This document shows, in pieces, positions 1-11,230 of a stretch of 11,230 bases of DNA. Within the stretch, counting starts at the first letter, position 1; each line of letters starts with the position of its first letter. A program made the translations under genes and the position numbers. The notes beneath the pieces were generated by a model. That model saw only the letters and a program-made list of their open reading frames with translations, searched no databases and was not told the origin of the DNA. Source of the DNA: Candidatus Gracilibacteria bacterium CG2_30_37_12 (GTDB lineage: Bacteria; Patescibacteriota; Gracilibacteria; BD1-5; UBA2023); the NCBI GenBank assembly GCA_001873165.1, contig MNYO01000121.1, positions 1 through 11,230 on the forward strand, read 5' to 3'.

Positions 1-113
1 TGTTTACAAATGAACGCCCGCATTCTTTGCATCTATTTTTTGGTTTTCAGGCATTATTGCACCCATCTTTTTTGATCCGAGAAGACCTACATTCCGGACA
101 TTTTTTTTGTCAT
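1..113 (-). CDS. Insertion-sequence transposase, N-terminal zinc ribbon, partial, start out of frame
   Basis: This is the beginning of a DNA transposase that runs off the low edge. Reading from base 100 downward gives a zinc ribbon: CPEC, then about 19 residues rich in Lys/Arg/Asn, then CKECGRSFV. The Cys-x2-Cys...Cys-x2-Cys-G-x-x-F pattern is typical of the DNA-binding N-terminus of IS1-like and related transposases. One in-frame TGA (47-49) falls in 'NNA-G-KPKNRCKEC', where related ribbons usually have glycine before a basic stretch, so it supports UGA = Gly. The only good ATG (111-113) is followed by ACA and an A-run of eight. It is one base out of frame with the ribbon, and losing a single A would give M-T-K-K-C-P-E-C. 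The ribbon frame itself has a UAA upstream and no start codon. It may be a sequencing error, a decayed copy, or expression by slippage on the A8 tract. The catalytic domain is outside the window, so the IS family is not settled. Confidence 0.7.
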
Positions 114-128
114 AATTATTCAGGATGA

Positions 129-158
129 AAAAATAGTACCAACGATAGTACTATTTTT
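129..158. terminator. Perfect 11-bp hairpin upstream of the transposase
   Basis: Bases 129-139 (AAAAATAGTAC) pair perfectly with 148-158 (GTACTATTTTT) around an 8-base loop. On the minus strand the right arm ends in a run of T, so it can work as an intrinsic terminator. The plus strand has almost the same shape. It lies about 15 bases before the transposase ATG and after tRNA-Trp. It could stop outside transcription from entering the IS, or be part of the IS end. I see no terminal inverted repeats that would settle this. Confidence 0.6.
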
Positions 159-250
159 CCTTTTACAATCAAGAGAACATAAAAAATCCAGCCTACATTT
201 TTTTCTATTTACCCAATTTTTTAGAACTCTTTGCTAACTCCAGAAACAGC

Positions 251-278
251 ATAAAGGAGCCATTACTGGCTCCTTTAT
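251..278. terminator. Bidirectional intrinsic terminator after tRNA-Trp
   Basis: ATAAAGGAGCC (251-261) and GGCTCCTTTAT (268-278) form a perfect 11-bp inverted repeat with a 6-base loop. The G+C core with A/T outer pairs is the usual shape of an intrinsic terminator. It begins 17 bases after the 3' end of tRNA-Trp, so it most likely ends the rpsB-tsf-tRNA transcript. No long T-run follows on the minus strand beyond the arm itself. Confidence 0.75.
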
Positions 279-294
279 TGTTTGTCATACCATA

Positions 295-369
295 TGGCAG
301 CCCCAGTTGGAATCGAACCGACCTCGCAGGATTTGGAGTCCTGAATTCTAACCGATGAACTATAGGGCT
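295..369 (-). tRNA. tRNA-Trp (anticodon CCA), CCA end encoded
   Basis: The minus strand folds as a complete 75-nt tRNA. The acceptor stem is AGCCCTA/TGGGGCT with one G-U pair, and the D stem is GTTC/GAAT. The anticodon stem CAGGA/TCCTG closes the loop CTCCAAA, giving anticodon CCA (Trp). The T loop is TTCGATT, with one C-A mismatch in the T stem (GTCGG/CCAAC). The discriminator is G73, as expected for tRNA-Trp, and the 3' CCA is encoded. The CCA anticodon reads UGG and is not the UCA form found where UGA has become tryptophan. This agrees with UGA being used for glycine here. The gene lies 40 bp after tsf with no room for its own promoter, so it is probably processed from the tsf transcript. 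Confidence 0.95.
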
Positions 370-372
370 AAA

Positions 373-402
373 ATTCATAAGTCATTAAAATGACTTATGA
401 AT
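373..402 (-). terminator. Perfect 14-bp hairpin between tsf and tRNA-Trp
   Basis: Bases 373-386 and 389-402 are perfect inverted complements separated by two A residues (arm ATTCATAAGTCATT, minus strand). The structure starts 7 bases after the tsf stop codon and ends about 3 bases before the 5' end of the tRNA, followed by a short TTTT. It looks like a weak intrinsic terminator. Because the tRNA follows at once, it may instead be a processing site or a 3' stabilising structure for tsf mRNA. Confidence 0.6.
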
Positions 403-409
403 GAGTATA

Positions 410-1195
410 TTAAATACTGAACTTGTAGAAATTTTCGATAGAATCTCCGATAAAATCCTTCACTTTTTGATCGGGATTTACTACGAATTGTTGCGTAAGA
501 AGTGCATTTTCCTCACGGAATTTTGTCATCTTTCCATCGATAATCTTGAGAAGAATTTCAGCAGGTTTTGTTGCATTCTTTGGATCTTCTTGCATGATAG
601 CAAGTTGAATCTCTTTCTCTTTTGCAACTGTTTCCTCAGAGATGTCTGTTGGAGCGAGAACTTGTGGTTGAGTTGCAACGATGTGCATAGCAACCATCTT
701 GAGAGCTTCTACATCAGAACCAGCTTTTGCTACAATGAGAGCGGCATTCTTAAAGTTTGTATGAACGTAACTTGCAAGAACAGCACCAGAAATCTTTGTA
801 AGAGTTTTGATAACAATGTTTTCTCCGACTTTAAGAGTATATTCAGAAGCCTTGAGTTCTTCAGCAATAATAAGAGCTGCTTCATCGGAAGCAGTAGTTT
901 TACGAATCTCGATGAATTTTGAAACCATTTCCTCGAAAGTTTCATTTCGTGAAACAAAATCTGTTTCACATTCCACTACCGCAATATATGCATCGGTTCC
1001 TTCTATAACGATTTTAATTTTCCCTTCTCCTGTCTCATTTCCAGCACGTTTTGCTGCTTTTGCGAGACCTTTCTTTCGAAGTACGTCGATTGCCGCTTCC
1101 ATATCACCGTTCGTTTCAACGAGTGCATTTTTACAATCTGACATTCCAACCCCTGTTCTTTCACGGAGTTCTTTTATAAGCTGAGCAGTTACCAT
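410..1195 (-). CDS. tsf: Translation elongation factor Ts (EF-Ts)
   Basis: EF-Ts is the nucleotide exchange factor that releases GDP from EF-Tu during protein synthesis in the cytoplasm. The 261-residue product starts MVTAQLIKELRERTGVGM and continues with DCKNALVETNGDMEAAIDVL. This is the conserved N-terminal UBA-like domain with its TGVGMxDCKxAL signature. The next block, VVECETDFVSRNETF, is the hallmark of the EF-Tu-binding core. Length is in the usual range. It has no internal UGA and ends with UAA. No Shine-Dalgarno sequence precedes the ATG (the upstream sequence is aaccaaaaactatt). It follows rpsB as in most bacteria, but a small membrane-protein gene and a G+C-rich repeat lie between them. 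tRNA-Trp follows 40 bp downstream. Confidence 0.97.
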   Translation of the reverse strand: MVTAQLIKELRERTGVGMSDCKNALVETNGDMEAAIDVLRKKGLAKAAKRAGNETGEGKIKIVIEGTDAYIAVVECETDFVSRNETFEEMVSKFIEIRKTTASDEAALIIAEELKASEYTLKVGENIVIKTLTKISGAVLASYVHTNFKNAALIVAKAGSDVEALKMVAMHIVATQPQVLAPTDISEETVAKEKEIQLAIMQEDPKNATKPAEILLKIIDGKMTKFREENALLTQQFVVNPDQKVKDFIGDSIENFYKFSI

Positions 1196-1224
1196 AATAG
1201 TTTTTGGTTAATGATTTAAAGTTT

Positions 1225-1297
1225 GCCCCTCTGATAAGGGGACTAAGGGGGTGTAACCCTCCGCTCTACGGGCACCTCCCTTCTCATTGGAGGATTT
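1225..1297. repeat. G+C-rich palindromic intergenic repeat
   Basis: This 70-odd-base block is far richer in G+C than its surroundings and has several small hairpins. CCCCT (1226-1230) pairs with AGGGG (1237-1241), and CCTCC (1275-1279) pairs with GGAGG (1289-1293) followed by ATTTTTTT on the plus strand. Between them lie a G-run (ctaagggggtgtaaccctcc) and a ctctacgggcacc segment. The composition and the ccccttatcagagggg motif (minus strand) resemble interspersed, mobile-like palindromic repeats seen between genes in many bacterial genomes; that resemblance is from memory and unchecked. It fills most of the 104-bp gap before tsf. The short plus-strand reading frame across it is a by-product, not a gene. 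Confidence 0.6.
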
Positions 1298-1299
1298 TT

Positions 1300-1629
1300 T
1301 TATTTCTTAAATTTCTCAAAGAGTGCATCGATAAATCCATAGGAATACATTTCTCCATTAAACGCCTTCCATCCAGCATATCCAGCAAGAGCGAGATATA
1401 CAAGGAATAAGAGTCAAAATATCCCATGAAGTGGTACGATATTCAAGATAAAGAATATCCCAAATATTGTTCCTCCTCGTTTCGTATGAAAGGAAAGAAA
1501 CTCTGATTGTTTTTGCATCAAAATTGGTGCAAAACATCCGAATGGAGCATAACACAACGCTCCGAGTAATTTCTCTTCTTTCCCTAATTTATCATCTTCT
1601 TCTGAAGGAGTATTCAAATTATCTGGCAT
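1300..1629 (-). CDS. Small Tic20/DUF4870-like membrane protein
   Basis: This 109-residue integral membrane protein is read through one in-frame TGA (1414-1416, residue 72, 'PLHGIF-G-LLFLVYLALAG') and ends with UAA. It has an acidic N-terminus (about residues 1-20). A first membrane segment follows around LLGALCYAPFGCFAPILM, then a polar turn QSEFLSFHTKRGG, then one or two hydrophobic segments (about 50-90), ending in a basic tail FEKFKK. The order 'EEKLLGALCY...P..K.SEF..FH.K.G' matches the Tic20-like/DUF4870 family, small multi-spanning proteins of unclear function. If TGA is taken as stop, the last membrane segment is lost. It lies 46 bp after rpsB and before tsf, an unusual place for a membrane protein, and is probably cotranscribed with both. 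A T-rich stretch and no Shine-Dalgarno sequence precede the ATG. Confidence 0.85.
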
Positions 1630-1675
1630 ATGAAAAAATATGAGATGCTAAAGAATATTTCTTTTTCTCGTGAAA

Positions 1676-2434
1676 TTATTCTGCGGAAGGAGTTTCAGTA
1701 ACTGGAGATTTTGGAACGAGTTTTTCTGTTCTTCCCATAACTCCCCCTTCTGTCTTTTTAACACGTTTAATAGAAGCCTTGAGATAATCAAGAACGAATT
1801 TAATAGATTTGATAGAATTGACATTACTTGGAACAAAATCAGTACAACGATCGATATCACCAGTAGAACCAAGAAGTGCGTATGTTGGGATCTTAAGAGT
1901 TCGTGCTTCTTCAAGCGCAAGAGCTTCATAATGTCCATCCACTACGAGTAGAACATCTGGAGTTTTCTTAATATCTTTAATACCTTCGTAAGCTTTTCGA
2001 AGTTTCTCAAGTTCTTTCAATTTAGAAGCTTTCTCTTTTTTTGTAAGCATTTCAAGAGCTCCAGTTTCAAGATCTTTTTCGATCTGATTATAGGCAGCAA
2101 TTCGCTTCTTAATAGTTGGAAAATTCGTCAAAAGTCCTGGAACCCACTTTGTATTGATGTAGTAATTTCCAGTTTCTTCTGCAATAGCCTTAACAGTGTC
2201 ACGAGCTTGAAGCTTTGTTCCAACGATAAGAACTACTTTTCCTTTGGAAGTTGCTTCCTCAAGAGCCTTTTTAACTTCGGTAATTCGAACTTCTGTTTTA
2301 TAGAGATCAAATACATGAATGTTATTCTGAATTCCATAAATATAGTCTCGCATTTTAGCTGACCAAAATTGTCGTTTGTGTCCGATGTGCACGGCATTGT
2401 CGAGCATATCTTTAATAAGGGCAGTATTTGCCAT
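1676..2434 (-). CDS. rpsB: 30S ribosomal protein S2
   Basis: Ribosomal protein S2 is part of the small-subunit head-body junction. The start is placed at MANTALIKDMLDNAVHIGHK. The frame stays open for 23 further codons upstream, but those residues come from the leader repeat region and do not resemble S2. The 252-residue product shows the family blocks HIGHKRQFWSAKMRDYIYG, FDLYKT, VLIVGTKLQARDTV, NYYINTKWVPGLLTNF, PDVLLVVDGHYEALALEEA and IPTYALLGSTGDID. A short tail rich in Lys, Thr and Pro follows. There is no internal UGA, and the stop is UAA. Tryptophans at conserved S2 positions are encoded by UGG. The bases before the ATG (cactttttttactct) contain no Shine-Dalgarno sequence. A structured leader upstream suggests autoregulation. 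Confidence 0.97.
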   Translation of the reverse strand: MANTALIKDMLDNAVHIGHKRQFWSAKMRDYIYGIQNNIHVFDLYKTEVRITEVKKALEEATSKGKVVLIVGTKLQARDTVKAIAEETGNYYINTKWVPGLLTNFPTIKKRIAAYNQIEKDLETGALEMLTKKEKASKLKELEKLRKAYEGIKDIKKTPDVLLVVDGHYEALALEEARTLKIPTYALLGSTGDIDRCTDFVPSNVNSIKSIKFVLDYLKASIKRVKKTEGGVMGRTEKLVPKSPVTETPSAE

Positions 2435-2453
2435 AGAGTAAAAAAAGTGAAAA

Positions 2454-2515
2454 AATAGCGGTAGCGAACCTAAAAGTGTTATTGATAAACCACTTGTCAT
2501 CAATAGCGGTAGCGA
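2454..2515 (-). repeat. Two 14-bp direct repeats in the rpsB leader
   Basis: The plus-strand sequence AATAGCGGTAGCGA occurs at 2454-2467 and again at 2502-2515, exactly 48 bases apart. On the mRNA strand this is TCGCTACCGCTATT, itself an imperfect repeat of GCTA. Between the copies TATTGAT and ATCAATA form a 7-bp inverted repeat. The last copy ends only 20 bases before the rpsB ATG, where a ribosome or S2 itself could bind. This is consistent with an RNA control element, but its function is inferred. Confidence 0.6.
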
Positions 2516-2539
2516 TCCTTAAAATCCATCTTCTCTCTG

Positions 2540-2579
2540 GTACTATATAAGACTCTGATTCGAGTCCAGGAAATAGTAC
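2540..2579 (-). promoter_or_regulatory. rpsB: Two-tier stem-loop in the rpsB 5' leader
   Basis: An outer 7-bp stem (GTACTAT 2540-2546 with ATAGTAC 2573-2579) encloses an inner 5-bp stem (GACTC 2551-2555 with GAGTC 2562-2566). A 4/6-base internal loop separates the two stems, and the top loop has six bases. It lies about 105 bases upstream of the rpsB start, inside the long leader that also carries the direct repeats. In many bacteria rpsB and tsf are repressed by S2 binding its own leader RNA, so an S2-responsive element is the most likely role. The structure was found by eye only. Confidence 0.5.
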
Positions 2580-2633
2580 GGTGTTCTCGAGAGAAAATCG
2601 TGGTAATTTCATTTTCCGAAAAAACCCGCGTGC

Positions 2634-2639
2634 ATTATA
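2634..2639 (-). promoter_or_regulatory. Candidate -10 box for the rpsB operon
   Basis: The minus strand carries a perfect TATAAT (2634-2639). A TTGCTT lies 15 bases upstream as a poor, slightly short-spaced -35. It sits just after the 33-residue membrane peptide gene. A start about 7 bases downstream would give an rpsB leader of nearly 200 nt, long enough for the stem-loop and the repeats. In such an A+T-rich genome TATAAT can arise by chance. Confidence 0.45.
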
Positions 2640-2663
2640 TGGAAAAAATCCAAAAAGCAATTT

Positions 2664-2765
2664 TTATTTTTCCAAAAAATACATAACTGGGGCTATGATA
2701 AATGACGCCATAATACCAATAACAATAATAAGTGCTACGATCTTTACAGAAGTATTTTTTTTCAT
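2664..2765 (-). CDS. 33-residue single-pass membrane peptide
   Basis: A short gene runs from ATG at 2765 to UAA. The product is a basic MKKNTSVK start followed by a hydrophobic stretch of roughly 22 residues (IVALIIVIGIMASFIIAPVM) and the tail YFLEK, so it should sit in the cytoplasmic membrane with its N-terminus inside. I do not recognise the family. It follows the 892-residue protein by 49 bp and is probably in the same operon. The same frame is open upstream of this ATG, but that extension runs into the preceding gap and the end of its neighbour. The MKK-hydrophobic layout makes this start the most natural. It could be a small partner of the envelope proteins encoded upstream. Confidence 0.6.
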   Translation of the reverse strand: MKKNTSVKIVALIIVIGIMASFIIAPVMYFLEK

Positions 2766-2814
2766 AGAATGAAGTGTTATAAAAGAGTAAATAATGTATG
2801 GGAATATATCAAAC

Positions 2815-5493
2815 TTATTCAGCAGGAAATTCTGGGATAAATGGTATATTATCAAGTAATACCTTTTTCCCTACTAGATCGATAACAATGGTTTGTTGAT
2901 TCGTATAGGAAGCTTTAATAATATCTATATAGTAACCGAGATCTTTTAGAAATACAGGAAGTTCTGTAAAGTATATACGTACTGGAAATATCTGAATGGG
3001 GATATTATTAAAGTCATATCAGTCTCATCATTCTGTTTTTACTTTGAAGACCATTCTTGAAAAGAGATGTCTCGTGATAATATAATTTCCATTTAATTCT
3101 ACTGAATAATTCTTTCCATTTCCTATAAATCCTTTATTGATCTTACTCAGTTCGATGATTCTGGCTCCATCTTGGATATATGCATAAACATTACTGAAAT
3201 GAATAGGAAGAAAATCTACGATATTCTTGAAGTCTTTATCCAGCAATTCTTGTTGAATAAAAAGTTGCATTTCTGGTGTTGTTGACCGAATGTTATTGAT
3301 AGGATCTGGTATCGAAGGAGTATCTGTTACTGTAACAGAATCTCCCTTTAAAAAAGTATTTTCAAAGAAATTCTTAAAATCATATTTATATTTCATAACT
3401 TGATCTTCCGCAGCAGCAGCAAGTTCTTTTAATTTTTTCTCTTTCTGATCAAGAAATATAGCAATATCTGGAAAAGTTTTTTTAGTTCACAATACATCAA
3501 CATAAGAGATATCTGCGATTATATGATTTTGATCCAAAAGTTTGAAAGTAAAAGCATTACCAAGTATCACTACTTGTACTTCATAAAAACCATCCTTTTG
3601 AAAATTATTTACCACTTGAAGTGTCGATATATCGAGACTATTAAAATTTTGGAGATATTTCTGCACTATATCGATACCCATTCGATCTTCTTTTTCTATC
3701 AAAATACCTCTCGCAGATCTATCGTTTGCATTGAGATGAAAATCGCTCAGATATTTGGGATAATTATCAAACATAGACACGAGTGTATCAAATGAGTCCA
3801 GTGTTCTTACAAGAAGAGAATAGTTATCAATTACTTGTGAATTTCATTGATTTCCACTATCAATAGATAGAGCCTTTTTTTTATTTTCTATATCTTTCCG
3901 TATCGTGTCAATACCTTCATTGAAGGCATTGACAAAATTTGAATCTAAGGCGATAGTGTCTCCATTCAGATATTCTTCCTTTATAAGAAGCCCCTTTCTA
4001 GTTTTATCAGTAAAAGTTGTTAAAAATACACTGTGTATTTTCGTAAAAATTCTAGTATAATTATAGAAAATAGTTGTGGTGATATTTGCTAATTTTTCTT
4101 TATCTCATTGATTACTTGTATAATAATCATTCGTTATTTGAGATAAATGAGATATGATTCATACGGTATCTCTACTCAGTATAACGAGTCCAGTCGAGAG
4201 ATATTGCGTTACAAAAAATGAAAATGGAAGAAAATCATCTTTTGCTAGAAATTTATTTTCTAACATACTCTGAAGAATCTTCTCGAAATATTTATTCAAC
4301 TCTTCTGTATGGAGATTCAGAAAATAATAAGCAGAGAAGAGATTCGAAAGATATGTATAGTATTCACGCTGTTGTAATTTTGGATTATGAGTAATGATTT
4401 TCTCTGTTTGTGATAAAAATGATGACTCCACTCATTCAGGGATAAAAACCATCTTCTTATCCACATCTGTTGCATCCTTGCCTACAAAATGAGAATATAT
4501 GGTAATATAATAATACTGTTTCAGTATAGTTAGACCGTCCTCATATACTTGTGGACTCAGTTCCTTCATCTGAGCAAGAGTACTTGTTATTACACTACTT
4601 TGTGATGTTTTCTGATTATTATCCAGTGCTTGCAATATATTTTCGATAAGCGTATTTTTGAGGAAAATCTCCTTTTTTGAACCATTAACAAGAAAATTAC
4701 TCGATGCATCAAAAAAAGAAATATTTTTTGTATTCGTATTATTCTTATCAAGAATATTAGAATGAAGCTTAACAAGAGCATTGATTCGAGCAATAATATC
4801 TTTTTCTACTTCTGTAAGAAATGTCTGGTTTTGTTCTATGTTTTCTTCAGAAAATAATATCTTACTATCTTCCGCTGTTTTTATGTCTACATAACGAATA
4901 GAATCAACGATAGATATTCTCAAAATATCTGCCTCTTTCAATCCAAGAGTATTTTTTGAATCATGTTTGAAAAGTAATGACGGGAAAAGTGTAAATTGTG
5001 CAATGTGTGCTCGTCCTGAACCATTTACCAGTTCCGTATCCAAAAATGCATCAAACGAAAATATCTTCGCTTGAGGATTATTGGTATCTATAAGAAAAAC
5101 TCCTCTTCCCTTTGGTAGGAGAGTAATATCACCCACACGAAATTCATATTGTTCCAATCTGGTCTGTATATTACAAACAAACAAACCAGAACCAAAAGTG
5201 ATGATATTTACATCTTCTTTTTTAGAGTGAACAAATGGATTCTTATCTCCCGATGTATAGTAAATACCATCGATGGGTGATAATTGTCGAAGGTAAAAAC
5301 CATCTTTTTTTTGAGTGGAATCTTTTTTTACAAAAGTCTTTTTTGTAGCATCCCAGCCATAAAGTTTTTCTCATTCACTGAAATCAATATTTATAGTATT
5401 TGCTTTTTCAAAAATACTCTCTCTCGAAAAAGAGAGAAGTATGAGAATTCCCAATCCAATGAGAATAGTAAGAATAAAGAAAATTTTTTTCAT
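2815..5493 (-). CDS. 892-residue membrane-anchored protein of unknown function, nine UGA codons
   Basis: One reading frame runs 893 codons from ATG (5493) to UAA (2815) if UGA is read as glycine. UGA codons fall at residues 41, 354, 445, 463, 550, 669, 822, 823 and 825. With UGA as stop it would break into at least five pieces. The N-terminus (MKKIFFILTILIGLGILILLSFS) is a signal anchor or signal peptide, so the rest should lie outside the membrane. Residues about 60-240 look beta-rich ('DGFYLRQLSPIDGIYYTSG', 'RVGDITLLPKGRGVFLID'), loosely like a FecR-type domain, but I would not name it as one. The middle (about 240-700) is mostly helical, with stretches rich in Lys, Asn and Gln, including 'DQKEKKLKELAAAAEDQV'. 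The C-terminus returns to beta-like sequence and ends FIPEFPAE. It starts 28 bp after the PBP gene, which points to a role in cell-wall or envelope assembly. Confidence 0.85.
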
Positions 5494-5521
5494 AAAAAAA
5501 ATGATAAATAGCATTTCAATA

Positions 5522-8500
5522 TTATCGTGCGATAATTTCAAAAGGAAGAGACTTTTTCGTTTTCTGATTTTTTGTATCCACTACTTCTATCTCAAGAGTA
5601 TGTATCCCAATAAGTATATCTTTATCTACATTGATTGCAAGAGTTTGTTCTGTATCGATTGGGAGAATCTTAGAAAGTGTCCCATCTATATAAAGATTTG
5701 CACTTTGTATCGGATCAATTCCAGGAGAGAGAGTAAAACGGAGATTGAAGTACTGATCTCCATAAATTCTGGTTATAGCACTATCCTTGAGAGGACTAAT
5801 GATAGTAATAGTCGTTGTAGGGTTTCTATCCTCAAATGTCACTTTTGTGGTATATATCGCAGAATATCCATACTTATCAATGGCACGAAAAGAAAGCGTA
5901 TGTTCTCCTCGGAAATCTTCCCCGAAAGTTATCGCCGGCACTTTATATACTCCCGATGTATCGGTGGCAAGAATAGGGAATTTCTGAAAAATAATCCCAT
6001 CTTTTATAAATTCTAAACTCACTATAGAATTGTCGGAGCTATAGGTAATTTCAAATGGATATCTTGCGAGAGGATATGTACCACCGTCCTTAAAGGACGC
6101 AGAAATGGTAATATTGGAGAGTCCCGCATTTGGTCGTACACAGGCTTCCGTACTGACTTCACCGAGAATATTATCTACATTTTGAAAATATGTTTTTCAT
6201 GTCTCGGATTTTACCCATTCTGCAATTGCTGGAAGCCAATCTTTTTCATATCCATCTATGACAGGATTTATGTTGGCAATATATCATTTCTTAATAGCCT
6301 CTGGCGGTGTACTTTCTGTTACTTTTCCATTACAGAGACTATCTACTTCTACAGGTTGGAATCATCCTTCGTATTCTGTTGGTTTGACAGCAAAAATAGA
6401 TGTAACTTTGAGAGAATCAGGAGTTACTCAAGTTACGAGTTTTCAAGAAATCTGACTAATGGTTGCCGAAAATATACTCGCTGGTTTCTGGAAAGTTTCT
6501 ACAGGAAGATTTTTATGCGCTGCTTCCATGAAATCATGCCAGATGGGTGCAGCACAATTCAATCCATCACACGTCCCTTTTGTTTCTGAACCATCAACAT
6601 TTCCTGCCCAAACAACAGTTGTAATCTGAGGAGTATATCCAGCCGTCCAGAGATCTCGTGGGAGAATTTGTTTCTTTCCGTTTTTTGTTACATCTTTATT
6701 GGAAGTTCCAGTTTTTGCCGTGACAGGACGATTTTTGAGTGTGAGAACATTATTCCAGAAATCTCCTGGACGACTTGTTGCATCAGAAAGAATCGTACTT
6801 ATAATATAAGTAGCTGCATCAGAAATCACACTTGTTCCCGAACTTTCTGTATATTGTTCTATCAAATTCCCTTTTTTATCAGTAATTTTCAAGATAGGAT
6901 TTATCTCTTTTCTATATCCACCGTTAGCAAATACACTGTACGCTTGGAGAAGCTCGAGAGGTTTTAATTCTCCTGTTCCAATAGCAAGAGGTGCTCCATA
7001 TTCCCCTCTTTTATTGAGAGAAGTTATCCCGAGATTTTCTGCAAATTCCACCACACTTGCTTCTCCGCCCGCGAGGTAAAACATTTTAATTGCTGGGATA
7101 TTTCGAGAATAATCGAGTGCTTTCTTCACGCTCATTTTCCCGAGAAATTTCTTATCATAATTATTTGGTTCCCATTCTCCAAACTTCGTTCTCAGATCAA
7201 AGATAGGAGTATCTGGACTGATGGGATTCTTGGAAATGGCAAGCGTATACACTATGGTTTTAAATGATGACCCCGGTTGACGCTTAGAAGTAATGATATT
7301 CACATTCCCATCTTCCTCGCTATTGAAATAATCTGCTCCTCCTATCATCGCAAGAATCTGACCTGTCTTATTATCCATACTCACGAGAGCAGCCGATTTT
7401 GCTCCGTATTTTGTTGTATTAATTTTTACTTGTTTTTTCACTAATTCTTCTGCGGTATCTTGAAGTATGGGATCAATGGTCGTATATATCTTGAGTCCAC
7501 CTTGTGCTTCAAAATCCTTTCCATATTTATTCTCCAAATAATCCTTGATATAGAAGACAAAATGTGGATATTTAATATTTTCCTTATACGCATGGAATTG
7601 GAAATCGATGCCACCTATGAAGGCAGTTTTATATTCTACTGGTTGAATTTTCTGATCTTCAAACATACGACCAAGAACGAAATCTTTTCGCCCAGTATTG
7701 TATTCAAGAATCATAGTTTTTTTCTCTCCATTTACTGTTCCTGTAGTAGTGTTTGCTGCCACTGGAGTTTTTTCATCTCATGTTCCAGGGGATAATATCT
7801 CTACTACTTGCCCTTCTATTTGTATGCTATTAAAAAAAGTCAGCAATTCACTATAATTAAGAGTTGTACAACTATCACTATCTATAGAATATTTTTGTTT
7901 TAAATATGCCTGTTTTACATGACATATACTCAGCTTATCTGCGGTCAACGGCTTAAATTCGAGAAGAGAAACAAATTCTTTAAATTTCGTTATCAGATCT
8001 TTGTACTGTGTATTTTTCCCATTATTCTCGAGATTGACAATATCTTTTGGACTACTTTTCTCGTGTACGGAAAAATACCCCATAAGACGATCCTTGTGAG
8101 AATAAGGAGAATAATATGAAGAACCTTTTGGGAGAGAAGCAAGAATCGAGCTTTCAAGAATCCCTACGTCTTTAGAGGATTTGCCAAAATAGGTTTTTGC
8201 TGCTTCCTCAATTCCATACGCATTATTTCCGAAACTGATTTTGTTTAAATACAGTTCTAGGATTTTTTCTTTGGAATATTTATTATTGAGTTCATAAGAA
8301 AGATAGATTTCCTTTACCTTTCGATCGGTGCTTCGTTCAGACGTAAAAAATATATTCTTAATAAGTTGCTGACTAATCGTCGAAGTTCCCTGAATTTTAT
8401 CTGTTTTTCCACTGATATAATTGAATCCTGCTCGCAAAAGTCATTTGAAATCGATCCCTGGATTTTCGAAAAAAGTCTTGTCTTCCGTGCTAATAATTGC

Positions 8501-8821
8501 ATCTCGCATATGACTGGATATCTGACCATATGGAACATAGGTTCGTTTTTCCTCATTATAAAGATTATACAACTCTCCCCCATTACGATCATAAATGATG
8601 CTACTTTCTGGAAGTACATCACTCTCGATTCCAGAAATGACTGGTACATCATAGAGATAATAAATAACAAGAGCTACTACAGAAAATGATCCAATAAAAA
8701 ATACAAGAAGTGCAATATAGAGAGTAATATATTTCCCGCTAGATTTTTGCTTATTTTTTCTTTCAAGATAGGCTCTCTTGAGTGCTCAGGTTTTTATTTT
8801 CTCTTTTTTAAATTCTGTCAT
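5522..8821 (-). CDS. Bifunctional class A penicillin-binding protein (glycosyltransferase/transpeptidase)
   Basis: This enzyme polymerises lipid II into glycan strands and cross-links them outside the membrane. The 1099-residue product is read through eight UGA codons (residues 12, 127, 348, 793, 798, 820, 846, 875) and ends with UAA. It has a short basic cytoplasmic tail and a membrane anchor (about 33-57). The GT51 domain shows the catalytic Glu in STEDKTFF (E113), QGTSTISQQLIKN (from 144) and the RKVKEIYLS/EKILELYLN block. A linker with GRKDFVLGRM and GGLKIYTTIDP leads into the transpeptidase. That domain has SSFK (nucleophile S518, K521), SRN (572-574) and KTG (703-705). The C-terminal 220 or so residues look Ig-like, similar to C-terminal domains of PBP1A/1C-type proteins. 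Two UGAs fall on glycines common in the family, in 'GIDFK-G-LLRA' and 'IS-G-KLVT'. It lies between the LCP gene (65 bp) and the 892-residue gene (28 bp). Confidence 0.95.
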
Positions 8822-8886
8822 AGGTATTTTTACAGGATATATAATCCCTTGCAGGATATCCAGAAATGGTTTTTTTTCAAGTAGTT

Positions 8887-10263
8887 TTATTCTGCTACTA
8901 CTGTTTTATAATCTTTTCCGAGTATGACCTCAATTTTTGGACTTTGAGTCTTGGAATACTTATTCGTAGGTACGGATTGTTGCGGAGCAAAAATAAAGAG
9001 AGAAAGAGCCTCAAGAGTCTTAGAGGTTGGAGAAATTCCTATTTTATTTTCCATATCCCAAGTAGCGAAGACTTGGGTTTTTTCATAGAGGTCTTTAGTG
9101 CTGCCGATGCTATCTTTATCAGGAATATTGAACCCAAATTTCTTGAGATAGAGCGCAATAGTATTTGCCATTCCTGGAGTTTTTGTAGAATTGATGATAC
9201 TTATTTCACTATTTTCCAGAAACATCTCTGGATAGTTAAATACAATATTGGAAAACTTAGAAGTATCTGCATAGGAATCCAGATGTGTTGGCGTAGCTCC
9301 ATCTGGAAGCAGTACTGATACTCCGCCGAAGAGATCACGCATAGGAGTATAGAGAAAACCCCCACGTTGACAATAGGCGAGCCCTTGAAAACACGAATCG
9401 TTCAGATTGAAAGCGAGTATATTGGCGGTCGGAATATCTTTCCCAAAGAGAGCGAGGGATGCAAGTTGCCCCATGGAGAGATCTGTTTTTATATGAGAGA
9501 CGATTGCATAATAGAGAGATTTTATCTTGGTTGGACTTGTCAAGATATCGAGCGAAAAAAGCCTATCTTTCACTGCTTTTATAACCAACTGTTGCCTACG
9601 AGATCGATCAAAATCACTCGTTGAGTGGCGACTTCTTGCATACTTGAGAGCGGTTGCACCATCGAGTGTTTGTCGCCCCTTTTTTATACTAAAAGTTATA
9701 TATCCCCAATTATTATCAGGGTATTCCATATCTGTGAGATCCTCTTCTACATTTACCTCAATTCCTCCGAGAAGATCTATAAATTTCGTGAATCCATCGA
9801 AATCTATATTCAAATAATGATCCATTTTTTCTCCAGTGATTTCTCGAAGTTTATCTCCCAAATCCGTCATGGCTTGCGTTTGTGATTCTTTTGCATGAAG
9901 CCCACGCATGTAAATTTCATTGATTTTACCACGTCCCCCAAGAGGATATTCTACATAAAGATCACGAGGAACAGAGAGAAGGGAAATAGTTTTGCTTTCT
10001 GGATGCAGAGAGGCGAAAAGAATTGTATCGGTTAAATTAGCCCCATCATGGTCTCCTCCACCGATTCCTGTAACGAGAATATTGATCTTATTTTGTTCTA
10101 TTCCCGAAATGGTCTGAAACAAGCTTATCTTCCCCGGAAAAGGAAGAGAAAAGTTGAAATGAAAAGAAGGAAGTTGCGAGAATGTAATAAATGAAACAGC
10201 CACTACTCAGGAAATCCCGAGAAAACCAAGCAATATCCCAGAAATGAAATTACGTTTTTTCAT
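8887..10263 (-). CDS. LCP (LytR-CpsA-Psr) family protein with LytR_C-like tail
   Basis: LCP proteins transfer glycopolymers from a lipid carrier to peptidoglycan on the outer face of the membrane. The 458-residue product starts MKKRNFISGILLGFLGIS, then a UGA (residue 19, 10207-10209) read as Gly inside the membrane anchor. Without this readthrough the gene would appear to start at a GTG inside the anchor. The LCP domain includes LTDTILFASL (D79), LSVPRDLYV (R100, D101), RGKINE (R111, K113), IDLLGGIEVNVEEDL and DGATALKYARSRH (R210, R212) with DFDRSRRQQ (R220, R223). These match the acidic and arginine residues that bind pyrophosphate-lipid substrate. A C-terminal segment 'SEISIINSTKTPGMANTI...LKKFGFNI' resembles LytR_C. 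The ATG lacks a Shine-Dalgarno sequence. It heads the envelope cluster after a separate terminator and intergenic region. Confidence 0.93.
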
Positions 10264-10299
10264 CGCAAAATATCGATTCTTGAAAGACGCAAAATTTGA

Positions 10300-10317
10300 G
10301 AGTGAATTGTTTCACTC
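10300..10317. promoter_or_regulatory. Short hairpin in the LCP leader
   Basis: GAGTGA (10300-10305) and TCACTC (10312-10317) form a 6-bp inverted repeat with a 6-base loop, 37 bases before the LCP start codon. It could be an operator or an mRNA structure. Nothing else in the sequence decides between them. Confidence 0.3.
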
Positions 10318-10353
10318 AGCAGGCGGAAGTGGTGTTTTTTTAAAAGACACAAA

Positions 10354-10384
10354 TTTATAAGATTAGATACTATAAATATTTCAA
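10354..10384 (-). promoter_or_regulatory. Weak candidate promoter for the envelope cluster
   Basis: On the minus strand TTGAAA (10379-10384) is followed 19 bases later by TATAAA (10354-10359). The spacing is longer than ideal and the area is very A+T-rich. The position fits well: between the terminator of the previous unit and the LCP start, it would give a leader of roughly 85 bases. The rest of 10318-10446 holds no gene I can support. Confidence 0.35.
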
Positions 10385-10446
10385 AGAAAATTATCGAGCG
10401 AAGTATATGTTTTTGCTCGAAAAAATCAAACAAGATTTTCGGACAG

Positions 10447-10487
10447 AAAAACAAAAAATAGATGTCTCTTATAGAAAACATCTATTT
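10447..10487 (-). terminator. Intrinsic terminator after the small exported protein gene
   Basis: On the minus strand AAATAGATGT (10487 down to 10478) and ACATCTATTT (10465 down to 10456) form a perfect 10-bp stem with a 12-base loop. A T-rich tract (TTTTGTTTTT) follows at once. It begins about 33 bases after the UAG stop of the gene at 10520 and separates that unit from the envelope cluster. Confidence 0.8.
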
Positions 10488-10519
10488 GAATTTTACGAAT
10501 GCAGGTTCACATCATTATT

Positions 10520-10984
10520 CTAGTGGAGTAAAAGAGAATGATTGTAAGACCCCGAAAGAATACTATTAGCATTTTTGGTAATCTCATCGTATGCAGCTTT
10601 TGGAAGAAACGCTGGAATATTGTATGAACCATTTCTATATGCAAAAAGCTTATCAAAACTCACAAATCGAAAAATAGTACTCATATCTTCCCTATCATAG
10701 GGCGACCGAATTTCCTCTCTTTTATATACTCCTTCTAAGGAATAACTTCTTCCCATATAAGATATTTTCAAAACAAATTTATTTCCATTCATTTCACTTT
10801 TCTCGGGATGAAAAGTGAATTTTCACGAAGTAATCGCATGCACTTGATCGGCAATCTGTGCTCTTGGAAATGGAGGAATATTCTGAGAAAACTGGAGAGA
10901 AAGTTGATTACTTCATGAGTCAGACCTTTCGTACAATGTGGAAAGTGACATAAGAGAGAAGAAAAGAATATAAAAGTATTGCAC
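10520..10984 (-). CDS. Small exported protein of unknown function, start uncertain
   Basis: This frame reads through two UGA codons (10913-10915 and 10823-10825) and ends with UAG, the only UAG stop among the genes here. With the GTG at 10982-10984 it has 154 residues. It has a hydrophobic N-terminus (YFYILFFSLMSLSTL) that looks like a signal peptide, then 'SNQLSLQFSQNIPPFPRAQI', a beta-rich middle ('GNKFVLKISYMGRSYSLEGV') and 'YNIPAFLPKAAYDEITKNAN' near the end. I do not recognise the family. The frame stays open upstream, and a TTG at 11018-11020 would give 166 residues with the more typical start YGLYRKSILNYV, overlapping the previous gene by about 20 bases. An ATG at 10984-10986 overlaps the GTG but opens a different, less plausible frame. 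It is probably cotranscribed with the preceding gene and ends at the terminator downstream. Confidence 0.65.
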
Positions 10985-11000
10985 ATAATTTAAGATACTT

Positions 11001-11230
11001 TTACGATAAAGTCAATACAATTGACTCTCAATCCCACCCACTTTTTCTCCTAAATAATCTCGAATTTTCTCTTGACAAAGCCAACAGTGCCATAATCGAA
11101 GTAAAGTATATCTTTACTTCTTTTTTATGTCTCGCTCCATACAAACTTGGATCAATCGTGAATCTGGATATATTACCCGGTGAATGAAAGTCTGGGATAA
11201 AAAGTTCTTCCATGACTTTCTCTCATCACT
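11001..11230 (-). CDS. C-terminal part of an unrecognised protein, cut by the window edge
   Basis: The frame runs from the high edge to UAA (11001-11003), passing UGA at 11028-11030 ('SGWD-G-ESIVLTLS'). Two more adjacent UGAs (11223-11228) lie upstream of the ATG at 11213. Under code 25 the frame stays open to the edge ('GGEKVMEELFIPDF'), so this is probably the tail of a longer protein. A 70-residue gene from that ATG cannot be excluded. Visible sequence includes 'HSPGNISRFTIDPSLYGARH' and a stretch 'IYFTSIMALLALSRENSRLF'. I do not recognise the family. The next gene starts within about 20 bases of its stop, or overlaps it, which suggests one transcript. Confidence 0.6.

Follow-up and report, generated by a model that had tools for sequence, protein, structure and literature searches.

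UGA as a glycine codon in an 11,230-nucleotide stretch from a relative of Candidatus Gracilibacteria

UGA is ordinarily a stop signal, and the question raised by the window, the whole stretch of 11,230 nucleotides analyzed here, is what this codon means where it stands in frame in seven of nine coding frames, a transposase fragment counted. An earlier note had tallied these codons and read them as glycine. The tally was borne out, with eight UGA codons in the gene for a penicillin-binding protein (PBP), nine in an 892-codon gene, two or three in the gene for a small exported protein, one or two in the LCP gene, one in the Tic20-like gene, one to three in the gene at the contig edge, and one in the transposase fragment. 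The observation is thus confirmed, and its interpretation as glycine (NCBI table 25) is supported; the code has already been described for Gracilibacteria. We consider it almost certain that the source of the stretch is an uncultured organism related to Candidatus Gracilibacteria, the group to which most of the nearest named relatives belong, and that this organism uses code 25, with a dedicated tRNA-Gly(UCA) decoding UGA and with release factor 2 (RF2) lost. In such a system, a glycine tRNA with anticodon UCA would decode UGA as glycine, and loss of RF2, which terminates at UGA, would leave UAA or UAG as the gene ends. Direct support is given by UGA at glycine positions, a single class-I release factor with an RF1 motif, the absence of selA, and the tRNA in five congeners. 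The features of the window are as follows.

1 to 109, minus strand: InsA-like zinc-ribbon transposase fragment, 3' side cut by the contig end; UGA at 47–49, with a further TGA just before the fragment at 110–112
295 to 369, minus strand: tRNA-Trp(CCA) found by ARAGORN, with a 5-bp anticodon stem (CAGGA/TCCTG) as judged by eye
410 to 1195, minus strand: tsf, elongation factor Ts (PF00889, TIGR00116); no UGA; ends in TAA
1300 to 1629, minus strand: small membrane protein of 109 residues, named Tic20-like in the earlier note; UGA at 1414–1416
1676 to 2431, minus strand: rpsB, ribosomal protein S2 (PF00318, TIGR01011); no UGA; ends in TAA
2815 to 5493, minus strand: 892-codon protein; UGA codons with lowest bases at 5371, 4432, 4159, 4105, 3844, 3487, 3028, 3025, and 3019
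5522 to 8821, minus strand: class A PBP, transglycosylase plus transpeptidase (PF00912, PF00905); UGA codons with lowest bases at 8786, 8441, 7778, 6443, 6428, 6362, 6284, and 6197
8887 to 10350, minus strand: LCP (LytR-CpsA-Psr) protein with LytR_C (PF03816, PF13399); UGA at 10207–10209 and 10312–10314
10520 to 11041, minus strand: small protein, called exported in the earlier note; UGA at 10823–10825, 10913–10915, and 11012–11014; ends in TAG
11001 to 11230, minus strand: partial edge gene, 5' side cut by the contig end; UGA at 11028–11030, and also at 11223–11228 if coding there

Translated with UGA as sense, nine frames, among them the edge gene and a small ORF but not the transposase fragment, end in eight TAA and one TAG codons, a result that follows partly from reading the frames in this way. 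Because the choice of frames required them to contain neither TAA nor TAG, the absence of these two codons from their interior is by itself no test. The frame ends of tsf and rpsB are identical under table 11. Some counts depend on the start codon: the LCP gene has two UGA codons from its first GTG and one from a later ATG (10312–10314 is coding only from the early GTG), the small exported protein has three from its first GTG, which adds 11012–11014, and two from a later GTG, and the edge gene has three over its open frame and one from the ATG at 11213. The earlier note had located the novelty in the organism and its proteins. Of the proteins, PBP, LCP, tsf, and rpsB belong to known families, and none of the remaining window proteins gave a match above cut-off in Pfam or NCBIfam. 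Among these, the Tic20-like protein gave no match at all in the two collections, and the 892-codon protein gave just a sub-threshold match to Cupin_1 in Pfam.

In-frame UGA codons might also reflect pseudogenes or sequencing errors, and the transposase fragment has some of this character. It has no in-frame ATG, GTG, or TTG between the TAA at 116–118 and its first cysteine, and is therefore a fragment, perhaps degenerate. Its match to Pfam Zn_ribbon_InsA was weak (E = 0.014 and 15.5 bits with UGA as glycine; E = 0.17 with UGA as X), in both cases below the cut-off, which lies at 26.1 bits. The remaining genes do not share this character. Congener G005 (locus L072) has a PBP frame of 1132 codons that is open under ordinary table 11 and stops at TAA; a tblastn search with this protein gave a single alignment to window positions 5525–8827 with 77% identity, spanning eight TGA and no TAA or TAG codons; this one-gene test is independent of how the window frames were chosen, and it refutes decay or error for the PBP gene. 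Residues 1–1099 of the window PBP align with six congeners at 76 to 80% identity, and the homologue ends agree. Relatives continue through the UGA sites instead of ending there, contrary to one of the refuting outcomes named in the earlier note.

The other genes are conserved as well. Protein identities were 46 to 94% for tsf, the Tic20-like protein, rpsB, the 892-codon protein, and LCP, each kept in four to six congeners, and 35 to 54% for the small exported protein, which has relatives in five; the edge gene found no relative among the loci searched. Gene order was compared, like the window columns below, over 49 of 76 loci (L132–L180), the 27 more distant ones being left out. In the named contigs, the 892-codon gene follows the PBP gene in all six congener genomes, and rpsB, the Tic20-like gene, and tsf come after it in four of the six, with a fifth contig stopping within rpsB. 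The LCP gene is the immediate upstream neighbor of PBP in four of six congeners and sits approximately 8 kb upstream in one (L134), and it was not found in the named contig searched for L135. With this conservation, pseudogenes or errors have a negligible probability as a general explanation.

The residues opposite UGA in relatives bear on its meaning. In the PBP alignment (29 of 30 loci, L095 being left out as a wrong ORF), codon 127 faces 24 glycines and 4 UGA codons among 28 relatives, and codon 793 faces 22 glycines, 5 UGA codons, and 1 gap. Of the eight columns, four (codons 12, 348, 798, and 820) cannot be called glycine columns, and the column of codon 846 has glycine and isoleucine level at 8 each. 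The UGA of the Tic20-like gene corresponds to a GGN codon in all four congeners compared, and that of LCP at 10207–10209 to UGA or GGA in all five compared. The alignment check suggested earlier for PBP, LCP, and the Tic20-like protein places UGA at glycine positions, although not in half of the PBP columns. Over all window UGA columns in congeners, tallied without matches covering less than 60% of the gene length, 33 of 123 cells hold glycine and 23 hold UGA.

A broader tally used 29 to 39 best-hit ORF pairs from the source genome, with a single ORF kept per place to avoid overlapping out-of-frame ORFs. Against G005, UGA faced glycine 24 times and UGA 11 times in 61 columns, and against G003 it faced glycine 28 times and UGA 8 times in 49 columns, that is, 57% and 73%, compared with approximately 91% for GGN codons. 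The best single meaning of UGA was glycine by at least 49 log units, with serine as runner-up 49.5 (G005) and 83.2 (G003) log units behind. Tryptophan (code 4) is a common meaning of reassigned UGA in bacteria, and a tRNA-Trp is present in the window. However, UGA stood opposite tryptophan in 2 of the 61 columns for G005 and in 2 of the 49 for G003, the anticodon of that tRNA is CCA, and the identity bases of the UCA tRNA in congeners are those of glycine; we regard this meaning as extremely unlikely.

Ambiguous decoding was also considered, in which the source genus, where UGA is rare, would read this codon mainly as glycine and to a minor extent as serine or tryptophan. Serine occupies 26 of 123 congener cells opposite window UGA codons versus 13 of 521 opposite GGA, and two-residue mixtures fitted better than glycine alone, with gains of 12.6 (Ser), 8.5 (Trp), 7.6 (Arg), and 3.3 (Cys) log units for G005 and of 5.9 (Ser), 7.0 (Trp), and 0 (Arg and Cys) log units for G003. 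The spread of this gain over several residues is more suggestive of site variability than of a second meaning of UGA. Moreover, six columns supply 22 of the 26 serine cells, and across 29 PBP sequences serine made up 7.2% at UGA columns versus 6.1% at GGA columns. Serine sites are a natural origin of new UGA codons, because TCA becomes TGA by a single base change. As for tryptophan, a tRNA-Trp type with a 4-bp anticodon stem has been proposed to read UGA, and the window tRNA-Trp, with its 5-bp stem, is not of that type. Taken as a minor fraction beside glycine, a second amino acid is very improbable.

The reading as glycine calls for a tRNA, and the earlier note proposed a search for tRNA-Gly(UCA). 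The tRNA was not found in the incomplete source assembly, from which the surrounding stretch of the locus is missing too, and it is present with glycine identity bases in five of six congeners. A pattern search of relatives brought up this conserved tRNA; among the matches listed, G1:C72, C2:G71, G3:C70, and U73 followed by CCA occurred in 23 of 23 extracted sequences. In the source assembly, the pattern gave two matches, neither of them a tRNA according to ARAGORN, and the 79-base sequence gave no match in a search run without a positive control. The Rfam tRNA model had 22 matches in this assembly, none of which ARAGORN assigned to Ala, Asn, Asp, Ile, Lys, Pro, or Val; either search or assembly is therefore incomplete. 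The source species itself probably carries the tRNA at the locus missing from its assembly, and glycyl-tRNA synthetase presumably charges it. ARAGORN labels the UCA tRNA as tRNA-SeC, a label based on the anticodon. Selenocysteine insertion is nevertheless exceedingly improbable: the congener tRNA has 79 nt including CCA and, by eye, a short variable loop, up to nine UGA codons occur in one gene, and selA was found in 0 of 40 genomes, in a search whose controls gave a signal in 4 of 14 (E. coli included), above the cut-off in 1.

The release factors are consistent with UGA as glycine. The source genome has one RF-1 family class-I gene, with the RF1-type motif PET; this assembly is 90.5% complete, and the absence of RF2 from it alone is no proof. 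In an order-level set of 59 genomes, the source genome included, 52 have one RF-1 family gene, 1 has two, and 6 have none. As a control, genomes of the phylum outside the class had at least two RF-1 family hits in 66 of 73 cases, one in 5, and none in 2, the second gene not necessarily being RF2. A PxT motif was matched in 19 of 30 release factor loci, and the pattern was unmatched in the other 11.

Code 25 was reportedly described by Campbell et al. in 2013 in SR1/Absconditabacteria. For Gracilibacteria (BD1-5), the 2014 report of Hanke et al. gives proteomic proof, with unique peptides numbering 97 for UGA-Gly, 3 for UGA-Trp, and 0 for UGA-stop (PMC4032931), in agreement with the earlier note that the code is not new. 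UGA is glycine in both cases; here, the organism differs, the evidence is comparative, and UGA accounts for a minor part of the glycine codons. In a complete Gracilibacteria genome, prfB was not detected (PMC6851277); prfA is kept and prfB missing there as here, whereas the present analysis located the UCA tRNA in congeners and not in the source assembly. Among 15 Gracilibacteria species, the Codetta survey, whose tRNA identity rule was also applied here, inferred UGA as glycine in 13 and made no inference for the remaining 2, which have RF2 (PMC8629427). The survey also lists predictions of CGA and CGG as tryptophan in Absconditabacteria and of CGG as tryptophan in some Gracilibacteria (PMC8629427). 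The Absconditabacteria variant was not encountered here: in the best-hit ORF pairs, source-genome CGA faced arginine in 196 of 218 and 184 of 196 columns, and CGG in 32 of 34 and 25 of 28.

Among relatives, the use of UGA varies widely. In PBP genes, the proportion of glycine encoded by UGA ranges from 0 to 91% and is lower as third-position GC rises, a correlation computed over 36 of 40 PBP sequences (those without UGA, namely L134, a congener, and L163, L172, and L173, being left out) that keeps L166 of Peregrinibacteria, whose two TGA codons may be read-through past the true end. In the source genome, UGA encodes a minor part of the glycines and is commoner where glycine is variable than where it is conserved; UGA avoids conserved glycines in the source genus, and no avoidance is seen in UGA-rich relatives. 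In the literature searched, we met no earlier description of either the trend or the avoidance. Tentatively, in GC-richer relatives, including the source genus, reassigned UGA may have been emptied again, to 0–21% of glycine codons, and kept off conserved glycines as if read less well than GGN, as opposed to AT-rich relatives with UGA as the main glycine codon and without this avoidance; the direction of change is a hypothesis.

For annotation, table 11 breaks up the PBP and the 892-codon protein, and code 25 is confirmed as the table for a further genus of the group. Because relatives sharing one code differ in their use of UGA, which is almost absent in some and predominant in others, the cost of a reassigned codon is open to comparative study. 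If the proposed emptying of UGA is true, fixation and near loss of a reassigned codon would have occurred within one clade, possibly with ambiguous decoding in between.

The window is one entire contig (11,230 bases) of an assembly of 946 kb in 134 contigs that is 90.5% complete. Nine coding frames in total lie on its minus strand:

InsA-like transposase fragment, minus strand, truncated by the contig end
tsf, minus strand, no in-frame TGA
Small Tic20-like protein, minus strand, carries in-frame TGA
rpsB, minus strand, no in-frame TGA
892-codon protein gene, minus strand, carries in-frame TGA
Class A penicillin-binding protein (PBP) gene, minus strand, carries in-frame TGA
LytR-CpsA-Psr (LCP) gene, minus strand, one or two TGA depending on the start codon chosen
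Small exported protein gene, minus strand, two or three TGA depending on the start codon chosen
Edge gene truncated by the other contig end, minus strand, one or three TGA depending on the start codon chosen

In-frame TGA in seven of the nine frames, as claimed in the earlier note, was confirmed, the exceptions being tsf and rpsB. The transposase frame (positions 1–118) has no in-frame start codon downstream of the preceding stop; it is a fragment and may be degenerate or frameshifted. Frames of at least 150 aa amounted to 7 pieces totaling 2073 aa under table 11 (UGA as stop) and 6 pieces totaling 3214 aa under table 25 (UGA as glycine), each set including one wrong-strand overlap piece. Between the 892-codon gene and rpsB, positions 2664–2765 encode a peptide of roughly 33 residues that looks membrane-like. 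This ORF has no Pfam match; two congeners are 82% identical to the peptide (33 residues) and two more 67–70% (43–44 residues).

Since the frames were chosen for absence of TAA and TAG, they cannot alone prove TGA-only read-through. For the PBP, this can be shown with congener genome G005, whose PBP is an ordinary table-11 frame (1132 codons, TAA stop) and aligns with positions 5525–8827 in a single piece (77% identity) that spans eight TGA and no TAA or TAG. The UGA sites could have been true ends in homologues, an outcome that the earlier note named as counting against the code, and for the PBP this is not so. Residues 1–1099 of the window PBP can be aligned with six congeners at 76–80% identity. 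Within the genus, the orthologous gene has between 0 (G005) and 15 (G002) UGA codons; other members of the order have as many as 71.

The contigs that carry the congener gene neighborhoods (L132, L133, L134, L135, L136, and L138) come, by sequence check, from the same genomes as G006, G001, G005, G004, G003, and G002, respectively, and therefore add no further evidence. The 892-codon gene comes next after the PBP gene in all six, followed further along by rpsB in five and by the Tic20-like gene and tsf in four. LCP adjoins the PBP gene, and the exported protein gene adjoins LCP, in four of six; both lie some 8–10 kb from the PBP gene in L134, and L135 gave no match to either of them.

Residue tallies at UGA columns, a check proposed at the outset, gave glycine as the best single meaning of UGA, with a lead over serine of 49.5 (G005) and 83.2 (G003) log units. 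They were based on one-way best-hit ORF pairs between the window plus 132 kb of its own genome (G000) and approximately 400 kb of each congener (39 pairs and 13,075 codons for G005; 29 and 11,875 for G003), and UGA stood opposite glycine or UGA in 35/61 and 36/49 cases, respectively. Across seven genes, with four to six congeners each, window UGA was opposite glycine in 33 and UGA in 23 of 123 cells. Serine occupied 26 of these cells (UGA sites at positions 3019–11014), as opposed to 13/521 at GGA columns; 22 of the 26 are concentrated in six columns, and they probably arose where variable sites mutated from TCA to TGA. Among 29 PBP sequences, codons 127 and 793 are matched exclusively by glycine or UGA, apart from one gap, and the column of codon 846 holds glycine and isoleucine equally (8 each) with three UGA. 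Glycine is the most frequent residue at codon 875 (8/28, plus UGA in 2/28), and the columns of codons 12, 348, 798, and 820 are not glycine. CGA and CGG stood opposite arginine in the G005 and G003 pairs; hence, the further change of these codons to tryptophan, predicted for Absconditabacteria in PMC8629427, was not found there.

The search for a tRNA with anticodon UCA, also proposed in the earlier note, succeeded in five of six congeners (G001, G003, G004, G005, and G006) and in more distant relatives; the gene was not found in G002 (78% complete) or in the window's own assembly. All 23 copies extracted, one per genome, have G1:C72, C2:G71, G3:C70, U73, and CCA, in keeping with the glycine identity rule presented in PMC8629427. 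In the conserved copies at loci L055–L069, judged by eye, the usual D-loop GG seems to be missing. tRNA-Arg(GCG) adjoins the gene in G003, G005, and G006, and a 10-kb stretch of G003 with the gene inside it has counterparts to either side of the gene in G001, G004, G005, and G006, spread over several contigs in G001 and G004. In G000, setting aside two short matches at other places, only the part of this stretch from query base 7053 on has a counterpart, which begins at position 184 of contig C124. The simplest reading of these matches is that the tRNA would fall in an assembly gap. The tRNA-Trp of the window has a 5-bp anticodon stem, in agreement with what PMC13092985 expects where UGA is glycine; four exceptions among 53 such genomes are reported there.

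A single RF-1 family gene, with a PET motif, was found in G000. PxT marks RF1, and SPF marks RF2. Among 59 genomes of the order, 52 have one RF-1 family gene, six none, and one two, and among 73 phylum genomes outside the class at least two matches were found in 66, one in five, and none in two, the second gene being a further RF-1 family match and a putative RF2. Three of four same-class genomes from other orders carry two or three such genes, and the fourth, G085, given as 100% complete, has just one. selA was found in none of 40 genomes.

The share of glycine codons that are UGA ranges from 0 to 91% in 40 PBP sequences and is lower at higher third-position GC (Spearman −0.92 for the 36 with UGA, kinship ignored; −0.74 in a second set of 29, whose genomes partly overlap the first). 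It is 11% for the window and 6–21% for congeners in the seven-gene set, and 6–7% for G000 in the best-hit pairs. In the seven PBPs of the genus, 12/43 UGA versus 240/508 GGN codons lie at conserved glycines (odds ratio 0.41; pooled p 0.016, kinship ignored); the window PBP by itself is too small a sample (2/7 versus 34/69, p 0.44). A similar effect is seen in the best-hit pairs (by-gene odds ratios 0.27 and 0.30) and in 11 relatives with shares of 15–50% (64/230 versus 316/715, odds ratio 0.48). The odds ratio was 0.78, not significant, in six other relatives below 15% (7/19 versus 192/429), and there was no avoidance in five at or above 50% (133/308 versus 37/86, odds ratio 1.01). Such avoidance would result from selection against UGA as a codon that is read less well, and also from recent gains of glycine at variable sites by mutation of TCA to TGA. 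Both the trend and the avoidance may be new, as literature searches found no published treatment judging by title or abstract; PMC8629427, which reports the GC content and codon usage of such clades, may already hold part of the trend.

The closest named PBP matches, from which records of the window's own genome are possibly excluded, are mostly labeled Candidatus Gracilibacteria. Two loci with that label, L172 and L173, have PBP genes without UGA and third-position GC of about 0.3. By crude ORF counts, L173 gains almost nothing under table 25 (4380 versus 4375 aa) and L172 gains 463 aa with 33 internal TGA, which does not settle their code; two Gracilibacteria species carry RF2 according to PMC8629427. 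Code 25, its tRNA, prfB loss, and proteomic proof have been published for Gracilibacteria and its sister group (PMC4032931, PMC6851277, PMC8629427; further, PMC13092985, PMC13059738, PMC8406219), so that the code itself is known, as had been stated from the start. The conclusion that the window uses true, already known code 25, and that its genus is a further one in the group known for this code, is well supported.
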